Assembly (NCBI GenBank): GCA_013813715.1
Contig: JACCRF010000093.1
Span: 1 to 64,000, forward strand
Reading direction: 5' to 3'
Length of the DNA: 64,000 nucleotides
DNA from: Gemmatimonadaceae bacterium
GTDB lineage: Bacteria; Gemmatimonadota; Gemmatimonadetes; Gemmatimonadales; Gemmatimonadaceae
This document shows positions 1-64,000 of this stretch, piece by piece. Positions within the stretch are counted from its first letter, which is position 1; each line of letters starts with the position of its first letter. A program made the translations under genes and the position numbers. Below the pieces are notes generated by a model. That model saw nothing but the letters and a program-made list of their open reading frames with translations, did no database searches and had not been told where the DNA came from.

Positions 1-335
1 GGTCACGGGTATACGCGACTTGCGGGCTGCTGTCTTGGAGGGCACTGGTATCTCGGGAGTTGGACGGTGGCGGGCTGGAAGAGGGAACTTACGCGCCATC
101 TCTCACGTGTGTCAAGAAATCGTGCAAGTTCTGCACGAAACTACGCCCAGAGGCGCTGTATGACCGGGAGAATTGCGCTCTTGCGCGCGGAATCATGCGG
201 TTGAGGCAAATTCCGATCATTGCAATCGTAAGTCGATTGCCGCCGTGCTCGCGACGCGCCAGCCTCCCACCTAACCGGATATGCCCGGCATGCGGATTGC
301 CATTTGTGCCTTCCCAGCACTCACCGGAGCTCTCA
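1..335. other. no recognisable gene
   Basis: The stretch before the CBS-domain gene holds no protein or RNA I can recognise. Open frames on both strands here read as low-information, arginine-rich translations without family motifs. It may contain the promoter of the CBS gene or the end of a transcript from outside the window, but no convincing -10/-35 pair stands out. Confidence 0.4.
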
Positions 336-776
336 ATGCGCATCCAGGACATCATGTCGGGAAGTCCCGAAACGGTTACGCCGGACACCTCACTCGCAGA
401 AGCCGCCAAGCTCATGAAGGACCGCGACGTCGGAATGCTTCCGGTGGTGGATGGCGACGGTTCACGCAAACTCGTCGGCGTGGTGACAGATCGAGACATC
501 ACCATACGCCATGTTGCCGAGAATCATCCGCCCGGGTGCAAGGTGCGGGAAGCGATGACGGACAGTGTCGCGACGTGCACAGTCAGCGACAGCGTCGACG
601 ACGTGATGGAGCTCATGGGCCGTGAGCAGGTGCGCCGTGTTCCAATCGTGGACGAACGGGGTGACCTGATCGGCGTTGTTTCCCAGGCAGACATCGTCCT
701 TCAGGGAAGCAGCGATGATGAAGCCGAAGAGACTGTCGAGAAGATCTCACGCCCCTCGGGGAAGCACTCCGGCTGA
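336..776 (+). CDS. CBS-domain pair protein
   Basis: The protein has 146 residues and consists almost entirely of two CBS domains, about residues 1-65 and 70-130. The first begins MRIQDIM and each carries the usual core, VGMLPVVD...LVGVVTDRDI and VRRVPIVDE...LIGVVSQADI. Such stand-alone pairs bind adenine nucleotides and act as energy or redox sensors in the cytoplasm. The specific partner cannot be told from sequence. The ATG at 336 is chosen over upstream in-frame starts because GGAG lies at 326-329, six bases before it, and because CBS homology begins at this Met. The C-terminal tail (about 20 residues) is acidic then basic. The next gene starts 37 bases downstream, so co-transcription is possible. 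Confidence 0.85.
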   Translation: MRIQDIMSGSPETVTPDTSLAEAAKLMKDRDVGMLPVVDGDGSRKLVGVVTDRDITIRHVAENHPPGCKVREAMTDSVATCTVSDSVDDVMELMGREQVRRVPIVDERGDLIGVVSQADIVLQGSSDDEAEETVEKISRPSGKHSG

Positions 777-813
777 CCTGCGGTGGGAGTGCGGCCCGTG
801 TAGGTTGTAGGCC

Positions 814-1671
814 ATGACGCTCCCCCGCCCTCCAGAAGTTGCCTGCCCCGCCTGCGCAACTCCGGGCTCGGGCCGCTTCTGCGCCAATTGCGGCGCCTCG
901 CTCGAGGGCGCCGCCTGTGCCGGATGCGAAGCCGCGCTCACACCGGGCGCAAAGTTCTGTCATCGCTGCGGCCGTCCCGCCGGCGCTACCCCCGCGCCCG
1001 GCACGCTTACCGCTCAGCCGCCGGTTCACGGGGGAAGCATTGCCTCGTCGCTCCCCTGGATCGTCGCTGCCATCGCACTCGTCACCCTGCTCGCATTCTT
1101 TGCCGGGAATGCATTCAACTCAAAGCGGGGAGGCTCACTCGACGCTCCTCAGAATGCCCTGCCCCAGGCAGGACTGGACGACCGGGGAATGACAGGAGCA
1201 CAGAGAGCCGAGGGTGCGATCCGCGGTCCGGACATTTCGCAGCTCTCACCGCAGGAACGCGCCGAGCGGCTGTTCGATCGCGTGATGATCCTTAACAGCC
1301 AGGGCAAGACCGACAGTGTTCAGTTCTTCGCTCCCATGGCAATCAGCGCGTATGAAATGCTTGCCCCGATGACGGCTGACCATCGGTACGACATGGGCCG
1401 CATCGCCGAAGTCGCCGGAGTTCTTACGCTTGCCAGGGCGCAGGCGGACACCATTCTTCGAGGCAATTCATCGCATCTGCTCGGGCTCATTCTCGCCGCT
1501 CGCATCGCCACTCTCACCAACGATGACACCGCCCGTAAGGGGTTCGAGAATCGACTGCTCGCCGCCCATCAGGCAGAGACCGCAAAGCGTCTCGCCGAGT
1601 ACACGCGACATGAGGACGACATCAGGAACGCCATCGCCACGGCGAGTAGCGCGCGGGGGGCAGTCCGATGA
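814..1671 (+). CDS. double zinc-ribbon, single-pass membrane protein
   Basis: The protein has 285 residues. Its N-terminus carries four CxxC-type knuckles within residues 10-55 (CPACATP, CANCG, CAGCEA, CHRCG), the pattern of a double zinc ribbon. A hydrophobic helix follows at about 74-97 (LPWIVAAIALVTLLAFFAG). The rest is predicted outside the membrane and rich in charged and Ala residues. I do not recognise a catalytic domain in the C-terminal 180 residues. Zinc-ribbon-plus-helix proteins of this type are common in Gram-negative genomes and usually uncharacterised. The stop codon overlaps the start of the following mqnD-like gene by four bases (ATGA), so the two are probably translated together. 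Confidence 0.75.
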   Translation: MTLPRPPEVACPACATPGSGRFCANCGASLEGAACAGCEAALTPGAKFCHRCGRPAGATPAPGTLTAQPPVHGGSIASSLPWIVAAIALVTLLAFFAGNAFNSKRGGSLDAPQNALPQAGLDDRGMTGAQRAEGAIRGPDISQLSPQERAERLFDRVMILNSQGKTDSVQFFAPMAISAYEMLAPMTADHRYDMGRIAEVAGVLTLARAQADTILRGNSSHLLGLILAARIATLTNDDTARKGFENRLLAAHQAETAKRLAEYTRHEDDIRNAIATASSARGAVR

Positions 1672-2531
1672 CTGCGACGCCCGAAGGTCCCACGATTCAT
1701 CTCGCACACAGCCCTGACTCCGACGACGCGTTCATGTTCTATGCACTCGCCGACGGAAAGATCGACACGCAAGGCATCACCTACGTCCATGAGCTTCAGG
1801 ATATCGAGACCCTCAATCAGCGCGCCTTACGCGGTGAGCTCGAAGTCACCGCTGTCTCGATCCATGCCTACGCCTATTTGTCCGATACCTACGCTCTGCT
1901 TTCACACGGTGCATCGATGGGAGACCGATACGGCCCCCGCCTGGTGTCGCGCACACCGATGTCGAAGGGCGACATCCGGGGCGGGCGGATCGCCGTACCG
2001 GGTCCGCTAACGAGTGCGTACCTCGCACTGCGGCTGTATGAACCTGATTTCGACGCAGTGTTCATGTCTTTCGATGCAATTGACGGGGCGGTGCTGAATG
2101 GCGAGGTAGATGCCGGCCTCCTCATTCATGAAGCTCAGCTCACGTACGCGTCGCAGGGAATGCACCTGATCGCCGACATGGGTGAGTGGTGGTACAACGA
2201 GACGGCGCTGCCGCTCCCTTTGGGCGGAAACGTCATTCGGAAGGACCTCGATGACGGTCTCAAGCACACCGTCTCCCGGCAACTTCGCGACAGCATCGCC
2301 TACGGTCTCTCACACCGCGATGGTGCGCTTGATCACGCGATGCGATTTGCCCGCGGCCTCGACCGCGCGGATGCCGATACTTTCGTCGGGATGTACGTCA
2401 ACGACTGGACACTCGACTACGGCGATCGTGGCCGTCAGGCGATCCGCCTGTTCCTCGATCGCGGTGTGGAATCAGGAGTCATCACCCGCCCGATAACCGT
2501 GGAATTCGTGGACGACGGCAACGGGTCTTGA
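1668..2531 (+). CDS. mqnD: MqnA/MqnD-family menaquinone biosynthesis enzyme
   Basis: The protein has 287 residues and belongs to the VitK2_biosynth family, which adopts a periplasmic-binding-protein fold. The N-terminal motif HSPDSDDAFMFYAL matches the 'SPxxxDxFxF' signature of 1,4-dihydroxy-6-naphthoate synthase (MqnD), which turns cyclic dehypoxanthinyl futalosine into dihydroxynaphthoate in the futalosine route to menaquinone. Further family features are GDRYGPRLV and the paired-helix region GEVDAGLLIHEAQLTY, which contains a conserved His-Glu. The motif differs from classical MqnD (SPCPNDTF), so MqnA or a substrate-binding relative is possible. No other futalosine gene is nearby; genes of this pathway are often scattered. 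Its start overlaps the previous stop by four bases. Confidence 0.7.
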   Translation: MTATPEGPTIHLAHSPDSDDAFMFYALADGKIDTQGITYVHELQDIETLNQRALRGELEVTAVSIHAYAYLSDTYALLSHGASMGDRYGPRLVSRTPMSKGDIRGGRIAVPGPLTSAYLALRLYEPDFDAVFMSFDAIDGAVLNGEVDAGLLIHEAQLTYASQGMHLIADMGEWWYNETALPLPLGGNVIRKDLDDGLKHTVSRQLRDSIAYGLSHRDGALDHAMRFARGLDRADADTFVGMYVNDWTLDYGDRGRQAIRLFLDRGVESGVITRPITVEFVDDGNGS

Positions 2532-2671
2532 CGCGGTTCGCCCACTGCTGTATTCGCATTCGTTGAGAGGAGTTGCGCTTTCTTTACAGGGCACGCGAAG
2601 TGCAGCGTGGCGAGCGCACAATGCAAGGCCGGATCAAACGAGACAACGAACCCAGCCACAGGGAGAGAAGT

Positions 2672-3523
2672 ATGCCGAGCGGTGACGAGTTGAGAGAGCC
2701 GTATAGATTCGCCGATGACGACGACTCGGATGACCTCGGCGGATTCAGTCGCGGCAAGCGGTCGTACGACGATGACGAAGACGAGGAAAACGGAGGCTGG
2801 GCGATAAACGAGGATCATAGCGATCGCCTCTGGGACAGCGCCGACGACGTCGATGACGATGATGAAGAAGAAGGCACCACCGCCGATGCCGACGACGTCG
2901 AGGATGAAGAAGAAGAGGAAGCCGACGTCTTCGGAGGCGGAGCCCCGCGAGGCCGCCGCGGCCGCCCGAAAGGCTCGACCGCCGCCAATCGTGAGAAGCA
3001 ACTGCTCGCGGCCACGAGACCATCGCGGTCCGCGCCAACAGAGCTCACTGCCGATGACCGCACGCTTTTTGACGAAGATGACCTGTCGGCAGCCGACGCT
3101 CCACCTCCCGCGGCAAAGCCCCAACCAGCCGCCGGCACATCCCGGGGTGCGGCCAGGACGAGCTCCGGAAAGGACAGCACGACGACGAAGAGCGTCGCCA
3201 AGCCCATTGCTAAGCCCACGGCCAATCCGGCTGCGAAGAAACCGACCGCAAAGAAGCCCGCTCCCGCAAAACCGCCTGCGAGGAAGTCGGCTTCGAAGAA
3301 ATCGACAGCCAAGAAATCGGCGCTGAAGAGACCAGCCTCGAAATCAGTCTCGAAATCAGCATCTAAATCAGCATCAAAATCAGCATCAAAATCAGCATCG
3401 AAGGGGCGCGCCATGAAGAGCGCCGGCCAGAAGTCCAGAGCCACAAAAATGAGCAAGAGCTCGACTGCACGGAAAACTTCTTCCGCACGCAGGAACCCCG
3501 GCGGGCGCGGGAGACGGCGCTAG
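2672..3523 (+). CDS. acidic/basic bipartite protein with AT-hook and histone-H1-like tail
   Basis: The protein has 283 residues from the ATG at 2672, which is preceded by GGGAGAG at 2661-2667; an in-frame ATG at 2612 lacks such a site. Residues 12-86 are strongly acidic (long Asp/Glu runs). An AT-hook-like RGRRGRPKGS lies at about 93-102. From about residue 170 the chain turns into Lys/Ala/Ser/Pro repeats typical of bacterial H1-like (HctB/AlgP-type) DNA-binding tails. It ends in a second Gly/Arg cluster, GGRGRRR. The likely role is nucleoid or nucleic-acid binding; this is inferred from composition and motif only. The basic tail contains near-perfect 12-base repeats. No folded domain is recognisable, so function beyond binding is unknown. 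Confidence 0.75.
   Translation: MPSGDELREPYRFADDDDSDDLGGFSRGKRSYDDDEDEENGGWAINEDHSDRLWDSADDVDDDDEEEGTTADADDVEDEEEEEADVFGGGAPRGRRGRPKGSTAANREKQLLAATRPSRSAPTELTADDRTLFDEDDLSAADAPPPAAKPQPAAGTSRGAARTSSGKDSTTTKSVAKPIAKPTANPAAKKPTAKKPAPAKPPARKSASKKSTAKKSALKRPASKSVSKSASKSASKSASKSASKGRAMKSAGQKSRATKMSKSSTARKTSSARRNPGGRGRRR
3338..3397 (+). repeat. five 12-base coding repeats (Ser-Lys-Ser-Ala)
   Basis: Five consecutive 12-base units of the form TCN AAA TCA GCA encode SKSV once and SKSA four times inside the basic tail of the H1-like gene. Units 4 and 5 are identical and unit 3 differs from them only at a third codon position. This indicates recent duplication by slippage rather than selection on protein alone. 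Because the unit is a multiple of three, copy-number change leaves the frame intact. Confidence 0.9.
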
Positions 3524-3541
3524 CTCCACTGGCACACCCAC

Positions 3542-4573
3542 ATGAACCAGAGCGATAGCCGCTGGCGAAAGATCCTGATGTCCGGCGGCGCGCTGATCGG
3601 AGCCGCCGCGGCATTCAATGCTGCTGCACGAAAAGGAGTCGACCCGCTCACCAATCTCATCGGCGGAGAAGAGGGCGGATTCGAGTGGCGCGGCCACCGC
3701 GTCGCATTCACGAAGCGCGGCAGCGGACCGCCAGTTCTCCTGATCCACGGCATTCACGCCGCCGCCTGGTCGTACGAGTGGCACGACAACGCCGACTATC
3801 TGGCGCGCGCCAACACCATCTACACGATCGACCTTCTCGGCTTCGGCCGATCAGATCGGCCCGCGCTGCGATACACCGCGCGGCTCTACATCTCGCTCAT
3901 CTCCGATTTCGTCCACCAGGTGATCGGAGAGCCCTGCGCTCTCATCGGCAGCTCCCTGTCAGGCGCGTACGCAATAGTCCTCGCCGCTCGCGACCCACAG
4001 CGCTTCCCGGCAATCGCGCTCATCGCGCCAACCGGACTCGTGCGGCTCAATAAGCCCGCGGGCATGAAAGGAGAGGCAGGACGGCTCGCCGTCGAGACTC
4101 CGATCGTCGGGACCGCGATGTTCAACGGACTGGTCTCCCGGCGCAGCCTCCGGAACTTCCTGGAGAAAACCTACGCCGACGACACGATCGTCACTGACGA
4201 TCTGGTCGACATCTATTACTGGTCGTCTCACCAGCGCGGCGCCCGCCATGCCCCCGCCGCATTCCTCTCCGGACACCTCAATATCGACGTGCGTCAGGCA
4301 CTACGCCGACTCACGCAACCGGCCCTCCTCATATGGGGCGAACAGGGATCGGCCACTCCGCTCGAGGAGTTCCGTGGATTTCGCTCGATCAAACGGGACT
4401 TCGAAATGTCAGTCCTGTCGCCCGCGGGCGACCTGCCGCACGATGAGCGCCCCGATGACTTTAATGTTATCCTATCCACATGGCTGAATCGCCTGTCGCT
4501 CTCCTCCGCGCCCACTCTCGGCACGCTCCCTGGAACGCTCGAGGACTCGCAGCCCACGTTACCGCACTTGTAG
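3542..4573 (+). CDS. alpha/beta-fold hydrolase
   Basis: The protein has 343 residues. A short hydrophobic stretch (residues 10-30, with GGALIGAAAAF) precedes the hydrolase fold and may anchor it to the membrane. The oxyanion strand-loop is VLLIHGIHAAAWSYEW (65-80). A second family mark is DLLGFGRSDRP (97-107). The nucleophile elbow reads GSSLSG, with the likely Ser at 138 and Ser rather than Gly two places on, which is seen in this subgroup. The catalytic His is probably in LPHDERPDDF near the C-terminus. Substrate cannot be assigned. The gene follows the H1-like gene by 18 bases. Its 3' end overlaps the MerR-type gene by 94 bases if that gene uses its first ATG. Confidence 0.8.
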   Translation: MNQSDSRWRKILMSGGALIGAAAAFNAAARKGVDPLTNLIGGEEGGFEWRGHRVAFTKRGSGPPVLLIHGIHAAAWSYEWHDNADYLARANTIYTIDLLGFGRSDRPALRYTARLYISLISDFVHQVIGEPCALIGSSLSGAYAIVLAARDPQRFPAIALIAPTGLVRLNKPAGMKGEAGRLAVETPIVGTAMFNGLVSRRSLRNFLEKTYADDTIVTDDLVDIYYWSSHQRGARHAPAAFLSGHLNIDVRQALRRLTQPALLIWGEQGSATPLEEFRGFRSIKRDFEMSVLSPAGDLPHDERPDDFNVILSTWLNRLSLSSAPTLGTLPGTLEDSQPTLPHL

Positions 4574-5025
4574 ACGCGGCCGGGATGCGGCCGACAAATG
4601 CGTCCGCACGCGCCGCACCCAGCGCGCGCTCGGTACGTTTCTATGTCGCGAACGGCCTGCTCGACCGGCCCGACGGCACCGGCACCGCCGCTACCTATAA
4701 CTACCGCCATCTCCTTCAACTTCTTTCGATCAAGATCCGGCAACGCGAAGGCCAGAGCCTCGAGAAAATCAAGGAAGAAATGCAGGACGTCACCGGCGAT
4801 GCACTCGAACGCCGCATCGCCAGCTCTCTCGCCGCCGCACTGACGAGCGGCGCCGATACTACTGTCGAGCGAGAAGACGGCCACACCTGGAACTGGCGGC
4901 GCGCACCGGTTGCCGATGGAATCGAGCTGCATATCCGCGAAGACAGCCCAGCGTCGCACGAAGATGCGGTCATCGCCATGCGCGAGGCAGTACGCGCCGC
5001 CCTAGGTCGGGCGGATATCCGGTAA
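4480..5025 (+). CDS. MerR-type HTH transcriptional regulator
   Basis: The protein has 181 residues. Residues about 20-100 form a MerR-like winged helix: WNARGLAAHVTALVDAAG, then SVRFYVANGLLDRP (the recognition and wing region), then the helix RHLLQLLSIKIRQREGQSL. The last 80 residues have no recognised ligand domain and no Cys pair, so metal sensing is unlikely. The first ATG at 4480 gives a long 94-base overlap with the hydrolase gene. An in-frame ATG at 4585 would avoid the overlap but would remove the first DNA-binding helix, so 4480 is preferred. The 3' end overlaps the converging Lhr gene by 24 bases. The target genes are not evident. Confidence 0.75.
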   Translation: MAESPVALLRAHSRHAPWNARGLAAHVTALVDAAGMRPTNASARAAPSARSVRFYVANGLLDRPDGTGTAATYNYRHLLQLLSIKIRQREGQSLEKIKEEMQDVTGDALERRIASSLAAALTSGADTTVEREDGHTWNWRRAPVADGIELHIREDSPASHEDAVIAMREAVRAALGRADIR

Positions 5026-8000
5026 CATCAGATAACGCGCACCCTTCTCGCCTCTCAAATGCTCGGCCAGAAGCTCCTTCGCCCGTGACACATCATCCCT
5101 CCGCATCCACTCGGCGATAACGACTCGGCGCCCTCGCCCCTCCACCGAAAGCGCTACCCTTCCGCCCCACGTTACTAACAGCGCGCCAGTCCCACGCGGC
5201 CTCGACAGCGGGTCCCGCTCTCCACCCTCGATTGGCAACCCATACACATTCGCGGGATCACTCGCCGAAATCACGACAAACGGTTTCTCCTCCCGAACCT
5301 CGTCAGCCACCGCACGCAACATCTCCACCGCCGCCGCCGAAGCGAACTGAGCTCCACCCAGCCCTTTCACGAAATACCCTCGACGCACTTCACCACGAAA
5401 CTCCAACCTTCGGAGCTCCCTGTAGAGCGTCCGCCAAGTTACCGCGGGACGTTCCTTTCGCCAGATTTCTCGCGACACTATCGCGTATCTATCGAGCCAG
5501 TATCGAGCTACGCGAGCCGCTTTCTCTTCCTCGTCTCCAAATCGACCGATTGTGCCAATCCGATTCAGCAGTGACCACCTTCCAGTCCAAGCGGAATTGG
5601 CAAAGCCGAGCCTGTCGGGCCTCCTCCATTTCGGAAGTCGTCTGAGGTTCAGGCGTCGCTGGACTATCTGCCGGTTGGGTGAAGGCGAGTAGTCCGACGG
5701 GAGCCAGCGCGTAGGATCAGGCTGGTTTCGGGGACCGAGCGGACGCCAACGCGCGATTTCGCGCATTGCCTCGACAGTGTCGTTCGTTACCAGCCCCATT
5801 GCCGCCAATTCGCGGAGACCTTCCTTCACCGCCAATGTGCTCAGCCCGGACACGATCTCGAGGTCACTCGTGAACGAGGCTCCTTCCTCTTCAATCACCC
5901 TCAGGACTGTCCGCGCCCCGGCACTCAGCCTTTCGATATTTCGGTCGCCGGTGTCCCCGTTGCCCACCCAGAGAGCGCCCGTCCCCCTTTCGAAGAATCG
6001 CAGCCGCGTAAGCATCACGGTCTCGTTTATCGACTGGGGACTTGCCTCACCGGCCCAGACCATTTCGCCGGTCGACATAAATTGCGAAAGCCAGGCGGGA
6101 TCGTAGCCTGCGACCCTCGACCTCAGATAGTCGCGCTCCCACGACCTCGCCGGACGCGCCACGCCGTAAAGCTGCCGCATCGCAACGACAACACCCTGTG
6201 CACCCTCGAGCCTCTCACGGGGATCGACGTGCTGCCATCGCTGTACCAATTCCGCGAACACGTAAAGATCCACCGCTTGTATCTGCTTGCGCAGCGAAGA
6301 CAGCGCCCGCCGGCGAGCCACTTCCGCAATGCGTCGCGAGCACCACTCAGGATCGGTGTGATCCGGACGGAATTTCCCCCGAATCAGCTTTCCAGTTCGC
6401 TGCCATTCAATCAGACGGTCGTCGATCCATCGGGCATCCCACCCATAACGCGCCCTGATCTCTTCCGTTGTCACCGGGCCTGCCAGCGCAAGATACCGCG
6501 CAAGGAACTCACGCTTCGCGGCGGCCGGAGTCATTACTGCTTCGAGCAACGGCAGCGGAACCACGTCACTTGCTGCGGTCTCCTGCAGATCATCAGAAGT
6601 TGCGCCCGCTTTCAGCGATCGAACGCGGCTTGTCGCGCCGGCGGAGAACGCCGAGGCATAGCGCGGATACGATTCGGTGAGTATGAACCGCCACTGATCA
6701 CCGAACGGAACAGATATCGCGCGCCGTGACCGAACGAGCTCTCCGAGCGGATCGCCGCGGACCCCTTCTTCCGGCATCGCCACGCTTGCCTTCAGTTCTT
6801 CCAAAGCCAGATCGCCGGCCCGGTCGAGCATGTGAGCGAGCTCGTCGGCGCTCCGCGCGCGCCGTCCTTCAGCCGTTCCCCTTCGCTCGCCGACGAGCTG
6901 GCGAATCGCGTCGAGGGTGAGATCGTCGCCCGCCTCTTCGCCCATGACCTCGCCAAGCAGCGACCGATCCAGCGAGAGTAGTGCGGCACTCTGCTCTGCC
7001 CGTGGTGTGTCGTCGCCATACATCCAATCCATCACGAATCCGAACTGGAGGCTGGCGGCGAATGGCGACGGGCGCTCCGTCCGAACTTCCTTCACCCTGA
7101 TGTGCCCGCTCTCCAGGTCCTTCAGGACTGACATCAGGCCGCCCATATCGAAGGCGTCCTGCAATACGTCGCGATACGTCTCGACCAGTATCGGGAAGCT
7201 CGGGAACTGCCTCACCGTTTGCAGCAGGTCCAGCGATTTGAGCCGCTGGAGCCACAGCGGCATTCGCCGCCGCGGGTTGCCGCGTGGAAGCAGCAGCGCG
7301 CGCGCTGCGTTCATCCGGAAGCGCGCACCGAAGAGCGAAGTGGATCCTACCTCTTCCATCACGAGCTGCTCCGTTTCTTTCGCCGACAGATCCAGCAGGC
7401 TTCTGACCAGCGGCAGACCTGAGTCTCGCCGCGCCTCGTCCCCTCCCGGCATACGGAGCATGATGCCGTCATCGGTGGTCTGCACCTGAACGTCAACACC
7501 GCCCAGCAACTCGCGAGCGCGCTGCACCAGCGCCATTCCCCATGGGGCGTTTATGCGTCCCCCGAAAGGGGCATGAATCACAACGCGAAGTGATCCCGTC
7601 TCGTCGTGGAAGTGCTCGACCACTACCGTCTTATCGTCGGGAACGACGCCAGTCGCCGCGCGCTGCACGGCGACATACTGCAGAAGGGACTGTGCAGTCG
7701 CTGCGTCACACCCGTATTTCCCCTCGAAAGCCGACGGATCGAGGCCGGTTGACAGCTCGCGCCTCAGCTCGCCGATCCGGCGGCTCAGCTCGAGCGACCG
7801 GGCTCCATACTCACCGTGCCAGAAGGGCATCCGCGCCGCCATGCCAGGAGCCGGGGTGACGATTACGCGATCATGCTCGATTGCCGCGATGCGCCAAGTC
7901 GTCGACCCGAGCTGGAACACGTCGCCAACCCGCGACTCGTGAACGAACTCCTCGTCGAGCTCACCCAGTCTCGTTCGATCCGGAAGGTTCACCGTATAGA

Positions 8001-9522
8001 GACCGCGATCGGGAATCGTTCCTCCCGATATCACCGCCATCATCCTCGCCGCACGGTCACCCGCTACGCGATCCGTCACACGATCCCACGTCAACCGCGC
8101 TTCGAGCTCATCGGCGATGTCCGACGGGTATTTTCCCGACAGCATCGACAGCACTTCATCGAAGGCCGTGCGCGTCAGCCGGTAGTACGGATATGCCCGT
8201 CGCGCAAGCGAGTAGAGGTCGGCCGCGTTCCAGTCATCCACCGACGCGGCGGCGACGATCACCTGGGCCAGCACATCGAGCGAGTTCTGCACGACTTTCG
8301 TCGGCTCGACCTCCCCCGCGCCCATCGCCGCGACGATCGCCGCAATCTCCATCGCATCGTCGCGGAAAGTCGGCACCAGTATTCCGCGGCTGGCGGCACC
8401 GAGTGTGTGCCCCGCTCGGCCAATCCGCTGCAGTGCTGTGGCAACTCTCTTCGGTGACTGAAGCTGAATGACGAGATCCACCGACCCGATATCGATTCCG
8501 AGCTCGAGAGAGCTCGTCGTAATCAGCGCCCGCAGCACCCCGGCCTTGAGTCGCTCTTCCAATCCATGCCGTCTCTCGCGCGACAGCGAGCCGTGGTAAG
8601 GCTGGGCTATCTCCTCGTTGGCGAGTGCGTTCACTCGGCCCGCGATTTTTTCAGCCTGTGCGCGGTTATTCACGAATACGAGTGTCGTGCGGGACGCGCG
8701 GATATGATCGAGAACGAGCTGCGATACAGCTGGCCAGACACTTCCTCCGACGTTGCCGAAATCCGAAACCGGCGACTGTATCGCAATTTCCATCTGCTTT
8801 ACCAGGCCGCAATCCACCACCGTGACAGGCCGGAATACAGGCTCGGCACGCTCTCCCTTTTCACATCCGCCGAGGAAGCGCGCCACTTCGTCGAGCGGCC
8901 TCTGTGTCGCCGACAGCCCGATGCGCTGAGGCGACCGCGGTGTCAGTTCTTCCAACCGCTCGAGCGACAGCGCCAGATGCACGCCCCGCTTGTTTCCGGC
9001 AATGGCGTGTATCTCATCGATAATCACTGCCCGGGTCGTGCTGAACATTCCCCGGCCGCGAACGCTCGTAAGCATGATATTGAGCGATTCAGGGGTGGTG
9101 ATGAGAATGTGCGGCGACTTCCGGAGCATCCGGGCTCGCGCCGCGGCCGGCGTGTCGCCGGTACGCACGGCAACGCGTATCTCGGGGAAACTCCTGCCAT
9201 CTGCTTCGAATCGCCGTCGCAATTCGGTGAGCGGCATCTCGAGGTTTCGCTGGATGTCGTTGTTGAGCGCCTTGAGTGGCGAGATGTACAGCAGGTGAAC
9301 GCCATTGCCGAGCGGCTCCTTCAACCCTTCGGCGATCAGGGCGTTCACTTCCCAGAGGAAGGCCGCCAGCGTTTTCCCCGTTCCCGTTGGCGCCAGTATG
9401 AGCGTGTGTTCTCCGCTCGCGATTGCCGGCCAGCCCATCCGCTGCGGCTCGCTCGGAGCGCCGAACGTCTCGGCGAACCACTTTCTGACCAGGGGATGGA
9501 AACGGCGCAGTATCCTGCTCAT
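5002..9522 (-). CDS. lhr: Lhr-type ATP-dependent helicase
   Basis: The protein has 1506 residues, close to E. coli Lhr (about 1540). Superfamily 2 helicase motifs are in order: Q-like region EPQRMGWPAI, Walker A APTGTGKT (44-51), DEIH near 170, SATQRP, and the second RecA domain ending QRIGRAGH. The Lhr-specific winged-helix/beta-barrel core follows to roughly residue 870. A long C-terminal part with repeated winged-helix character (around 1040-1500) matches the full-length Lhr form. Lhr unwinds RNA:DNA hybrids and DNA and is linked to DNA repair. The start at 9522 gives MSRILRRFHPLVRKWF, which matches the family N-terminus. It lies 37 bases downstream of the phospholipase-D-like gene on the same strand. 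Confidence 0.92.
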   Translation of the reverse strand: MSRILRRFHPLVRKWFAETFGAPSEPQRMGWPAIASGEHTLILAPTGTGKTLAAFLWEVNALIAEGLKEPLGNGVHLLYISPLKALNNDIQRNLEMPLTELRRRFEADGRSFPEIRVAVRTGDTPAAARARMLRKSPHILITTPESLNIMLTSVRGRGMFSTTRAVIIDEIHAIAGNKRGVHLALSLERLEELTPRSPQRIGLSATQRPLDEVARFLGGCEKGERAEPVFRPVTVVDCGLVKQMEIAIQSPVSDFGNVGGSVWPAVSQLVLDHIRASRTTLVFVNNRAQAEKIAGRVNALANEEIAQPYHGSLSRERRHGLEERLKAGVLRALITTSSLELGIDIGSVDLVIQLQSPKRVATALQRIGRAGHTLGAASRGILVPTFRDDAMEIAAIVAAMGAGEVEPTKVVQNSLDVLAQVIVAAASVDDWNAADLYSLARRAYPYYRLTRTAFDEVLSMLSGKYPSDIADELEARLTWDRVTDRVAGDRAARMMAVISGGTIPDRGLYTVNLPDRTRLGELDEEFVHESRVGDVFQLGSTTWRIAAIEHDRVIVTPAPGMAARMPFWHGEYGARSLELSRRIGELRRELSTGLDPSAFEGKYGCDAATAQSLLQYVAVQRAATGVVPDDKTVVVEHFHDETGSLRVVIHAPFGGRINAPWGMALVQRARELLGGVDVQVQTTDDGIMLRMPGGDEARRDSGLPLVRSLLDLSAKETEQLVMEEVGSTSLFGARFRMNAARALLLPRGNPRRRMPLWLQRLKSLDLLQTVRQFPSFPILVETYRDVLQDAFDMGGLMSVLKDLESGHIRVKEVRTERPSPFAASLQFGFVMDWMYGDDTPRAEQSAALLSLDRSLLGEVMGEEAGDDLTLDAIRQLVGERRGTAEGRRARSADELAHMLDRAGDLALEELKASVAMPEEGVRGDPLGELVRSRRAISVPFGDQWRFILTESYPRYASAFSAGATSRVRSLKAGATSDDLQETAASDVVPLPLLEAVMTPAAAKREFLARYLALAGPVTTEEIRARYGWDARWIDDRLIEWQRTGKLIRGKFRPDHTDPEWCSRRIAEVARRRALSSLRKQIQAVDLYVFAELVQRWQHVDPRERLEGAQGVVVAMRQLYGVARPARSWERDYLRSRVAGYDPAWLSQFMSTGEMVWAGEASPQSINETVMLTRLRFFERGTGALWVGNGDTGDRNIERLSAGARTVLRVIEEEGASFTSDLEIVSGLSTLAVKEGLRELAAMGLVTNDTVEAMREIARWRPLGPRNQPDPTRWLPSDYSPSPNRQIVQRRLNLRRLPKWRRPDRLGFANSAWTGRWSLLNRIGTIGRFGDEEEKAARVARYWLDRYAIVSREIWRKERPAVTWRTLYRELRRLEFRGEVRRGYFVKGLGGAQFASAAAVEMLRAVADEVREEKPFVVISASDPANVYGLPIEGGERDPLSRPRGTGALLVTWGGRVALSVEGRGRRVVIAEWMRRDDVSRAKELLAEHLRGEKGARYLMLPDIRPT

Positions 9523-9559
9523 GACAAAGACCTGACTTACTCCCTCGTCTGCCCTTCTA

Positions 9560-10858
9560 CTAGAGCACGCGCCGCAGGTTAGTCGCTGCCCGCTCGACTA
9601 TCTTTTTCCTCCACGGGCGCTTGCGAAAGGTCTCGAGCTTGATCTCTTCGGTGTACCCGAGGTCCGCGAGAAAAATTTCATCCATTCGCTGACCGACATT
9701 CACGTCGAGCGCCAGAATCTGTGACTCGGTGTTGAACGCGATCGAGCGATTGTCGAAATTCATCGACCCGACTGCAACCCAGAGTCCGTCCACAACGATC
9801 GTCTTGGCATGCATCATCGTCGGCCGGTACTCGTAGATTCGCACGCCGCCCTCGAGCAGTTTTTCATACAGCGCACGCCCGGCGTACAGCGTTGTCTTCA
9901 CGTCCGTCGCGTCCCCCACGGTCAACACCCTCACATCCACACCTCGACGCGCAGCAGCAGTGAGCAGCTTGCAGAAGTCGTCATTCGGCACAAAGTATGA
10001 GTTCGCGATGTAGAGAGTACTCCTCGCCCCGGCGATAGTTAGCGCGAGAAAACGCTCTCCCGGCGTGCTTCCGATTGTTGGGATACTGTGCATCATCCCG
10101 GCGTTGACGTTTCCCTCCTCCTCGAATGCGATCGGCGGGAAGAACATGTCGCCGGTCAGCAGCTCCCCCGTGACCTCAGCCCACCCGGCAGCGAACGCCG
10201 CCTGAAGGGCGGCGACGGTGGGACCCAGAAATCGCACATTCGTCTCGCGCCACTGGTCAGCATGCCGCCCGTCGCCGAGCCAGTAGTCGGCAAGTCCGAA
10301 ACCGCCCGTGTACCCTATTCGGCCGTCAACTATGATGGCTCTGACGTGCGATCGATGCGCCGTCTTATGGAGCGTATACCATTTGACCGGCCGCAACCAC
10401 ACTACTTCGACCTTCGCCTTCCTCAGATTCTCGACCCAGTTTCCGTCCAGCGGTTGTGACCCGAACGCATCCAGCAGCAGAAGCACCCGCACGCCAGCCT
10501 GGGCTCGCTCGGTGAGGTATTTCGCCATCGTATCGGCAACCGCGCCCGGCTGGGAGTAATAGAGCTGAACCGTGAGCGTTCGCTTCGCCGACGTGATGTC
10601 CTGCCACAACCGCGGATATGTACCCTCTCCGTTGAGCAGAATCTCGATCTTGTTCCCGGCTTCGATGTGGGTGCCGGTAAACAACTCGATCGACCGCGGA
10701 AACAAAGGATCACTCACCTCCGGCGGTCCTTCCCCGTCCCCCTCGGCGATTACTGTCTGAACCGTCGCACCCCGTGTCACTGACAGAATGCCGATGAGCA
10801 TCATCACCAGGGCGAGAAGAACGAGCGCCGCCAGCAGACCGGACTTGAGAATGCCCAT
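9560..10858 (-). CDS. phospholipase D-fold protein, cardiolipin-synthase-like
   Basis: The protein has 432 residues. An N-terminal membrane helix (residues 6-27) is followed by two PLD repeats. The second HKD motif is canonical, HAKTIVVD (350-357) followed by GSMNF. The first reads HVRAIIVD (171-178) followed by GYTGG, with Arg in place of the usual Lys. The layout matches bacterial cardiolipin synthases, which join two phosphatidylglycerols at the inner membrane. A phospholipase or another phosphodiester transferase is also possible. The Lys-to-Arg change in motif one is unusual and may affect activity. It probably shares a transcript with lhr downstream and diverges from the RepA-like gene. 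Confidence 0.82.
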   Translation of the reverse strand: MGILKSGLLAALVLLALVMMLIGILSVTRGATVQTVIAEGDGEGPPEVSDPLFPRSIELFTGTHIEAGNKIEILLNGEGTYPRLWQDITSAKRTLTVQLYYSQPGAVADTMAKYLTERAQAGVRVLLLLDAFGSQPLDGNWVENLRKAKVEVVWLRPVKWYTLHKTAHRSHVRAIIVDGRIGYTGGFGLADYWLGDGRHADQWRETNVRFLGPTVAALQAAFAAGWAEVTGELLTGDMFFPPIAFEEEGNVNAGMMHSIPTIGSTPGERFLALTIAGARSTLYIANSYFVPNDDFCKLLTAAARRGVDVRVLTVGDATDVKTTLYAGRALYEKLLEGGVRIYEYRPTMMHAKTIVVDGLWVAVGSMNFDNRSIAFNTESQILALDVNVGQRMDEIFLADLGYTEEIKLETFRKRPWRKKIVERAATNLRRVL

Positions 10859-10929
10859 CTGTATCAGCTACCTCGGCTTTTCCTGCGTGAGACATCCCTG
10901 TACCGCGGCGCGCTCTCCTTGCCGCATCT

Positions 10930-11808
10930 ATGGAGTTGCAACAGTTTCACCCCGCCATGACTCTCGCAGCGAGAAGACGCTCTGCGAACCGAGCGATCAG
11001 TCTGGACCGGTCACTGGAAGCGCTGCCAATATTCCGGCTCAGCGATTCGGCCGACGAATCGACTATAACATACTCGCCGTCCTCGGGTGGGCGCTGGCGC
11101 GTTCTCCCGAGCCCCGGTGATCGCATTCCGGGCACGTTTGACCAGGATGTTTATGTAGAAATCGTCCATCGCTATGGGGAAGCAGGATATCCCGCCGACG
11201 GAACGATCAGCTTCACGCTCCATTCATTTCTGCGGTCGATCGGACGCCGCGTGGATGGCCGAACCTACGAGCAGCTCCGCTCCGCGCTCACGCGTCTGGA
11301 ACGAACGACGCTCGAATCCACTGGCGTCTATGCGGCTGCCCGCAACCCGGTGCCGCTCAACGATCGCTTCACGATCCTCAGCTCGGTGGCGATCGAGCGC
11401 CGCCGCCTTGCCGATCGCGAGCAGTTCACGCTCTTTCCGGTACTTACCGCGTCCGAGCCCGGCGACGCCCGCATCACTATCTCTGCGCTCATCAGGGCGA
11501 ACATCGATGCCGGATTCACGGTGACGCTTTCCTCGGCACATTATCAGTCGCTGACCAGTCCGGTGGCACGCCGGCTTTACCGCCTGCTGGAGGTCGCAAG
11601 AGAGTCGGGCACAGTGGCGTGGCGCGCCCGTCTCGATGAGCTGGCCCAGCAGCTCCCGCTGGCCCAGCGTTATCCATCACACCTTCAGCGCGTCCTCCAA
11701 CCGGCACATGAGATGCTTGTAGGAGCGGGGCTGCTACGCAGCGCAACCTTCCGCCAGATAGCGCGCGACTGGTTCGTGGACTACGTGCTGGCAAGCCGCA
11801 GCATCTAG
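10930..11808 (+). CDS. RepA-like (plasmid replication initiator A type) protein
   Basis: The protein has 292 residues. The region 65-170 (RIPGTFDQDVYVEIVHRYGE..., then FTLHSFLRSIGRRVDGRTYEQLRSALTRLERTTLES) resembles the first winged helix of the 'replication initiator protein A' family known from plasmids. A second winged-helix-like segment, SPVARRLYRLLEVA, follows at about 210. No plasmid partition, mobilisation or iteron array flanks it, so on this stretch it looks chromosomal. It may act at a chromosomal or integrated-plasmid origin, or it may have been recruited as a transcription factor. The ATG at 10930 is used; an in-frame ATG at 10957 is an alternative. The assignment rests on motif resemblance only. 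Confidence 0.65.
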   Translation: MELQQFHPAMTLAARRRSANRAISLDRSLEALPIFRLSDSADESTITYSPSSGGRWRVLPSPGDRIPGTFDQDVYVEIVHRYGEAGYPADGTISFTLHSFLRSIGRRVDGRTYEQLRSALTRLERTTLESTGVYAAARNPVPLNDRFTILSSVAIERRRLADREQFTLFPVLTASEPGDARITISALIRANIDAGFTVTLSSAHYQSLTSPVARRLYRLLEVARESGTVAWRARLDELAQQLPLAQRYPSHLQRVLQPAHEMLVGAGLLRSATFRQIARDWFVDYVLASRSI

Positions 11809-11809
11809 C

Positions 11810-11905
11810 GTAAGGGATTGCCCCGGCGTCACGCATGTGACGAAAGCGTCGGTGGAACCCTCACAGTTATGACGCGTATCTAGTAGCTTCAGGCAAGTCC
11901 CTTAC
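11810..11905 (+). promoter_or_regulatory. inverted-repeat-bounded intergenic segment with inner palindrome
   Basis: GTAAGGGATTGCC at 11810-11822 is matched in reverse complement by GGCAAGTCCCTTAC at 11892-11905, with one extra base, so the arms pair over 13 positions. Between them sits a perfect palindrome CGTCAC-GCAT-GTGACG at 11827-11842. The segment fills nearly the whole gap between the RepA-like gene and the S41 protease gene. It could be an operator plus structured leader for the protease, or a small mobile-type inverted repeat element. Confidence 0.4.
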
Positions 11906-11917
11906 ACAGAAATCAGC

Positions 11918-13507
11918 ATGACGAATCGCCGCAAGCTCGCACTACTTGGACTCGTTGCCGCGCCGCTCCTGGCTGGGGGCTTCGTCGCGCAGGAAAGCGA
12001 CACCCGCAATGGCGCCCGCCTCCTCGAGCAGGTCCTCTCCATCGTCTCCAACCGCTTCGTGGACAGCGTCGATGCCGCTGCTCTGTACGAGAAAGCCGCT
12101 CGCGGGCTCGTTCACGAGCTGAACGATCCCTATTCCGTTCTGCTGTCTCCCAAGGAGCTGGCCACCTTCACCGCCCAGACCGGCGGAAAGTACGGCGGCG
12201 TCGGAATGGAGATCGCAGAAGTTCAAGGGTTCGTCACCGTCCAGCGAATCTTCCCCAACACACCCGCCGAGCAGGCCGGAGTGATCGAGGGCGACCGCAT
12301 CGTCAATGTCGATACAGCCGACACACGCGGATGGACAACCGCGCAGGTCTCGGACGTCCTCAAGGGACGGCCGGGCACCAAGGTCAACGTGAAGTTCTTG
12401 CGTGCCGGGGTTCCCGAGCCGATCGCGGTCACGTTCACGCGCGCCAACGTTCGGATTCCCGCCGTTCCATACGCGATCATGCTCGATGGACAGATCGGAT
12501 ACATCCCGCTGCAGCAGTTCAACGAGACTGCCACTGACGAGCTCGAGACCGCCATCCGTCGCCTGAGCGGTGAAGGAGCGCGCGGCCTCGTCCTCGATCT
12601 CCGGGGTAATGGAGGCGGTTACCTCGAGCAGTCAGCGACTGTCGCCAATCTGTTCCTCTCGAAAGGGTTGGAAGTCTCCCGCGTGCGCGGACGTGCCGGT
12701 TACCAGGAGGTTCTCCACGCAACCGATAATCCGGTCGCGCCTGATATTCCGCTCGTCATCCTGACTGACGGCCGTACAGCATCGGCATCCGAGATCGTCG
12801 CCGGAGCGCTTCAGGATCACGATCGCGCTGTAATCGTTGGCACGACATCCTTTGGAAAAGGTCTCGTCCAGACGGTTTACCCACTCGAAGGCGGCTACGC
12901 CCTCAAGATGACGACGGCCAAGTGGTATACGCCCAGCGGCCGCTCGATCCAGAAGGACCGCAAGCTCCTTCGCGACGGCTCGTTTGTCGAGGTTCTGCCT
13001 GATTCGATGGAAACCGATTCGGTTCGCAAGTCGCGACCCAAATTCAAGTCTGATGCCGGCCGCATCGTCTACGGTGGCGGCGCAGTTACGCCGGACGTAA
13101 TCGTGTCGCCCGACACGCTGACCACGGAAGAACAGAAACTTCTGGCCGCGCTGGCTCCAAAAGCACAGGTCGTTCACTCGACACTCATCAACTACGCGGT
13201 CGAGCACAAGGGCAAAGTACGGCCCGGTTTCGTAGTGCCGAGGGCGTGGAGAGAGGAGTTCTACACCCGGCTTGTCGCCGGCGGTGTCAAGATCGACAAA
13301 GCACAGTACGAGGCGGGCGGATCGGAGATCGATCGGCTCCTCGGAGGCAGTATTTCGCGCATCGCGTTCGGCGATTCCACCGCCAAGCGCCGCGACATCG
13401 CTGACGATGCCCAGCTTCGCCGGTCTCTGGAGCTGCTCAAACGCGGTCCGACCCAGCGCGATCTGTTCGCCGTTGTGCTGAGCCAGGCCCCAGTCACCAA
13501 TCGCTAG
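11918..13507 (+). CDS. ctpA: S41-family C-terminal processing protease
   Basis: The protein has 529 residues. An N-terminal hydrophobic signal or anchor (residues 6-24) directs it to the periplasm. A PDZ domain occupies about 90-165 (GGVGMEIAEVQGFVTVQ...AEQAGVIEGDRI). The S41 protease core follows, with predicted catalytic Ser289 (TASASE), Lys314 (SFGKG) and an accessory Asp300. Their spacing is 11 and 25 residues from the Ser, the same as in E. coli Prc/Tsp. These enzymes cut the C-termini of envelope proteins. The region after 400 is a family-typical helical extension of uncertain role. A strong terminator lies 19 bases after the stop, so the gene ends its transcript. Confidence 0.92.
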   Translation: MTNRRKLALLGLVAAPLLAGGFVAQESDTRNGARLLEQVLSIVSNRFVDSVDAAALYEKAARGLVHELNDPYSVLLSPKELATFTAQTGGKYGGVGMEIAEVQGFVTVQRIFPNTPAEQAGVIEGDRIVNVDTADTRGWTTAQVSDVLKGRPGTKVNVKFLRAGVPEPIAVTFTRANVRIPAVPYAIMLDGQIGYIPLQQFNETATDELETAIRRLSGEGARGLVLDLRGNGGGYLEQSATVANLFLSKGLEVSRVRGRAGYQEVLHATDNPVAPDIPLVILTDGRTASASEIVAGALQDHDRAVIVGTTSFGKGLVQTVYPLEGGYALKMTTAKWYTPSGRSIQKDRKLLRDGSFVEVLPDSMETDSVRKSRPKFKSDAGRIVYGGGAVTPDVIVSPDTLTTEEQKLLAALAPKAQVVHSTLINYAVEHKGKVRPGFVVPRAWREEFYTRLVAGGVKIDKAQYEAGGSEIDRLLGGSISRIAFGDSTAKRRDIADDAQLRRSLELLKRGPTQRDLFAVVLSQAPVTNR

Positions 13508-13525
13508 CCGTTGCTCCCGCTGCAG

Positions 13526-13561
13526 CCACCATCACGGAATTCCGTGATGGTGGTTTTTTTT
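13526..13561 (+). terminator. rho-independent terminator
   Basis: A perfect 14-base inverted repeat (CCACCATCACGGAA with TTCCGTGATGGTGG, 13526-13553) is followed by eight T residues. It lies just after the S41 protease stop codon. Confidence 0.93.
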
Positions 13562-13597
13562 GCATTATTCCCCTGCTAATACATCGCCGGAGTCGAA

Positions 13598-14644
13598 ATG
13601 GGTGGATTGATTTTTCTCGGATTGGTCGCCTTCGTCGCCATTTTCGTCGCTACGAAGGCGTTCAAGATCGTGGGACAGGCTGAAGTCATGGTGGTCGAGC
13701 GGCTTGGACGGTTCCACCGCGTCGCGCGCTCCGGACTCAACATCCTCGTTCCGTTCGTCGAAGTCCCGCGCACAATCGACGTGCGCTACTTCGAAAGCGA
13801 CGTCACCGGCGTCAAGAGAGTCACCGCAGGCCACACCTCGCGCATCGATCTGCGCGAGCAGGTGCTCAACTTCCCCAGCCAGCCGGTGATTACCAAGGAC
13901 AACGTCACGATCGACATCGATGCGGTGATCTACTACCGCGTCGCCGATCCGCAGAAAGCGACGTACTCGGTTCAGAACCTGCCCTACGCGCTCGAAACGC
14001 TGACCCGCACCACCCTCCGTAACATCGTCGGCGAAATGGAGCTCGACTCCACGCTCGGCAGCCGTGACGTAATCAACAAGCGGATGCGCGAAGTCATCGA
14101 GGAAGCCTCGATCGGCTGGGGCGTGGACGTTACGCGCGTCGAGCTCCAGGCAATCGAGCCGCCGCGCGACATTCAGCAGTCAATGGAGCTGCAGATGCGC
14201 GCCGAACGCGAGCGCCGCGCCGCCGTGACCAACGCCGAAGCTGGAAAGCGCGCCGCAATCCTCGAAGCTGAAGGTGTTCGCGAATCGCAGGTGCGCCGCG
14301 CCGAAGGCGAAAAGGACGCCGCCATTCTGCGCGCCCAGGGTCTGGCGACAGCCCGCCTTGCGATGGCCGAGGCCGAGGCCGAAGCCATCACACGCATTGC
14401 CGGCGCTCTGCCCGAGGGTCAGGCTGCCATGTATCTGCTGGGAATGAAGTATCTGGAGGCATTGCCGACACTTGCCCAGGGCAAGAATTCAACGATCTTC
14501 CTCCCTGCCGAAGCGGCCGGCGTCATGGGCGCGATCGGCGGCCTGAGAGAGCTGGTGTCCCGGGCAGCCATGCCCGCGCACAGAAGCGAGGGGGAATCGT
14601 CCGCCCCGTCACCCGATGAGCCGCGGAAGCTGAGCGGAAGTTGA
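13598..14644 (+). CDS. SPFH/band-7 membrane protein (QmcA/slipin-like)
   Basis: The protein has 348 residues. A single N-terminal transmembrane helix (3-20) is followed by the SPFH domain (about 25-185), with VVERLGRFHRVARSGLNILVPF and DIDAVIYYRVADPQKA. A long Ala/Glu/Arg-rich coiled coil follows (about 195-270, RAERERRAAVTNAEAGKRA), and a short Gly/Pro tail ends it. This is the architecture of bacterial QmcA/paraslipins, scaffold proteins of membrane microdomains that often work with membrane proteases. No NfeD-type partner is adjacent. The start is clear (GGAG nine bases upstream). The stop overlaps the next small gene's TTG start. Confidence 0.9.
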   Translation: MGGLIFLGLVAFVAIFVATKAFKIVGQAEVMVVERLGRFHRVARSGLNILVPFVEVPRTIDVRYFESDVTGVKRVTAGHTSRIDLREQVLNFPSQPVITKDNVTIDIDAVIYYRVADPQKATYSVQNLPYALETLTRTTLRNIVGEMELDSTLGSRDVINKRMREVIEEASIGWGVDVTRVELQAIEPPRDIQQSMELQMRAERERRAAVTNAEAGKRAAILEAEGVRESQVRRAEGEKDAAILRAQGLATARLAMAEAEAEAITRIAGALPEGQAAMYLLGMKYLEALPTLAQGKNSTIFLPAEAAGVMGAIGGLRELVSRAAMPAHRSEGESSAPSPDEPRKLSGS

Positions 14645-14871
14645 CCTCGAAGGACGAGATCACGCAGGAAAGGGCTGAGCGCATCGCTCGCTCGCATGCG
14701 TGCGAGCATTGCGGCGAGTATAGCTTCAAGAAGCTGCGGGTGAGACCGGCCTCCGCCACGAATCGAAAGGCGGTTGGCGAGGTGTGGCACATCAGCAAGA
14801 CGTGCGGCGTCTGTGGGATGCAGCACGAGATCGGGATTGACGCCGAGGGCGACATCGTTTACGCGGCGTGA
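14641..14871 (+). CDS. small zinc-ribbon-like protein
   Basis: The protein has 76 residues and a TTG start that overlaps the SPFH stop by four bases (TTGA), which implies translational coupling. Two cysteine knuckles are visible, CEHCG (about residues 21-25) and CGVCG (about 56-60), separated by a basic, beta-prone segment. This is enough for one structural zinc site. No catalytic residues are apparent and I do not recognise the family. Its tight coupling to the SPFH gene suggests a related membrane-microdomain or RNA/protein-binding role, which is only an inference. Confidence 0.6.
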   Translation: MTSKDEITQERAERIARSHACEHCGEYSFKKLRVRPASATNRKAVGEVWHISKTCGVCGMQHEIGIDAEGDIVYAA

Positions 14872-14908
14872 ATCGCGCTGGTCGATTCTGCGCAGCACAA
14901 CCCGATGA

Positions 14909-15643
14909 CTATATCCCGGGCGGCCAGTTCGGCTTCCGCGAGTAGTCCCCAAACACCGCCTGGAGAATCTCCTGCGGATCAGCCGTCCGGGCCACGGCGT
15001 CGAGCATTCCGCCGAGTGCGAGCCGCTGCGAGTAGTCGCGATAGCGTGCGTATCCGTAGGGAAATCCTGTCGGCCCTTTCCTGGTGATCCGCCCAAGTAG
15101 AATGTCCGGGAGCAGGAATCGGGTCGCCGCATAGTAGAAGTTGAGCGACCGCGTTCTTGGCAGATCGCTCTGCCTCACGCCGCGCGGGAGCGAGCCGTGC
15201 TTTCCCCACTGGACGTCTATCGCCACTTGAGACTTTGGCCACGGCGTGTGGAGGATGACCCCGTGCCAGAATGTCCACAGATCTACCGGCGCCTTGGTGT
15301 CGTCGTACCCCACCCACACCACCTCCTGGTCAGTGGGCACGGTGAACGGGATCCATGACCCGTGGACATCGTCCCGCCACAGCAGATGGTACGCGATAAC
15401 CCGCTTTGTGGGGTGCAGGATCGCCACCGCCCTCGACAGTGGGAACATTTCATCACGCTGCAGGTACAACGCCGGAGCGAGGCTCCGCGCCAGAACAGCG
15501 CCACTGTCGGACTGCGCGAGGGTGCCTTGCAATTCAACGGGTCGTAAAGGGATGCGAGCGCGAGGCCCGCATCCGCCGAGCGTGGAAATGACTAAGGCAA
15601 TTCCGGCCAGTCCGCGAGCTGTTTTTCTCAGGTCCAGCTGCAC
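14909..15643 (-). CDS. predicted lipoprotein of unknown function
   Basis: The protein has 244 residues when started at the GTG at 15643. That start gives a textbook lipoprotein signal: a basic n-region, a hydrophobic stretch (GLAGIALVIST) and lipobox LGGC. An open frame continues upstream to 15760 but would bury the signal. The mature part is rich in Trp and aromatic residues (WTFWHGVILHTPWP, FYYAATRFLLP) and contains a possible nuclease- or hydrolase-like HPTKRVIAYHLLW, but I recognise no family. It diverges from a small zinc-ribbon gene and converges on the SPFH cluster. The envelope location is well supported; the function is not. Confidence 0.65.
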   Translation of the reverse strand: MQLDLRKTARGLAGIALVISTLGGCGPRARIPLRPVELQGTLAQSDSGAVLARSLAPALYLQRDEMFPLSRAVAILHPTKRVIAYHLLWRDDVHGSWIPFTVPTDQEVVWVGYDDTKAPVDLWTFWHGVILHTPWPKSQVAIDVQWGKHGSLPRGVRQSDLPRTRSLNFYYAATRFLLPDILLGRITRKGPTGFPYGYARYRDYSQRLALGGMLDAVARTADPQEILQAVFGDYSRKPNWPPGI

Positions 15644-15712
15644 TTCAGCGACCCTAACAGTGAGCCTGCAGCTCCGGAGTGTGGCGCTGGAGCGAAGGCT
15701 GAAGGGGGGCCG

Positions 15713-15931
15713 ATGCGAAAGCCACGTCCAGTCACGTACAATCCCGCGCAAGTCCTTCACCTCATCAACCGCGACCGCTCAGGAGCAGCGCTCAGTTGTC
15801 CGTCCTGCTCCGGCACCATCGAGCGTGATCCCGGACAGTTCCCGCCTGCTCCAATGTCGCATGTCACTCTCCGCTGCCGCACCTGCGGCAGAACAGCCCG
15901 GTACGTGGCGAGCGCGGCCGGAGCCGCGTAG
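15713..15931 (+). CDS. small two-knuckle zinc-ribbon protein
   Basis: The protein has 72 residues, with the ATG preceded by a G-rich run (AAGGGGGGCCG) that could serve as ribosome binding site. It contains CPSC at about 29-32 and CRTCG at about 54-58, a spacing consistent with a zinc ribbon. The N-terminus is basic. No enzyme motif is seen. It sits alone between a divergent lipoprotein gene and the downstream cold-shock gene. It could be a DNA/RNA-binding or structural mini-protein. The main doubt is its shortness. Confidence 0.5.
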   Translation: MRKPRPVTYNPAQVLHLINRDRSGAALSCPSCSGTIERDPGQFPPAPMSHVTLRCRTCGRTARYVASAAGAA

Positions 15932-16043
15932 GAGATCCCCGGTCCGGTGCTCACGGAGCAGACACTTGCACAAAACTTGCCCCAAAATTCGGACACTCCG
16001 AACACAGTCGGTTCCCGAGGGGGATAGGGAATAAGGAAGGGTC

Positions 16044-16250
16044 ATGGCACGCATCACCGGAACAGTGAAATGGTTCAACGACGCTAAGGGCTTCGGTTTC
16101 ATCGCCCGGGAAGGGGGGCCCGACGTTTTCGTTCACTTCAGCGCAATCTCGGGCGCCGGCTTCAAGTCCCTCGTAGAAGGCGACAAGGTGGAGTTCGAGG
16201 TGGTTCAGGGACAGAAAGGCCCGCAGGCCGCCGACGTAACAAAGGTCTAG
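16044..16250 (+). CDS. csp: CspA-family cold-shock protein
   Basis: The protein has 68 residues forming a single cold-shock OB-fold. Both RNA-binding motifs are intact: RNP1 KGFGFIAR and RNP2 DVFVHFSAI. The start [16 protein letters not shown] is nearly invariant in the family. It binds single-stranded RNA/DNA as a chaperone. The ribosome site AAGGAAGGG lies directly before the ATG. A terminator follows 21 bases after the stop, so it is probably monocistronic. A second, different csp gene lies at 33819-34028 on the other strand. Confidence 0.96.
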
Positions 16251-16271
16251 AGAAGCGTTTCGCCATTACTC

Positions 16272-16300
16272 AGCCCCGGGCATTTCCCGGGGCTCTTGTT
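16272..16300 (+). terminator. rho-independent terminator after csp
   Basis: AGCCCCGGG (16272-16280), loop CATTT, then CCCGGGGCT (16286-16294), followed by CTTGTT and further T residues. The stem is perfect over nine base pairs. Confidence 0.88.
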
Positions 16301-16363
16301 TTGTGCCGCACCCACCAAATGTGTTTCCACCAGGCGGCATTCGACTTGCCCCGTCGAAACGCC

Positions 16364-17652
16364 TTCAAGCCACTCGAGCGCAAGAAGCCGCCATTCGAGG
16401 AGACACCTCGCACGTACGAGCGCGCCCACTGGGTCAAGCCGGAGATAATCGTGGAAGTGAAGTTCAACGAGTGGACCGCGGACGGAAGGCTGCGCCAGCC
16501 GATCTATCTGGGAACTCGCGATGACAAGTCGGCGCGCGAGGTCGGACGGGAGAGCCAGAGCATGCAGAAAAAAACGGGCAGAAAGAAAGTCGCGGCTACA
16601 AAGCCGGCGTCGGACTCAGCTTCCAAATCGAAGGCCGGAAAGAGGGTCAATGCGGCCCGCTCGCTTCTGGAGCGGGACACGGAACCCAAGCCTTCCCGCG
16701 GGCATGCACTTCCTCCCGGAGAACTCGTCAGGCGGCTGGAAGAGATCGAGGAATCGAGCGGATCTGGCCGGCTTGAGATCGGTTCGAACACCGGCATCGA
16801 GCTGACGAACCTGGGCAAGATATTCTTCCCTAGGAAGAAGCTCACCAAGGGCGACCTGATGCGCTATTACGTAACGGTTGCGCCTTTCGTCCTGCCTGTG
16901 ATGGCAAACCGCCCGCTCGTCCTCAAGCGCTTCCCTAATGGCGTCAAGGGTGAGGCATTCTTCCAGCAGAACGCAAGCGCGACTACGCCCGAAGTGGTCA
17001 GGACGGCGATGATAGAGGCAAAGGGGGGCTCGACAAACCGCAGAATCGTCGGTGGAGACCTGCCAACCCTCCTGTACACGGTTCAACTGGGCGCGATTTC
17101 GGTCGATCCGTGGCATTCGCGGCTTCAGTCACTCGATCATGCCGACTACACGATTCTCGACCTTGACCCGGGACCAGGCGCGACATTTCAGAGAGTCATG
17201 GAGGTCGCCCGACTCGTTCGAGAGGTGATGGATGGGCTCGGTCTGCATGGGCACTCAAGACCTCGGGTTCGCGCGGCCTTCATATCTATTTGCCGCTACC
17301 CCCAGACACTCCCAACGAAGCCGCTACGCTCACCGCGCAGATAATTGCAACAAGGGTCGCCGAAGCTTACCCTAGAATCGCCACGGTTGAGCGATCTCTT
17401 AAGGCACGTCGTGCGACAGCCGTTTACGTGGACTATCTTCAGAACATCTTCGGGAAGACGGTCGCCGGCGCATACTCCGCGCGTGCCAACCCCGACGCAA
17501 TGGTGTCTACTCCATTGTTGTGGGACGAGCTCGGCGACGACCTTGACCCTCGGGATTTCACGATCGAGACCGCACCCGCACGAATTGCGGACGTTGGCGA
17601 CGTCTGGGCGGCTCAGATGAAGGAGAGAAACTCGCTGCGCGCGCTGGTCTGA
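16364..17652 (+). pseudogene. ligD: decayed DNA ligase D: 5'-truncated, frameshifted
   Basis: Recognisable homology begins at FKPLERKKPPF with the last part of the ATP-dependent ligase OB domain (WVKPEIIVEVKFNEWT, DGRLRQPIYLG). The ligase nucleotidyltransferase region is absent because the csp gene lies directly upstream. A Lys-rich linker follows, then a full LigD polymerase/primase domain: LTNLGKIFFPRKKLTKGD, VDPWHSR, the catalytic DLDPG, and DYLQNIFGKTVAGAYS. Between 17249 and 17254 one base is missing. The frame switches there and KTSGSRGLHIYLPLP continues in another frame to the stop at 17652. LigD works with Ku in non-homologous end joining; no ku gene is here. An internal ATG at 16561 with GGGAGAG upstream could in principle express the polymerase part, but the frameshift breaks it. 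Confidence 0.85.
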
Positions 17653-17674
17653 TCGATCTGCGGTTCTGGGCGAC

Positions 17675-17980
17675 CTAGCGTGAGCCGACCTTTCTCAAGG
17701 GCAGGTCGAGCTGGTCTTTGCTCGCAACCGTGGTGTGGCGCGCATCGCTGCTGAAGGTAGCGTCGCTGTTCTCATCCACCATGTGGCTGAGCTTGTAATA
17801 CAGGTGCAACGCATTGACCGGTGCCATGAAGCTTCGCCGTCCCGCGCGCGAGATTGCGACGGCCTCTTCCCGAACGCGCCTGGGAAGGTCCTGCGCCATT
17901 GGATGCGCCAGGAGCCGTCGTATTTCCGTCGTATTTCTCGCCAACAGTGCAGCACACAGGCTGTCCAGGTATGCGAGCAT
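17675..17980 (-). CDS. hypothetical protein
   Basis: The protein has 101 residues and no recognised family. It is mostly helical, with the Leu-rich start MLAYLDSLCAALLARNTTEI, then REEAVAISRAGRRSFMAPVNALHLYYKLSHM, then a polar tail. It contains no Cys motifs, signal peptide or membrane span. The codon pattern looks coding-like and the Leu/Ala periodicity suggests a real small helical protein. There is no strong ribosome site: the bases before the ATG are C-rich. It lies between the ligD remnant and the NrtR-like gene. It may be a lineage-specific gene. Confidence 0.45.
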   Translation of the reverse strand: MLAYLDSLCAALLARNTTEIRRLLAHPMAQDLPRRVREEAVAISRAGRRSFMAPVNALHLYYKLSHMVDENSDATFSSDARHTTVASKDQLDLPLRKVGSR

Positions 17981-18091
17981 TGTCCCGGGGGGTTAGACCT
18001 GATTAAACCTTAGGTACACATTGCAACTAATACACCGGAAAGGCAATAGTGCCTAGCATCCTCTTGTTTCCGGTACAATCTCTATACCTCA

Positions 18092-18763
18092 TTATGACGA
18101 TAGAAGGTCCAGCCGGATACCTCGTTGTGCCGGACGCCGTTTTCGGGGCGCGTACCGGTACAACTGGGCTGGCCGGCCCCTTCCTTCACTCCGCCACTCG
18201 TCGGTGGGTTCGACCAGCCAGGCCCCGGTGAGGGCACGCCGGAAGCTGGCTTTGTGCAGCCGTTTCCCGAGCAGAAGCTCGTACATGTGCTGGAGCTCTG
18301 TGAGCGTAAACATTTGTGGGAGCAGCTTGAAGGCCACCGGCGACTGATCCATCCGGAGGCGGATCATGGACACCGCAGTATCCAGGATTGCTCGTTGCCG
18401 CGGGGCGAGCTGGGGGACGTCCGATAGCGGGAACCAGGCATAGTTGCCGCCCACCGGCGAGGGGGTTCCGACCGAAATCAGTCCGACGTACCCCACCGAG
18501 ATTTCCGCTTCGCCGGGGTGCCGTTTGCTGTCATCGAACGCCCCGATCTGCTCCATCCACGCAGGGTCGGAGCCCAGCACCGCCCTGGCGGCACGTGCCG
18601 CCGATGCCTCGAGCCCCTCGCCACGCGCCGTTTCCCAGGGGAGCGACCACTTCTCACGCCCCTCGGGCGTCCGCCACAGAAGCACGCCGAGCTGAGCCCG
18701 GACAGCTGTCAGAAGTACGACGTCAATTGTATGAGAGGCCTTCTTCGGCCGGCGGTCGGGCAT
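18092..18763 (-). CDS. NrtR-like Nudix-fold transcriptional regulator
   Basis: The protein has 223 residues. The N-terminal about 140 residues form a Nudix fold (VVLLTAVRAQLGVLLWRTPEG...WSLPWETARGEG), but the Nudix box lacks its catalytic REUXEE glutamates (LEASAARAARAVLG), so hydrolysis is unlikely. The C-terminus is a winged helix of the NrtR type: FTLTELQHMYELLLG, then FRRAL, then GRPAQLYRY. NrtR proteins sense ADP-ribose-type ligands and repress NAD or related metabolism genes. The regulated genes are not obvious here. Its own promoter carries an inverted repeat over the -35 box, which suggests autoregulation. Confidence 0.78.
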   Translation of the reverse strand: MPDRRPKKASHTIDVVLLTAVRAQLGVLLWRTPEGREKWSLPWETARGEGLEASAARAARAVLGSDPAWMEQIGAFDDSKRHPGEAEISVGYVGLISVGTPSPVGGNYAWFPLSDVPQLAPRQRAILDTAVSMIRLRMDQSPVAFKLLPQMFTLTELQHMYELLLGKRLHKASFRRALTGAWLVEPTDEWRSEGRGRPAQLYRYAPRKRRPAQRGIRLDLLSS

Positions 18764-18773
18764 CGTACCGCGA

Positions 18774-18815
18774 ATTAGTCACCAATCGCGAACAATGTCA
18801 AGACTGGATTCTTGA
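18774..18815 (-). promoter_or_regulatory. promoter with overlapping palindrome for the NrtR-like gene
   Basis: On the minus strand TTGACA (18796-18801) and ACTAAT (18774-18779) are separated by 16 bases, a good sigma-70-type promoter that would start transcription a few bases before the ATG at 18763. The inverted repeat TCAAGA-N6-TCTTGA (18798-18815) overlaps the -35 box. It is a plausible operator, probably for the regulator itself. Confidence 0.5.
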
Positions 18816-18904
18816 TTTGGTAACGCTTCGCTAATTAATAAAGGTTGGGAGGAGCCGACTATATACCGGATTCACGAGCACCCGTCAATAAAAAACCAGG
18901 ACGC

Positions 18905-20719
18905 TCATCGCTGAATCACGGAACGCTCCAGGCCGGCGCCACGGGCGACAATGCGCGCCGGAGTGTCGAGCGGAATCGAGATCGGGAGCTTCCCCGTAAT
19001 TGAAGCACGACCTGCGATTGCCCTTGCAGCGGCGACTTGCGAGGGTGGAAACCCGCCCCACGCCACGACATACGATGGCACGAATGGAATCTGCTGGAGC
19101 AGATAGGGGTTGCCGAACGCTACGATGATCGGACGTTTTCCCCGCTCTGTCAGGCGTTTCACGAACGCCGCGAACGCCTGCGGAGCATTGGCCGATACGG
19201 CATCCCAGTTCTGGCCGACATACGAGCTCACGATAGTTACATCCGCCGAATCGGCAGCGCGCTCGAGCCGCGCATAATCAGCCGCCGGATCCTCAGCCGC
19301 CAGAAACTCGGCGCGCAGGCTCTTGAACTCGCTTCGGAGCTCGCCGTTGAATGCAACGCCAGCTGACAGATCACTCCGCCGTCCCACCGTCACCGAGAGA
19401 ATCCGGGCGGTGGACGCAGCGGATAGCGGAATCTGGCGCAGTGAATCCTTGACCAGAGTTATCGACCGTTCCGCTATTCGGCGCGCGACAATGTGGTGCG
19501 CGGTATCACCCACGATGAACCGGAGGGAATCCAGGCTCACGAGCTTCCGGCGATGCAAGCCGAGGTCATGCTTGGCCTGAAGTATTCTCCGAACCGATGT
19601 ATCCAGCGTCGCTTCGGAGTACCGGCCTTCACGAACGCCCGCAACGACAGCATCGATTGTCTCCGTTACGTCGAGCGGCTGAATCAGTACGTCGACGCCG
19701 GCTGCTACCGCCCGCTTGGCGGCTTCCGTCGCGCCATATTGGTCGAGTACTCCACGCATGTCCATCGCGTCCGAAATGATGATGCCCTGGAACTTGAGAT
19801 CATTCCGTAACAATCCGGTCATGACGCTGTGTGAAAGAGTTCCGGGAACACCTGAAGAATCAAGCGCTGGCATGGCGCCATGAAACGACATCATCGCGCC
19901 AACTCCGCTTATTATCGCCTCACGAAATGGTACCAATTCGACACTATCAAGCCTGTTCCTGCTCACTGTGACGACTGGAAGCGCAAGGTGTGAGTTGACC
20001 CCTGTGTCGCCGTGACCCGGAAAATGCTTGCCCGTGGCGATCATGCCGTTGGCTTGTACCCCGCGGATGAAGGCTGCCCCGAGCCGCGCCGCCATAATCG
20101 GGTTTTCGCCATAGGAGCGAGTGTTGATCACGGGGTTGGCCGGGTTGTTGTTGACGTCCAGAACCGGCGCATATGCGATATGGATACCGAGGGCACGCCC
20201 CTCGATCGCCGTGAGACGACCCTGCTCGTACGCAAGGGCGGTGTCGCCCGTGGCTCCGGTCGCCATCTCCGGCGGAAATACCACCGCGCCGCCCAGATCG
20301 ATGACATTAGGGAGGAAATAGCCGCCTCGGGCCCGAAACCCCGCGCCTGCCTCCAGATCGGCGCCGAAAATAAGCGGTACCTTGCTCATTCCCTGCATGG
20401 CGTTCAACTTCGCTGCGATCTCGGTCGGAGACCCCACCGAGATCGTATAGCCTCCGACTTTTTCCTTGACGATGTGGGAAGTAAGCCGCTGCCATTGGGG
20501 AGAGTCCCCAGGGGTATAGTCGCCGAATACGGACGGCCAGACCATCTGCGCCGCTTTCTCACGCAGTGTCAGACCCGCCATCACCGAATCCACCCAGCTA
20601 CGCGATAGTGACGGCGCCGGTTCCGGAACGCGAGTACGGCTCGCAGGGTTGGCGGAGGTGCATCCTCCGAGTACGACTCCCGCGACCGCCACGGTTCTGA
20701 TGTACCGCCAAGCGTTCAA
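18905..20719 (-). CDS. glycoside hydrolase family 3 lipoprotein
   Basis: The protein has 604 residues from the TTG at 20719, which overlaps the YggX stop by four bases and gives the lipoprotein signal MNAWRYIRTVAVAGVVLGGC. The GH3 N-terminal TIM barrel shows LIFGADLEAG, KHFPGHGDT (231-239) and the nucleophile Asp317 in IIISDAMDM. A C-terminal GH3 domain follows (about 400-600). The best fit is NagZ/YbbD-like beta-N-acetylglucosaminidase acting on peptidoglycan or glycans in the envelope. In that group a DSH triplet supplies the Asp-His acid/base pair. Here the equivalent is NSH (242-244), so the Asp is replaced by Asn and activity or specificity may differ. Confidence 0.88.
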   Translation of the reverse strand: MNAWRYIRTVAVAGVVLGGCTSANPASRTRVPEPAPSLSRSWVDSVMAGLTLREKAAQMVWPSVFGDYTPGDSPQWQRLTSHIVKEKVGGYTISVGSPTEIAAKLNAMQGMSKVPLIFGADLEAGAGFRARGGYFLPNVIDLGGAVVFPPEMATGATGDTALAYEQGRLTAIEGRALGIHIAYAPVLDVNNNPANPVINTRSYGENPIMAARLGAAFIRGVQANGMIATGKHFPGHGDTGVNSHLALPVVTVSRNRLDSVELVPFREAIISGVGAMMSFHGAMPALDSSGVPGTLSHSVMTGLLRNDLKFQGIIISDAMDMRGVLDQYGATEAAKRAVAAGVDVLIQPLDVTETIDAVVAGVREGRYSEATLDTSVRRILQAKHDLGLHRRKLVSLDSLRFIVGDTAHHIVARRIAERSITLVKDSLRQIPLSAASTARILSVTVGRRSDLSAGVAFNGELRSEFKSLRAEFLAAEDPAADYARLERAADSADVTIVSSYVGQNWDAVSANAPQAFAAFVKRLTERGKRPIIVAFGNPYLLQQIPFVPSYVVAWGGFPPSQVAAARAIAGRASITGKLPISIPLDTPARIVARGAGLERSVIQR

Positions 20720-20994
20720 TGAGAGATCGTCCCTTGCTTGCTGGTATCGATATCGGCCCCGTCCCCCGTCTTGAACAGGAAGGAGGACATATTTCGGGTG
20801 AGAAACGACCGGGCCTGCGGATCCATCACATCCAGGCCGTAATGATTGATGAGCATGGTCTGCTGGCGGCCCCAGTCTGCCCAGCACTGGCGGCAGATCT
20901 CGCCCGCCACGCGGGTCCCGATCTGACCTGGGAAGGGAGCTTTCTCGAAGCCCTCTCTAGTCTGCCCGCAACGGGTACAGGTAACCTCAGTCAC
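20716..20994 (-). CDS. yggX: Fe(2+)-trafficking protein YggX
   Basis: The protein has 92 residues and matches the YggX family along its length: CTRCGQTREGFEKAPFPGQIGTRV, then QQTMLINHYGLDVMDPQARSFL, then MSSFLF. YggX protects iron-sulfur proteins from oxidation and takes part in iron handling in the cytoplasm. The CxxC near the N-terminus is seen in part of the family. It lies four bases downstream of the desaturase stop and overlaps the GH3 start, so the three genes form a likely transcript: desaturase, yggX, GH3. Confidence 0.9.
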   Translation of the reverse strand: MTEVTCTRCGQTREGFEKAPFPGQIGTRVAGEICRQCWADWGRQQTMLINHYGLDVMDPQARSFLTRNMSSFLFKTGDGADIDTSKQGTISH

Positions 20995-20997
20995 CCT

Positions 20998-21747
20998 CTA
21001 CGACCGCGAGTACTGGATCTTCGCCAGCCCGAGGAGTGACAACAGGCGGAGGTAGATCCAGCCGATGTCGATCTCGTACCACTTCGCCTTGAACTTGGCA
21101 GAGTGCGGATCGGCGTGATGGTTGTTGTGCAGTTCCTCGCCGCCGAGCCAGATCGCGATTGGCGAGATGTTCCGGCTCTCGTCCTTGACGTTGAAGTTCC
21201 GGTAGCCCACCGCGTGGCCAACTCCGTTGATGATGCCCGCGGCCCAGAAAGGAATCCAGATCATTTGCACGCCCCATACGAGCGGACCGACGAAGAAGCC
21301 GAACAGGTAAATGTCGGCACCAAGCATCAAAAGAATGCCGAGCCAGTTGAGTCTGGAGAGGAGATAGCGCTCCAGCCAGTCGTTTGGCGTGCCCTTCCCG
21401 TACTTGTCGAGAACCCCAGGCTGCCGCACGGCCTTTCTATAATAGAAGGCACCCTTGAGGACGACGTTGCGAAGCCCTTCCATCAGCGGGCTGTGCGGAT
21501 CCCCTTCCCGGTCGGCGAATGCGTGATGCTTTCGGTGGCACGCCACCCATTCCTTCGTGACAATCGCCGTCGATAGCCAGAGCCAGAGGCGCATCGGAAG
21601 TGCCGCGATAAAGTGTAGCTGAACGCTGCGGTGAGTCTGCGCACGGTGCAGAAACAGCGTCACGCAGACGTTGGTAAGGTGGCCGGCGATAACGATGAAG
21701 AGAATCGGCTTCCACCAGTCCGCCGCCCAGCTTCCAAAATCCGGCAT
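20998..21747 (-). CDS. membrane fatty-acid (acyl-CoA) desaturase
   Basis: The protein has 249 residues with hydrophobic helices at about 12-32, 45-62, 130-150 and 155-180. The three histidine boxes of membrane di-iron desaturases are present: HRAQTH (HX4H), HRKHH (HXXHH) and HNNHH (HXXHH). This is the delta-9 acyl-CoA/lipid desaturase type that introduces a double bond to keep membranes fluid. It is shorter than eukaryotic forms and lacks a cytochrome b5 domain, so it needs an external electron donor. It heads the desaturase-yggX-GH3 transcript; iron handling by YggX next to a di-iron enzyme may be meaningful. Confidence 0.9.
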   Translation of the reverse strand: MPDFGSWAADWWKPILFIVIAGHLTNVCVTLFLHRAQTHRSVQLHFIAALPMRLWLWLSTAIVTKEWVACHRKHHAFADREGDPHSPLMEGLRNVVLKGAFYYRKAVRQPGVLDKYGKGTPNDWLERYLLSRLNWLGILLMLGADIYLFGFFVGPLVWGVQMIWIPFWAAGIINGVGHAVGYRNFNVKDESRNISPIAIWLGGEELHNNHHADPHSAKFKAKWYEIDIGWIYLRLLSLLGLAKIQYSRS

Positions 21748-21918
21748 GCCACGACTCCATGTTTTTACGTTGACGATCGCTTCAGGTGATGGCGACCGAC
21801 GATCGCGCCATCGGCAATCTATCGGACTGCGGAACGCGTGCCAACTGATGCGGCCACGTCATACTCTGCCCCCGCCGCACTTGCGGCCATCATTCGTTCG
21901 TCATACCGTGTCGCGAAC

Positions 21919-23058
21919 ATGGCGGTCACGGAAACAGAAAGAGGAAAGCTGGCTAACGCCGGCGCGGCCGGTGTCATCACCGGACGCGCGACTGTTGAAG
22001 CAACGCACCGTTTTGCCTCCCGGTTCTCCGACTCGTTCGCGGCAGATTTCTATCGCCAGATAGGCTCCGGCCTCTTCGGTTCGTCAATCGGCATGGGCAC
22101 CTACCTCGGGGAATGCGACGATGATGAGGACAGGCGCTATTCGAATCTGGTCACTGAAGGTCTTGCCAGCGGCCTCAACGTCGTCGATACGGCGATCAAC
22201 TATCGCTGTCAGCGCTCAGAGCGGGCCGTCGGTCGCGCGCTCCGTGATGCCATTGGCTCGGGGTTGATTTCCCGCGACCAGATCGTCGTCTGCACCAAGG
22301 GCGGCTATGTTCCGCTCGACAGAGCACCACCCGAGTCGCGTGAAGAATATGGCAGGTATCTCCGGGGCACCTTCTTCGAAACAGGTGTCATGGCCGCTTC
22401 GGACATAATCGCGGGCGGCCACTGCATGACCCCGCGGTTTCTCGCCAGTCAGATCGCGGCGAGCCATGCGAACCTCGGTTTGGACTGCATCGATGTCTAC
22501 TACCTCCACAACCCCGAACAGCAGCTCGACGCACTCGGCAGGGATCAGTTCATCGCCGCGATCCGGACGGCTTTCATCCAGCTCGAATCGGAAGTTGCGC
22601 GCGGAACGATTGGAGTTTACGGCTGTGCCACGTGGAGTGGATTCCGGGTGTTCGCCGCGAGCCGCAATCATCTCTCGTTGTCGGAGCTGCTCGGAGTGGC
22701 ACGCGATGTTGGTGGCCCTGACCACCACTTTCGTGTGATTCAGTTGCCGGTCAATCTGGCAATGCCCGAGGCCATCCGAACACCAACCCAGCAGGCGGAC
22801 GGAGCCAATACAGCGGTGCTGCCGCTGGCGCAGGCGATGGGGATCTCCGTCGTTGCCAGTGCATCGCTGATGCAATCCCAGCTCACACACGATTTGCCGC
22901 GAGGCGTCGGATCGATCTTCCCTTCCCTCGAGACCGACGCACAGCGTGCCATTGCTTTCGTCAGATCGCTGCCCCTGTCTTCTGCGCTGGTTGGAATGAG
23001 AGCAACAGCTCATCTCCACGAGAATCTCGCGGCTGGTCGGGCAGTCATTCAAGCGTGA
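21919..23058 (+). CDS. aldo/keto reductase family protein
   Basis: The protein has 379 residues from the ATG at 21919; an in-frame GTG at 21838 would add 27 residues without clear homology. The TIM-barrel oxidoreductase pattern is visible. The AKR catalytic tetrad appears complete: Asp and Tyr in VVDTAINYRCQ, Lys in VVCTKGGY and His in YYLHNPE. SLMQSQL lies in the C-terminal cofactor region. An insertion after the Lys motif (RAPPESREEYGRYLRGTFF...) is longer than in typical AKRs. It is NADPH-dependent by family, substrate unknown. It is transcribed away from the desaturase cluster. Confidence 0.82.
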   Translation: MAVTETERGKLANAGAAGVITGRATVEATHRFASRFSDSFAADFYRQIGSGLFGSSIGMGTYLGECDDDEDRRYSNLVTEGLASGLNVVDTAINYRCQRSERAVGRALRDAIGSGLISRDQIVVCTKGGYVPLDRAPPESREEYGRYLRGTFFETGVMAASDIIAGGHCMTPRFLASQIAASHANLGLDCIDVYYLHNPEQQLDALGRDQFIAAIRTAFIQLESEVARGTIGVYGCATWSGFRVFAASRNHLSLSELLGVARDVGGPDHHFRVIQLPVNLAMPEAIRTPTQQADGANTAVLPLAQAMGISVVASASLMQSQLTHDLPRGVGSIFPSLETDAQRAIAFVRSLPLSSALVGMRATAHLHENLAAGRAVIQA

Positions 23059-23235
23059 GGTCGCGACCCTCGGTCGCTGGCATGGTACGACCGCCATCCG
23101 ATGGGCATTGGTGTCCGCCGCGTTCCTCCCGAATCGTTCACCGTTCTATGTATCGCGCGGACATCACATCTGTTATTGTTTGTGCGCGGAAGTTGCTACA
23201 AAGTCGCCTCGGACCTCTAAATCGGAGCTCGTAAC

Positions 23236-23709
23236 ATGGCTGCAGCCAGAAAGTCGTCGCGTACTGGATCGAAGACCGGTAGAAAGAGTACCCGGAAGTC
23301 GGCGGGCAGAAAATCCGCCGGCAAAGGTGGGAGCTCATCATCCCGGAAGTCGTCAGGTCGCAAGTCACGCGGCGCATCGAAAAAGAGTGCTGCTAAACGC
23401 GCCCGCCCGACCAGGAAAACCGCCGCGAAGAAGTCCAGCCCCAGGCGGAAGGCCCCCGCAAAGAGATCCGGCTCAGGCCGGAAGAAGACCGCCAGTCGCG
23501 CTGCCACAAAGAAGAGCGCGAGCCGCCGCCGCAGAACCGCTCCGCGGCGTCGCAGTGCGGTGAGCAAGGCAGCTACACGCGTCACGAAGGGAGCCAAGTT
23601 GATCGCCAGGCGCGTGAGTCGCGTTACCACCGAAGTCGTACAACAGGCGAAGGGTGGTGTTGAGCAGGCTGTCGATGCGACCAAGGGGTTCGTCCAGGAC
23701 CACACCTGA
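23236..23709 (+). CDS. histone-H1-like Lys/Arg-rich DNA-binding protein
   Basis: The protein has 157 residues. About the first 115 are Lys/Arg/Ser/Ala repeats (RKSAGRKSAGK, SRRRRTAPRRRS), the composition of bacterial H1-like nucleoid proteins. The last 40 residues differ: an amphipathic helix-like segment, VTTEVVQQAKGGVEQAVDATKGF, which may mediate dimerisation or other contacts. It has no acidic domain, unlike the H1-like gene at 2672. The start at 23236 has GGAG ten bases upstream. A hairpin terminator follows directly. Confidence 0.8.
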   Translation: MAAARKSSRTGSKTGRKSTRKSAGRKSAGKGGSSSSRKSSGRKSRGASKKSAAKRARPTRKTAAKKSSPRRKAPAKRSGSGRKKTASRAATKKSASRRRRTAPRRRSAVSKAATRVTKGAKLIARRVSRVTTEVVQQAKGGVEQAVDATKGFVQDHT

Positions 23710-23715
23710 AACGTT

Positions 23716-23754
23716 GAGCGGTGATGATCAGATGCCATCGGATCATCACCGCTC
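23716..23754. terminator. bidirectional hairpin between convergent genes
   Basis: The perfect 14-base arms GAGCGGTGATGATC (23716-23729) and GATCATCACCGCTC (23741-23754) flank an 11-base loop. It lies between the ends of the H1-like gene (+) and an esterase gene (-). There is no long T-run on either side, so the stem alone must act. Confidence 0.65.
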
Positions 23755-23775
23755 CGCATCACCCCGCCGGTCTGA

Positions 23776-24585
23776 TCAAGCAGTCGCTGGCATGTACTTC
23801 GCGATCCATTTCACCGTTTCATGGAACACTCGACCGCGGCCGTAGTCGACCGTGATGATGTGCCCTGCGCCCTGTACCCATACCAGACGCTTATCGCTGG
23901 TACCCAGCGCGGCGACTGTACGCTCGGCGACTGCCGGCGAAATTCGCGGATCTGATGGCGACTGCATAAGAAGCGTGGGCGTTATGATCGATGGCAGCGA
24001 TTGGCGGGCAGCCGCACAGAGTCGCCACAGCTCGTACAACAGCCGGCCACTGTAAACTCCGTAGCCAAGATTTTTCTCGCGCTCCGCTGGATCGAAGATG
24101 GATCCGCGATTTCGCGTGGGTCGGGTTCCCGCAACACCACCCCAAAGCCAGTGCGAAACCGACGCCATTCGATACGTGATTGGCATTTCCATGTACGGCG
24201 CCAGCAGCACAAGAGCCGGGGTCGTTCGGTTGTCCGCCGCCAGGATGGCCGCCAGTGCACCACCCATCGAAAGCCCGACGAGCGAAACCCGGGCGTGACT
24301 GGCCTGCATGACCTCGAGCTCGCGACGCGCATGATCAAGCCAGTCGCTACGCCGCGATGCGGCGAACGCCGCGACGTTCTCCCCATGTCCGGGAAGCAAG
24401 GGAGCCCTTACGTCGTATCCGGCGGAGTGAAGTTCGCGCGCAAGCAGGTCAAGCGTCTGCGGTGTATCTCCGAAGCCATGCAGGAGCAGAATTCCATTTG
24501 AATTCCGGCTCTGCAGGTCGATGGTTTCCGCCCCCACGATAAGGCCGGGTTCCGATTCAGCCTTTATCGTTGCCCCGAAGCTCAT
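23776..24585 (-). CDS. alpha/beta hydrolase, carboxylesterase/monoglyceride lipase type
   Basis: The protein has 269 residues. ILLLHGFGDTPQTLDLLARELHSAGYDVRAPLLPGHG gives the oxyanion loop and the lipase-like lid start. The nucleophile elbow is GLSMGG, the acid SPSDPRI and the His GAGHII. The 'HGFxxxPxxxxxLAxxLxxxGYxVxxPxLPGHG' pattern is that of thermostable carboxylesterases and monoacylglycerol lipases. It has no signal peptide, so it is cytoplasmic. It starts nine bases after the stop of the Crp/Fnr gene on the same strand, so the two are probably co-transcribed. Confidence 0.87.
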   Translation of the reverse strand: MSFGATIKAESEPGLIVGAETIDLQSRNSNGILLLHGFGDTPQTLDLLARELHSAGYDVRAPLLPGHGENVAAFAASRRSDWLDHARRELEVMQASHARVSLVGLSMGGALAAILAADNRTTPALVLLAPYMEMPITYRMASVSHWLWGGVAGTRPTRNRGSIFDPAEREKNLGYGVYSGRLLYELWRLCAAARQSLPSIITPTLLMQSPSDPRISPAVAERTVAALGTSDKRLVWVQGAGHIITVDYGRGRVFHETVKWIAKYMPATA

Positions 24586-24594
24586 CCACAGGGG

Positions 24595-25320
24595 TCAGTG
24601 TCGGGCCTGTTCCGCCGCGATTGCGAAAGGCGCTTGCGTATCCGGCCCTTCGACGGCAACATGACCGGTCAGCTCCGATAAAGCGATGAGAAAAGTTACG
24701 CCACGCCGTTCAGCGACACCCGATCCGACAAGCCTCCCGAGCGCCAACGCAATCGACTCACGCGTTGCACCCACCATTTCGCAAAGCAGCCGGTGATGCC
24801 GCAGCTCGAGCCGCAGGCGGCCATCGCCGTCGATTAACGAGCGGTCTCCCGACATACGCTTCAGCGAGAAGACCAGTCGCTGCTCAACATTCTGGGATGC
24901 CATCGCGTGGAGTTTTTCGAGAAGGTCGCACCGCTCGCGCATGAGCTGTCCAAGAACCTGGAGCGCGGCACCGGGCTTCTCTCTTACGAATGCCCTGAAC
25001 TGTGAGCTGCTCAGATAAAGTGTTTCGCTTTCGTCGGACGCGTGAGCGTCGGTGACGTACAGGCCATCTGCTGTGAGACCTTCAACTCCGAACGTCTCTC
25101 CTGGAGTTACGATCGAGGGTACGAATCCGCGTCCGGCCCGGATCCTGTTTCGGAGGACTACATGACCACGCAGTACGACCGACACTCCATCAGCCGGCGC
25201 TCCCTGCTGGTATATCTCGAAATTGGAGGGCCAGCTGCTCCGTGCACCATATCCGGCGAGTGCCACGACGGTGTCAGCCGTAAGCCTCGAATTCTTCTTC
25301 TGTGACGATCTGGTCTGCAT
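24595..25320 (-). CDS. Crp/Fnr-family transcriptional regulator
   Basis: The protein has 241 residues. The N-terminal cyclic-nucleotide-binding-type beta barrel includes YQQGAPADGVSVVLRGHVVL and TPGETFGVEGL. The long dimer helix is around 115-145 and the C-terminal winged helix has recognition helix GATRESIALALGRL. The Arg-Glu pair in that helix corresponds to the CRP residues contacting TGTGA half-sites. No Cys cluster for an iron-sulfur centre is seen, so it is not a canonical oxygen-sensing FNR. A CRP-type palindrome at 39586 could be a target; that link is an inference. Confidence 0.85.
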   Translation of the reverse strand: MQTRSSQKKNSRLTADTVVALAGYGARSSWPSNFEIYQQGAPADGVSVVLRGHVVLRNRIRAGRGFVPSIVTPGETFGVEGLTADGLYVTDAHASDESETLYLSSSQFRAFVREKPGAALQVLGQLMRERCDLLEKLHAMASQNVEQRLVFSLKRMSGDRSLIDGDGRLRLELRHHRLLCEMVGATRESIALALGRLVGSGVAERRGVTFLIALSELTGHVAVEGPDTQAPFAIAAEQARH

Positions 25321-25405
25321 CCGTCCGCCCGCGCTGGGACTTGATTCTCGGCAATGTCCGGGCCGCTGAATCGGAGCAGCCTGCCCGGCGGAGGCAAGCG
25401 GAACA

Positions 25406-26032
25406 TCAGTCAGATGCTTCGTCGATTGCTCTTAGTATCGCGTCGCGCAGCCGCTCTTCCTTGTTGTCCGCATCGGGTATCGCCGCCGCGAGCATCGAGA
25501 ATGTACGCACCATCTCGTCACTCACGAACTGACGGGGATCGACTACGCCGAGAAGCTCGAGATTCTGAATGGCAAGTCGCTGGAGCAGCTTCAGCGTGCC
25601 CGGTTCCAGCGCGGACAGCGACGGAGGTACGGCGTTGCACGCGTCAGGTGCCCGGCCATCCCGCTTACGCCTGGGAGCAGTGAACAGGGCGCTCATCGGA
25701 GCAAGCACGATCACGAACGCTCCCGGGTTGTGCTCTCTCCACCTGACGACCACGCCGCGCCGTCGCAGGAGGGGCAGCATGAGAAGAATCTCTCGACGCA
25801 GTACTCCGACGCGATTGGCGCTCTGGTTGCCGCGGCCGGTGATTATCAGGACTTCGTCCGACCTCAACACCTGCCGCGTTCTGAGCCAGGCGTCGGCGTG
25901 CGCACGTGCCTCGGTAGCAGAGGGCAGCGACTCGCGCAGGTTGAGAATCCGGTCGGGGCCGAACGCAGCCTCATCGAGCGCCTGCCAGAGTGCAGCGCGA
26001 GCTGACTTCGTCTTAGCCTTTCCCTTTGCCAT
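25406..26032 (-). CDS. Smr-domain protein
   Basis: The protein has 208 residues. The central region (about 45-115) carries the Smr signature: a helix with HADAWLRTRQ, then VLIITGRGNQSANRVGVLRREI, then GAFVIVLAP. Smr domains, found alone or at the end of MutS2, bind and nick RNA or branched DNA. The exact LDLHG and H-G-xG elements are partly altered (ITGRGN is kept, LDLHG is not), so nuclease activity is uncertain. The C-terminal 90 residues are helical and unassigned. It lies 60 bases downstream of argD and may be at the end of the arginine operon. Confidence 0.72.
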   Translation of the reverse strand: MAKGKAKTKSARAALWQALDEAAFGPDRILNLRESLPSATEARAHADAWLRTRQVLRSDEVLIITGRGNQSANRVGVLRREILLMLPLLRRRGVVVRWREHNPGAFVIVLAPMSALFTAPRRKRDGRAPDACNAVPPSLSALEPGTLKLLQRLAIQNLELLGVVDPRQFVSDEMVRTFSMLAAAIPDADNKEERLRDAILRAIDEASD

Positions 26033-26092
26033 GTGCGAGCCCGGTGTGAAACGAAAACCCGTGCGCGGCCATTGGCGCTCTGCGCGCAGGGG

Positions 26093-27304
26093 TCAGCACA
26101 GGAGTTTCTCGAGTATGTCGAGGCCCTTTCCCAGATCCTCCCGCCCAGTCACCAGCGGCGGCAGCAGCCGTAGAGTATGATCGCCCGCAGTCGTCATCAG
26201 AAGGCCGGCATCCCAACCTCCCTCTACAACGGTCGAAGCCTTGTCTACGATGTCCACCCCCCACATGTAGCCCATTCCTCGAACGGCCCGTACCCGTCCG
26301 CTCCTCCGCGCAATGCCGTGCAGATGCTCACCAAGCCAGATTCCATTTTCTCTCACCGATGCGAGTAGACTGGGGTCCGCCAGGCGTTCAACGACATGCT
26401 CGGCGACAGCGGCGACGAATGGGCCACCGCCAAATGTTGTTCCGTGATCCCCTGGCTTGATGGCGCTTGCGATCTCCTCCGTCACGAGGATCGCTCCCAT
26501 CGGCAGACCACCCGCGAGAGGCTTCGCTAGAGTGAGCACGTCCGGCGTCACCTCGAACTTCTCATACGCGAAGAAGCTGCCCAGACGTCCGAGACCGCAT
26601 TGTATCTCATCGAAAATGAGAGCAATCTGACGCTCATTGCACAACTTCCTGAGGTGCTGGAGCAGCTCGCCCTCCATCGCCCTCACTCCACTCTCTCCCT
26701 GAACCGGCTCAACGATCAGAGCGGCGACTGAGTCCGCATCGAGTGCAAGATCCAACTGCGCGGAATCACGCTCGCAGATGCTCACCCCACCGACTAACGG
26801 CCGAAATGGGGCCCGATACGCCGGTCGGTCGGTGGCCGCAAGTGAAGCAAACAGTCGCCCGTGGAAGCTCCCCCGCAGGGCAATGATTCCTGTTTTGCCA
26901 TCAGTGCCAAAAGACCTCGCCCACCGCCGGACGAACTTGAATGCACCCTCATTTGCCTCTGCTCCCGAGTTGCAGAAGAACACCTTCGACGCGAATGAAC
27001 GTCGAGTGAGCATGGCAGCGAGCCGCTCTCCCGGATCCGTGCGATAAAGATTGGAGACATGGATCATCCCCGACTGCATCGCTCTTTCCATCGCCTGCTG
27101 GATCCCCGGGTCGGCGTACCCCAGCGCATTCACCGCGATCCCGCTCGCGAAGTCGAGATACGCCTTGCCGCTCTCGTCGAAAAGCTCCACCCCTGCGCCA
27201 CGAACGAATCGCATCGGCGCGCGCTTGTAAGTGCCGAGCAGATTGGTTGCTTTTGCCAGCGCCACTGCGGATATGTCTGACGGTGATGTCGCGTCGTGGA
27301 TCAC
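26093..27304 (-). CDS. argD: acetylornithine aminotransferase
   Basis: The protein has 403 residues and is a class III PLP aminotransferase. Substrate-loop and phosphate-binding segments include YLDFASGIAVNALGY and FCNSGAEANEGAFKFVR; the PLP-Lys lies in TLAKPLAGGLPMGAI and the Asp in IFDEIQCGLGRLG. It converts N-acetylglutamate semialdehyde to N-acetylornithine; some homologues also serve lysine synthesis. It uses a GTG start that overlaps the argB stop by four bases, so argC-argB-argD are translationally linked. Confidence 0.93.
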   Translation of the reverse strand: MIHDATSPSDISAVALAKATNLLGTYKRAPMRFVRGAGVELFDESGKAYLDFASGIAVNALGYADPGIQQAMERAMQSGMIHVSNLYRTDPGERLAAMLTRRSFASKVFFCNSGAEANEGAFKFVRRWARSFGTDGKTGIIALRGSFHGRLFASLAATDRPAYRAPFRPLVGGVSICERDSAQLDLALDADSVAALIVEPVQGESGVRAMEGELLQHLRKLCNERQIALIFDEIQCGLGRLGSFFAYEKFEVTPDVLTLAKPLAGGLPMGAILVTEEIASAIKPGDHGTTFGGGPFVAAVAEHVVERLADPSLLASVRENGIWLGEHLHGIARRSGRVRAVRGMGYMWGVDIVDKASTVVEGGWDAGLLMTTAGDHTLRLLPPLVTGREDLGKGLDILEKLLC

Positions 27305-28071
27305 GGCATGCCCGGAAGGAGGAACAGGGTGGTGCCCCGAGCCGGGTCGGATAACGATCGGAGGTCCGCAATTCGAACCCCCGCAGCCCCCGCAGTCAGC
27401 GCGGCAAATCCGGCTTCGAGCTTGGCGCGCATTCCGCCGTTCACCACGCTGTCTGCAACGAGCTCCTCGGTTTGCGCAGGATCGAGTGAAGTAATCACAT
27501 CGCCCTGTGCATCCATCACTCCTGGAACGTCGGCGATGAGCCAGAGTTCCGCGTTCAGCGCGGAAGCAATCGCTGCCGCTGCGTCGTCACCATTCACGTT
27601 GATTGGCGCACCGCTATCCGACGTCACATCCGTGGCAACGGGCGACACAACCGGCATGTAACCAGCCGCAATCAGGGTCTCAATGAGTTCGGGGTCGATG
27701 CGTGTCGGCTTTCCCGCCCGTCCGAGCGGCCCACCATCCATCGGTGCGGCCCCGATCATTCCCGCGTCTTCGCCGGAAATACCTACTGCGCGGATTCCCG
27801 CCGCCACGAGCGACGCGACCAGTCTCTTGTTGGCGCTTCCGGACAATACCATCCGAAGGATCTCGAGATCTTCTTCCGAAGTAATCCGGCGTCCGTTCAC
27901 GAAGGTTGGCTCGAGGCCAAGCTGTCGCTGCAGCACCGAGATTTCGTCCCCGCCACCGTGCACTACACAGACGCAGCCATTCGAAGCATCCCACACTCCG
28001 GCGAGGTGGCGAGGAAGGCCCTCAGCCGATTGTACGCGGCCACCGACCTTGACGACGATCCTCAGCGTCAC
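27301..28071 (-). CDS. argB: acetylglutamate kinase
   Basis: The protein has 256 residues and an amino-acid-kinase fold. VVKVGGRVQ is the ATP-binding Lys/Gly loop, CVVHGGGDEIS the substrate loop, and VNGDDAAAAIASAL lies near the C-terminal nucleotide site. It phosphorylates N-acetylglutamate, the committed step of the acetylated arginine pathway. The N-terminal arginine-sensing helix of feedback-inhibited ArgB proteins appears to be absent, as the protein begins directly with MTLRIVVKVGG. It has a GTG start and four-base overlaps with both argC and argD. Confidence 0.93.
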   Translation of the reverse strand: MTLRIVVKVGGRVQSAEGLPRHLAGVWDASNGCVCVVHGGGDEISVLQRQLGLEPTFVNGRRITSEEDLEILRMVLSGSANKRLVASLVAAGIRAVGISGEDAGMIGAAPMDGGPLGRAGKPTRIDPELIETLIAAGYMPVVSPVATDVTSDSGAPINVNGDDAAAAIASALNAELWLIADVPGVMDAQGDVITSLDPAQTEELVADSVVNGGMRAKLEAGFAALTAGAAGVRIADLRSLSDPARGTTLFLLPGMP

Positions 28072-29027
28072 GCCGGCAGCCCCATTGTTTCGGCGAGTCC
28101 CAGCATCAAATTCGCGTTCTGCACAGCCTGTCCCGCCGCACCCTTGGTGAGATTGTCGATGGCCGATGTGATGATGAGCGTCGGATGGTGGACGTTGGTC
28201 GCCGAGACGGCGGAGATCTTCACAGCGTTGCGCCGCACGACATCGCGCAGCGATGGCGTCGAAGCGCTTATCTCGATGAACGGCTCACCGGCGTATGCAT
28301 CGGTCCACACACGGAGGGGATCACTGAGCTCGCGCGTCATCCGCACGACCATTGTCACGAGGATTCCCCGTGCGACTGGCAGCAGATGCGGCGTGAACAC
28401 CAGATCGGTCGCGTCCCCATACCTTGCGAGAACCGCCGTCATCTCAGCCATGTGCCGATGGTCGTTGCCTACAGCGTAGGCGCGATAATCCTCACTGATC
28501 TCCGCAAAGAGCAAATCGGTTCGCGCCGAGAATCCCGCACCGGTAACTCCACTGGCAGCAGCGACAGAGATGGTCGACCCTGGTTCTACCAAGCCGCGCT
28601 GCATCAACGGCACAAGGGCAAGCAGAATGGCCGTCGGATAACAGCCTGGATTTGCGACCAGCTCGGCGCCGGTAACCTCCGAGCGCGCTAGCTCGGTGAG
28701 CCCGTAAGGTACGTCGTTACCCCCGTTCCCAGGCCGCAGGTCGGCCGAAAGATCGACGACCCTGGCATTTTCGGCGCGGCAGCGGTTTACCCATTCGAGA
28801 GATTTCCCGTGCGGCAACGCACTGAAGACGAGCTCTACTCGTCCCAGCGGAGCATCGTCGGTGGCGATGAATTCGGTGTCTCTGGCCGCGAAGCGCGCCG
28901 TTTCGCCGCGCTGTGCATTGGCAGTCGCGAAGATCAGATCCAGCGATGGATGCCGCTCGGCCAGCAGGCACAGCTCGCGCCCGGCGTAGCCGCTGGCACC
29001 CAGGACACCCACCGGAATTTTATGCAC
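28068..29027 (-). CDS. argC: N-acetyl-gamma-glutamyl-phosphate reductase
   Basis: The protein has 319 residues from the GTG at 29027. The NADP-binding GASGYAGRELC is at the N-terminus and the catalytic Cys in NPGCYPTAILLAL. It also has HRHMAEM and the C-terminal NLTKGAAGQAVQNAN. It reduces acetylglutamyl phosphate to the semialdehyde. The frame stays open upstream to 29087, but the family N-terminus (IPVGVLGASGY) fits the GTG. A promoter-like TTGACC-N17-TATGCA lies so close that the message may be almost leaderless, and a palindrome covers the start. Confidence 0.92.
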   Translation of the reverse strand: MHKIPVGVLGASGYAGRELCLLAERHPSLDLIFATANAQRGETARFAARDTEFIATDDAPLGRVELVFSALPHGKSLEWVNRCRAENARVVDLSADLRPGNGGNDVPYGLTELARSEVTGAELVANPGCYPTAILLALVPLMQRGLVEPGSTISVAAASGVTGAGFSARTDLLFAEISEDYRAYAVGNDHRHMAEMTAVLARYGDATDLVFTPHLLPVARGILVTMVVRMTRELSDPLRVWTDAYAGEPFIEISASTPSLRDVVRRNAVKISAVSATNVHHPTLIITSAIDNLTKGAAGQAVQNANLMLGLAETMGLPA

Positions 29028-29040
29028 AGATAATGCATAA
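29020..29040 (-). promoter_or_regulatory. palindrome over the argC start, possible ArgR operator
   Basis: TTATGCA (29020-29026) and TGCATAA (29034-29040) form a perfect inverted repeat with a seven-base spacer. It covers the GTG start and the predicted -10 (29034-29039) of argC. It resembles an ARG box (TGNAT/ATNCA halves) but the spacing is one base longer than the canonical 18-mer. argR is the neighbouring gene, so ArgR control is likely though unproven. Confidence 0.5.
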
Positions 29041-29125
29041 CATTGCAATCCCGATCGGTCAATCGCGCGCGGGCCGGGCGGTGACATTTAAGCGAGCTGT
29101 TACGAGCCAACGCGGGTTACGGCGG

Positions 29126-29587
29126 TTACTGCGTCTCGCCGGCCAGGGCCTTGAGCCTGCGAACCACCCGAGCGCGCGCCACCCCGGATCTACAGACGAT
29201 CAGAATTGTATCGTCGCCGCCGATCGTGCCCAGTATGTCCGGCCAAGCCTCTCCATCGAGCGCCGCCGCTATCGGCTGGGCTCCACCCGGTACCGTTCGC
29301 AGCACGATCAGCTCGCTTACGCCGTCGACACGTAGGAACAGCTGCGGCAGAAGCACTTCCAGCGCGACTCGGCTTTCTTCCAGCGTGCTGTCCGTGACCG
29401 CGTAGCGCGCCCCCTCCGGCGCCGGTACGCGCGCCAGTCGCAGCTCGCTGAGATCTCTCGAGAGCGTCGCCTGCGTCACGTCCCAGCCCCTGTGCAGCAG
29501 CAGCTTTCGCAAGTCCTCCTGACTGCTTACAGCGCGCGTGTCCACGATCTCGAGAATCGCCGACTGCCGCTCTCTCTTGTTCGCCAT
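29126..29587 (-). CDS. argR: arginine repressor ArgR
   Basis: The protein has 153 residues, the usual ArgR length. The N-terminal winged helix has SSQEDLRKLLLHRGWDVTQATLSRDLSEL, where QATLSRDL is the conserved recognition helix. The C-terminal hexamer/arginine-binding domain ends GTIGGDDTILIVCRS, with the Asp pair that contacts arginine. With arginine it binds ARG boxes and represses biosynthesis. It sits between argC (same strand, downstream) and the divergent argG, whose promoter carries clear ARG boxes. Confidence 0.95.
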   Translation of the reverse strand: MANKRERQSAILEIVDTRAVSSQEDLRKLLLHRGWDVTQATLSRDLSELRLARVPAPEGARYAVTDSTLEESRVALEVLLPQLFLRVDGVSELIVLRTVPGGAQPIAAALDGEAWPDILGTIGGDDTILIVCRSGVARARVVRRLKALAGETQ

Positions 29588-29652
29588 GCATCCTCCGTTT
29601 CACGACGATACCACCCTTAGCCAGCATGGTCGAGCCCCATCAGCTTGCAGGA

Positions 29653-29708
29653 TTGACGCTCCTGGTCAAACTGATTAAATATACGAGAAGAATGAATAGT
29701 TATTTAGA
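29653..29708 (+). promoter_or_regulatory. argG promoter with tandem ARG boxes
   Basis: A candidate -35 TTGACG (29653-29658) and -10 TTAAAT (29675-29680) are 16 bases apart. AATGAATAGTTATTTAGA at 29691-29708 matches 14-15 positions of the E. coli ARG box consensus (AATGAATAATTATTCATT). A weaker copy (11 of 18) occupies 29670-29687, three bases away, which is the canonical spacing of paired boxes. ArgR bound here would cover the -10 and the start site. Confidence 0.75.
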
Positions 29709-29714
29709 GATCGG

Positions 29715-30983
29715 ATGACACATACCATTGCGCTGGCATATTCGGGCGGACTCGACACGTCCATAATCGTTCCCTGGCTCAAGGAGCATTACGACGCTCG
29801 CATCATCTGCGTAGCGGGTGATATTGGCCAGGGTGATGAGCTCGAGGGTGTGCGCGCGAAGGCGCTCGCATCGGGTGCCGACGAATGCTTCATCGAGGAC
29901 CTCCGGCAGGAGTTCGTTCAGGATTTCATCTGGCCTACGCTGCGCGCTGGCGCCATCTACAGCCGCAAGTACCTGCTCGGCACCTCGATGGGCCGTCCAC
30001 TCATCGCGCGGAGGCAGGTCGAGGTGGCACGACGTGTGGGAGCCGATGCGCTGGCCCACGGATGCACCGGCAAAGGAAACGATCAGGTCCGGTTCGAGCT
30101 CACCTATGCTGCATTCGCCCCCGACCTTCCGGTCATCGCTCCCTGGCGTGAGTGGGACATCCGGAGCCGCGACGATGCCCTCGTTTACGCGGAGAAGCAC
30201 AACATTCCCGTTGCTGCGACACGCGAGAAGATATACTCGCGCGACCGTAACATCTGGCACATATCACATGAAGGCGGCTCCCTCGAAGATCCATCGCAGC
30301 CGCCGCCAGCTGACCTTTTCATGCTGACAACAGCCCCCGAGCTCGCTCCCGACAAGCCCGAAGAGGTTTCCATCGGCTTCAGTAAGGGCACGCCGGTTGC
30401 GGTCAATGGGGTATTCCTGGATCCTGTCGCCATCCTGACTACGCTCAATGCCATCGCAGGACGGCATGGCGTTGGCAGAATCGACCTCGTCGAGGATCGC
30501 CTCGTGGGAATGAAATCCAGAGGCGTCTACGAAACTCCGGGCGGTACCCTTCTCTATACCGCCCACAGTGAGCTGGAACAGCTCATTCTCGATCGGCGCA
30601 CTCTCGCCGCCAAAGATGCAATCGCTCCGCGTTACGCCGATCTCGTCTATGAGGGACGTTGGTGGACTACCGAGCGTGATGCCTACGATGCTTTCGTCAA
30701 CGTGACGCAGGAGCGAGTCACCGGAGGCGTCACCCTTCGGCTGTACAAGGGCACCATCTCCATCGTGAGCCGGGCGAGCGAGTATGCCTTGTATGACGAG
30801 CGCTTCGTCACGTTCGGTGAGGACGAAGTCTATAAACAGAGCGACGCGGCCGGTTTCATCCGGCTCTATTCCCTTCCCGACCGCGTCCGCGCTCTTCGTG
30901 ATCGGGAGCTTGCGGCACAGGCAGTTGCGCCAGCCCTGGCCCCCGACGAAGCGCCAGTACTCGCCGCCTCATGGCAGGACTGA
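29715..30983 (+). CDS. argG: argininosuccinate synthase
   Basis: The protein has 422 residues. The P-loop-like [15 protein letters not shown] is at the N-terminus. Family motifs [37 protein letters not shown] and [15 protein letters not shown] are intact. It joins citrulline and aspartate using ATP to make argininosuccinate. It is transcribed from a promoter with ARG boxes and is followed by argH. The last codons and stop are the first copy of a 14-base tandem repeat. Confidence 0.96.
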
Positions 30984-31067
30984 CGTGGCAGGACTGACGT
31001 GGCAGGACTGACGTGCAGGACTGACGTGGCAGGACTGACGCAGCACGGCTGAAGCGGCGGGCTGACG
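30972..31067 (+). repeat. 14-base tandem repeat copying the argG stop region
   Basis: The unit TGGCAGGACTGACG recurs at 30972, 30986, 31000, 31014 (lacking one G) and 31027. Two more diverged copies run to 31067. The first copy is the end of argG (Trp-Gln-Asp-stop). The array fills the whole argG-argH gap. Each copy carries a TGA. Confidence 0.9.
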
Positions 31068-31070
31068 CTG

Positions 31071-32480
31071 ATGACCGAAGAGCGCCAATCGCACAAGCTC
31101 TGGGGCGGCAGATTCTCCGTTCCAAGCGCGGTCGCGCTCGACGCCCTCAATAGGTCAATCGGAACTGATTTTCGCCTCTGGCCATACGACCTGCGGCTGT
31201 CAAAAGCGTGGGCAGTCGCGCTGTCACAAGCAGGCATCATCAACATCGATGAGCGCCAGTTGATCGAGACCGGACTCGACAAAGTCGCCGCGCGCCTGGC
31301 AGCCGGCACGACACCGGAGCAAGCCGACGAGGATGTTCACACGATGATCGACCGGATGCTGCATGAGGAAGCCGGTGATATTGCATCCAAGCTGCATACG
31401 GGCCGGAGCCGCAATGATCAGGTCTCGACTGCGACCCGTCTTTGGACTATCGAAGCGTGCGGCGAGCTTGACCTCAGCATCCGAGTACTTCAGCAGGTGA
31501 TGATCGATCAGGCGCTTGCCGTCGAGCATGTGCTCATGCCGTCCTACACGCATATGCAGCGCGCACAGCCGGTATCAGCCGCGCACTGGATGTTGTCGCA
31601 TTTCTGGCCTCTCGAGCGCGACCGGGCGCGCCTTGCCGTCGTCGCGCGCAATACTGCCATGCTTCCTCTCGGATCGGGAGCCATTGCGGGATCGGCCTAT
31701 CCCGTATCGCGTGCTCTGCTCCAGGAAAACCTTGGTTTCACTTCCCTCTCGCAGAACAGCATTGACGCCGTCGGCGACCGCGATTTCGTCGCCGAGATTC
31801 TGTTCTGCGTCGCGCTGCTCGGCGTCCATCTGTCGCGGTTGGCGGAAGATCTAATCATGTATGGATCGAGCGAGTTCGGCTTCGTTCGGTTCGGTGAAGC
31901 GTTCACCACGGGCTCGAGCATGATGCCGCAGAAGCGCAATCCCGATGCACTCGAGCTCGCACGCGCATCGGGAGCCCGGACGCTCGGAGATCTCACCGCG
32001 TTACTTGCAACACTCAAGGGACTGCCATCCGGATATAACAAGGACCTCCAGGACGACAAGCGTGCGTTGTTCGGCGCGGTGGACCTGATGCTGCTAGTCT
32101 TGCCGGCGGTCGCCGGGAGTCTCGGGGAGATCTCCTTCGACAAGGATCGCATGCAGAGTGCGCTTTCGAGCACAATGATGGCCACTGATCTGGCCGACTA
32201 TCTGGTGGGGAAGGGAGTCAGTTTTCGCGAGGCGCACGAAGCTGTCGGCTCGCTCATTCGTGAGGGGGAACGGAACGACTGCGAGCTGAACGACCTTGGC
32301 GGCGATGCCTTTTCTACTGCCCATCCGCTGTTCGGCGACGACGTTATCGACTGGCTCGACCCCGCTCAATCGGTTTCGCGGCGAGGGCTTCCGGGGGGCA
32401 CTGCTCCAGCCGCGGTGCGCTCACAGATCGAAGCTGCCCTCCTTGCGATTCAATCAGCGCTGGGTGTGTCACGCGGCTGA
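31071..32480 (+). CDS. argH: argininosuccinate lyase
   Basis: The protein has 469 residues and is a fumarase/aspartase-superfamily lyase. It begins KLWGGRFSVPSAVALDALN. It also contains DEDVHTMIDRML, HTGRSRNDQVST, the catalytic-loop signature GSSMMPQKRNPD and the His in TYTHMQRAQP-like YTHMQRAQPV. It splits argininosuccinate to arginine and fumarate. The array of repeats upstream leaves no obvious ribosome site before the ATG at 31071. A strong terminator follows. Confidence 0.96.
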   Translation: MTEERQSHKLWGGRFSVPSAVALDALNRSIGTDFRLWPYDLRLSKAWAVALSQAGIINIDERQLIETGLDKVAARLAAGTTPEQADEDVHTMIDRMLHEEAGDIASKLHTGRSRNDQVSTATRLWTIEACGELDLSIRVLQQVMIDQALAVEHVLMPSYTHMQRAQPVSAAHWMLSHFWPLERDRARLAVVARNTAMLPLGSGAIAGSAYPVSRALLQENLGFTSLSQNSIDAVGDRDFVAEILFCVALLGVHLSRLAEDLIMYGSSEFGFVRFGEAFTTGSSMMPQKRNPDALELARASGARTLGDLTALLATLKGLPSGYNKDLQDDKRALFGAVDLMLLVLPAVAGSLGEISFDKDRMQSALSSTMMATDLADYLVGKGVSFREAHEAVGSLIREGERNDCELNDLGGDAFSTAHPLFGDDVIDWLDPAQSVSRRGLPGGTAPAAVRSQIEAALLAIQSALGVSRG

Positions 32481-32529
32481 TGAACTAGACCGCGCGCGAA
32501 GGGTTTTACTATTATCTAACCCGCAATGA

Positions 32530-32560
32530 GAAAGCGCCGGGCAGATCGCCCGGCGCTTTC
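32530..32560. terminator. bidirectional rho-independent terminator
   Basis: GAAAGCGCCGGGC (32530-32542), loop AGATC, GCCCGGCGCTTTC (32548-32560). The A and T ends allow it to serve both argH (+) and the converging beta-barrel gene (-). Confidence 0.9.
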
Positions 32561-32577
32561 CTCGTTCAAGAACTCAA

Positions 32578-33111
32578 TTAGAAGCTGATTCCGAAGGTGA
32601 TTGGAATGAACTGCGTCGACACGTCAGAGAAGATGTGATGCAGTCTGGCTTCGATGAAGGTGTTGAAGCCGCTCAGCGGGAAGGCTGCTCCGATGCCGCC
32701 ATTCACGCCAAAGTCCGTGGTGGTTTCAGCGCCAGAAACATCAGGTTTCTGTCCGTAGATACCGCCGCCGCCGATAAGGTAGGGGCGGATTCCTTGCCCT
32801 GGAAGGCTGTAGACGAGATTGGCGTTGGCGCCAATTATTGTGTAGTCGGGGCGGGGAACAATGAGGTCATCCCGTTCCCCAAACTTGTTGTACATGCCGT
32901 CGACACGGAAGCCGAGCGGTGTGCCGACTGAATTGAAGCCAAGTGATACGGTTCCGTTGAACCCGGTATTGTACACGTCGCTGAAGTCGCCGGTCGGAAT
33001 CGCAGCGCCTGCCGAGATTCCAACGGTAACGGCGCGGGACGATTGCGCCGCGCTAGACGAGGTAAAGAGTACGACGGCTGCTACCGCTAGGGTAAGGGAT
33101 GTTCGTTTCAT
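32578..33111 (-). CDS. outer-membrane beta-barrel protein
   Basis: The protein has 177 residues. A clear signal peptide (MKRTSLTLAVAAVVLFTSSSAAQ, cut after AQ) is followed by alternating beta-strand segments (VTVGISAGAAIPTGDF, GTVSLGFNSVG, GFRVDGMYNKFG, ANLVYSLPG, PYLIGGGGIYG). It ends in an aromatic, ITFGISF, as outer-membrane barrels do. The size fits an eight-strand OmpX/OmpW-like barrel. No ligand can be named. It is monocistronic with the shared terminator downstream. Confidence 0.83.
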   Translation of the reverse strand: MKRTSLTLAVAAVVLFTSSSAAQSSRAVTVGISAGAAIPTGDFSDVYNTGFNGTVSLGFNSVGTPLGFRVDGMYNKFGERDDLIVPRPDYTIIGANANLVYSLPGQGIRPYLIGGGGIYGQKPDVSGAETTTDFGVNGGIGAAFPLSGFNTFIEARLHHIFSDVSTQFIPITFGISF

Positions 33112-33258
33112 ATCGGTAATGCTCCGGCTGGGGTGCAGTGGTATAGTGGTTAGCCCGTGGATCCGGGTGACTAGTGGGTACCTTGGAGTGGGGCAAATGT
33201 TGCACCGGCATCCGTGATTTCCTACCTTTGGATTATATCCTTTCGAATTAGGAATATT

Positions 33259-33639
33259 ATGGTGCGAGGCTATACCGTTGCCGCTGTTGCTGTTACCCTC
33301 GGAATACCGACCAAATGGATCGATAACGTATTATCCCATCACAAGATCACAGGCGTCACCCAAGCCCGACAAGGTATCGCTAGGAAACTCAGCCCCCACG
33401 CAGTCCTGATTCTCGAAATTTCGCTGGAGCTCAGTCGAGTACTCTCGGTTCCACTCCCACGAGCCCTCGCCCTCGCTGAGGAGCTCGCGGTCCTCGGAGC
33501 GCCCGATGCGACACTCAACCTCGGGGTCTCAGTAACCCTCACAATGGACGTTGCCGCCATCGAACGAGCTACCCACGCGCGACTCGCACAAGCTGTTGAA
33601 GTCACGCCAACCCGGCGCCGCGGACGACCCCCCAAATGA
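33259..33639 (+). CDS. HTH-like protein with C-terminal AT-hook motif
   Basis: The protein has 126 residues from the ATG at 33259; an in-frame start at 33214 adds an AT-rich-encoded hydrophobic stretch without homology. The N-terminus YTVAAVAVTLGIPTKWIDNVLSHHKI reads like a helix-turn-helix. The middle is Leu/Ala-rich helices (LEISLELSRVLSVPLPRALALAEELAVL). The C-terminus ends RRRGRPPK, an AT-hook-like GRP core. It is probably a DNA-binding protein; I recognise no named family. The upstream 50 bases are notably AT-rich compared with the surroundings, as may suit a promoter. Confidence 0.6.
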   Translation: MVRGYTVAAVAVTLGIPTKWIDNVLSHHKITGVTQARQGIARKLSPHAVLILEISLELSRVLSVPLPRALALAEELAVLGAPDATLNLGVSVTLTMDVAAIERATHARLAQAVEVTPTRRRGRPPK

Positions 33640-33758
33640 GCATTTTAGCGGGTTAGTTCTTTGTCGTCCCTCCGTAGTCGCGTAATCCGACCGATAGACC
33701 AGGAAGACGCTAACCCCCCGTAATCGGATATCGATACCCAGGCACGACTCACCAAAGA

Positions 33759-33784
33759 GATGGGGCGCCTCGCGGCGCCCCATC
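33759..33784 (-). terminator. terminator downstream of second csp gene
   Basis: GATGGGGCGCC (33759-33769), loop TCGC, GGCGCCCCATC (33774-33784), an 11-base perfect stem 35 bases after the csp stop. On the minus strand only a short T-rich stretch follows, so it is a weaker rho-independent signal. Confidence 0.7.
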
Positions 33785-33818
33785 TGATGCGGCAAAGAAA
33801 GCGGGCGCAATACGCGCC

Positions 33819-34028
33819 TCAGCTGCTCTTCGTAACGTTCTCGGCGGCTGGACCCTTCTGTCCCTCGACGATATCGAATTCGACGGTATCGCCCTCAGCG
33901 AGAGACTTGAAGCCGTTTCCGGAGATCGCGCTGTAATGCACGAAGCAGTCCTTTTGCCCATTATCGGGCGTGATAAAGCCGAAGCCCTTCGCATCGTTGA
34001 ACCACTTAACCTTGCCGGTCGTACGCAT
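33819..34028 (-). CDS. csp: CspA-family cold-shock protein
   Basis: The protein has 69 residues. [19 protein letters not shown] and CFVHYSAIS carry RNP1 and RNP2. It differs from the csp at 16044 at many positions, including Cys and Tyr in RNP2 (CFVHYS), so the two are paralogues rather than a recent copy. It is an RNA chaperone. AGGAG lies before the ATG. The message has an unusually long leader, as is usual for cold-induced csp genes. Confidence 0.96.
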
Positions 34029-34192
34029 TCCTGCTCCTGGAAAAAATCTCGAGTCGTATGCCGATCCCGAGACAAGCCTGTGGCGGGTTCATGATGAACT
34101 CACCGATGATAGCACTCGGAATTCCCCTTGCGGGAGCCTCCAAGGGCCGGTTGCTGGGGCAAAATTATACAACCAACCCGGAATGCGAACAA
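34029..34192 (-). promoter_or_regulatory. promoter and long 5' leader of csp
   Basis: A perfect -10 TATAAT (34164-34169) and a -35 TTGTTC (34187-34192), 17 bases apart, point to a start near 34157. This leaves a leader of about 130 bases. The leader contains a hairpin (CCCTTG 34125-34130 with CAAGGG 34141-34146). E. coli cspA has a comparable 159-base thermosensing leader, so temperature-dependent translation is plausible. Confidence 0.65.
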
Positions 34193-34203
34193 TAGAGAAT
34201 TGT

Positions 34204-34623
34204 TTAAGGTTCCACCGGTCGCACATTTGTGACGTAGTACTGAGTCTCGGCAAAGCACGAAGTAGGAACTCCACGGTGTTGCTCGTAAGACATCGACACC
34301 CGCTTGCCGATATGCTTCTCGAGGAGGTGGGCAACAGAATCGTCCCGCACGCTGAACCGAAAGATCTCTGGCATTGCACCCGGAAGATTCGCCATTGCCA
34401 GCTCTCCCTCCCAGGTCTTACACAACCAGCCCTTCTGCGAGAGCTTCTGCACATACCCCGCTCTGTCACCAGTGGAATAGGCGTAGTTGAGAGTGAAGCC
34501 AATCCATCCCGCCACCAGAAGCGCCGGTACGATCAAGACCAAAAGAGTTGTCAGCGGTCGCCAGTGACGCCTCTTCCACGACGGCTTGGGTGCCGTCGGC
34601 ACAGTGCTGGATGTTTCGGTCAT
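34204..34623 (-). CDS. single-pass membrane protein of unknown function
   Basis: The protein has 139 residues. A basic N-terminus (KRRHW) leads into one hydrophobic helix (about 24-46, LTTLLVLIVPALLVAGWIGFTL). The remainder is predicted outside the membrane: GDRAGYVQKLSQKGWLCKTWEGELAM, then SVRDDSV, then YEQHRGVPTSCFAETQYYV. The paired Cys residues (KGWLCKT and PTSCF) could form a disulfide. The segment GWxxKTWEGEL occurs in a widespread, uncharacterised family that I know only as hypothetical. It diverges from ispG. Confidence 0.7.
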   Translation of the reverse strand: MTETSSTVPTAPKPSWKRRHWRPLTTLLVLIVPALLVAGWIGFTLNYAYSTGDRAGYVQKLSQKGWLCKTWEGELAMANLPGAMPEIFRFSVRDDSVAHLLEKHIGKRVSMSYEQHRGVPTSCFAETQYYVTNVRPVEP

Positions 34624-34676
34624 TCAGAGCTCCCTTGCCGTAATTAGCTTTATCCTGAGATGTTCAAAGATAACAA

Positions 34677-35921
34677 GTGACTTTCAGCGCACGCAGACAG
34701 ACTCTATCTGTAACGGTTGGCGGCGTCCCGATTGGCTCAGCCCACCCGGTAGTGGTGCAGTCGATGACCAATACCGACACCGCTGACGCCGAGTCGACCG
34801 CCTTGCAGGTTGCCGCGCTCGCGGAGGCTGGCTCACAGCTTGTTCGCATCACTGTAAATAACGAGCATGCCGCTGCCGCAGTTCCAGAAATTGCCCTTAG
34901 GTTACGCGACCTGGGCGTGAGCGTGCCCCTTATCGGAGACTTCCACTACAACGGACACCTGCTGCTCGCGAATTACCCGGTATGTGCCCGTGAGCTCTCC
35001 AAGTACCGAATCAATCCTGGCAATGTCGGCAGCAAGAGACGGGACGAGAACTTCCGCATCATTGCCCGGATTGCCGCAGACAACGGCAAGCCGGTGAGGA
35101 TTGGAGTAAACTGGGGATCACTTGACCAGGACCTGCTCACCCAGATGATGGACGCAAATGCGGCGGAACCCGATCCGTTGCCTGCAAAGCACGTTTACGT
35201 GGAAGCAATGCTGGAAAGTGCGCTCCGCTCCGCCGAGCTTGCCCAGAGCTCGGGTATGCCACGGGATGGGATAATTCTCTCCGCCAAGGTCTCCGGAGTG
35301 CCGGATCTCGTCGAGGTATACCGGCGTCTTGCCGCCCGATGCGACTACCCGCTCCATCTGGGACTGACCGAGGCAGGGATGGGGTCAAAGGGTGTCATAT
35401 CGAGCACCGCGGCGCTTTCAATCCTTCTTGTGGAAGGCATCGGTGACACCATTCGCGTATCACTTACGCCGAAGCCGAAGGGCGACCGCATGGAAGAAGT
35501 ACGGGTCGCCCAGCAGATACTTCAGTCGCTCGAGCTACAACAGTTCAACCCTCAGGTCACCGCCTGTCCGGGTTGTGGCCGCACCACTTCGACATTCTTC
35601 CAGCACATGGCCGAAGACATCCAGACGTACCTGCGCGAGCAGATGCCGTCATGGCGCTCCCGCTATCCTGGCGTCACCGACCTCAAGGTCGCCGTCATGG
35701 GATGCGTCGTAAATGGGCCTGGAGAGTCGAAGCACGCCAATATCGGTATTTCACTGCCAGGGACATTCGAGGATCCTAAAGCTCCGGTATACGTGGATGG
35801 CAAGCTGCTTGTCACCCTCAAGGGTGACAGCATCGTGCCGGAATTTCTTCAAATACTGGATGACTATGTGGAGCGGCGATACTCGACACTGGCCGTCCCG
35901 ATTGAGCCGGTCCACGCCTGA
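34677..35921 (+). CDS. ispG: 4-hydroxy-3-methylbut-2-en-1-yl diphosphate synthase
   Basis: The protein has 414 residues from a GTG start. It carries the TIM barrel [33 protein letters not shown] and the C-terminal [4Fe-4S] domain with Cys in [12 protein letters not shown] and [19 protein letters not shown]. It makes HMBPP in the MEP route to isoprenoids, needed for quinone side chains and undecaprenyl phosphate. No other MEP gene is nearby. The shortness of the spacer to the divergent membrane-protein gene (53 bases) implies overlapping promoters. Confidence 0.95.
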
Positions 35922-35926
35922 GCTGA

Positions 35927-36538
35927 TCAGCCCTGGGTACGATCCTCGAGCGCGCCTACCACCGTGCGCAGCTCGTCCATGATGGGTTCCTTGAAACCAG
36001 CATCTTCGAGACAGGTTAATACATCGCGATACCACTTGGTCGTCGCCGGTCTCCCGCCGATGAAGCGCGACCAGACGGAATCGGGATCGAGAGTCCTTCC
36101 AAGGTCAGCGAGAATTGAGTTAGCGTTATGGACCTTATCGGCAGCGCAGACCCACCTTGCCGATTCGTTCGCCGTTTCGATTCTCTCCAGGTAGTCCTGC
36201 TTTCGGTCGTCGGACGACAGCTCGACCCCCTTGTCGTCAACCCGCCGGTGCGTTACACACAGCACCGTCGCCAGCACGTCAGGCCCGAATTTGTCGCCGA
36301 TTCTTTGCTCGAGCATCTCACGCGTATAGCCATCGCGGAGGCAGTCCTCCACGACGTCGTGCAGAATTCCCGCAACGATCGTCTTCTCGTCCCGGTCATA
36401 GTGACTCAGGATCAGCGCGACATTGGCCGGGTGGGTGAGGTAGGGAAGCTTCGTGCCTTTTCGAACCTGCCGGTCGTGGTGCTTCGCCGCGAATGCAAAG
36501 GCGTGATTGATCGCGTCGGAATATCCAGGACTCGCCAT
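35927..36538 (-). CDS. small SpoT-like HD hydrolase (candidate (p)ppGpp hydrolase)
   Basis: The protein has 203 residues from the ATG at 36538, which overlaps the fRMsr stop by one base (TGATG). An HD domain covers residues 5-140: KHHDRQVRKGTKLPYLTHPANVALIL, then the HD with the ED pair in ILHDVVEDC (60-65), then AADKVHNANSI for the last metal ligand. This is the Rel/SpoT/MESH1 hydrolase pattern, including the Glu-Asp needed for ppGpp hydrolysis. No synthetase, TGS or ACT domain follows. It is therefore a likely stand-alone alarmone hydrolase, or a related nucleotide pyrophosphohydrolase. Confidence 0.75.
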   Translation of the reverse strand: MASPGYSDAINHAFAFAAKHHDRQVRKGTKLPYLTHPANVALILSHYDRDEKTIVAGILHDVVEDCLRDGYTREMLEQRIGDKFGPDVLATVLCVTHRRVDDKGVELSSDDRKQDYLERIETANESARWVCAADKVHNANSILADLGRTLDPDSVWSRFIGGRPATTKWYRDVLTCLEDAGFKEPIMDELRTVVGALEDRTQG

Positions 36539-37032
36539 CAGGCGGCTCCTCGAAACCATGACATCAGATCTTCCAGGCCAGCACCGTCATCCTCGTCGAA
36601 CGCGGAAATCTGGTCCGAGTCGATATCAAGCACGGCAATCAGCTCACCATCCGCTCCGAATACCGGAACAACGATCTCCGATCTCGAACGTGGATCGCAG
36701 GTGATGTGTCCAGGAAATGTCTCGATGGCGTCAACGATCACCGTGCGTTTTTCTGCCGCCGCCGTTCCACAGACTCCTTTGCCGAACGCGATGTCAAGGC
36801 AGCCCAGTGTTCCCTGATACGGGCCTATCCGCAGCGTCTGCTCAGCCTCGATGACCCTGTAGAATCCAGTCCACAGGTGACCGAACGCGTGATGGATGAG
36901 TGCGCTCATCGTCGCCATTCCGGCGATCGGGTCGTTCTCCATCCCTTCGAGAACTGACCACGCCTGACTCCTGAGCTCGGCGTATGCCTCCATTCGAGGG
37001 ATGCCACGAAGATCCAGCGTTGTCTCAGCCAT
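36538..37032 (-). CDS. msrC: GAF-domain free methionine-(R)-sulfoxide reductase
   Basis: The protein has 164 residues and a single GAF domain. The three cysteines of fRMsr are present with exact spacing: Cys78 (GTLGCLD), Cys88 (GVCGTAA) and Cys112 (ITCDPRSRSEIVVP). The +10 and +24 spacing equals E. coli Cys84/94/118. It reduces free Met-R-sulfoxide with thioredoxin and so repairs oxidised methionine in the cytoplasm. It is co-transcribed with the HD hydrolase downstream and starts nine bases after the Wzc-like gene's stop. Confidence 0.9.
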   Translation of the reverse strand: MAETTLDLRGIPRMEAYAELRSQAWSVLEGMENDPIAGMATMSALIHHAFGHLWTGFYRVIEAEQTLRIGPYQGTLGCLDIAFGKGVCGTAAAEKRTVIVDAIETFPGHITCDPRSRSEIVVPVFGADGELIAVLDIDSDQISAFDEDDGAGLEDLMSWFRGAA

Positions 37033-37041
37033 TCCTGCCAG

Positions 37042-38748
37042 CTAGTGCGTTTCCACGAGATCCGATCGGCTTGAGCGGGGCAACAATCGTGGTTGAGTTG
37101 TTTCTTCCTGTGCCTCCAGAACCGGCAGATCATCGTTCCACAGAACGAGCCCGTGAACGCGAAGGTTCATCTCGCGCAGGCTCTCTATCGCCCGGCGGAG
37201 CTGCGCAATTTTCGTGTGACCTACGCGGACGCAAAATACGATGTCCGGCCCCGGAATGATGCTTGCCGCGCCATGCCGCACGTAAGCAGTTGGCGCGGCA
37301 ATCACGGTGAGGTCGTAGTGCCGCTCCATCCTCGCGAAATCGCCGCGGATCCTCTCCGCAACCTCAGTTGATGGTGCCCCCGCCCGCCGCGTACCGCTCG
37401 GCAGCACGTCCAGCATGCGATCGCGACCGATCGACGTATGCACGATCGCGCCTGACCAATCCGCCGAGCCGGCAATAATGCCGGCAAGACCGGGATCGGA
37501 AGGGATTCTGAATACGTTCGCGACTGAGGAAGTCGTCGGGTCGACATCCACGAGCAGCGCGCTGCGTGCCTCATAGGCCGCGGCGGCGGCGATATTCGAC
37601 GCCACCGTTGCAACGATTCCTGCATCGTCTCCGGCTACCGTGACTATCGGAATGTTCGCCTCGGTAGCCGCCAGATGCAGATAGAGCGTGCGGTAGCTTT
37701 CCGAAACAACATCTATGAGTGGCGGCCCCGACACATCGGCCTGGCGTCGATTCCGTTCCGCGATGACCTCTGCCGGTTCAACAACCGCCAGCACGCGAAC
37801 TCCGCTCACCTGTTCGGCCTCACGCGTGTCGGCGACGGTGGGACGCTTGAGCTCAAGCGCGAATGCGGTGGCAAAGCCAATGGTAAGCGCGAGCACGAAC
37901 GCCGCCGCGAGCATTGCGAGCGGCGGTGCACCGACGTTGGCGAGATCACGCGCATGCGAGGCTTCACGGTCGATGCGCTCGTTAGTCGCTCTCATGCGGG
38001 CCAGCTCCTGAACGGCGATCGCGTACTCCCGCATCGAAGCGGTGCGCAAAGCGAGATATCTTGCGGTGTCTGTTCGCAGCCGTGGCGCTGGCCGTGGGGC
38101 TGGCGGTCGCAGTGCGGCAAGCTGGGATCGCGCCACGGCTCTCTTCGATTCGGCGATCGCCTGGATCGACCTGCCAATCGCGGTCGCCTTCGATGTGAGA
38201 GCGACGTATACCGGATCAACTCCGCCCACAGTGCCGAACGCATCCCTCTCCCTCTCGATCTCCACGAGTGAATCGAGCAGCTGTTGCACCTGTGGGTCGC
38301 TCCCCATCGACGCCGCCATGCCCAGCGCTCTGTACGATGCCGGAAGCGGCGCATTATCGGCGCGCTCGATAAGCCGGTTGAGCGTCGCAATGAGCTCAGC
38401 GAGGGGTGCGCGTTGCGCGATCATTTCAGGCGGAAACGTATCTGCCATCGCCACTGGCGGCGGCGTAACTGCCCTCCGGGCGGCCGCAAGCACCGAATCA
38501 GCAGTAGCCACCTGGCCAGCTGCACGGTTTCGGGCCGCAACATTCTGCGTCGAATCCGGGTGTTCTTCCAGTCTCGCTGTGACACTAACCGCCGCTTTTG
38601 TAGCCTGTCTCGGAACGAACACGAATGCGATGAGCGCGGCGACGAAAACGAATCCGCCGGTGATTCCCATGATCGCCAGCCTTCGCGAGGCGTTCCGCGA
38701 CCGGGCCGACATCCACACGTAATGCGGGCCCCCCGGTGTTCGGGTCAT
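37042..38748 (-). CDS. Wzz/Wzc-like membrane protein with degenerate ATPase domain
   Basis: The protein has 568 residues; a Met at 13 is an alternative start. Transmembrane helices at about 25-46 and 275-298 flank a mostly helical periplasmic part, the layout of polysaccharide co-polymerases. The cytoplasmic C-terminus resembles a BY-kinase/MinD fold (LLVDVDP at 399-404 is a Walker A' strand). The P-loop region (about 370-383, VAGDDAGIVATVAS) lacks the Gly-Lys-Ser/Thr, so ATP binding is probably lost. The Tyr-rich tail of Wzc is also absent. It may regulate polysaccharide chain length without kinase activity. No glycosyltransferase cluster is nearby. Confidence 0.7.
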   Translation of the reverse strand: MTRTPGGPHYVWMSARSRNASRRLAIMGITGGFVFVAALIAFVFVPRQATKAAVSVTARLEEHPDSTQNVAARNRAAGQVATADSVLAAARRAVTPPPVAMADTFPPEMIAQRAPLAELIATLNRLIERADNAPLPASYRALGMAASMGSDPQVQQLLDSLVEIERERDAFGTVGGVDPVYVALTSKATAIGRSIQAIAESKRAVARSQLAALRPPAPRPAPRLRTDTARYLALRTASMREYAIAVQELARMRATNERIDREASHARDLANVGAPPLAMLAAAFVLALTIGFATAFALELKRPTVADTREAEQVSGVRVLAVVEPAEVIAERNRRQADVSGPPLIDVVSESYRTLYLHLAATEANIPIVTVAGDDAGIVATVASNIAAAAAYEARSALLVDVDPTTSSVANVFRIPSDPGLAGIIAGSADWSGAIVHTSIGRDRMLDVLPSGTRRAGAPSTEVAERIRGDFARMERHYDLTVIAAPTAYVRHGAASIIPGPDIVFCVRVGHTKIAQLRRAIESLREMNLRVHGLVLWNDDLPVLEAQEETTQPRLLPRSSRSDLVETH

Positions 38749-38944
38749 CCGCGTTTGAGTCCACTGTTGGACACGTTTATCGGGGACATCGCTCGCTTGC
38801 TCTCCCTTGCTCCGGCTTTGACAATCAGCAGCATGGCCGAATGGTATACCCGGCAGAAGCCTCCGCTATCCCTTTGCGGTCAATTCTTCCAGTATGCAAG
38901 GTGAGCGCCTCAGCTGCTCTATCCACGTCGCCCGGACACGCGTT

Positions 38945-38977
38945 AAAAAAAACGAGAGCACCTTTCGATGCTCTCGT
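38945..38977 (-). terminator. rho-independent terminator of the cupredoxin gene
   Basis: On the minus strand ACGAGAGCA (38977-38969) pairs with TGCTCTCGT (38960-38952) across an eight-base loop and is followed by seven T residues (38951-38945). Confidence 0.9.
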
Positions 38978-39002
38978 CATACATCACATCGATCCTGCGC
39001 GC

Positions 39003-39518
39003 TTACTTAACGGTGATTGTGCCCTTCATGCCCATCGCGAGATGGGGCGTGCAATTGAAGGGATAGGCGCCGGGCTTGATGTTCGCGAGCGAGACCGTGA
39101 CCGACTCGCCGGCATTCATCTTGAGCGCGCTCGAGAGCGTGCTCATCTTCTCGGAGATGTTGGCGTCAAGCTGTGCTTGAACATCGGCCGGAATCGTCGC
39201 AGGATCGAACGAAACATTGTGCGGGCCGCCGGTGACCATCGTGAACTTGACACCATCGCCGGCCTTCGCGGTGATGTTGGCAGGCTCGAAGCGATATCCC
39301 TGCGCATCGCCGACCATCTTCACTTCATGCGTGGTGCCCGTGATCGGGGCAGCCGTGACCGCACCGCCAGCAGCAGGCGTTGCGGTGCTGGGCGCCGCAA
39401 CCGGCCCCATAGTCGTGTCAACGGCAACAGCCGTCGTATCTGCAACATTGCTATCACCGCCGGCGCACGCGCCGAGCGCGATGGCGCTTGTTACGAGCGC
39501 AATTCCACAAAAACGCAT
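39003..39518 (-). CDS. cupredoxin (plastocyanin-like) lipoprotein
   Basis: The protein has 171 residues. Lipobox LGAC is at 15-18, followed by a Thr/Ala/Pro linker (20-60) and a blue-copper domain from about 62. Type-1 copper ligands are apparent: His100 (GGPHNVSF), Cys156 and His159 (FNCTPH) and Met164 (GMKG). The C-terminal YPFNCTPHLAMGMKGTITV is closely plastocyanin/amicyanin-like. It probably carries electrons in the periplasm, anchored to the membrane. It has its own terminator and a CRP-type palindrome upstream, so it is likely a regulated single gene. Confidence 0.9.
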   Translation of the reverse strand: MRFCGIALVTSAIALGACAGGDSNVADTTAVAVDTTMGPVAAPSTATPAAGGAVTAAPITGTTHEVKMVGDAQGYRFEPANITAKAGDGVKFTMVTGGPHNVSFDPATIPADVQAQLDANISEKMSTLSSALKMNAGESVTVSLANIKPGAYPFNCTPHLAMGMKGTITVK

Positions 39519-39585
39519 TTCTGGAGGCCTCCGATGCCGTAGTGGCAGACTGGTTAGGATTCTCTTCGCGAGGGCCCTCGCGACA

Positions 39586-39603
39586 TTGTGAATTTATTCA
39601 CAA
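39586..39603 (-). promoter_or_regulatory. CRP-type palindrome upstream of cupredoxin
   Basis: TTGTGAAT-TT-ATTCACAA is a perfect eight-base-arm palindrome containing TGTGA-N6-TCACA, the consensus for CRP-type regulators. It lies 68 bases before the cupredoxin start codon. The Crp/Fnr-family protein encoded at 24595-25320 is a candidate binder. Confidence 0.6.
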
Positions 39604-39654
39604 AGCGGGCAGAAATCAACACGGCCAGTATCTCATCTCACCAGATGCGCCCGC

Positions 39655-40920
39655 CTACCGGAATCTCATGATCACATCGCGGCGGAGCTTGCTGGGGTCT
39701 CCGACGTATGCGAACCGAATTCCTTTCATGTACTTCCTCGCCACCCGCCGCACCGCCTCCGGCGTCACGCTCTTGAGCTCGTTGACGAAATTTTCAGCAC
39801 TCCGGTAGTCCCCACGGTAAAGCTCCGCCCTCGCCAGAAAATCCGCCTGCGCACCGTTGGTTTCGTTGTCGAGAAAGTACTCGGTTAGAAACTGCTGCTC
39901 CAGCCGCTTCAGCCCCTCACGGTCGAGCAGGCCTTCCTGCAGCTCCCTAACCGCGGCATGCATCAGCTTGAGCGTTGTATCTGGGGAAGCCGTCGACACG
40001 TAAAGCCCACCCGCGCTCGCCGCCCGATCAAGGAAGGGGGCATGAACGTCATACGTCAGATTCTGCCGTGTCCGGATCTCAGCAAACATTCTACCAGTGA
40101 GAACCGAAGTCGCGATCCGGAGCGCCTGGTAGTCCTCGCTGTTCGCCAGCGGCCCGCTGAAATAGCCAAGAATGTAGTTAGTCGGCAGCTGGCGCCGTTC
40201 GACCACGACTGCTGCCTCTCTTTCCGGAAGACGCGGTGGGGATGTCCAAGCGTAGTTGCCTCGCGGTAGAGTTCCGAGACTTCCACGTACTAATCGCTCG
40301 ACACGTGCCCGGTCCACGTTCCCCACGACTACGAGAAGCATCCTCGATTTGACGATCTGACCCGTGTGGTAATCCCGCAGTGCCTTTACATCGATCGCCG
40401 ACACTGACGCTTCCGTTCCGGTTACGGGAATTCCGTACGGATGTCCGGTGAATGCGATGCTGTCCGCCAGGTACTCGGCCAGCGCGTCAGGGTCATCGCG
40501 ACGTTGTCTGATTCCCGAAAGAAGCTGGGATTTGACCAGCTCGACCTCAGCCGGGTCCAACGCCGGCCGCATCAGGCGGTCGGCGAATATCGCCCACGTC
40601 GAATCGAAGACTTCCTTCGTCGCGCGAATTCCGAACATTGTCCAGTCATCCGATGCAGCTGTCTCTATCTCGCTTCCAAGCCGGGACATCTTCCGTCGCA
40701 ATGTCGTCTTCGGGTACTCCTTCGTTCCCCGATCTGAGACTTCGAGCAGGAGTGGCTCTATCCCGGCGTTCGCCGCCGTCACCTGTCTTGAGCCACCTAA
40801 CAGGTAGAGGTTGGCTGCAACAACGTTGTTTGCCGTACTCTCCCTCAGAATCACCCTCACGCCCTCCACCTCGAAGCTGGAGGTCATCGTGGTGATAGCC
40901 ATTGCAACCGCGAGCAACAT
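39655..40920 (-). CDS. M16-family peptidase, non-catalytic subunit
   Basis: The protein has 421 residues from the ATG at 40920; a TTG at 40923 is also possible. The two-lobed M16 fold is recognisable (EVEGVRVILRES, the central GHPYGIPVTGT, the C-terminal FAEIRTRQNLTYDV with Arg/Tyr that binds substrate). The zinc motif HxxEH is absent: the equivalent stretch reads GIEPLLLEVSD. It retains the 'R/Y' pair. The usual arrangement is a heterodimer with the active subunit encoded immediately upstream; the two genes overlap. Confidence 0.83.
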   Translation of the reverse strand: MLLAVAMAITTMTSSFEVEGVRVILRESTANNVVAANLYLLGGSRQVTAANAGIEPLLLEVSDRGTKEYPKTTLRRKMSRLGSEIETAASDDWTMFGIRATKEVFDSTWAIFADRLMRPALDPAEVELVKSQLLSGIRQRRDDPDALAEYLADSIAFTGHPYGIPVTGTEASVSAIDVKALRDYHTGQIVKSRMLLVVVGNVDRARVERLVRGSLGTLPRGNYAWTSPPRLPEREAAVVVERRQLPTNYILGYFSGPLANSEDYQALRIATSVLTGRMFAEIRTRQNLTYDVHAPFLDRAASAGGLYVSTASPDTTLKLMHAAVRELQEGLLDREGLKRLEQQFLTEYFLDNETNGAQADFLARAELYRGDYRSAENFVNELKSVTPEAVRRVARKYMKGIRFAYVGDPSKLRRDVIMRFR

Positions 40921-42323
40921 CAATCAGCCCCTCCGCGGGTGAGCTCGTCGGTCGTGAGTCCAAGCTGCCGTCGAACCTCCGGCGCAACTAGAACGCCAGT
41001 GATACGCGGTTTGCCGACTATATACTTGCTTGCATAGGCATGAAGATTGTCGATAGTCTGGCGCGCCATATTATCAACGTAACCCATGTAATACTCGAGG
41101 CTCGCGACACTCCACCAGAATCCAAGGGTGTGGGCAAAGCCGGATGCCCGCTCGCGATCGAAGGCGGACGTTACAGCACGGTGCGCCTTCACCGCCTCCA
41201 GCTCATCATTGTCGAAGTAGCCGGGATCATCGAACTTGTGAATCTCGGCTTCGAGGGCTGCCCTCGCCCGGCGCAAATTATCGGGCGACGTCTGCCCGCT
41301 GATCGTGATTGGTCCGACCTGATTCAACGTGTAGTAGTTGACTCCCACCGCCTGCCAGAGTCCGCTGTCCACCAGCCGCTGCTGGAACTTCGATCCTGGA
41401 TCGTTCAGCACGTCAGAGAAAACATCGGCCGCGTAGGTCGATTTGGCATCCTTCCCGACACTCGGTCCCTGCCACTGCACAAACACTGTCACCGCACCAA
41501 CGCCTGACTCGACGATCACTCCCTGGTTCTTAGTCAGCGCGGGGATAGCTGGCACTGGATCGTTGACGAAGGGATCAGTGCCCTTCGCCCAGTTTCCAAG
41601 CTCACGCTCTGCAATAGCGAAGACAGAGCCCGGATTGACATCCCCAGAGACAATCAGCACAGAATTGTTGGGCACATAGTACTTCCGCTGAATTATCCGC
41701 ATCTTCTCCGGCGACGTGCTCAGAATGACCTGGCGGTCGCCGATGATGTTTTTCCGACTGAAGTTGTCCGGGTAGAGAAGCTTGTCCATCTCGCGTGTCA
41801 GCTGGAAGAACGGACTCGATTCGTTTCTATCGTATTCGCCGATCACCACCTGGCGTTCACGCTCGAGTTCGTCCTGGCGGAACATTGGTGCCTTCAGGGC
41901 GGCCGCGAGAAACCTCACGGCGGCTCCGACGCTGTCGGCAGACACGGTCAGATAATAGTTGACCCGTTCTTCGCTGGTGGTGCCGTTGAAAACTGCGCCG
42001 AGGTCACCGGCGTGACCGACGAAGGCCTCAGGATCAGGGTACTTGGAGTTGGAGCGGAAGAACATGTGCTCATACATGTGAGCCAGGCCCGCGAACTCCG
42101 GAGTCTGTGTGAACGAGCCATTCTTCACGTTCACTTCGACAGTCGCCAGTGGCACGCCATGATTTTCCACCACTATCACTTCGAGGCCGTTGGCAAGCAC
42201 GCGGCGCTTGATGATCTTTTCGAGCTCTGCGCGCTGCGCGGAGAGAATGCCAGGCAACAGCAGCACGCCAAGAGCAACGATCAGAGTGGCGAGCCGGGTA
42301 TGACTGCGATTTCTTTGAGACAT
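40920..42323 (-). CDS. M16-family zinc metallopeptidase, catalytic subunit
   Basis: The protein has 467 residues from the ATG at 42323. A signal peptide is visible (IVALGVLLLPGILSAQ, cut near 30). The zinc motif HMYEH (82-86) is intact in EFAGLAHMYEHMFFRSN, and the downstream Glu is in TSEERVNYY. It is a periplasmic processing peptidase related to mitochondrial MPP and Bacillus YmxG-type enzymes. It starts 20 bases from the divergent murB. An upstream in-frame ATG at 42389 would run into murB and bury the signal peptide. Confidence 0.9.
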   Translation of the reverse strand: MSQRNRSHTRLATLIVALGVLLLPGILSAQRAELEKIIKRRVLANGLEVIVVENHGVPLATVEVNVKNGSFTQTPEFAGLAHMYEHMFFRSNSKYPDPEAFVGHAGDLGAVFNGTTSEERVNYYLTVSADSVGAAVRFLAAALKAPMFRQDELERERQVVIGEYDRNESSPFFQLTREMDKLLYPDNFSRKNIIGDRQVILSTSPEKMRIIQRKYYVPNNSVLIVSGDVNPGSVFAIAERELGNWAKGTDPFVNDPVPAIPALTKNQGVIVESGVGAVTVFVQWQGPSVGKDAKSTYAADVFSDVLNDPGSKFQQRLVDSGLWQAVGVNYYTLNQVGPITISGQTSPDNLRRARAALEAEIHKFDDPGYFDNDELEAVKAHRAVTSAFDRERASGFAHTLGFWWSVASLEYYMGYVDNMARQTIDNLHAYASKYIVGKPRITGVLVAPEVRRQLGLTTDELTRGGAD

Positions 42324-42343
42324 GTGGGTCAACAAGGGCCTCG

Positions 42344-43279
42344 ATGATTGATGCTTACGCAAAACTAGCTGCTCGGCTGAATGAGTCACAGCTCAGCCAT
42401 GATGAGCTACTCTCTCCATACACCACATTTCGTATTGGCGGTCCCGCCGATCTCTTCTATCGCCCCGAGACCGCTCATGACCTCGCCAGTGCCGTCTCTG
42501 CCGCGCGTGAGCTCGGTGTGTCGTGGTTCGTTCTTGGACTCGGTGCCAACATCCTGATTGGCGACAAAGGTTTTCGCGGACTCGTAATCCGCAATCAGGC
42601 GAGTCATTTCCAGTTCTTCGATGACGGAAGGCTCTGGGTCGAGAGTGGATGTATCGTGGCAGATATCATTCCCGAAGCTGTCGAACGCGGATGGTCCGGC
42701 CTCGAGCATTATGTCGGCATCCCAAGCACGATGGGCGGAGCTGTCTGGCAGAATCTCCATTTCCTCGAGCCCGAGCCGGAGAGAAAGCGCACAATGTTCA
42801 TCGCCGATGTGTTCGAGTCCTGCGAGCTTCTCACCGAAGAGGGCGAACAAAGAACCGTCGACAAGAACTATATGGAATTCGGCTACGACACGAGCATTCT
42901 GCACAAGCGGCGTGATGTAGCGCTTGCGGTGACCTTCAGGCTGGAACGTGGGGACACCGCCGCGATGCACCGCATCATGCAGGAGAACCTGAGTTGGCGC
43001 GGCGCACGGCATCCGTGGCTCCAGTTTCATCCGAGTGCCGGCTCCATCTTCAAAAAGATCGAGGGCATGGGGGCAGGACGTCTCATCGACCAGTGCGGGC
43101 TGAAAGGCCATCGTAATGGCGGCGCGCAGATTTCTCACATTCACGCCAATATCATGGTGAATCTGGGCAAGGCAACCGCTCGCGATGTCCGGGATCTGAT
43201 CACCATGGCGCAGGATACGGTAGAAGCGAAGTTCGGTGTCCGCCTGGAACCCGAAATCGGGTTCGTGGGGGAGTTCTAA
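42344..43279 (+). CDS. murB: UDP-N-acetylenolpyruvoylglucosamine reductase
   Basis: The protein has 311 residues. FAD-binding segments FRIGGPADLFYRP and VLGLGANILIGDKGFRGLVI are typical. GIPSTMGGAVWQN binds the substrate, the catalytic Ser is in HPSAGSIFKK (Ser234), and the Glu is in LEPEIGFVG at the end. It makes UDP-MurNAc for peptidoglycan. The long insert of E. coli-type MurB is absent, so it is the shorter type II form. It overlaps the stop of the ABC-F gene by four bases and diverges closely from the M16 pair. Confidence 0.94.
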   Translation: MIDAYAKLAARLNESQLSHDELLSPYTTFRIGGPADLFYRPETAHDLASAVSAARELGVSWFVLGLGANILIGDKGFRGLVIRNQASHFQFFDDGRLWVESGCIVADIIPEAVERGWSGLEHYVGIPSTMGGAVWQNLHFLEPEPERKRTMFIADVFESCELLTEEGEQRTVDKNYMEFGYDTSILHKRRDVALAVTFRLERGDTAAMHRIMQENLSWRGARHPWLQFHPSAGSIFKKIEGMGAGRLIDQCGLKGHRNGGAQISHIHANIMVNLGKATARDVRDLITMAQDTVEAKFGVRLEPEIGFVGEF

Positions 43280-45234
43280 CGAGCCCCCTGGTGGCTTGCC
43301 TCTTCCGCCTTCTGAGTCGCCGACGTCCAATCATTAAGAGCATCGTCGAGCTTTTTCCTGAGGGCTTCGAGCTCCTTGCCGTTTTCGACCGCCTGGCGTT
43401 TGCCATCCACTGTCATATAGAGCTCGGGATCCGCGAGGGCTGACGTGAGAGTGGCAATGCGGGCCTCGAGGCTGGTGACCTTTCGCTCTGATTCTTCCGC
43501 TTTACGCCGCGCATTTCGCCCCACGTCGCGGTTCCGGCCCCGTTCATCCTCCCTTCGTTTGGTCTTCTGTTTTTCGTGCACCCGCCGCAGTGCTTCCTCC
43601 TCCGCGGCGTTCACGGACGCGGCATGAGCGCGCTCCCGGCTGGTGACTTCCCATTCCTGGAAAGTGCCGGCGAAGTCAGTAATCCGCCGTTCGTGCAACA
43701 CCCACACCCGATCAACCAGCGCTCGCAACAGCTCCCGGTCGTGACTCACGAGGATCACTGACCCCTCGTAGTCCCGGAGCGCATCCTCGAGCGCCTCAAT
43801 CGACTCGACGTCGAGATGATTCGTAGGCTCGTCCAGTATCAACAGATTGGCCTTGTCGAGAACTATCATCGCGAGGGCTACCCGAGCTCTTTCGCCGCCG
43901 GACATGGTGACCGCACTTCGCTGGACTTCATCACCGGAGAATCCGAATCGGGCCAGGTGGCTCTGTACCTGCCGTCGCTCCCAAAGTGGACGGAGATCGG
44001 CGATGATCTCATAGACTGATCTGTCCATTGGGACCTGACTCAGATCTTGCCGGTAATAGGCAGCTTTGATCGAGCCTCCAAGACGGAGCTCCCCTGCCGA
44101 GATCTCGAGTGCTCCGACGAGCGTCCGGAGAAGCGTGGATTTTCCGGTTCCATTCGGGCCGAGCAGCCCCAGGATATTGCCACGCTTAAGAGCTACAGTG
44201 AAGTCTTCGATCAGCGGACGGTCCGGGTATCCGATTGTCGCATGCTTCGCGACAAGCACCTGGTCGCCACCGCGTTCAGCGACCTCCAACCGAAGTCCCA
44301 TCGTTCCCTCGGATCCGATCGGAGAGCTGAGGCGAGGAAGACGGGAGAGAAGTTTTCTTCTCCCCTTGGCCTGTTTTGAATTCTGACCCGCGAGGTTCCG
44401 CCTGACGTAGTCCTCCTGACCGGCAACGAATTTCTGCTGCTTATCGAATGCCCGTTGCTGAGCAAGTCGTTTTTCTTCGCGCTGACGCACAAACGACTCG
44501 TAGCCTCCGACGTAAGCGAACGCCGAATCACCTTCGAAGTGCAGAACATGATCGACGACATTCGCGAGAAAGGCACGGTCGTGGCTGACGAGTGCGATCG
44601 TCTTATCGGTGCTCTTGAGGTAGTTCTCGAGCCACAGAGTAGTATCAAGGTCGAGATGGTTCGTCGGCTCGTCGAGGAGAAGGACTTCGGCAGGACTGAC
44701 GAGCTGACGGGCCAAGCCGAGCCTTCCTCGCTCACCGCCGCTGAGCTGCGTAAGTGGGCGCGTCCTCGCTTCGACCGGATCGAAGCCCAGCCCATGAAGG
44801 ACGGCATCGACACGGGGAGCGAAAGTGTATCCGCCCTCACGGTCGAACCGCTCGAGATCACGGTCATACCGGGAAAGCATTGCCGGTGTGGATCCCTCAC
44901 CCATCTCTCCGATTTTCATGCTCTGGTCAGAGAGCGACTGCTCGAGCGCAAGAAGATCGGCGAATTGCCCCGCTGCGACGGCCCATACCGTTTCAGCCGT
45001 GCCAAAGTCACGGTGCTGCTCAAGGAGTGACACACGAAGACCCGGTTGCTTCGAGACGACGCCGAACGTCGGCTGCTGCTGCCCGGTTATCAGTTTGAAG
45101 AGCGTGGTTTTTCCAGTGCCGTTCCGGCCAATGATACCCCACCTTTCGCCTCTCGCGATCGTGAACGTGATATCCTTGAAGAGAGTCGTGGCTCCGAACT
45201 GGACGCCGGCGCCCGCAACGGAGATCTGAGTCAA
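43276..45234 (-). CDS. ABC-F family ATPase
   Basis: The protein has 652 residues from the TTG at 45234, which overlaps the aminotransferase stop by four bases; an earlier ATG at 45267 is less likely. It has two ABC cassettes with Walker A GRNGTGKTT and GPNGTGKST, signatures LSGGERGR and MSGGERAR, and LDEPTNHLD twice. There is no transmembrane part. A charged linker and a C-terminal coiled coil (about 560-650) resemble Uup. ABC-F proteins act on ribosomes or DNA structures. Its placement as the last gene of a serine-biosynthesis operon is unusual. Confidence 0.9.
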   Translation of the reverse strand: MTQISVAGAGVQFGATTLFKDITFTIARGERWGIIGRNGTGKTTLFKLITGQQQPTFGVVSKQPGLRVSLLEQHRDFGTAETVWAVAAGQFADLLALEQSLSDQSMKIGEMGEGSTPAMLSRYDRDLERFDREGGYTFAPRVDAVLHGLGFDPVEARTRPLTQLSGGERGRLGLARQLVSPAEVLLLDEPTNHLDLDTTLWLENYLKSTDKTIALVSHDRAFLANVVDHVLHFEGDSAFAYVGGYESFVRQREEKRLAQQRAFDKQQKFVAGQEDYVRRNLAGQNSKQAKGRRKLLSRLPRLSSPIGSEGTMGLRLEVAERGGDQVLVAKHATIGYPDRPLIEDFTVALKRGNILGLLGPNGTGKSTLLRTLVGALEISAGELRLGGSIKAAYYRQDLSQVPMDRSVYEIIADLRPLWERRQVQSHLARFGFSGDEVQRSAVTMSGGERARVALAMIVLDKANLLILDEPTNHLDVESIEALEDALRDYEGSVILVSHDRELLRALVDRVWVLHERRITDFAGTFQEWEVTSRERAHAASVNAAEEEALRRVHEKQKTKRREDERGRNRDVGRNARRKAEESERKVTSLEARIATLTSALADPELYMTVDGKRQAVENGKELEALRKKLDDALNDWTSATQKAEEASHQGAR

Positions 45235-46322
45235 GGAACAGCCGCTCTCTCGCACGCATCCAGGCATCGTGCAAGAGTGGAGACAGTGTGGTCTCCCATG
45301 TGTCCGATTCTAAACGTGGTGTCGCGAAGCTTCCCATATCCGGCGCCGACCCTGATGCCATTCGCTGCAACAGCCGATACGAACGCATCTCCCACCAGAC
45401 GTGAAGGGAGGCGGATCGTCGATACAGTTGGCGACTGCGCATCCAGCGGCGCGATCGTCTGCCAGCCGTCTTCTCCGGCGCGCATTCTCGCGAGCCACGC
45501 CTGCGTCGCCGATGCCATGTCGGCGTGCCGTCGCCACCGGTTCGCGATGCCTTCAGCGGTCATCGCTTCGAGCTGCACCTCGAGCCCGTAGAGAAGGGAT
45601 ATGGGAGGAGTGGAAGGTACCTGTCCGTCGCGCACGTATTTCTCCAGCTCGACGATATCGAAGTAGACGCCACGTGCCGGGGCCTGTCCGGCTAGTCGAA
45701 CGAACTCTTCCGATGCGACGGCGATTGCAAGCCCAGGTGGCAGGGCCAGGGCTTTCTGCGATCCAGTTAGTACATAATCTAACCTCCAATCGTCGAACCT
45801 CAGTTCCGTGCCACCCAGGCCGCTGACACTGTCGATCAGACAAAGTGCGCCGCGCTCGTGCGCAACGTCGGAAATCGTTCTGACCGGATTGAGCGCACCG
45901 GTGGAGGTTTCAGAGTGCGCCACCGTAATCGCTCGGTACTCACGACGCGAGAGATGGTCATCCAGTGTCTCCGGATCATGAGTTTTCCCCCAACTGACCT
46001 CGAACCGGTCGACCTCGCGCCCGCACGCCTCGGCGATCCGCGCAAAGCGCTCCGAGAAAGCGCCATTCACAAGACAAAGGATCCGACCTGGAGGCGCACA
46101 GCGAACCGCTGATTCCATGAATCCGGTCGCGGAGGCCGCAACGATGTACGCCGGCCGCTGGGTTCCGAAAACGGTTCCGAGGCCACTCTGCAACCGCGTA
46201 AAGAGCGCCTCGAACTCCTCGCTCCGATGTGGAATCATCGGCTTCGTCATCGCTTCGAGCACCACCCTGCGAACTTCCGTGGGCCCGGGAACGAAGAACG
46301 TGCCAAATCCAGTATGTCTCAT
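45231..46322 (-). CDS. class V aminotransferase (serine/phosphoserine type)
   Basis: The protein has 363 residues. It begins FFVPGPTEVRRVVLEAMTKPMIPHRSEEF, as do alanine-glyoxylate and archaeal-type phosphoserine aminotransferases. The PLP-Lys is in LTGSQKALALPPGLA and the Asp in CLIDSVSGLG. By family it could be serine-pyruvate or alanine-glyoxylate aminotransferase. Lying with serA and a SerB-like gene, it most likely makes phosphoserine from 3-phosphohydroxypyruvate, since no classical serC is present here. Its start overlaps the phosphatase stop by ATGA. Confidence 0.85.
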   Translation of the reverse strand: MRHTGFGTFFVPGPTEVRRVVLEAMTKPMIPHRSEEFEALFTRLQSGLGTVFGTQRPAYIVAASATGFMESAVRCAPPGRILCLVNGAFSERFARIAEACGREVDRFEVSWGKTHDPETLDDHLSRREYRAITVAHSETSTGALNPVRTISDVAHERGALCLIDSVSGLGGTELRFDDWRLDYVLTGSQKALALPPGLAIAVASEEFVRLAGQAPARGVYFDIVELEKYVRDGQVPSTPPISLLYGLEVQLEAMTAEGIANRWRRHADMASATQAWLARMRAGEDGWQTIAPLDAQSPTVSTIRLPSRLVGDAFVSAVAANGIRVGAGYGKLRDTTFRIGHMGDHTVSTLARCLDACERAAVP

Positions 46323-46963
46323 CCCAGCACCAGCTCCATTAGTTCACTGAACGAATCCACCGCCACATCCGCCTGTTTTACGATCGCTTCACGGCGCACC
46401 ACGCCCGTGAATGCAACGAAACAATCTACTGCTGCCCTCATCTCCAGATCGGTGGCGCCATCTCCCACCACCATGGTGGGACGGGGGAGCGACAGCCCTT
46501 CAACGACCATCCGCTTGCCGTGCTGGTGGCTGAGCGGCGTGAGTCGGTCGAAGCCGGCCATCTCTCCGGCCTCGTCGAACGAAATGCCAACCGCGTGGAG
46601 ATCGCTTCCGGGGATTTCCAGCATCGATGCCAGTGGCAGGATTGCTTCACGGATTCCACCGCTGACAAGCACGATTCGGATCCCGGCTACCCGGATTGCC
46701 CTTATTGCTTCCGGCGCCCCTGGCGATATCGATTTCAGGTAGGCATCCGCGAGGCGCTCGATGTCATTCCGCGACGGACGGACAGCCGCCAGTCGCAGCT
46801 CGAATACCTCATCGAGAATCAGCTTCCCCGACATTGCCTGATCGGTCAGGCCGGCGACGTACTCAGCGATCGTCCCACCCCGCTGTGCCGCCAGCCAGTC
46901 AATCCCTTCGAGCGCGGTGAGGGTGGAATCGACGTCCAACACCAACGAACGGATTCCCTTCAC
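46319..46963 (-). CDS. SerB-like HAD phosphatase
   Basis: The protein has 214 residues from the GTG at 46963, whose GTGA overlaps the FAD-oxidase stop. HAD motifs are I DVDSTLT, II LVSGGI, III with Lys in the segment GKRMV, and IV VGDGATDLEM. The cap is a small helical insert like phosphoserine phosphatase. It would release serine from phosphoserine, the last step of the pathway encoded by this operon. An upstream extension of the frame to 47062 lies inside the FAD-oxidase gene and is not used. Confidence 0.87.
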   Translation of the reverse strand: MKGIRSLVLDVDSTLTALEGIDWLAAQRGGTIAEYVAGLTDQAMSGKLILDEVFELRLAAVRPSRNDIERLADAYLKSISPGAPEAIRAIRVAGIRIVLVSGGIREAILPLASMLEIPGSDLHAVGISFDEAGEMAGFDRLTPLSHQHGKRMVVEGLSLPRPTMVVGDGATDLEMRAAVDCFVAFTGVVRREAIVKQADVAVDSFSELMELVLG

Positions 46964-48324
46964 AGCATGTTTCCGCGTGCCAGGACGTTGTACGGATCCA
47001 GCTCGTGCTTTATTGCTCTCATCGCCCCAATCTGAATCGCGCTCATCTGAAGCCCGACCCATTTGCGCTTCAGCTTCCCGATTCCATGCTCGGCTGCGAC
47101 CGTTCCACCCATCGCCAGGATTGCCTTGAGCGTTTTTTCGATTACCCGTTCGATTACTGCCAGCTCGCTGGCGTCGCGCGCGACATAATTCTGATGCGGA
47201 TGCCCGTTCCCGGCGTGTCCGTAGATCACAGCCTGTCCGACTCCGGAGCCCGCGGCGATCTGGCGGGCAACTGTCAATGCTTCGCCAAGTCGCCGGTAGG
47301 GAACCGCCCAGTCGGTTGATACCTTGCGGCCTCCTGTTCTGCGGTACATCGCGCCACGTTCATTCATCGTCGCCGGCACTGCGTGACGCAGCCTCCTGGC
47401 TTGGCGAAGCTGCGAATCCCCTTCGAAGACCCTCACATCCGAGTCGGCTTTGAATCTCTCCGCCAGTTCCATCCATTTCTCGAAGGTGTCAGCATCTTCG
47501 AGCCCTTCCTCTTCGACATACACCATCGCCTGCGCGTCTGGCGCCCAGCCAGGGCGTTCATCAGCCGAACGCGCAATCTCAAATGCGAGCCCGTCGAAAT
47601 ACTCCAAACAGCGCGCGCTGACCGACTGCGATTCCCGTGCTTCGACAACGAACCCAAGAGCCATCTCTTCGGACGCGAACGGGAATGCGATCCCAAGCGC
47701 CTGGCCGGGGTCTGGTATGAGCCCTAACTCGGCCTCGAGAATGACCCCCAGCGTTCCTTCGCTTCCGATGAACCAGTCAACGGGATCGTGCGCGAAGGCG
47801 TAGCCGACGGTGTTTTTCTCCAGGTTCGATCGCCGCAACTCGATGATTTCGCCTGACGCCAGCGCAACTTTCAGCGCTCTGATATGAGGCCGTGTCGCCC
47901 CGTACCTGAGCGAGCGTGCGCCTGACGCGTTGCAGGCGATTGCCCCTCCGACAGTTGATTCGTTCTCGCTCGTCGGATCTGGAGGGAAGAGCATCCCCTC
48001 CGCGGCTACCAGGCGCTTCACATCACCGAGTAGCGCCCCCGCCTCGACACGCATCATCATCTGCGCCTTATCGAAGTCGACGATGCGTGCGAGTCTCCGC
48101 AGGGAGAGCAGAATTCCCCCATCGGTAATCGAAGACGCCGTGGTGCTGGTCTGTGCACCCGCGGGAGTGATACCGGTTTGCTCCAAAGTTGCTTGCTTCA
48201 GGAGCTCCACCACTTCTTCTGGCGAATCAGGCCGGGCCACCGCATCGGGAAGCATGATCACCCCTGAAGCGTCGCTGCTATAGGCTTCCCTTATTTCCCG
48301 ATCGATGTTGAGCTCGATGCTCAC
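46960..48324 (-). CDS. FAD-linked 2-hydroxyacid dehydrogenase (GlcD/D2HGDH type)
   Basis: The protein has 454 residues. The FAD_binding_4 domain has TPAGAQTSTTASSIT, PDPTSENESTVGGAIACNASG and IGSEGTLGVI. The C-terminal oxidase domain has the metal/substrate motif YGHAGNGHPHQN and AAEHGIGKLKRKW. The family includes glycolate, D-lactate and D-2-hydroxyglutarate dehydrogenases. It sits between serA and the SerB-like gene with four-base overlaps on both sides. It may remove the D-2-hydroxyglutarate that SerA can make, or oxidise another serine-pathway by-product. The GTG start at 48324 overlaps the serA stop. Confidence 0.88.
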   Translation of the reverse strand: MSIELNIDREIREAYSSDASGVIMLPDAVARPDSPEEVVELLKQATLEQTGITPAGAQTSTTASSITDGGILLSLRRLARIVDFDKAQMMMRVEAGALLGDVKRLVAAEGMLFPPDPTSENESTVGGAIACNASGARSLRYGATRPHIRALKVALASGEIIELRRSNLEKNTVGYAFAHDPVDWFIGSEGTLGVILEAELGLIPDPGQALGIAFPFASEEMALGFVVEARESQSVSARCLEYFDGLAFEIARSADERPGWAPDAQAMVYVEEEGLEDADTFEKWMELAERFKADSDVRVFEGDSQLRQARRLRHAVPATMNERGAMYRRTGGRKVSTDWAVPYRRLGEALTVARQIAAGSGVGQAVIYGHAGNGHPHQNYVARDASELAVIERVIEKTLKAILAMGGTVAAEHGIGKLKRKWVGLQMSAIQIGAMRAIKHELDPYNVLARGNML

Positions 48325-49931
48325 CCGTTGTCGAAGCAGACCACTGCTGCCGACATTACATCGGGCAGCGCGAGGAGTGAATTGCGAATCGCTTCGCCGA
48401 CCTGACCATCCACCGACACGGCGGCCAGCGCCTGTCCACCCTGCGCCAGACGCGCCTGATGATACTCGGCGATGTTGACGCCTGCCTCACCCAGCAACGT
48501 ACCAACCCGTCCGATGACTCCGGGAACATCTCTATTCGTCAGGATGAGCAGCGTTCCACGTGGCTGAATGTCAACGTGAAATGCGCCGACGCGGGTGAGG
48601 CGCGGCACACTGTTCATTGGAGCCACACCGGCGACGGCAATTTCCCGCATGCCGCCGCTGATCCGCACCTCGATCGCATCGGGGTTCTCGAGGCCACCTG
48701 TCTCGACGACCGACAGATCTACGCCGCGCGCAGCAGCGAGTGAGCGAGCATTGATCAGATTGAGACGCTCACGCTCGATCACGCCTTCCAGAACTCCTAC
48801 GGCTGCGGAAGCCAGTAAGGCATGCGACGCTCCCGTAAAGGCAGGCCCGCACCGTACATCCACCCTTTGTATCTCACGCATGTCCTGACTGGCCAGGATT
48901 GCTCTTGCCACTGCCGCCATACGGTGTGCTAGAAGTAGAACGGGTTGAAGCTTTTTCCACTCGCCGCCTTCGATCCCCGCAACATTTATGGATCGGGAGA
49001 GATCACCGCTCAGCAGTGCGTCACGGACGGCGATGCACACGTCCACAGCGACATTTCTCTGCGCCTCGGACGTCGATGCACCGATGTGAGGTGTGAGGAA
49101 CAGATTCTGAAGTTCACGCAGTGGGTGATCCCGCGCGAGCGGCTCCGTGGAGAATGCATCGAGGGCCGCACCCCTCAGGTGCCCGCTGCGAAGAACACTT
49201 GCGAGCGCATCTTCGTCGACGATCCCACCTCGCGCCATGTTCACGACGACAGCACCCGGCTTGAGCCTCGACAGCTCTCTCTTTCCAACCATCCCACTCG
49301 TCTCTTCCGTAAGCGGCGTGTGCACAGTGAGGATGTCAGCTGCCTCCAGCAGCTCTTCGAGTGACTCTGCGCGCCGCGTCTGCAGTGTCTGAAAACGCAC
49401 CTGTGATACGTATGGATCGAACGCAACCGTCTCCATTCCAAACGCCACAGCCCGAGTAGTGATCTCACCGCCAATTCGACCGAGTCCGACAATTCCAAGC
49501 GTACGGCCGCGAAGCTCAGCGCCGAGAAGGCCCGAGCGATCCCATAATCCCTCGTGCATCGAGGCGTTGGCGCGGGACAGATTGCGGAGCAGCGCAATCA
49601 CCACGCCGAAAAAGAGCTCCGCTACCGCGACGGTGTTCCCCGCAGGGGCGTTGATAACGGCGATGCCGAGCCGGGTCGCCACGTCGAGCGCGATGTTGTC
49701 CACCCCGACACCCGCTCGGCCCACCACCTTCAGCTTCCCGCCGCGCTCGAGAAGTTCCGCAGAAATCCGCGTCGCACTGCGTCCCACAATCGCGTCGTAT
49801 TCCGCGATCCGCGCGAGCAGCTCCGCAGGCGGGAGGGTTGGCACTTCGTCGACCGAGACGCTGGGATCAGCTGCGAGGAGCGCTACTCCGTCGGGGTCTA
49901 TGTCGTCGGTAACTAAAACCCTAGATTGCAC
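48321..49931 (-). CDS. serA: D-3-phosphoglycerate dehydrogenase, long form
   Basis: The protein has 536 residues, the length of the type I enzyme. The NAD site is GIVGLGRIGGEI. The catalytic set comprises the Arg in NMARGGIVDEDAL, the downstream Glu and the His in LTPHIGAST. An intervening ASB-like domain and a C-terminal ACT domain (about 465-536, GTLLILTNRDVPGVIGRVGTLLGE) follow; these bind serine in feedback-controlled forms. It starts the pathway from 3-phosphoglycerate and heads the operon. The start is GTG at 49931. Confidence 0.95.
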   Translation of the reverse strand: MQSRVLVTDDIDPDGVALLAADPSVSVDEVPTLPPAELLARIAEYDAIVGRSATRISAELLERGGKLKVVGRAGVGVDNIALDVATRLGIAVINAPAGNTVAVAELFFGVVIALLRNLSRANASMHEGLWDRSGLLGAELRGRTLGIVGLGRIGGEITTRAVAFGMETVAFDPYVSQVRFQTLQTRRAESLEELLEAADILTVHTPLTEETSGMVGKRELSRLKPGAVVVNMARGGIVDEDALASVLRSGHLRGAALDAFSTEPLARDHPLRELQNLFLTPHIGASTSEAQRNVAVDVCIAVRDALLSGDLSRSINVAGIEGGEWKKLQPVLLLAHRMAAVARAILASQDMREIQRVDVRCGPAFTGASHALLASAAVGVLEGVIERERLNLINARSLAAARGVDLSVVETGGLENPDAIEVRISGGMREIAVAGVAPMNSVPRLTRVGAFHVDIQPRGTLLILTNRDVPGVIGRVGTLLGEAGVNIAEYHQARLAQGGQALAAVSVDGQVGEAIRNSLLALPDVMSAAVVCFDNG

Positions 49932-50001
49932 GGCGCACGGTCGTAACAGTTGGCATTCGGCAAACTACTTCTGCCCCGACCATACGCCAAGCACGACACA
50001 C

Positions 50002-50355
50002 CTATTTCCCCACCCAGGTTCTCCATGTCGCTTCATCCAATCCGATCGTCAATTGATTCGCGCTCCGGACGAGAGGCATACGCAGCAGCAGTGGCTCTTC
50101 CGCCAGCTTGCTCACCCAGCTCTCATCCGACATGCGTGCATGTCTGAGTCCCAGTTCCTGAAAGGCAGGAGAGCCCGTGTCTATGAGTGCACCAACTCCG
50201 AACTTCTGTGCGAACCGGCGCAGCTCACCGAGTGACGCCGCCCGTTCGTCGAGATCCACGAAATGAGTCTTGATCCGCCGCTCTGCGAAGAAGCGAAGCG
50301 CCTTCCTTGTATCCGCGCTCTTTCGGATGCCGAATATCTGGACTTCCATTGCCAT
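50002..50355 (-). CDS. ArsC/Spx-family protein lacking the active-site Cys
   Basis: The protein has 117 residues, the usual ArsC length; Met3 is an alternative start. The fold signature is clear: FGIRKSADTRKALRFF at the N-terminus and LRMPLVRSANQLTIGLDEATW at the C-terminus. In ArsC, YffB and Spx the N-terminal loop holds a catalytic Cys (for example GIKNCDT). Here the position reads Lys-Ser, so arsenate reduction is unlikely. It may bind a partner, as Spx-like proteins do with RNA polymerase. It is divergent from the YheT-type hydrolase. Confidence 0.8.
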   Translation of the reverse strand: MAMEVQIFGIRKSADTRKALRFFAERRIKTHFVDLDERAASLGELRRFAQKFGVGALIDTGSPAFQELGLRHARMSDESWVSKLAEEPLLLRMPLVRSANQLTIGLDEATWRTWVGK

Positions 50356-50401
50356 TCAGGATGAGGATCGTACCGCCGCAGCAGGCCACAAGCCGATATC
50401 A

Positions 50402-51397
50402 ATGACCGCACCACGATACTCGACGGCCTGGTGGCTTCCCGGAGCTCACCTTCAGACTCTCTGGGGAAAGCTGTTCCGCAGGCAGCCGCTCCAGAATACA
50501 AGAGTCGAGCGAATCGACACGCCAGATGGCGACTTCCTCGATATCCATCATGTCGATGCTCTGCCCGGAGCTCCCCATCTCGTTCTCTTTCACGGCCTTG
50601 AAGGAACGATTCGTTCCCACTACATCCAGTCCATGCTCGGCGAGGCAGGCCGACGCGGTTGGGGAGCCAGTGTCGTCATTTTTCGCTCCTGCAGTGAAGA
50701 AATGAACCGTACCCGGCGCTTCTACCATTCGGGAGAGACGAGTGACATGGCACTCGCCCTCGAAAGAATAAGGGATACCGTTCCGAGTTCTTCCATTCTG
50801 CTCGCCGGTGTGTCACTCGGGGGGAATGTGCTCCTCAAGTTCCTGGGCGAGACAGGAGACAACGTACCCTCCGGCGTCAAGGCAGCCGTGGCAATATCTG
50901 TCCCATTTGATCTCAGCCGGTCGGCCCGATACATCGATCGAGGCTTCTCACGCGTATACCAGAAGCATTTTATCCGATCGCTGAGCCGAAAGGCAACGCT
51001 TAAGCGCAAGACCTTTCCAGATCTCGTTGATCCGGCACACTTGGCGGCAATTCGCACGATGCGCGACTTCGATAACACCATGACCGCACCTCTTCACGGT
51101 TTCACTGATGCTGAAGACTACTACGCACGATCGAGTTCCCTGGGCTGGCTGGGCAGAATTAGGATCAATACGCTACTATTAAGTGCGGTTGACGATCCCT
51201 TTCTTCCACCGCAGGTTCTCGATGATGTGCGTGCAGTTGCGCGCAGAAATCCGCGTCTCCATCTCGACTTTCCGCGCCACGGCGGCCATGCTGGCTTCGT
51301 CGGGGGCTGGAACCCTCTCAAGCCGATCTACTACATCGAACGGCGGACGGGTGATTTTCTCGCCGAGCAGCTCATGCAAATGACGCAGTCGAACTGA
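50402..51397 (+). CDS. YheT-family alpha/beta hydrolase
   Basis: The protein has 331 residues from the ATG at 50402. The YheT N-terminus WLPGAHLQTLWGKLFRR is conserved. LVLFHGLEGTIRSHYIQSM gives the oxyanion loop, the nucleophile is in GVSLGGNVLLK, and the acid and His are in SAVDDPFLP and FPRHGGHAGF. The family acts on acyl esters and lipids; exact substrates are unsettled. It starts a small transcript with the dienelactone-hydrolase-like lipoprotein 16 bases downstream. Confidence 0.9.
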   Translation: MTAPRYSTAWWLPGAHLQTLWGKLFRRQPLQNTRVERIDTPDGDFLDIHHVDALPGAPHLVLFHGLEGTIRSHYIQSMLGEAGRRGWGASVVIFRSCSEEMNRTRRFYHSGETSDMALALERIRDTVPSSSILLAGVSLGGNVLLKFLGETGDNVPSGVKAAVAISVPFDLSRSARYIDRGFSRVYQKHFIRSLSRKATLKRKTFPDLVDPAHLAAIRTMRDFDNTMTAPLHGFTDAEDYYARSSSLGWLGRIRINTLLLSAVDDPFLPPQVLDDVRAVARRNPRLHLDFPRHGGHAGFVGGWNPLKPIYYIERRTGDFLAEQLMQMTQSN

Positions 51398-51413
51398 GCC
51401 ACAGAAGAATCGT

Positions 51414-52313
51414 ATGTACGAGCGAATTGGCCGCAGTGCCTCACTCATCACCGCCCTTCTGGGAATCGCTAGTTGCTCAACGACCCGGGTCAATAGCGAC
51501 GAGCACGCGAGTCACGATTCACTCCCATCCAGCTCCGTCTCCACCGCAGCAACCACAGCGATCCCGGCAGACGCAGAGGGCGCCCTCGCTCGGCTCAGCA
51601 GCTCGCCGCGCCACGGCGAATGGATCATGATCAAATCGGAGGCGGATAGCCTTCGTGCATGGATCGTCTATCCGGAGCGGAAGACGAAGGCACCAGTCAT
51701 CGTCGTAGTCCATGAAATCTTTGGCGTATCGGACTGGATCCGAGGCGTTGCCGATCAGCTCGCGGCGGATGGCTACATTGCAATCGCGCCTGATTTCCTG
51801 ACGATGAAGAATATCCCTGCCGGCCCCGATAGCGTGCGTGCCCGCGCCATCAGCACTGGAATTCGAGCACTCGACACCGATTTCGTTCAACGTCAGATCA
51901 GCATGGCAGCACGTTATGGAACGTCATTGCCTGCCGCCGAGCCACGATATGGGGTCGTTGGATTCTGCTGGGGTGGGTCTGCTTCGTTCCAGCACGCAGT
52001 CCATTCATCGTCACTCGGAGCATCGGTAGTCTACTACGGATCATCCCCGCCAAGCGCGTCGCTCGTTTCTGTCAAGGCACCCGTTCTCGGCCTCTACGGA
52101 GGCAACGATGCTCGTGTGAACTCCACAATTCCCGCCGCCGACTCGGCAATCCGCACTCTTGGAAAGATTTACACCCACCATATTTATGAGGGCGCGGGAC
52201 ATGGCTTCCTTCGCCAGCAAAGCGGGCAAAGTGGTGCAAACCTCGCTGCTGCTCAGAAAGCTTGGCCGATGACCCTGGCAATGGTTCAGACGTCACCTGG
52301 GTGCATAGCATGA
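51414..52313 (+). CDS. dienelactone-hydrolase-family lipoprotein
   Basis: The protein has 299 residues. Signal and lipobox-like segment SLITALLGIASC (Cys at about 21) suggest lipid anchoring, followed by a Ser/Thr linker. The DLH domain has VVVHEIFGVSDWIRG, the Cys nucleophile in GFCWGGSAS, the acid in YGGNDARV and the His in GAGHGFLRQ. DLH enzymes hydrolyse dienelactones and some esters; this one is probably extracytoplasmic, which is less common. Its stop overlaps the next start by ATGA. Confidence 0.88.
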   Translation: MYERIGRSASLITALLGIASCSTTRVNSDEHASHDSLPSSSVSTAATTAIPADAEGALARLSSSPRHGEWIMIKSEADSLRAWIVYPERKTKAPVIVVVHEIFGVSDWIRGVADQLAADGYIAIAPDFLTMKNIPAGPDSVRARAISTGIRALDTDFVQRQISMAARYGTSLPAAEPRYGVVGFCWGGSASFQHAVHSSSLGASVVYYGSSPPSASLVSVKAPVLGLYGGNDARVNSTIPAADSAIRTLGKIYTHHIYEGAGHGFLRQQSGQSGANLAAAQKAWPMTLAMVQTSPGCIA

Positions 52314-52843
52314 GTTGGACAATTCTATTTCTAGCCGCATTCCTCGCGGGGTTAGCGCTCGCTGTGCATTCGATGCTCCTCGGTGTTGAGCGCTGGCGCA
52401 GAAAGAAGTCATCGAAACCATCTCCTGTCTTCAATCCTCCAACGGCGGCGGCACTGGGAATCGGGTTTGGAGCGACGGGCTATCTGGTTTCCACCAGATC
52501 GGGCCTTGGCTGGCCGTGGATCCTGTTGATCTCTCTGGCGGCCGGAGTTGCAGGAATGACGGGCATGATCATCCTGATGGCCAGGTGGGCACTCCGCGCG
52601 CCAGTCAATCAGGAATCAATGGACGACGAAGCAATTCACGGACAGATTGCTGTCGTAACGAAGACAATCACCGAAATGGATCCAGGAGAGATAACCTACT
52701 CATCCTGGGGAGCGACTCACACTGTTCGCGCGAGAAGTGTCGACGGTTCACCGATACACGCGGAAACGGAGGTGGTGATAGAGACCCTTGAGGACGGCAT
52801 CGCGCGGGTGGAGCCCTGGTCAGTCGTGGAACAACGTCTCTAG
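52310..52843 (+). CDS. two/three-helix membrane protein with NfeD-like C-terminal domain
   Basis: The protein has 177 residues from the ATG at 52310, which overlaps the upstream stop. Hydrophobic helices at about 2-22, 45-60 and 68-92. The soluble C-terminus (about 105-177, IHGQIAVVTKTITEMDPGEITY...VIETLEDGIARVEPW) reads like a beta-rich NfeD/OB-type domain. NfeD-like proteins assist SPFH scaffold proteins, and the SPFH gene lies elsewhere in this window (13598-14644). That link is only a suggestion. Confidence 0.65.
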   Translation: MSWTILFLAAFLAGLALAVHSMLLGVERWRRKKSSKPSPVFNPPTAAALGIGFGATGYLVSTRSGLGWPWILLISLAAGVAGMTGMIILMARWALRAPVNQESMDDEAIHGQIAVVTKTITEMDPGEITYSSWGATHTVRARSVDGSPIHAETEVVIETLEDGIARVEPWSVVEQRL

Positions 52844-52861
52844 CAGCGCACCAGCAGCGCT

Positions 52862-53141
52862 CTACATCGCGTACACACGCAACCACTCCGGCCAGTTGCC
52901 GCTCAACTCGAAGAAGTCTTTGTAATAGACGAGGCCTTTTCCCTCGAGATATTCGACCATCGCGCCGATCATGTCATCGGATGGCAGCGGCCCAAGGGCA
53001 ATAAGGCTGCCCTCCACTCTGAACTCCGCATCTGTGAGTTTTGAAGCGATGATCGAGCTCCGGCCGCGTCAGGCCCACGCGCTCAAATGCTTGCTTCCTT
53101 ATGAACACGGACGGGAGACCATGAGAGACGGACAGAGGCAT
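52862..53141 (-). pseudogene. small conserved-looking gene with one-base frameshift
   Basis: The frame opens at the ATG at 53141 (GAGGAAA just upstream) as MPLSVSHGLPSVFIRKQAFE and runs to about residue 33 (RPELDHRF). It then needs one base less in a run of four A (minus strand; TTTT at 53039-53042) to continue as KLTDAEFRVEGSLIALG, then PLPSDDMIGAMVEYLEGKGL, ending FFELSGNWPEWLRVYAM and a stop at 52862. Removing one A gives 92 clean residues with protein-like composition. Whether this is decay, a sequencing error or slippage is open. No family is recognised. It fills most of the 355-base gap before mnmG. Confidence 0.6.
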
Positions 53142-53198
53142 TGCTTTCCTCGATGATTATGCTGACAATCGCCACTGAGGTGACATTAGCTTCAATGT

Positions 53199-55139
53199 AT
53201 GCCTGAGGAACAACAGTCGCAGTCACCCGAAGCGCATTTCGACGTGCTGGTCGTCGGAGCAGGCCATGCCGGTACCGAAGCTGCCGTCGCTGCTGCACGG
53301 CTTGGCACACGTGTCGGTTTGGTCACGAGCTCACTCGAGACCATCGGCCAGATGTCGTGCAATCCAGCCATTGGAGGAGTAGCAAAGGGAACCGTCGTAC
53401 GTGAGGTGGACGCACTCGGCGGAGTGATGGGTCGTGCTGCCGACCTGGCGACTCTCCAGTTCCGGATGCTCAATAGAAGCAAGGGACCAGCGGTATGGGC
53501 GCCTCGTGCACAGTGCGATCGCGGGCTCTACCGAAGGGCAGTCCGCTCACTCGTAGAGCAGCATACCGGACTCCACACGATTCAAGGCACAGTCGCGCGG
53601 TTGCTGCTGGATTCCGCAGGCAAAAGCGTCAATGGTATCGAAACACTTGAGGGCCGCCGGTTCACGGCCCGCTCGGTGGTAATCACGACGGGTACCTTCC
53701 TCAGAGGAAGGATTCACATCGGAACCGATACTAGTCTTGCTGGCGGCAGAGCAGGGGAGTCATCCGCCACGCATTTGGCAGAGCAGCTCGAGGGTGCCGG
53801 TCTCACCGTAGACAGATTCAAGACCGGTACGCCACCACGAATCGACGGTCGATCGGTCGACTACGAAAAACTCCAACGGCAGAACAGCGAAATCGACCAG
53901 TTCGATTATTCATGGTCGCATTTCTGGGATGAGCCCCGCGTAGCAGGCGACACCACCAGACATCCAGCGCAGCTTCCGTGCTGGGTTGCCTACCTCGACG
54001 CAGAAGCCAAGCAGATCATTCAGGAGAATATCGGATTATCTGCTATGTACGGGGGGGCGATCACTGCTCGCGGTCCGCGCTACTGCCCCTCAGTCGAAGA
54101 CAAGATCGTCAGGTTCCCGGCAGCTGAACGCCATCAGATATTTCTCGAACCCGAAGGACACGATACTGCCGAGCTATACGTGAACGGCCTTTCGACTTCG
54201 CTGCCGGCACCGGTGCAGCTCGACATTCTCCGCACAATCCCAGGGCTCGAGAATGTGCGGATGAATCGAACGGGATATGCAATCGAGTACGACTACTATC
54301 CTCCCACGCAACTCGATTCGACACTTCAGGTGAGGGCAATTCGCGGCCTGTTCTTCGCCGGCCAGATCAATGGAACGACTGGCTACGAAGAGGCCGCAGG
54401 GCAGGGCATCGTCGCCGGGTTCAACGCCGGACTGGCGGCTCTGGAGCGAAGCCCGGTCATACTCGGCCGCGAGACCTCATACATCGGTGTTCTCGTGGAC
54501 GACCTCGTGATGTGTGGAGTTGACGAGCCGTACCGGCTGTTCACGTCTCGCTCGGAGTTCCGGCTAACTGTAAGGCAGGACAACGCCCTGCAGCGGCTCT
54601 CGGGCATCGGAACCCACCTCGGTATCTACTCAGCCGGAGAACAGCATATCATTGAGCAGAGACACAGCGACGAGAATCTTGTGCTGGATCTCGCGAGGAC
54701 GACGAGCATCACACCAGCGCAAGCTGAACCACTACTGAGTGCCGCTGGAAGTGCGTCTCTTACGCATGCCGTCAAAGTAGTCGAGTTGGCTCGACGGCAC
54801 GGATTGAGTCTCGGCGACTTGCTCTCTGCAGCAGGAGTCAGTACGCATCTCTCTACTGACGCCCTGATCTCGACGGAGCTCGAGATCAAGTACGCTGGAT
54901 ATTTCGAGCGTGAGAGATCTCAGGCAGAACGAATGCAATCGATGGGAGACTTCGTCCTGAAGCCCGGTCTACCCTATCAGGCAATGAGGTCGCTGTCATT
55001 CGAGGCTCGGCAAAAGCTTGAACTCATTCAGCCCCGAACTCTTGCACAGGCGTCACGAATTCCGGGCGTGAGCCCCAGTGATATCCAGAACCTCGTAATC
55101 GAAGTGGAAAGATCGAAACACGCGCTTCTCAGTATCTGA
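53199..55139 (+). CDS. mnmG: tRNA uridine-5-carboxymethylaminomethyl modification enzyme
   Basis: The protein has 646 residues. The FAD-binding VVGAGHAGTEAAVAAARLG is at the N-terminus, MSCNPAIGGVAKG and WAPRAQCDR are the GidA-specific segments, and GLFFAGQINGTTGYEEAAGQG is present. The C-terminal helical domain binds MnmE. With MnmE it modifies the wobble uridine of several tRNAs. In many bacteria mnmG lies near the replication origin upstream of parAB, as here. No rsmG follows. Confidence 0.95.
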   Translation: MPEEQQSQSPEAHFDVLVVGAGHAGTEAAVAAARLGTRVGLVTSSLETIGQMSCNPAIGGVAKGTVVREVDALGGVMGRAADLATLQFRMLNRSKGPAVWAPRAQCDRGLYRRAVRSLVEQHTGLHTIQGTVARLLLDSAGKSVNGIETLEGRRFTARSVVITTGTFLRGRIHIGTDTSLAGGRAGESSATHLAEQLEGAGLTVDRFKTGTPPRIDGRSVDYEKLQRQNSEIDQFDYSWSHFWDEPRVAGDTTRHPAQLPCWVAYLDAEAKQIIQENIGLSAMYGGAITARGPRYCPSVEDKIVRFPAAERHQIFLEPEGHDTAELYVNGLSTSLPAPVQLDILRTIPGLENVRMNRTGYAIEYDYYPPTQLDSTLQVRAIRGLFFAGQINGTTGYEEAAGQGIVAGFNAGLAALERSPVILGRETSYIGVLVDDLVMCGVDEPYRLFTSRSEFRLTVRQDNALQRLSGIGTHLGIYSAGEQHIIEQRHSDENLVLDLARTTSITPAQAEPLLSAAGSASLTHAVKVVELARRHGLSLGDLLSAAGVSTHLSTDALISTELEIKYAGYFERERSQAERMQSMGDFVLKPGLPYQAMRSLSFEARQKLELIQPRTLAQASRIPGVSPSDIQNLVIEVERSKHALLSI

Positions 55140-55219
55140 AATTCTTTCCAGATTGCCACTCGCTTTGAGTGAAGACGCTCAATCGAGTTACGGGAGCTGT
55201 CAATCCGCTCTCTGGCTGG

Positions 55220-56131
55220 TTACACCGTGAAGCGCTCTGCCCTGTCAGATACTTTCCTTCCCTGCCAGTGCAGCAGCACCACCGCGACCGCAATGAGAGC
55301 CCCTCCCGTCAATGTGGTGACCGTAAGGTTTTCACGCAGGAAGAAAACTCCAAGAAGGGAGGTAAAGAAAGGCTCGACTGTCGAGATGATCGCGGTTCGC
55401 AGCGGCCCGAGTTCCCGGAGGCCAGCGATGAGTGCGGTGAACGCAAGCACGGTGCATACTACTGACAGCAAACCGACGTAACCCCAGGCTTCGAGGCTGG
55501 GTGGGAGTTGCATTTGCCCAGTGATAACACTCGAAACCAGGAAGGTCGCCCCGGCACCGAGAATCAGATAGAATGTGGACACGGAGGGGGGTAGGCCTCG
55601 CTGAGCGGTTTCCATCGCGGGCAGATAGAGCGCATAGAGCAGGGCTGTACCGAGTCCGAGCATTACTCCTGCTGAATTCAGCGAGACGGCAGACGGTGCC
55701 CCAATCATGACGGAGATACCCAACATCGCGAGGGTAAGTGCAGTCATGCTTGCAGATGTGACCCTCTCTTTTCCTCTCAGCGCGGATAGAAGAGCTACCC
55801 ATGCAGGATACGTAAAGAAGAGAAAGGCAAGTGGAGCGACCGGGATGTAGTTCAGAGCGTAGAGCGAAAGGTATGTAATGAGCGCCTGTGCGGTCGCTCC
55901 GATCAGAACCAGTCGCCATTTTTTTTGCCAAGTCACGTCGATGGATGAGGTACTCTTCATCAGCAGGAAGAGGATGAAGCCGCCAAGCACATAGCGCCAT
56001 GACATCGCTGTAATGAAGGGCAGGCCGGCACGATTGGTGAGTACTGTGAGCGTGGTTACGGATCCAAAGCAGCAGGCAGAGACGATGAGGAACAGCGTCG
56101 CACGGTGTGAAGCACTTAGGGTGGTGAACAT
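55220..56131 (-). CDS. EamA/DMT-family transporter
   Basis: The protein has 303 residues with about ten hydrophobic helices in two EamA repeats (SACCFGSVTTLTVLTNRAGLP; SVVCTVLAFTALIAGLRELG). The conserved 'GLRELGPLRTAIISTVEPFFTSLLG' segment near the end is typical of DMT exporters. The family moves amino acids, nucleotide sugars or drugs; the substrate is unknown. It converges on mnmG and diverges from the SIMPL gene, so it interrupts the mnmG-parAB order. Confidence 0.85.
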   Translation of the reverse strand: MFTTLSASHRATLFLIVSACCFGSVTTLTVLTNRAGLPFITAMSWRYVLGGFILFLLMKSTSSIDVTWQKKWRLVLIGATAQALITYLSLYALNYIPVAPLAFLFFTYPAWVALLSALRGKERVTSASMTALTLAMLGISVMIGAPSAVSLNSAGVMLGLGTALLYALYLPAMETAQRGLPPSVSTFYLILGAGATFLVSSVITGQMQLPPSLEAWGYVGLLSVVCTVLAFTALIAGLRELGPLRTAIISTVEPFFTSLLGVFFLRENLTVTTLTGGALIAVAVVLLHWQGRKVSDRAERFTV

Positions 56132-56313
56132 GCGCGTGAATTTATCGCGGCGAGGCGTGTGCTACAGGCAAGGCATGGTTGCTTTCTACCGCTAGACATT
56201 CGGACGGAAACGAGAATTCAAGCACTCGGGAGACGAGAAAGTGTGCAACCGTTCCGAGATGAGACGTCCTAATGAGGTTACGCCGAACTGAACCCTTAGC
56301 AGGATGACCCAAC

Positions 56314-57030
56314 ATGACCAGAATCAGAATATTCGCACTTTGCCTAGTTTCCACGCCACTAGCAGCTCAGCAAAGCACCAGTATACCGACAATTCCGCAA
56401 ATAGCCGTGGCTGCCCACGGAGAGGTCAAGGTCAACCCAGACCGAGCCGCAATCCAGATCAGCGTACACACACGCGCACCAACAGCGGCGGCCGCAGCCG
56501 CCGAAAACGCCCGAAAACAGAAGGCAGTCATTGACGCGCTCCGCGCACTCGGCTTGGCCGCAAACGACATTTCAACAGTCAACTACAACGTCTTCCCCGA
56601 ACAACGGTACGAGGCGAATCGCGAACCCGTGCTCATCGGATACAACGTCACCAACACGGTCCATGTCGAGGTGAAAACCCTGACCTTGATCGGCCCCGTT
56701 ATCGATGCCGCTCTCGCAAAGGGGGCAAATATGGTCACTTCCCTTCAGTTCCTCGCCTCAAACACCGAAAACGCTCGGCGAGAGGCCATCACGTCAGCGA
56801 TCCGGAAGGCCAGAGCCGACGCAGATGCAGCTGCCCAAGCCGCTGGCGGATCGATTGGCGGCCTCCTCGAGATCAATATCGGCGGGTACTTCACCCCACC
56901 GCCACGTCCCATGATGGAGATGCAGGCTCGTGCTGTCAGTCAGGACATTGCTACTCCAATCGCACCTGGAGAGCAGACTGTATCCGTGGATATCACGACC
57001 CGGTGGAGCTTCACGGCAGGAGCCCGCTAG
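56314..57030 (+). CDS. SIMPL-domain (DUF541) exported protein
   Basis: The protein has 238 residues. A signal peptide is visible (IFALCLVSTPLAAQ, cut near 20). The SIMPL domain has VAAHGEVKVNPDRAAIQISV and then SIGGLLEINI and PGEQTVSVDITTRW. These secreted or periplasmic proteins include E. coli YggE, associated with oxidative stress resistance, but the biochemical role is undefined. It stands alone between the divergent transporter and the parS-like site before parA. Confidence 0.9.
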   Translation: MTRIRIFALCLVSTPLAAQQSTSIPTIPQIAVAAHGEVKVNPDRAAIQISVHTRAPTAAAAAAENARKQKAVIDALRALGLAANDISTVNYNVFPEQRYEANREPVLIGYNVTNTVHVEVKTLTLIGPVIDAALAKGANMVTSLQFLASNTENARREAITSAIRKARADADAAAQAAGGSIGGLLEINIGGYFTPPPRPMMEMQARAVSQDIATPIAPGEQTVSVDITTRWSFTAGAR

Positions 57031-57089
57031 AACGGCTTCCAGGCATAGCGGCTACCAAACATGGGGTAGCTAGTCTAACGATACAGATC

Positions 57090-57105
57090 ATTTTCACGTG
57101 ACACG
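57090..57105. promoter_or_regulatory. parS-like site upstream of parA
   Basis: The 16 bases match the common parS consensus (TGTTTCACGTGAAACA) at 12 positions, with an intact central TTTCACGTGA. It lies 72 bases before the parA start. A 13-base core (TCACGTGACACGA, from 57094) recurs exactly at 60469-60481. Confidence 0.6.
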
Positions 57106-57176
57106 ATCGCCCGTTGAGTACCTCCCCCCTGCCCTGAATAGAAGCGCTTCCGTACATTCACGGTCCAATCTCACAA

Positions 57177-57974
57177 ATGGTGGCCGTGGGTCGAGTGATC
57201 GCGGTAGCGAATCAAAAAGGCGGAGTCGGAAAGACGACAACTGCAGTAAATCTCGCCGCGTGTCTCGCCGCAGCAGAGCAAACAACTCTCCTCATAGATG
57301 GCGATCCACAGGGTAACGCAACCAGTGGAGTAGGCGTGAATCCGCCCCCAGGACGAACGCTATACGAGCTTCTAATCGGCAGCGTGCAGGCAGTAGACAC
57401 AATTCAGAAACGCGTACATTTCGAACGCCTCGATGTGATTCCAGCCACCCCTGACCTGGCCGGCGCTGAGGTCGAGCTGATCTATCAGACCAATCGTGAC
57501 GAGGCGATGCGCACCGCCATCACACCACTCCGCACGCAATATGATTTCATAATCATCGATTGCCCACCCTCACTCGGCCTGATCACACTGAACATGCTGG
57601 CCGCCGCTGACGCGGTATTGATTCCGCTTCAATGTGAATACTACGCGCTGGAAGGTCTGTCGCAGCTCCTCAACACTGTGCACCGTATACAACACGGCGT
57701 CAACCGTAGCCTCGGTATTACAGGAGTGCTCCTTACCATGTATGACGCCCGTCTCAACCTCTCCAGACAGGTCGCGGCTGACGCACGCGAGTATTTCGGC
57801 AATACGGTCTTCGAAACGGTCATTCCGCGGAATGTCCGGCTTGCCGAAGCGCCCAGCTTCGGTAAGCCAATCATACTCTATGACGTCGGGTCGGTCGGAG
57901 CCAAAGCTTACATGAGCATGGGCCGCGAGCTTCTCGCTAGAATACAAACGGAGGACACCGCAAATGGCTCCTGA
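57177..57974 (+). CDS. parA: chromosome partitioning ATPase ParA
   Basis: The protein has 265 residues. The deviant Walker A AVANQKGGVGKTTTAVNLA is at the N-terminus, with LLIDGDPQGNATSGVG and the Walker B IIIDCPPSLG. ParA forms ATP-dependent gradients on the nucleoid that pull the ParB-parS complex. There is no N-terminal HTH, as in chromosomal Soj-type ParA. The 3' end overlaps parB by 11 bases, so they form one operon. Confidence 0.95.
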   Translation: MVAVGRVIAVANQKGGVGKTTTAVNLAACLAAAEQTTLLIDGDPQGNATSGVGVNPPPGRTLYELLIGSVQAVDTIQKRVHFERLDVIPATPDLAGAEVELIYQTNRDEAMRTAITPLRTQYDFIIIDCPPSLGLITLNMLAAADAVLIPLQCEYYALEGLSQLLNTVHRIQHGVNRSLGITGVLLTMYDARLNLSRQVAADAREYFGNTVFETVIPRNVRLAEAPSFGKPIILYDVGSVGAKAYMSMGRELLARIQTEDTANGS

Positions 57975-58875
57975 AAAATCTACCCGCCGACTTGGCCGCG
58001 GTCTCGAAGCCCTGTTCAATGCCTCACCAAGCAAGTCGGAAACAGCACCAGTACCAGGTGACACCGCATTTCAAGAGATTACAGTCGCTCAAATCAGGAG
58101 CAACCCATTTCAACCCCGAAAAACCTTCAATCCCGGCGACCTCAGGGAACTACAGAATAGCCTCCAGTCAACAGGCCTTTTGCAGCCAATCACCGTCCGG
58201 CCTGGACCGGGCGCGAGTGGTGGCTACGAGCTGATTGCCGGTGAACGCCGACTCCGCGCCGCAATCAACATCGGGTGGACTCACATCCCGGCAGTAATCA
58301 AGGACTTGAGCGATCAGGAAATCCTCACGTCCGCGCTGGTAGAGAATCTTCAGCGAACTGACCTGAACCCAGTGGAAGAAGCAAACGGCTACAACCAACT
58401 CATCAAGGACTTCGGGTTTACCCAACAGGTCGTGGCGGAGATGGTAGGCAAAGATCGCTCGACAATCGCAAACGTGTTGAGAATCCTGAATCTCCCGCCA
58501 GCAGTTCGACAGCTCCTACAAGACGGCGATCTCACTCAGGGGCAAGCACGGCCCCTTCTCGGGCTCGAAAATGCAGCCCGGATTACCGCGCTGGCTCACG
58601 AAATCGTCGCAAAGGCTCTCAGTGCCCGTGAAGTCGAGCAGCGTGTCAGAGAATCTAGTCAGCCTGCAAATGCCGCTCGTCGAGGCCGCCCGCGGAAAAT
58701 TGACAACCGCCCTGCTGAAATTCGCAGTCTCGAGCAGTATCTTCGGAAGTACTTTCAGACAGATGTAACAGTATCACTGCGATCCCAAAATAGAGGTTCC
58801 ATTACTATCGACTTCTACTCGCCTGAGGATCTCGAGCGCCTGACAGGACTCCTTGGTCTAAGGCAAGACCAATAA
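57964..58875 (+). CDS. parB: chromosome partitioning protein ParB
   Basis: The protein has 303 residues. The N-terminus RRLGRGLEALF is the ParA-stimulating motif. The CTP-binding ParB/Srx domain has QIRSNPFQPRKTF, GYELIAGERRLRAA and ALVENLQRTDLNPVEEA. The HTH QQVVAEMVGKDRSTIANVLRIL and the C-terminal dimer domain follow. It binds parS and spreads to form the segregation complex. Start at the ATG 57964 inside the parA end. Confidence 0.95.
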   Translation: MAPEKSTRRLGRGLEALFNASPSKSETAPVPGDTAFQEITVAQIRSNPFQPRKTFNPGDLRELQNSLQSTGLLQPITVRPGPGASGGYELIAGERRLRAAINIGWTHIPAVIKDLSDQEILTSALVENLQRTDLNPVEEANGYNQLIKDFGFTQQVVAEMVGKDRSTIANVLRILNLPPAVRQLLQDGDLTQGQARPLLGLENAARITALAHEIVAKALSAREVEQRVRESSQPANAARRGRPRKIDNRPAEIRSLEQYLRKYFQTDVTVSLRSQNRGSITIDFYSPEDLERLTGLLGLRQDQ

Positions 58876-58893
58876 TCCACATGACAATCCACA
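58873..58893. repeat. two DnaA-box-like 9-mers in direct repeat
   Basis: TAATCCACA (58873-58881) and CAATCCACA (58885-58893) match the DnaA box TTATCCACA at eight and seven of nine positions, 12 bases apart. They sit in the 60-base gap after parB. Two boxes alone do not make an origin. They could instead be part of the promoter of the following operon. Confidence 0.4.
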
Positions 58894-58934
58894 TACTGGC
58901 AAGTCCATGTCACTCAGCAAGATAGTCCACTGAT

Positions 58935-59963
58935 ATGACTCACTTCTGGCGTTTTTCCACAGTGCTTCTGGCCATTGTCGCAATCACGTTGGGAGCGTGT
59001 TCGGGTGATCGCGCTGCCGAGTCAGATGGGGCCGGAGGCAAGCTCAGAGTTGCCCTTTTGACACCCGGACCTATATCGGACAGGTCGTGGAACGGAGGTG
59101 CCTACGAAGGTCTCATCCGAATCCGCGATAGTCTTGGAGCAGAAGTCAGTCACATTCAGACCAGGACTCCCGCTGAGTTCGAGGAAAACTTCAGGCAGTA
59201 CGGAGTCCAGGGTTTCAATATCGTCTTCGGCCATGGCTTCGAATTCCAGGACGCAGCAGCGAGAGTTGCGCCAAATTATCCTCGAACAATCTACGTGACC
59301 ACCTCCGGCACACGGACAGGCCGGAACGTTGCCGGCGTCAACTTCGCATTCGAGGAGCCATCTTATATCGCCGGCATGATCGCCGGTCGAATGACGAAGA
59401 CGAACAAGCTTGGCATGATCGGCGGTACCGAGCTCCCTCCCGTAAAACGAAGTTTTTCCGCATTCGAGCAGGGTGCAAAGCAGGTCAACCCGCAAGTTCA
59501 GGTAATCATTTCGTATATCGGAAACTGGGACGACGTCAGCGCTGGCAAAGAGCAGGCAATTGCGCAGATCTCGAGAGGAGTCGATATCATTTTTCAGAAC
59601 GCTGATGCCGCTGGCCTCGGAATTTTTCAGGCCGTCAAGGAAGCAAGTGGTGTCAGGATCATCGGCTCCAACGCGAATCAGAACGACATCGCACCATTAC
59701 ATACTCTCGGCAGCGTCGTAATCGACCTTCCCCGCGCATTAATGCTCATCACACGCGAAGCCCAGAAACCTGGTTTCACGGGAAAAGTATTCCTGCTCGG
59801 ATTGCACGACGGAGTTGTCAAGTTCATTACCAATCCCCAGCTGGCCAACATAATCCCCGACGTTCTACGCGCTGAAGTTCGTGCGACAGAACAGGCAATG
59901 AGAAACGGCTCTTTCAGATCGCCGCTACTCGCAGATTCTCTTTCCGCACCCGAACAGGAGTGA
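58935..59963 (+). CDS. BMP-family ABC transporter substrate-binding lipoprotein
   Basis: The protein has 342 residues. Lipobox LGAC with Cys22 anchors it outside the membrane. The BMP/Med domain has KLRVALLTPGPISDRSWNGGAYEGL, GHGFEFQDAAARVAPNYP and NVAGVNFAFEEPSYIAGMIAG. Such proteins bind purine or pyrimidine nucleosides (PnrA/BmpA group). It begins an operon with an ATPase and two permeases, plus a Nif3-family gene. The stop overlaps the next GTG start by four bases. Confidence 0.92.
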   Translation: MTHFWRFSTVLLAIVAITLGACSGDRAAESDGAGGKLRVALLTPGPISDRSWNGGAYEGLIRIRDSLGAEVSHIQTRTPAEFEENFRQYGVQGFNIVFGHGFEFQDAAARVAPNYPRTIYVTTSGTRTGRNVAGVNFAFEEPSYIAGMIAGRMTKTNKLGMIGGTELPPVKRSFSAFEQGAKQVNPQVQVIISYIGNWDDVSAGKEQAIAQISRGVDIIFQNADAAGLGIFQAVKEASGVRIIGSNANQNDIAPLHTLGSVVIDLPRALMLITREAQKPGFTGKVFLLGLHDGVVKFITNPQLANIIPDVLRAEVRATEQAMRNGSFRSPLLADSLSAPEQE

Positions 59964-60733
59964 CTGACCTGGCCGACATCGTTGTCTATCTGGACAACGT
60001 TCTTGAGACGGCTTCAACACCTGACTTTCCCGGGGCTCTGAATGGCCTCCAGTTGGCAAACCAGGGCTCCATCACACGAGTGGCTGCCGCCGTCGATTTC
60101 TCATCCCAGACGATCCATGACGCTATCGAGCAGAAAGCTGATCTACTGCTCGTTCATCATGGCATGTTCTGGGGCGGTGCCAAACCCATCGTCGGGCCAT
60201 CGTACGAAAGGCTGAAAGCACTTCTCGACAATGACATCGCGGTCTACTCCTCACATCTCCCACTCGACAGACACATACGCTTCGGAAACAACGTCCAACT
60301 GGCAGAGCAACTCGGCCTCATTCCAAGCAACGGCTTCGCGCAATACCAGGGTGTTGCTATCGGCATTCAAGGAAAATCCGAAATTGGGACGACGGAGCTC
60401 TTTCAGCGTGCACGCACGTTTGCCCAACTCCACGGGGGTGATGCCATCACTACCAGGTTTCCTCCCGATCACGTGACACGACATTGGGCCATGTGCACCG
60501 GAGCAGGGGCCTCCGCCATCACTCTGCAGGAGGCTGTAGTCGACAGGATAGATACGATCATCGTCGGAGAAGGCCCTCATTGGACGGCCGTGGAGGCTGG
60601 CGAGCTTGGAATCGTGATCATCTACGCAGGGCACTATGCGACTGAAACACTGGGCGTGAACGCATTGGCCCAGCACTTGGGAGACCGATTCGGATTGGAG
60701 ACAACCAGTATCCACGCACCAACGGGTCTTTGA
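59960..60733 (+). CDS. Nif3-family dinuclear-metal protein
   Basis: The protein has 257 residues, the size of bacterial YbgI-type Nif3. The metal ligands are VHHGMFW (His66/67), the Asp in SHLPLD (Asp103), and AGHYATE (His225, Glu229). Some Nif3 proteins are GTP cyclohydrolase-like; most have unknown substrates. It is locked between the nucleoside-binding protein and the ABC ATPase by GTGA and TTGA overlaps. That suggests a role in using the imported nucleoside. The second parS-like 13-mer lies within it. Confidence 0.9.
   Translation: MTDLADIVVYLDNVLETASTPDFPGALNGLQLANQGSITRVAAAVDFSSQTIHDAIEQKADLLLVHHGMFWGGAKPIVGPSYERLKALLDNDIAVYSSHLPLDRHIRFGNNVQLAEQLGLIPSNGFAQYQGVAIGIQGKSEIGTTELFQRARTFAQLHGGDAITTRFPPDHVTRHWAMCTGAGASAITLQEAVVDRIDTIIVGEGPHWTAVEAGELGIVIIYAGHYATETLGVNALAQHLGDRFGLETTSIHAPTGL
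60469..60481. other. 13-base parS-like sequence inside the Nif3 gene
   Basis: TCACGTGACACGA here is identical to the core at 57094-57106. Against the 16-base parS consensus it matches 10 positions, fewer than the site before parA. Coding constraint could explain it, but exact sharing of 13 bases near parB is uncommon. Confidence 0.35.
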
Positions 60734-62208
60734 AAAACTTCGCATCAGGTCAAAGAAGCCTGGGACCAGCCGATGTAGCTCTCGAGCTTAGACATATAAG
60801 CAAACGTTTCGGTGCAATCACTGCGCTCGATGAAGTATCAATTCGTGTCACAAAGGGCACTGTCCACGCACTGCTTGGTGAGAATGGCGCTGGAAAAACC
60901 ACCCTGATGCGAATCGCTTTCGGATTGATCAGGCCCGATTCAGGGAGCATCGTGATTGATGGCAAGCCGATGGTCTTCACCTCGCCAGCAGATGCGATTG
61001 GCATGGGAATCGGAATGGTGCACCAGCAGTTCGCCATGGTTCCGGCAATGTCGGTTGCAGAGAACATCGCCTTAGGAGGACACGGGCGGTACAGTTTCAA
61101 CAGGATAGCGCAACGACTTGATGCTGTCGCCAAAACGACCGGCCTTTCCGTAGATCCAGCAGCCAGTGTTGCGACACTGTCGAGCGCAGATAGGCAGAAG
61201 CTGGAGATTATCAGAGCGTTTACTCATGAAGCGCGCATTCTCATTCTGGACGAGCCCACCGCTGTACTCGTGGCGTCGGATATACGAGAGCTGTTCGCAC
61301 AGCTGAAGAAGTTTGCAAGCCATGGCGGAAGTGTGATTCTCATCACACATAAGATCGAGGATGCGCTGCAGCACGCAGATATTATGACTGTGCTTCGCCG
61401 CGGACGTCTTGCCACGACGGCTTCAACTCACGATTCAACCAGGAACTCGTTGTTGACCGCGATGCTCGGAGTGGTAGTGCCGGATGCCGGAGTCGACAAA
61501 CCGAGCAGGTCAATTCCGTCGCACCAGGTAATCTCGCTTAAAGGCATAACAATTCGTGGACTACACGGCAAAAGACAGATCCACAATGCAAGTGCCGAGG
61601 TGCAGGCTGGCGAGATTGTCGGAGTAGCGGCACTCGAAGGAGATGCGGCTGGATTACTCAGAGTAATCGCCGGCAGAGCGATTACAGATTCTGGACAGGT
61701 CTCAGCGCCTCCAGTCGTTGGATTCGTCCCTGAAAACCGGCAGGAGGATGCGCTCGCTCCATTTTCTCTCCTGGAGAACGTCGCCTTGAAAGATGCAGGA
61801 CGGCGAACCGGGCTGATCGACTGGCGGAAAATACGAGAGTTGACCGCCTCCATCATACATCAATTCGACGTCCGCGGAGCACAACCTTCGACCCCCGTTC
61901 CCAATCTCTCCGGCGGAAATCAGCAGCGCTTCGTACTCGGCAGAGAGCTTGAGAACCATCCCGCTGTACTTGTGCTCGAGAATCCAACCCAGGGACTTGA
62001 TATCGCTGCGACAACCGCGATTCACGCACGCATGCGAGATGCACGCAACCGCGGAACGGCAATTGTCTTCTACTCCAGTGACCTCGATGAGCTAGCGGAA
62101 CTCTCAGACCGTGTGCTCGTGATCGAGGGTGGGGCAATCCAGTCTGTGGCACCTGACCGTGACCGAATCGGTAAGCTGTTGCTTGGGATGAGTCGTAAGC
62201 AGTCCTGA
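60730..62208 (+). CDS. double-ATPase subunit of nucleoside/sugar ABC importer
   Basis: The protein has 492 residues from the TTG at 60730 that overlaps the Nif3 stop. First cassette: Walker A GENGAGKTT, a Q-loop region, signature LSSADRQKLEI and Walker B ILILDEPTAVL. Second cassette: degenerate Walker A region GVAALEGDAAGLLRV and signature LSGGNQQRFVLGRE. This is the RbsA/MglA/YufO pattern, in which the second site does not hydrolyse ATP. It energises uptake with the BMP protein and the two permeases. Confidence 0.93.
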   Translation: MKNFASGQRSLGPADVALELRHISKRFGAITALDEVSIRVTKGTVHALLGENGAGKTTLMRIAFGLIRPDSGSIVIDGKPMVFTSPADAIGMGIGMVHQQFAMVPAMSVAENIALGGHGRYSFNRIAQRLDAVAKTTGLSVDPAASVATLSSADRQKLEIIRAFTHEARILILDEPTAVLVASDIRELFAQLKKFASHGGSVILITHKIEDALQHADIMTVLRRGRLATTASTHDSTRNSLLTAMLGVVVPDAGVDKPSRSIPSHQVISLKGITIRGLHGKRQIHNASAEVQAGEIVGVAALEGDAAGLLRVIAGRAITDSGQVSAPPVVGFVPENRQEDALAPFSLLENVALKDAGRRTGLIDWRKIRELTASIIHQFDVRGAQPSTPVPNLSGGNQQRFVLGRELENHPAVLVLENPTQGLDIAATTAIHARMRDARNRGTAIVFYSSDLDELAELSDRVLVIEGGAIQSVAPDRDRIGKLLLGMSRKQS

Positions 62209-62212
62209 AACG

Positions 62213-63124
62213 ATGCAATACGTACTGCTGGGAGACTCTCTCGTCCGCGCGACACCACTCATCCTTGCCGGGCTCGCAGTCACACTCGCTTTTCGCGGAG
62301 GCGTGCTCAACATCGGAGTTGAGGGACAGTTGCTGGCGGGTGCTACTGCCGCAACAGCATTCAGTGTCACCTGCGGAGGAATGCTTGGGTTCGTCTCACT
62401 TCCAATCACATTACTGATTGGCGCGGGAGCGGGGTCAGTTTGGGCGGCAATCGCCGCTGAGCTGCGACGGCGCTTTCATGTACTCGAGATTATCAGCACT
62501 ATCATGTTGAACTTCGTCGCACTGCACATGGTGTCGTTTCTTATTCGTGGCCCGCTTCAGGAAGCAACTCGCGTATATCCTCAAACGGAACCCATTCCGC
62601 TGGCTGCACACCTTCCCATCATTGCACCCAATACAAGGCTGCATCTCGGATTCCTGATCGCCATCCTCACCGCTTGTGTCCTTTCATGGGCATTGCGTCA
62701 CACGGCAATGGGGTTCCGCGTGCGTGCAACAGGAGCAAACCGCCGAGCGGCGGCAAGCGCTGGGATGATCGACGTCGACAGTACATCATACAACACCTTT
62801 TTGCTCAGCGGTGCGATTGCAGGCCTTGCAGGCGCAATAGAGATCAGTGGCGTCACCTTCGCACTCTACGAAAACATCTCGCCTGGATATGGTTACACAG
62901 CAATCGCGGTAGCACTGATCGCGGGTCTTAGTCCACTGGGTGTAATTGCATCAGGAATCTTCTTCGGAATCCTGGAAACTGGAGCGATTGGACTTCAGAG
63001 AGATTATGGAATCCCATCATCGATCGCTGCTGTTGCAGAAGCACTCCTTATCCTCATCATTCTGGCAGCGGGCCAGATGAAGGGACATGAGCTCTCTCGG
63101 TTCGTAAGATCCCGACCGATATGA
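62213..63124 (+). CDS. ABC importer permease 1 (nucleoside type)
   Basis: The protein has 303 residues and about eight to nine hydrophobic helices. It begins RATPLILAGLAVTLAFRGGVLNIGVEGQLLAG, the hallmark of YufP/NupB-like inner-membrane permeases. The 'EISTIMLNFVALHMVSFLIRGP' and 'SGAIAGLAGAIEISGV' segments are conserved. It starts four bases after the ATPase stop and overlaps the next permease by four bases. Confidence 0.92.
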   Translation: MQYVLLGDSLVRATPLILAGLAVTLAFRGGVLNIGVEGQLLAGATAATAFSVTCGGMLGFVSLPITLLIGAGAGSVWAAIAAELRRRFHVLEIISTIMLNFVALHMVSFLIRGPLQEATRVYPQTEPIPLAAHLPIIAPNTRLHLGFLIAILTACVLSWALRHTAMGFRVRATGANRRAAASAGMIDVDSTSYNTFLLSGAIAGLAGAIEISGVTFALYENISPGYGYTAIAVALIAGLSPLGVIASGIFFGILETGAIGLQRDYGIPSSIAAVAEALLILIILAAGQMKGHELSRFVRSRPI

Positions 63125-64000
63125 GTGCCTTCGAAGCATTTCTGGAAGGAACTGTCCGCACAGCGACCCCCCTGGCATTTGCGGCATTGGGTGAGACTGT
63201 CGCAGAGAGAGCAGGCATCATCAACATCGGGCTTGAAGGAGCAATCATAGCCGGTGCCTTTGGAGGCTTCGTCGCGGCCGGAATTGGTGGTATCTGGTTT
63301 GGTTTTGCAGGCGCCGCCTTTTCAGGTATGGCGATTGCTTTGATCTTCGCGCTTTTCGCAATAAAGCTTCGCGCAGATCAGATAATCACCGGCACGGCCA
63401 TCAGCCTTTTAGCACTTGGGCTCACTACGACTTTGTACCGGCAATTGTACAGCACCGCTGCAGCGGCGATCACAATTCCCACGATGGGCAGTACCAGGAT
63501 TCCGGTTCTCTCTTCAATTCCTGCCATCGGGCTTGCGCTTTTTTCACAGCCGCCTATCACATACGTATTCTATTTGCTGATCCCGGCAATATGGGCCTGG
63601 CTGTACAAAACACATTCAGGGCTTGGGTTGAGGGCAGTGGGCGAGAATCCCGAAGCGGCAATCGCAGTCGGCATCATGGCAGACAGAGTCCAGTTACTTG
63701 CTGTCCTGTTCGGCGGGGTCATGGGGGGCATAGCCGGTGGCATCCTTGTCATCGCACAGGCCGGAACATTTACCGAAGGCATGTCAGCAGGTCGCGGATT
63801 TATTGCCATAGCGATCGTGGTTCTTGGACGCTGGCATCCAATTGGGGCGACCCTTGCAGCACTGGTGTTCGCCGGCGCGAGTGCACTCCAGTATCTATTT
63901 CAGGCAATGGGCTGGGCTTTGCCCTATCAGATATTCCTGGGTCTTCCCTATATCCTCACTTTGCTTGGTCTTGCCGGAATTGCAGGAAGAGTGACTGCTC
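63121..64000 (+). CDS. ABC importer permease 2 (partial, runs off window)
   Basis: About 293 residues are visible, starting at the ATG at 63121 (ATGA overlap with permease 1) and continuing past position 64000 without a stop. It begins TPLAFAALGETVAERAGIINIGLEGAI, the pattern of the second YufQ/NupC-like permease. Multiple membrane helices and GGVMGGIAGGILVIAQ follow. The two permeases form the heterodimeric channel of the nucleoside importer. The C-terminus is missing. Confidence 0.9.
   Translation, partial: MSAFEAFLEGTVRTATPLAFAALGETVAERAGIINIGLEGAIIAGAFGGFVAAGIGGIWFGFAGAAFSGMAIALIFALFAIKLRADQIITGTAISLLALGLTTTLYRQLYSTAAAAITIPTMGSTRIPVLSSIPAIGLALFSQPPITYVFYLLIPAIWAWLYKTHSGLGLRAVGENPEAAIAVGIMADRVQLLAVLFGGVMGGIAGGILVIAQAGTFTEGMSAGRGFIAIAIVVLGRWHPIGATLAALVFAGASALQYLFQAMGWALPYQIFLGLPYILTLLGLAGIAGRVTA

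Follow-up and report, generated by a model that had tools for sequence, protein, structure and literature searches.

Driving the uphill 3-phosphoglycerate step of serine synthesis is an old question, and the answers so far concern type II SerA from a few proteobacteria. In Pseudomonas stutzeri, as related in PMC9504171 and PMC8651671, coupling between SerA and D-2-hydroxyglutarate dehydrogenase (D2HGDH) has been established (Zhang et al. 2017), and serA is a frequent neighbour of bacterial d2hgdh genes (PMC8651671). The locus described here lies in a 64,000-nucleotide stretch of the genome of a soil bacterium of the Gemmatimonadaceae, hereafter called the window. It joins a flavin dehydrogenase of a subfamily without a characterised member to a type I SerA, an association that recurs across many Gemmatimonadota. 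What does the flavin enzyme do beside SerA? If the tie is functional, a 2-hydroxyglutarate shuttle may extend to type I SerA, or a flavin enzyme may join serine synthesis in a new way.

Organisation of the locus

On the minus strand of the window, serA, the FAD dehydrogenase gene, a serB-like gene, a class V aminotransferase gene and an ABC-F gene are collinear (Table 1), and four 4-bp overlaps, reading GTGA, GTGA, ATGA and TTGA, join the five. The initial annotation had described these genes and overlaps, and we confirmed both by coordinates, junction reading and family profiles. An ArsC-like gene that it did not mention lies on the same strand and ends 70 bp upstream of serA. In some relatives within the genus this gene and serA are nearly contiguous, with about 10 bp or less between them in L081 and L087. 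At window positions 43276-43279, the stop codons of the convergent ABC-F (TAG, minus strand) and murB (TAA, plus strand) genes overlap by 4 bp.

Table 1. Genes of the serine locus and their supporting profile matches (window coordinates)
Feature	Coordinates	Strand	Details
serA, type I D-3-phosphoglycerate dehydrogenase (catalytic, ASB and ACT domains)	48321..49931	-	GTG start, 536 aa; TIGR01327 521.9 bits over 4-531
FAD-dependent D-2-hydroxyacid dehydrogenase, uncharacterised subfamily, proposed D-2-hydroxyglutarate dehydrogenase	46960..48324	-	GTG start, 454 aa; FAD_binding_4 PF01565 and FAD-oxidase_C PF02913
serB-like HAD-IB phosphoserine phosphatase	46319..46963	-	GTG start, 214 aa; TIGR00338 87.5 bits
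Class V (AGXT-type) aminotransferase, proposed phosphoserine aminotransferase	45231..46322	-	ATG start, 363 aa; PF00266
ABC-F ATPase, 3'-terminal passenger confined to the genus	43276..45234	-	TTG start, 652 aa; NF000355 416 bits, PF00005 x2, PF12848
ArsC/Spx-like gene, possible first cistron in the window's genus	50002..50355	-	PF03960 44.7 bits

A probable serine pathway

The window SerA is of type I: its TIGR01327 score (521.9 bits) exceeds the cut-off of 454, and it carries the ASB and ACT domains. Its best solved match is the M. tuberculosis PGDH (1ygy), aligned over the full length, and it lacks the domain make-up of type II SerA, the trait that goes with 2-oxoglutarate reduction. The SerB-like protein falls below the cut-off of TIGR00338 (87.5 against 144.15 bits) and thus outside that model; its best solved match is human PSP (1l8l), and the PSP-type DVDST motif is present. 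This gene was the only serB hit in the genome. The aminotransferase scored 57 bits against the SerC equivalog TIGR01366, whose cut-off is 402, and is therefore not a member. Its nearest kin are the serine/alanine-glyoxylate and BhcA-type enzymes, and its orthologs adjoin serA through much of the class. No SerC was seen among the class V aminotransferase hits examined elsewhere in the genome, all but five weak ones: those scanned were cysteine desulfurase- or PvdN-like, and those that were only read were similar. We therefore propose the aminotransferase as the best SerC candidate, a putative non-orthologous replacement, as the initial annotation had suggested for an AGXT-type enzyme. With neither a further serB nor a serC among the hits examined, the operon is probably the organism's serine pathway.

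The ABC-F protein belongs to its family by the NF000355 score (416 bits, cut-off 380) and by its two ABC_tran domains and linker. The gene is attached to the operon only in some members of the window's genus, in G000, G010 and G062 and, by likeness, in L087, L120 and L133. In the close relative L086 it is missing and murB directly follows the aminotransferase gene; the ABC-F gene adjoins murB as much as it does the serine genes. The idea that it ties serine supply to translation was rejected on these grounds, and we regard it as a genus-level neighbour outside the mechanism.

Conservation of the operon in the phylum

We found orthologs of the FAD gene in 29 of the 121 Gemmatimonadota genomes sampled (496-992 bits), with a gap below them and the next group only at 163 bits. 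In 27 of these 29 the gene comes directly after a type I serA, separated from it in G071 and a few further genomes by a gap, short or longer, and with such a count the adjacency is not due to chance. serB follows the FAD gene in 24 (1.7 kb away in G071), and the aminotransferase gene comes next after serB in 22. Four-base overlaps were also found in the relatives, window excluded, at 8/25 serA-FAD, 16/22 FAD-serB and 16/30 serB-aminotransferase junctions. The serA-FAD pairing occurs outside the window's family too, in G012, G037, G041 and G069, the last three of which have the pair without serB and the aminotransferase gene. A scan of named genomes, some of them also in the phylum sample, gave dozens of Gemmatimonadota, mainly metagenome-assembled genomes, with the identical gene order. 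Of the five-gene order whose conservation in relatives was at issue, serA-FAD, usually followed by serB and the aminotransferase gene, was thus upheld, whereas ABC-F was shared by only part of one genus. We looked for serA beside FAD relatives outside the phylum and found none there.

In a tree of 48 SerA sequences, of which 26 are FAD-linked, one clade (100/100) holds all 26 together with four from FAD-less loci (the g13 genomes and G094). The FAD-linked label requires 3 changes on this tree versus 16.3 in shuffles, and 0 of 500 shuffles were as low. The absence of the FAD gene beside the g13 and G094 SerA probably reflects losses. FAD-less genomes of the class usually have the order aminotransferase-serA, and that serA is only 38-53% identical. 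The single clade and the 27/29 linkage support the functional link between SerA and the FAD enzyme that had been claimed for this locus. One genome that has the operon, G026, also encodes another type I serA from the FAD-linked clade (C27:35454-37073; 63% identical to that of the window).

In G016, the aminotransferase and ABC-F genes are at the old site and a serA-FAD-serB trio lies elsewhere in the genome. The serA, FAD and serB products are 60, 53 and 44% identical to those of the window, versus 78-85% for the ABC-F, murB, M16 and ArsC neighbours, so that the trio looks as if it had been exchanged as a unit.

There are exceptions in both directions. The FAD gene is missing from the serA-serB-aminotransferase loci of the g13 genomes and G094 and is therefore dispensable. 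G057 and G121 keep an FAD-aminotransferase pair at a locus without serB and in a genome without type I SerA, and G044 has the FAD gene and likewise no type I SerA. Shorter NAD-linked hydroxyacid dehydrogenases, present in these genomes, could serve as type III SerA. Other Gemmatimonas genomes carry the full set (G092, G124, G129 and G130) or have no FAD ortholog. In the Gemmatimonas-type L029 and L114, the operon is reduced to FAD-aminotransferase, serB being absent between the two and type I SerA from the whole genome. Type I SerA is also missing, with the aminotransferase kept, from G004, G021, G023, G073, G087 and others.

The FAD enzyme and its active site

The FAD enzyme is 24-28% identical to the solved structures of LctD, LDHD, glycolate oxidase and D2HGDH, and its AF2 model (pLDDT 85) has the LctD/LDHD/D2HGDH fold. 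In our tree it forms its own clade (100/99), apart from every characterised type included, together with relatives from Melainabacteria, Eisenbacteria, Acidobacteria, Ignavibacteria and others. It does not group with 6LPN and 3PM9, the only two D2HGDH-type rows in that tree, in which PDB rows were transcribed from alignments. By sequence, then, the enzyme belongs to an uncharacterised subfamily and falls outside the orthologs of known D2HGDH. It is not the genome's GlcD either, as a separate GlcD-like paralog (L195) scores 465 bits.

With the human-type D2HGDH (6LPN, 3PM9) the enzyme shares the fold (TM about 0.8) and the catalytic and metal residues, but it lies in a separate clade, is about 25-27% identical and has no K401 or T390. 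Residue comparison showed that R313, H370, H377, E412 and H413 are invariant in the family, matching the catalytic and metal set R386/H434/H441/E475/H476 of the human enzyme (PMC7801405). K401 and T390, the grip on the C5 carboxylate, are replaced by S336 and P317. K/R334, invariant in the family, may stand in for K401, and R238, H314 and H375 are further conserved basic or imidazole residues. N379 and Y/F368, which correspond to D2HGDH residues that bind the C5 carboxylate, are for the most part retained, and the motif reads STD as in LDHD, versus KxD in D2HGDH.

Among solved proteins, the best structural and sequence match is LctD (7QH2), a flavin enzyme that operates together with ETF in the Ldh-EtfAB complex of Acetobacterium; identity is only 28%, however, the clade is different and no EtfAB genes lie at the window locus. 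YdiJ of E. coli and Pantoea, itself a D-2-hydroxyglutarate dehydrogenase (PMC9504171), is homologous in the FAD domain (97.5 bits), but this is far under the family cut-off of 1350, and the window enzyme has no long C-terminal part.

Melainabacteria relatives as a clue to the substrate

Relatives of the FAD enzyme in Melainabacteria are 38-42% identical and keep nearly all active-site residues. A class III aminotransferase gene, an aldehyde dehydrogenase gene or both lie near the FAD relative in 8 of 9 of these genomes, and a gene for a DUF1338-like protein of 215 aa does so in 5 of 9. Profile comparison matched this protein to the DUF1338 structure 3LHO (E 1.6e-6), and a Pfam scan gave only weak Glyoxalase/HGLS hits. 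The substrate of the DUF1338 enzymes HglS and FLO7 is 2-oxoadipate, from which HglS makes D-2-hydroxyglutarate (PMC7286885). In such lysine-type clusters a DUF1338-like gene occurs and serine genes are absent. Because nearly all active-site residues are as in the window enzyme, D-2-hydroxyglutarate is our best guess for the substrate of both.

HglS as a rival, local source of D-2-hydroxyglutarate was rejected, since PF07063 had no match in the 121 phylum genomes, a search that a short divergent protein of the Melainabacteria type could escape. In L124, L125, L127 and L128, the short DUF1338-like proteins (215 aa), below the Pfam HGLS cut-off, lie beside the aminotransferase and aldehyde dehydrogenase, possibly forming a lysine degradation cluster with an unrecognised hydroxyglutarate synthase.

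A possible hydroxyglutarate shuttle

At a probability of about 0.5, we favour the reading that the operon encodes the full phosphorylated serine pathway together with an FAD dehydrogenase that is coupled to SerA and oxidises D-2-hydroxyglutarate made by SerA. SerA, the AGXT-type phosphoserine aminotransferase and the PSP-type SerB would make up the complete pathway, and translational coupling would let the FAD dehydrogenase be made in step with SerA. Using the NADH just formed from 3-phosphoglycerate, SerA would reduce 2-oxoglutarate to D-2-hydroxyglutarate; the FAD enzyme would oxidise this product, regenerate 2-oxoglutarate and keep SerA in its NAD+ form. Electrons would pass from the FAD enzyme to ETF, ETF-quinone oxidoreductase (ETF-QO) and the respiratory chain. 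Genes for ETF-alpha and ETF-QO lie together in the genome, at a locus whose remainder is cut off by a contig end. The 27/29 linkage, the single SerA clade, the G016 trio, the catalytic set and the ETF genes all argue for the shuttle, and the Melainabacteria context favours, without proving, removal of D-2-hydroxyglutarate by the FAD enzyme.

The arrangement resembles the P. stutzeri system, as far as the two articles cited above describe it, in pairing serA with an FAD 2-hydroxyacid dehydrogenase and in having ETF-alpha and ETF-QO in the genome. Unlike that system, it has a type I SerA (that of Pseudomonas is type II), an FAD enzyme of another subfamily and an operon that is complete, including serB and the gene for an AGXT-type aminotransferase. 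SerA-D2HGDH coupling as such was already known; the novelty lies in the FAD subfamily, in a SerA of type I and in an operon that is both complete and conserved.

The first two of these differences also weigh against the shuttle. Reduction of 2-oxoglutarate is reported for type II SerA and not for the type I enzymes of M. tuberculosis and rat, and human type I PGDH is very slow on it, about 0.08 per s, where the E. coli enzyme reaches 33 per s (PMC6300728, PMC9504171). The window SerA, being of type I, may accordingly be weak or inactive in this step. The FAD enzyme has no K401/T390 equivalents and a place outside the D2HGDH clade. Furthermore, type I serA is absent from G057 and G121, which have the FAD-aminotransferase pair, and the g13 and G094 operons lack the FAD gene.

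Given the FAD-bearing genomes without type I SerA, the enzyme might instead oxidise 3-phosphoglycerate directly, or a small hydroxyacid that feeds the aminotransferase. 3-Phosphoglycerate is itself a D-2-hydroxyacid, and the FAD enzyme could convert it to 3-phosphohydroxypyruvate for the aminotransferase, an exergonic flavin route parallel to SerA or replacing it. We consider this unlikely, as near-identical residues occur in lysine-type clusters that have the DUF1338-like gene and no serine genes, SerA is almost always retained beside the FAD gene, and we know of no member of the superfamily that acts as a dehydrogenase of a phosphorylated hydroxyacid. Its appeal comes from the G057 and G121 pairs, from the invariant K/R334 with R238, H314 and H375 in place of K401, and from the little D-2-hydroxyglutarate expected of a type I SerA (PMC6300728). 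Less likely still is a bolder version, suggested by the FAD-aminotransferase pair remaining in SerA-less Gemmatimonas genomes, in which the enzyme would be the founding flavin-dependent 3-phosphoglycerate dehydrogenase, catalysing an irreversible first serine step and able to replace SerA. It is doubtful, too, that the enzyme oxidises D-glycerate, glycolate or D-lactate, with the resulting hydroxypyruvate or glyoxylate converted by the aminotransferase to serine or glycine as a side entry. The aminotransferase's closest relatives, the G057 and G121 pairs without serA and serB, and the LDHD-like STD motif are consistent with such a route, but the genome has its separate GlcD-like paralog, N379 and Y/F368 are mostly conserved, and the Melainabacteria context points to D-2-hydroxyglutarate.

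Finally, the FAD enzyme could be a D2HGDH that clears D-2-hydroxyglutarate of any origin, its place in the operon reflecting co-regulation and no drive on SerA. Tested type I SerA make little D-2-hydroxyglutarate (PMC6300728), and the g13 genomes and G094 manage with serA-serB-aminotransferase alone, as such a disposal role would allow. We hold it to be about as unlikely as direct oxidation of 3-phosphoglycerate; against it, the linkage is specific to serA and extends to the isolated serA-FAD pairs of G037, G041 and G069.
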